Positions 1 to 6,200 of a DNA stretch of 6,200 bases are shown here, piece by piece. Each line of letters opens with the position of its first letter. The stretch's first letter is position 1. The stretch comes from a bacterium (GTDB taxonomy: Bacteria; Blakebacterota; Blakebacteria; Blakebacterales; Blakebacteraceae), in NCBI GenBank assembly GCA_025774205.1, contig JALGWK010000103.1, positions 1-6,200 of the forward strand, read 5' to 3'. The position numbers and the translations under genes are program-made. The notes below the pieces were generated by a model. It made no database searches. It worked only from the letters and a program-made list of their open reading frames with translations, and had not been told where the DNA came from.

Positions 1-138
1 GGTTCCGACGGTACCTGGGCGTGGGTAGACCAGGCCAGTGAGATCGTGGGGATCGTCTTCACGCAGAGCCCCGATGGGGATAATCCCAGTTCGGAATTCG
101 CAGCCCTGGTCACAGTATCGATCGAGGTGCCGGACTGA
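1..138 (+). CDS. C-terminal fragment of a probable serine hydrolase (beta-lactamase-like family)
   Basis: The window opens inside this gene; 45 codons in frame 1 run to a TGA stop at 136-138. The visible peptide contains G-S-D-G-T-W-A-W-V-D followed by a hydrophobic strand and F-T-Q-S-P. This pattern resembles the last strands of the class C beta-lactamase/penicillin-binding-like fold (serine hydrolases of the 'Beta-lactamase' family), where a G-S-D-G-T-x-x-W-V-D segment follows the HxG-type motif and leads into a strand ending in F-T-Q. The catalytic SxxK and YxN motifs lie outside the window, so activity cannot be judged. It is on the same strand as the NfeD gene but separated by 127 bp, with a possible promoter in between, so it probably belongs to a different transcript. 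The assignment rests on a short tail; another secreted hydrolase with a similar end cannot be excluded. Confidence 0.6.
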   Translation, partial: GSDGTWAWVDQASEIVGIVFTQSPDGDNPSSEFAALVTVSIEVPD

Positions 139-154
139 GCCGTCATTGATTGGA

Positions 155-184
155 TTGAAAGTTATACGGGAGTATCCGTATACC
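155..184 (+). promoter_or_regulatory. Possible sigma-70-type promoter for the NfeD-led gene run
   Basis: A TTGAAA hexamer at 155-160 (five of six matches to TTGACA) and TATACC at 179-184 (four of six to TATAAT) are separated by 18 bp. They lie in the only sizeable gap upstream of the four-gene run, about 80 bp before the NfeD start. This is an AT-richer patch in a GC-rich region. No transcription data support it and the organism's promoter consensus is unknown. Confidence 0.3.
163..182. repeat. Inverted repeat within the putative promoter spacer
   Basis: TATACGG at 163-169 is the exact reverse complement of CCGTATA at 176-182, giving a 7-bp stem with a 6-nt centre (8 bp with a G-T pair at 170/175). 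It is followed by GC-rich sequence, not a T-run, so it does not look like an intrinsic terminator for the upstream hydrolase. It fills the spacer between the proposed -35 and overlaps the proposed -10, the usual place for a repressor operator. That role is inferred. Confidence 0.4.
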
Positions 185-265
185 GGGTGGATCCTGGAAT
201 GTGGGTGAGGGTCGGCAGATTCATAAACGACCCGATCAACTGTACCTGCAAGAAAGGCAAGTGAA

Positions 266-772
266 ATGGACGTATGGAGTTGGGGCTGGCTGATACTGGG
301 AGCGGTTCTGCTCGTCGGTGAGATAGTCACCGCGGGATTCTTCCTGCTCGTGTTCGGCATCGGAGCGCTCGGGTCATTCCTGGTCGCGGTCCTCGGAGGG
401 AGTGTCCTCTGGCAGTGGATCACCTTCCTGGTCGTATCGACGCTGGCATTCGCCTTCAGTCGCCGGTTCGCCGAAAAGGTTAACAAGGGGCCGGAGGATT
501 ATGGTGTTGGTGCCGAGCGCTACACCGGTGATCGGGCCTGGGTAATCGAGACGATCGATGCCGCGGCCGCCACCGGGATGGTCCGTATCGACCGTGAGGA
601 GTGGCGCGCTGATTCGTCTGACAATTCCGTGATCCAGGCAGAAACCTGGACCGAGATCGTGAGGGTCGACGGTACCCGCATGGTCGTGAAACAGGCGGAG
701 GAGGCTGGAACAGCTGCCCCTGAAGACGCACCCGTTGATTTCGGAGCGGACCGGCAAGCCGAAACGGAATAA
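266..772 (+). CDS. nfeD: NfeD family membrane protein (short form)
   Basis: This 168-aa protein has three hydrophobic segments at about residues 7-25, 27-45 and 48-66, then a soluble domain at about 78-146. The soluble part shows the NfeD OB-fold pattern: a G-D-R-A-W-V start, V-R-I-D-R-E-E-W-R-A in the middle, and W-T-E-I-V-R-V-D-G-T-R-M-V-V at the end. There is no N-terminal ClpP-like serine protease domain, so this is the short class of NfeD. Such proteins are known to be encoded next to SPFH/stomatin proteins and to work with them in membrane microdomains; the next gene here is exactly such a partner. An acidic tail (about 147-168) has no assigned role. The ATG at 266 is preceded by AAGG at 254-257, 8 nt upstream. 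It likely heads the operon. Family assignment is firm; the cellular role is inferred from relatives. Confidence 0.92.
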   Translation: MDVWSWGWLILGAVLLVGEIVTAGFFLLVFGIGALGSFLVAVLGGSVLWQWITFLVVSTLAFAFSRRFAEKVNKGPEDYGVGAERYTGDRAWVIETIDAAAATGMVRIDREEWRADSSDNSVIQAETWTEIVRVDGTRMVVKQAEEAGTAAPEDAPVDFGADRQAETE

Positions 773-797
773 CAGGGTCAGATATCCGATCCCGTAA

Positions 798-818
798 GCA
801 GGTAATACCTGCAGGAGG
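798..818 (+). promoter_or_regulatory. Hairpin abutting the Shine-Dalgarno of the stomatin gene
   Basis: GCAGGT at 798-803 and ACCTGC at 807-812 form a perfect 6-bp stem with a 3-nt loop. The stem ends directly against a strong Shine-Dalgarno, AGGAGG at 813-818. Two ATG codons follow in tandem: the one at 825 has a 6-nt spacing, the one at 822 only 3 nt, so 825 is the likelier start. The hairpin could limit ribosome access or act as an RNA-processing site between nfeD and the stomatin gene. The pairing is seen; its function is inferred. Confidence 0.45.
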
Positions 819-824
819 AATATG

Positions 825-1820
825 ATGGAAGTTGTTGTCGCTCTGGGAGTCCTGGCGCTCGTGCTGATCGTTTTCGTGGCGAACGCTCTGAAGATCATCC
901 TGCCGTATCAGAAGGGGGTCGTGGAACGGCTGGGCAAATACCAGCGCACCCTCTCGAGCGGACTGGTGATCATCATGCCCTTCATCGAGAAGGTCAAGAA
1001 AGTGGACATGCGCGAGCAGGTCGTGGATGTCCCACCACAGGAAGTGATCACGGCCGACAACGTGGCGGTCACGATGGACGCCATCGTCTACTACGAGGCC
1101 ACCGACCCGGTGAAGCTCCTCTACAACGTGGCGAACTTCTATGCCGCGTCCACCAAACTGGCGCAGACCAACCTGCGTAACATCGTAGGTGAGATGACAC
1201 TCGACAACTCACTCACCTCACGTGAACTCATCAACACCCGTCTGCGCGAGATCCTCGATGATGCCACCGACCGGTGGGGGGTCAGGATCGTGCGGGTCGA
1301 GATCCAGCGGATCGAACCGCCCAATGACGTGATGGACGCCATGCACCGTCAGATGAAGGCCGAGCGTGACCGGCGGGCCATGGTACTCGAGGCCGACGGT
1401 GAGCGGGAAGCCGCCATCAAGGTCGCCGAGGGTCAGAAGCAGTCTGCCATCCTCGAGGCCGAGGGTAAGGCCCTGGCGATCGAGAAGGTCGCCGACGCCA
1501 ATCGCTACCAGCTCACCACGGTAGCCAACGGTGAAGCGGAGGCGGTCCTGAAGGTCTATGAGGCGATCCACAACGGGAACCCGACCCAGGACCTGATCAC
1601 GATCAAGTACATCGAGGCCCTGACCAACATGGCCGACGGTCAGGCCACCAAGATCTTCCTCCCCTTCGAGGCCACAGCCCTGCTGGGCGGCCTCGGCGGG
1701 ATCGCCGAGATCCTGGGAGACCTGCCCGCTGTCTCCGGCAAGGCGCTGAAGGAATCGAAAGAGGCCGAACCGGCGAAGTATGCAAGGAAGTCGACGGCTT
1801 TTGAGGAGGAGCAGGATTGA
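825..1820 (+). CDS. qmcA: SPFH/stomatin-like (QmcA/Band 7) membrane protein
   Basis: The 331-aa product has one N-terminal membrane helix (about residues 3-23), a Band 7/PHB domain (about 24-182) and a long charged helical region (about 183-250) with repeated E-A-E-G/E-A-D-G units typical of the SPFH coiled coil. Landmarks match E. coli QmcA: V-E-R-L-G-K-Y near the start, [12 protein letters not shown] in the PHB core, M-K-A-E-R before the coiled coil, and a C-terminal [17 protein letters not shown] block. Length is close to the QmcA norm (about 305) plus a charged tail. These proteins oligomerise into large membrane rings or scaffolds and pair with NfeD, whose gene lies 52 bp upstream. The start at 825 is preferred to the adjoining ATG at 822 because of ribosome-site spacing. 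Its stop overlaps the next gene's start, so the two are probably translationally coupled. Confidence 0.93.
1804..1820 (+). promoter_or_regulatory. Ribosome site and TTGA stop/start overlap deciding a TTG start
   Basis: AGGAGG at 1804-1809, inside the end of the stomatin gene, is followed after 7 nt by TTG at 1817-1819, which overlaps the upstream TGA stop (1818-1820). No ATG or GTG in the same frame lies between here and the conserved [10 protein letters not shown] segment. This makes TTG the best-supported start and indicates coupled translation of the two genes. Confidence 0.65.
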
Positions 1821-2965
1821 GTCGCACTGGAGCCGACCCCGTCGGTTCCGGGCAGTCCCTGATCCCCGGAAGGCTCGTTTCACTCGATGCCTTCCGGGGC
1901 ATCACCATCGCCGGGATGATCCTGGTTAACAATCCCGGCTCATGGTCATACGTCTACGCCCCCCTCCGTCACGCCGAATGGCACGGCTGGACTCCCACCG
2001 ACCTGATCTTCCCCTTCTTCCTCTTCATCGTCGGCGTCTCCATGACGCTCTCGTTCGCGAAACAGCGTGAGAAGGGCCTGAGTGAGCGTGACCTCCGCTT
2101 GAAGGTGCTGAAGCGGGCGCTGCTGATCTTCGCGCTCGGCCTCTTCCTCCATGCTTTTCCCCGGTTCGACCTCGGCACCCTCCGGATCTTCGGAGTTCTC
2201 CAGCGGATCGCGCTGGCATACCTCTTTGCCTCTCTCATTACCCTGCGGAGCGGTCCGACAGGACAGATCCGGTGGGCGGGGGGGCTCCTCCTCTTCTACT
2301 GGGTGGTGATGAAAGCGGTACCGGTGCCGGGCTTCGGAGTGGGGGATCTGAGCATGGAGGGGAACCTGGCCGCCTGGCTCGACCGAACGCTTTTCGGTGA
2401 GCATCTCTGGCGGGACCTCTACGATCCGGAAGGACTGCTCAGCACGATTCCGGCTGTCGCCACCGTCCTCCTCGGGGTGCTGACCGGCCGCCTGATCCAT
2501 TCCGACCGCGACCGGGTCGATATTACCAACCGGCTCTTCGTGTGGGGGTGGGGCGCCATCCTGGCCGGGCTGATCGTCAGCATCTGGTTCCCGATCAACA
2601 AGGCGCTCTGGACCAGCAGTTACGTCCTGTTCACCGCCGGGGCAGCGATGCAGTTCCTCGGCGTCTGTTACTGGCTGATCGAGGTGAAGGGGATTCGCAG
2701 GTGGGCCGGGACCGCCATCGATTTCGGCATGAATCCGCTGGCCATCTTCGTCGGATCGGGACTGCTGGTGAAAACCCTCATCCTCATCAAGGTGGCCGGT
2801 CCGGAAGGCGGTCGTACCTCGCTCTATGCCTGGCTTTACCAGGCTGTCTGCGTGCCTCTGGCCGGACCGATGAACGGCTCACTCCTCTTCGCGCTCGGGA
2901 ATGTGCTGTTCTGGCTCACGGTCGCGGCCGTACTTTACAGGAAACGCATCTTCATCAAGATATAA
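1817..2965 (+). CDS. HGSNAT/NagX-like multi-pass membrane acyltransferase (DUF5009/DUF1624-type)
   Basis: A 382-aa polytopic membrane protein. Residues 19-39 carry the family opening R-L[19 protein letters not shown], followed by H52[18 protein letters not shown] (52-70). This block is the hallmark of the heparan-alpha-glucosaminide N-acetyltransferase catalytic family. In human HGSNAT a histidine in the equivalent K-H-A-S-W-N-G segment carries out acetyl transfer; H52 is the likely counterpart. Around ten further hydrophobic segments run to the C-terminus, which ends in a basic R-K-R-I-F-I-K-I. Length fits bacterial members (about 370-400). Relatives move an acetyl group from cytoplasmic acetyl-CoA across the membrane to an amino sugar or glycan; the substrate here is unknown, perhaps a cell-wall or envelope sugar. 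The TTG start overlaps the stomatin stop. Family is secure; function is inferred. Confidence 0.85.
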
Positions 2966-2996
2966 TAAAAACGCCAGAAAACCCGGGAGAACCATC

Positions 2997-4052
2997 GTGA
3001 GAAAGTTCACACAGCTCCTGCCTGGAGTGGTTGGCGCGGCTGTCATCCTGCTTGTTACTGGATGTGCAGCCGGCATCCAGCAGGAAGAACAGGTCGAACA
3101 GGAAGCGGTCCAGCCGGTCGAAGAGATCGTCGCCCAGCGGATCGTGACTCCTGAAGAGGCTGAGGCCGTTGTGGCCGAGGTCGAACCGGAGCCCGAGCCG
3201 GTCCCGGTCTACGACGAATCGGCCGATGCCGCGGCGGATATCGAAGCCGCTCTGGCTGTCGCCGCGAAGGAGAACAAGCGGGTCCTGGTCCAGTGGGGAG
3301 CCAACTGGTGCGGCTGGTGCATAAAGCTGCACGGACTCTTCCAGGATGACCGTACGATCGGACGGAAACTCCAGTACGAGTACGAAGTCGTCTACGTCGA
3401 CATCGGCCGCTGGGACAAGCATTTGGACCTGGTTGAGGGGTACGGCATCGACCTGAAGGGAGTGCCCTTCCTGACCGTTCTCGACAGCAACGGGGACGTG
3501 GTAGTCAACCAGGAGACCGGCTCACTTGAGGTTCCTATCGAGGAAGGAGCGAAGCACGATCCGGAAAAGGTGCTGAACTTCCTGACCGAGCATCAGCCGG
3601 ATTACCTCGAAGCCGAGGATCTGCTCACCGACGCGCTGGCCGAGGCGGGGAGGCTCCACAAGCGAGTCTTCCTCACCTTCGGGGCTCCCTGGTGAGGATA
3701 CTGTGGGCGGCTTGAAGCCTACCTGGCCCGTGAGGCCACGAGTGAGATCATCGGCAAGGACCTGATCGTACTGAAGATCGACGAGGACCGGACTATCGGC
3801 GGAGAAGAGATGAAAATCCGGTTTAACCAGGGACGGTCAAGCGGCATCCCCGTCTTCTTCATCCTGGAGCCGGACGGCACGGTTGTGGTCGACAGTTTCG
3901 GCCCCAGCGGCAATGTCGGTTTCCCTGTCTCCGACGAGGAGATCGCGGCCTTCGGAGAGATGATGAAGAAGGCAGCCCAGCGGATGACTGCCGGAGAGGT
4001 CGAGCAGTTAATGGAGATTCTCATTGCCATCCGGGAGTCGCGCATCAACTGA
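2997..4052 (+). CDS. Probable selenoprotein: lipoprotein with two thioredoxin-like domains, in-frame TGA read as selenocysteine
   Basis: Read through the TGA at 3693-3695, this is a 351-aa protein. A GTG start (2997) follows GGGAGA at 2985-2990. Residues 1-23 are a lipoprotein signal peptide with lipobox V-T-G-C23, so the mature protein is lipid-anchored. Residues 24-78 form an acidic, Pro/Glu-rich linker. Domain 1 (about 79-200) is thioredoxin-like, with W-C105-G-W-C108 and cis-proline loop G-V-P157. Domain 2 (about 206-335) repeats the layout: K-R-V-F-L-T-F-G-A-P-W, then TGA at codon 233, G-Y-C236, and G-I-P285. The TGA thus takes the place of the first, nucleophilic Cys, giving UXXC. The frame beyond is open for 119 codons. 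Neighbouring genes also stop with TGA, so the code is not generally reassigned. The protein probably reduces or rearranges disulfides, or handles oxidants, in the envelope. The alternative is a pseudogene made by one TGC/TGT-to-TGA change; intact downstream motifs and a hairpin after the TGA argue against that. It lies 31 bp after the acyltransferase gene. Confidence 0.82.
3693..3695 (+). other. Putative selenocysteine codon (TGA, residue 233)
   Basis: Directly preceded by the Trp codon of a G-A-P-W segment and followed by G-Y-C, this TGA lines up with Cys105 of the first domain's G-A-N-W-C-G-W-C. Selenocysteine replacing the N-terminal Cys of a CXXC motif is the commonest arrangement in known redox selenoproteins. 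A sense cysteine codon differs by only one base, so a nonsense mutation or sequencing error remains the competing explanation. Confidence 0.78.
3703..3722 (+). promoter_or_regulatory. Candidate bacterial SECIS hairpin
   Basis: GTGGGC at 3703-3708 pairs with GCCTAC at 3717-3722 (six pairs, one G-U), leaving an 8-nt loop at 3709-3716 that begins with GG. The loop starts 13 nt after the TGA. Bacterial SECIS elements lie inside the coding region just after the UGA and typically show a short stem with G in the first loop positions, which SelB recognises. The distance is towards the short end of the known range and rival pairings exist (GGC 3709-3711 with GCC 3717-3719; TGGCC 3724-3728 with GGCCA 3734-3738), so the exact fold is uncertain. 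Confidence 0.5.
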
Positions 4053-4067
4053 ATAGAGCAACCCGAG

Positions 4068-4081
4068 CCGTCTTCAGACGG
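4068..4081 (+). other. Small hairpin just after the selenoprotein stop
   Basis: CCGTC at 4068-4072 pairs with GACGG at 4077-4081 around a TTCA tetraloop, 15 nt after the stop codon. No T-run follows, so it is not itself a terminator. It may protect the 3' end of the transcript or be incidental. Confidence 0.3.
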
Positions 4082-4104
4082 TCGGTGACAGAATCTGGTA
4101 AAGG

Positions 4105-4140
4105 AAAAGGGACCGGTAATCATCGGTCCCTTTTCTTTTT
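4105..4140. terminator. Rho-independent terminator, probably bidirectional
   Basis: AAAAGGGACCG at 4105-4115 is perfectly complementary to CGGTCCCTTTT at 4124-4134, an 11-bp stem with an 8-nt loop, followed by a T-rich tract through 4140 (ten bases, nine of them T). It lies between convergent genes: 52 bp after the thioredoxin lipoprotein stop and 31 bp past the end of the minus-strand TPR gene. On the minus strand the A-rich left side (4101-4108) becomes a T-rich tail, so it can serve both transcripts. Confidence 0.88.
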
Positions 4141-4171
4141 CACGGCTGTTTTCGAATCGGAATCCCGGTCC

Positions 4172-4828
4172 TCAGCCCCCGATTGCGCTCTCCAGGGCTT
4201 CGAGCGCCATCAGCAATGCTTCGGCGTAGGTATCGTAGGTGATGCCGTCCACGACCCAGGTACCGGAATCGGTGTCATCGAGCCCGTTGTCGGGATCGAG
4301 GAGATCGAGTTCAGCCTGGGCGTCATCGAAGTTGGCCTCTCCCAACCGATAGGAACATTGCGCGATGACGAGGCGCAGATCGCGCCAGTCGACTGAGGTC
4401 CGGTGGGAGAATGACCACGATGAGGATGATGTGAGGACTGACCTGGCGTTGCTGATCGCCTGGTTGAAATCGGGCAGGTCACGATAGACGAAAGCCAGCC
4501 CCGCATCGGCGTCGACACCGGTCAAGCCGTTCGTGTTCGCCGAGTTGAAGCTCGACTGCGCCTGGCTCAGCTCACCCCGGAGAAGACGGGCCCAGCCCCT
4601 GCCGTGATGGGCTTCCGCGTTTACGGGATTGATCGAAACAGCCTCGTTGAACAGACCGAGGGCGGCCGTGATATCTCCGGCCTCGAAGGCCGTCCAGCCC
4701 TCCGCGATCTTCTCCGCGGCGGTCGGTCCACCGGTGCCGCTCTTCTCACAGGCGGTCACCACGAAGAGCAGGAGCAGAAGCACCGGGAGGTACCACTTTC
4801 CCGTCGAAATCGTTCTGATATGTATCAC
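4172..4828 (-). CDS. TPR-repeat lipoprotein
   Basis: A 218-aa protein starting with GTG (4828-4826), with AGGAGGG 7 nt upstream (4842-4836 on the minus strand). Residues 1-27 form a lipoprotein signal peptide: a basic start, the hydrophobic run L-L-L-L-L-F-V-V, and lipobox V-T-A-C27. A short flexible G/S/T linker follows. Residues about 38-71 fit a tetratricopeptide repeat (A-x-x-G-W-x-A-F-x-A-G-D-x-x-A-A-L-x-x-F-x-x-A-V-x-x-N-P), and about 72-104 a second; a looser third unit covers about 109-142 (L-A-F-V-Y-R-D-L-P-D-F-N-Q-A-I). The rest is helical and acidic with no recognised domain. TPR lipoproteins usually act as protein-binding scaffolds at the membrane. The gene follows the S8 protease by 22 bp on the same strand and is probably co-transcribed with it; a functional link is only inferred. 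No close named family is recognised. Confidence 0.82.
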   Translation of the reverse strand: MIHIRTISTGKWYLPVLLLLLFVVTACEKSGTGGPTAAEKIAEGWTAFEAGDITAALGLFNEAVSINPVNAEAHHGRGWARLLRGELSQAQSSFNSANTNGLTGVDADAGLAFVYRDLPDFNQAISNARSVLTSSSSWSFSHRTSVDWRDLRLVIAQCSYRLGEANFDDAQAELDLLDPDNGLDDTDSGTWVVDGITYDTYAEALLMALEALESAIGG

Positions 4829-4850
4829 TCCGGTTCCCTCCTGTTATCGC

Positions 4851-6200
4851 CTACTGCAGCAGCAGCACTTTACGGGTGAATACACGACCATCCACCTTCA
4901 TGGCCACAAGGTAGATGCCCGATGCCAGCCGTCGGCCATCCGCGCCCCGGCCATCCCAGCTGACCACGTGCCGACCGGCATCCTCATACCGGTCGACCAG
5001 CGTCCTGATCCACTGTCCGCGAACATTGAGGACAGTCACTTCCACCTGCGCGGGTCGGGCCAGCGTGAACCGGATCTGCGTGGTCCCGTTAAAGGGGTTC
5101 GGGTAGTTCTGGTCGAGACTGTGGATCAGGCTGCTCCCTCCGGCGTCATCCCGGGCCCGTAGCTGATAGATCCCCAGTTTCTCTACCGACGCCTCTACTA
5201 TCCGGCGTGACGCATCCGGGTAACTCTCGACCGGTATCCACCGGCCGTTCTCCCAGCGGTGGACGGCCGGTATGGCCCCACCGGCGAACTCGGGCGCCAT
5301 CGGATTCCAGGTGAATTCAAGGCGTACCCTTCTGGAGAGCGGTGCGCCGTCGGGCGATATCCGCCAGGCAGGGGAGAGGCCCCCACCGGAATCGACCGTG
5401 CTCCCGTCGAGACCGTCGATCGCCTCGGTGGCGAGCACGTACCCCGCCTCACCCAGGGATCCGGAGGGGAGGGTGACACGCAGGAGGCCGTTCGCGCTGA
5501 CCATGGTCGCTCCGGCGGCGCCGACCAGCGCGGCACTGAAGTTCCTGGTTGTGGTTGAGTCGTTCCCGGCGATATCGGTCCCGGTCACCGAGAGGGTGTA
5601 CGATCCGTCAGCCGTGAGCCGGTAGTCGCCGGCATAGACGGTTCCCTCCGAGGTCGCGATCGGTGTCGTCCCGAGGGTGACTGCGCCGGCTGAGGGAGGC
5701 GTGATCCTCACCAGGGGGGTATCGATGAGGGTTTCTGAGGGGATCGCGAAGACATCGAGAAAATCGGTCACCACGCTGTTCCTCAACAGGCCGAGGGTGA
5801 AGGAGGGACCGATCGAATCATCGAGCGCGGCGACCAGATCGACCGCGCCCTTCGCGTCCAGCTTGCCGTTCCCCCAGGTCTGGTTAGGCACCGAGCCGGT
5901 GAAGGCGTCGGTATCAGCCGAAGAGATGAGCAGCGCTTTGACCTGGGCGGCCGACAGGGTCGCGTCGGCCTGCAGCATCAGGGCCACGGCTCCGGTCACG
6001 TGCGGGGACGCCTGGCTGGTGCCCTGGCTGACGTAGTGAACCCCGTCAGGATCCTGGGCCAGCGTCTGGGGTGCCTGGATCATGTCGGCGGACATGGCTG
6101 ACATGATCCCTTTGCCGGGAGCTGAGATCTCGGGCTTCAGGCGCCCGTCCCGGGTGGGGCCATGGCTGCTGAAGTCGGCGTAATCCCCGGTCCTGTCGGT
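4851..6200 (-). CDS. Subtilisin-like (S8) secreted protease with C-terminal FlgD/sorting-type domain, N-terminus beyond window
   Basis: The frame runs from the window edge to TAG at 4853-4851, 449 visible residues. Residues about 11-32 read F-S-S-H-G-P-T-R-D-G-R-L-K-P-E-I-S-A-P-G, and G-T-S62-Q-A-S-P-H-V carries the S8 nucleophile Ser62 (codon 6017-6015). The Asp and His of the triad and the signal peptide lie outside. The peptidase domain ends near residue 110. Next come an Ig-like segment (about 115-220) and a region resembling bacterial ZU5-like modules (about 225-345; R-W-E-N-G-R-W-I-P-V near its end). Residues 357-449 form a FlgD-like/type IX-style sorting module: Q-N-Y-P-N-P-F-N, R-F-T-L, V-L-N-V-R-G, S-W-D-G-R-G, S-G-I-Y-L-V. 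Such tails guide export or surface attachment in FCB bacteria. The likely role is an extracellular or surface protease. An internal ATG at 6104 is not the start, because conserved S8 sequence lies upstream of it. Confidence 0.92.
   Translation of the reverse strand, partial: TDRTGDYADFSSHGPTRDGRLKPEISAPGKGIMSAMSADMIQAPQTLAQDPDGVHYVSQGTSQASPHVTGAVALMLQADATLSAAQVKALLISSADTDAFTGSVPNQTWGNGKLDAKGAVDLVAALDDSIGPSFTLGLLRNSVVTDFLDVFAIPSETLIDTPLVRITPPSAGAVTLGTTPIATSEGTVYAGDYRLTADGSYTLSVTGTDIAGNDSTTTRNFSAALVGAAGATMVSANGLLRVTLPSGSLGEAGYVLATEAIDGLDGSTVDSGGGLSPAWRISPDGAPLSRRVRLEFTWNPMAPEFAGGAIPAVHRWENGRWIPVESYPDASRRIVEASVEKLGIYQLRARDDAGGSSLIHSLDQNYPNPFNGTTQIRFTLARPAQVEVTVLNVRGQWIRTLVDRYEDAGRHVVSWDGRGADGRRLASGIYLVAMKVDGRVFTRKVLLLQ

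Follow-up and report, generated by a model that had tools for sequence, protein, structure and literature searches.

A thioredoxin-like frame interrupted by a single TGA

The locus described here raises the question whether a TGA triplet inside a long reading frame ends a protein or is read as an amino acid. Within the window, the whole stretch of 6,200 nt that was analysed, this frame begins with a GTG at 2997 (Table 1). It contains a single internal TGA, codon 233, and is closed by a terminal TGA at 4050–4052. The internal TGA stands at the first residue of the second of two active sites, APW-U-GYC. The frame with its internal TGA is confirmed as a genuine observation, beyond what chance would produce. 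Both halves of the translation match Thioredoxin_7 (PF13899), in two stretches with an E-value of 1.2e-22 and a score of 80.3 bits, which passes the Pfam gathering threshold of 27; PF13098 is also found among the domain matches. Aligned to each other, domains 1 and 2 are 30% identical (E 4e-12) with CGWC placed over UGYC, and domain 2 retains the GIP loop with Pro285 (3849–3851). An earlier note on this DNA had described one TGA replacing the first cysteine of the second thioredoxin domain, followed by an intact GIP loop and a normal stop, and this description is borne out by translation, Pfam and alignment alike.

Table 1. Features of the locus, in order of position; roles assigned to sequence elements are predictions.
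Feature	Position	Strand	Remarks and basis
Shine-Dalgarno-like GGGAG	2985–2989	+	7 bases ahead of GTG start; read from sequence
Putative tandem thioredoxin-like selenoprotein gene	2997–4052	+	351 aa, Sec233; translation, Pfam, homologs
Predicted signal peptide with lipobox LVTGC, lipidated Cys23	2997–3065	+	sequence; homolog N-termini
Thioredoxin-like domain 1, active site C105-G-W-C108 (3309–3320)	3204–3596	+	Pfam, model, fold match
Thioredoxin-like domain 2, active site U233-G-Y-C236	3612–3977	+	Pfam, alignment invariants, model
TGA probably read as selenocysteine	3693–3695	+	homolog column TGA/Cys only; Sec machinery in genome
Alternative hairpin GUGGGC(GGCUUGAA)GCCUAC	3703–3722	+	fold, hairpin scan
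Candidate SECIS hairpin UGGCC(CGUGA)GGCCA	3724–3738	+	33 nt after UGA; fits bSECIS geometry

The predicted structure has a mean pLDDT of 89.1 overall and of about 98 inside both domains. The best fold match of domain 1 is the Xylella disulphide isomerase 3fk8 (Z 19.5), followed by DsbD-gamma (Z about 12) and thioredoxins, in a list that chiefly covers domain 1 and scarcely domain 2. Judged by eye, the lipobox occupies residues 19–23, after an N-terminal signal sequence. Most homologs likewise begin with signal sequences recognisable by eye, which places the family outside the cytoplasm. In the second species of the genus (genome G001) the signal peptide is an ordinary one without a lipobox, and almost no homolog shows a lipobox at the starts chosen. 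The lipoprotein anchor of the earlier note thus stands as a prediction for the window protein, but this predicted anchor is peculiar to it and not conserved.

Upstream on the same strand (266–2965) are an NfeD-like gene, an SPFH/band-7 gene and a gene for an HGSNAT-like acyltransferase. On the other side, a TPR lipoprotein-like gene (4172–4828) adjoins a protease-like gene on the minus strand (4851–6200), whose product has a GTSQASPH motif and a C-terminal sorting-type domain, QNYPNPFNGTTQIRFTL. Elsewhere the order nfeD-SPFH-acyltransferase-Trx-TPR-protease is kept only in the congener G001, where the SPFH and acyltransferase genes keep their order, and there is no recurring neighbour at the homolog loci of Planctomycetota, so that gene context outside the family points to no substrate. 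A second genus of the same family (L024, G002:C273:2645–2728) has nfeD and the SPFH gene followed by only a short remnant of the selenoprotein gene, and the acyltransferase gene is absent.

Conservation of the TGA codon

The ortholog in G001, about 68–69% identical, has a TGA at the same codon. Furthermore, many full-length tandem homologs with 40–52% identity exist in the Planctomycetota. At the column of the second active site, 68 homologs, mostly from this phylum, have TGA (31) or Cys (37) and no other residue; the count omits L030/L071, a single copy in which an internal deletion removed the second active site, as well as partial or unrelated matches without the site. The motif core APW[U/C]xxC is invariant in an alignment of 32 sequences. 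Between the genome of the window (G000) and G001, codons 234–351 show a pN/pS of 0.45 (pN 0.20, pS 0.45), compared with 0.32 upstream of the TGA. Judged by these ratios, the frame downstream of the TGA is under purifying selection.

If this were an ordinary CXXC-CXXC gene that is decaying or has been miscalled, a nonsense mutation or a sequencing error would have to change only one base, as TGC or TGT is that close to TGA, and the related genome G002 indeed has only a remnant of the gene. However, the 68%-identical ortholog shares this TGA, as do 29 further homologs spread over many genomes, selection continues past it and the main Sec clade has a SECIS hairpin in common (see below), which makes this explanation very improbable. 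Still less credible is a genome-wide reassignment of TGA to Trp or Gly (code 4 or 25): it would account for one in-frame TGA being read through, but the sole alternative residue at the column is Cys, the selenoprotein gene and its neighbour both stop at TGA, no TGA interrupts the long frames nearby and the genome holds a Sec machinery. The conserved TGA, the column with nothing but Cys or TGA and the purifying selection beyond it together let error, decay and genome-wide recoding fail as explanations. Selenocysteine (Sec) at codon 233 is strongly supported by these comparisons.

Selenocysteine machinery

The window comes from a metagenome-assembled genome that is 85.9% complete and 4.8% contaminated. 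It contains a tRNA-Sec (65.9 bits with Rfam; ARAGORN agrees, anticodon TCA), selB (313 bits), selA in pieces on two contigs and selD, likewise in pieces, these genes being spread over separate contigs. One selD piece (L019, G000:C412:1–276, minus strand) reads ...LTALVTCAG-U-ASKLG...; its TGA stands where Sec is usual in SelD, which makes SelD a second selenoprotein visible in this genome. The congener also has tRNA-Sec and selB. Among 40 homolog genomes selB was found in 38, all tested TGA genomes included; the two without it are Cys genomes. This association alone is weak, as selB is also present in the majority of Cys genomes. In the genome of L029 (G006), matches to tRNA-Sec that barely pass the gathering score were identified by ARAGORN as tRNA-Ser, therefore selB was used there as evidence instead. 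The 63%-complete assembly of a related genome (L036, G003:C102) has a tRNA-Sec and no full copy of the gene.

The earlier note had read the gene as that of a selenoprotein, had considered random decay unlikely and had proposed to look for Cys or in-frame TGA in homologs and for selA, selB, tRNA-Sec and selD in the genome. All four are present, although selA and selD are fragmented, and its reading agrees with the homolog column, the TGA of the congener and the constraint past this codon.

Candidate SECIS elements

The bacterial SECIS model comprises a stem of 4–16 bp and a loop of 3–9 nt with a G within its first two positions, 16–37 nt from the UGA to the loop (PMC13188914). In the main Sec clade a hairpin 22 nt from the UGA has an AGUU loop in all 23 sequences first examined, and its six inner pairs are kept in 23 of 23, with compensatory changes such as GTTCCAGG-AGTT-CCTGGAAC. 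The Cys homologs do not form this hairpin, several of the same pairs being found in 2–4 of 19. The best model-compliant hairpins have median energies of -10.6 at 32 Sec sites versus -3.0 at 37 Cys sites (p about 1e-9, a value that overstates independence because the sequences are related). A loose hairpin rule separated the two classes poorly, accepting 27 of 27 Sec and 12 of 19 Cys genes, and hence conserved position, pairing and energy were used instead.

The AGUU hairpin is absent from the window gene and from homolog L023 in this comparison. The best compliant hairpin of these two is the candidate listed in Table 1, weak with -6.9 kcal/mol. A CGUG loop occurs at the same place in L023 and in L063, where the hairpin, equally far from the UGA, reads GUCC(CGUGC)GGAC; the first site of L133 has a CGUGA loop 30 nt away. 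At the candidate hairpin 13 of 14 codons show synonymous/codon conservation, compared with 122 of 181 elsewhere in the gene (p = 0.037, marginal). These features are suggestive only of the hairpin being the SECIS of the window gene, the exact element being uncertain; with such an energy it is not proven. The alternative hairpin has its loop 13 nt after the UGA, nearer than the model allows. A search with Rfam found no SECIS around the TGA of the window gene, and the fold of the 51 bases around it is no more stable than shuffled sequences (z -0.55).

Exchange of selenocysteine and cysteine within the family

On a tree calculated from domain 2 only, with the active-site residue masked, the distribution of Sec and Cys needs six changes, of which the starred branches force five, and a grouping of all Sec rows is rejected (p-AU 0.0006). 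Thus, Sec and Cys were interchanged about five or six times, in a tree that leaves the direction of single changes open and has some long-branched rows. The distinct hairpins suggest that Sec was gained more than once.

The first active site varies as well. One homolog, L133 (G476:C344), has in-frame TGA at residues 55 and 179, that is, UXXC in both thioredoxin domains. Seven others (L083–L086, L088, L091 and L092) have an N-terminal TlpA-like domain with GTW-U-[GP]PC and hence two Sec per chain; in L083 this upstream domain is AhpC-TSA/Redoxin by Pfam. Several Sec members, and many relatives, have lost the cysteines of domain 1 but kept the Sec domain, which makes the second site the constant element of the family. 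A Cys and a Sec site on one chain had appeared as an unusual design in the earlier note. The combination is present, but it is not a single oddity: it belongs to a family whose second site holds either Sec or Cys, in which one member has Sec at both sites and others are fused to a second Sec domain.

Possible function

It is highly likely that the gene encodes an exported selenoprotein with two thioredoxin-like domains, CXXC followed by UXXC, which probably acts as a thiol-disulfide reductase or isomerase. Sec is a stronger nucleophile than Cys and has a lower pKa. The same genome encodes a DsbD (L026) with transmembrane and C-terminal Trx domains. From the PF13899 and PF13098 domains, the fold likeness to 3fk8 and DsbD-gamma and the presence of DsbD, we infer that the likeliest role is that of an extracytoplasmic reductase or isomerase, probably kept reduced by DsbD. 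SelB and Sec-tRNA(Sec) would decode the UGA, guided by a stem-loop just 3' of it, a step well supported by comparison. The product would then be held outside the cytoplasm as a predicted lipoprotein, where the Sec233–Cys236 pair would probably provide fast reduction or isomerisation of disulfides in exported proteins or of oxidised substrates; electrons would presumably reach it through DsbD.

A possible, if rather doubtful, elaboration is an intramolecular relay, in which DsbD reduces the CXXC of domain 1 and the electrons pass on to the UXXC of domain 2. Both motifs are on one chain, domain 1 resembles DsbD-gamma and DsbD is encoded in the genome, but several Sec relatives are without the cysteines of domain 1 and hence domain 2 can work alone. 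Slightly more doubtful is the wider proposal that both active sites switch between sulfur and selenium in evolution, that SECIS elements were gained independently and that CXXC and UXXC form such an in-chain relay in an exported protein. Programmed termination, with a one-domain CXXC protein made when selenium is low and the full protein when it is high, we consider improbable. Sec decoding is in general incomplete and domain 1 is complete ahead of the UGA in the model; however, no sequence feature is specific to a two-product scheme, and in the many relatives without a domain 1 CXXC a truncated product would have no active site.

Relation to known selenoproteins

Two selenoproteins with a single UXXC, a thioredoxin (PF00085) and a thiol:disulfide interchange protein (PF13098), are listed in a catalogue from 2026 (PMC13188914, Table 1). 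The catalogue also includes a Trx7/PDZ protein whose motif is CXXU, as well as several multi-Sec proteins; it makes no mention of PF13899. The first two share with the window protein the Trx fold, Sec as first residue of UXXC and Cys homologs, and with the main Sec clade of its family a bacterial SECIS downstream, for which the window gene has a weak candidate, but are listed with one Sec motif, whereas the window protein has tandem Trx_7 domains, CXXC plus UXXC and export signals. The Trx7/PDZ selenoprotein (NF041199; PMC13188914) also has a Trx_7-type domain but combines CXXU with PDZ, and it is not among the NCBIfam matches of the window protein. None of these matches exceeds its cut-off. 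The best, TsoB (NF045694; 46.6 bits, below the cut-off of 805), arises from the DsbD-like Trx domain and belongs to a rhodanese/DsbD fusion of other architecture. The C-terminal (gamma) domain of DsbD and 3fk8 have a fold like domain 1, but both are single domains with Cys and no Sec. No catalogued family with the tandem architecture was found; an earlier mention is possible among the candidates from two planctomycetes in PMC4807772. Summarizing, thioredoxin-like UXXC selenoproteins are well known, and the tandem family is apparently uncatalogued.

Standard gene callers are expected to split such genes at the UGA. The finding points to a fairly widespread family of exported tandem-thioredoxin selenoproteins in Planctomycetota and in one sparsely sampled phylum. 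The repeated interchange of Cys and Sec at one codon, accompanied by different stem-loops, would offer a natural series for the origin of SECIS elements inside coding sequence and for what selenium gains over sulfur outside the cytoplasm.
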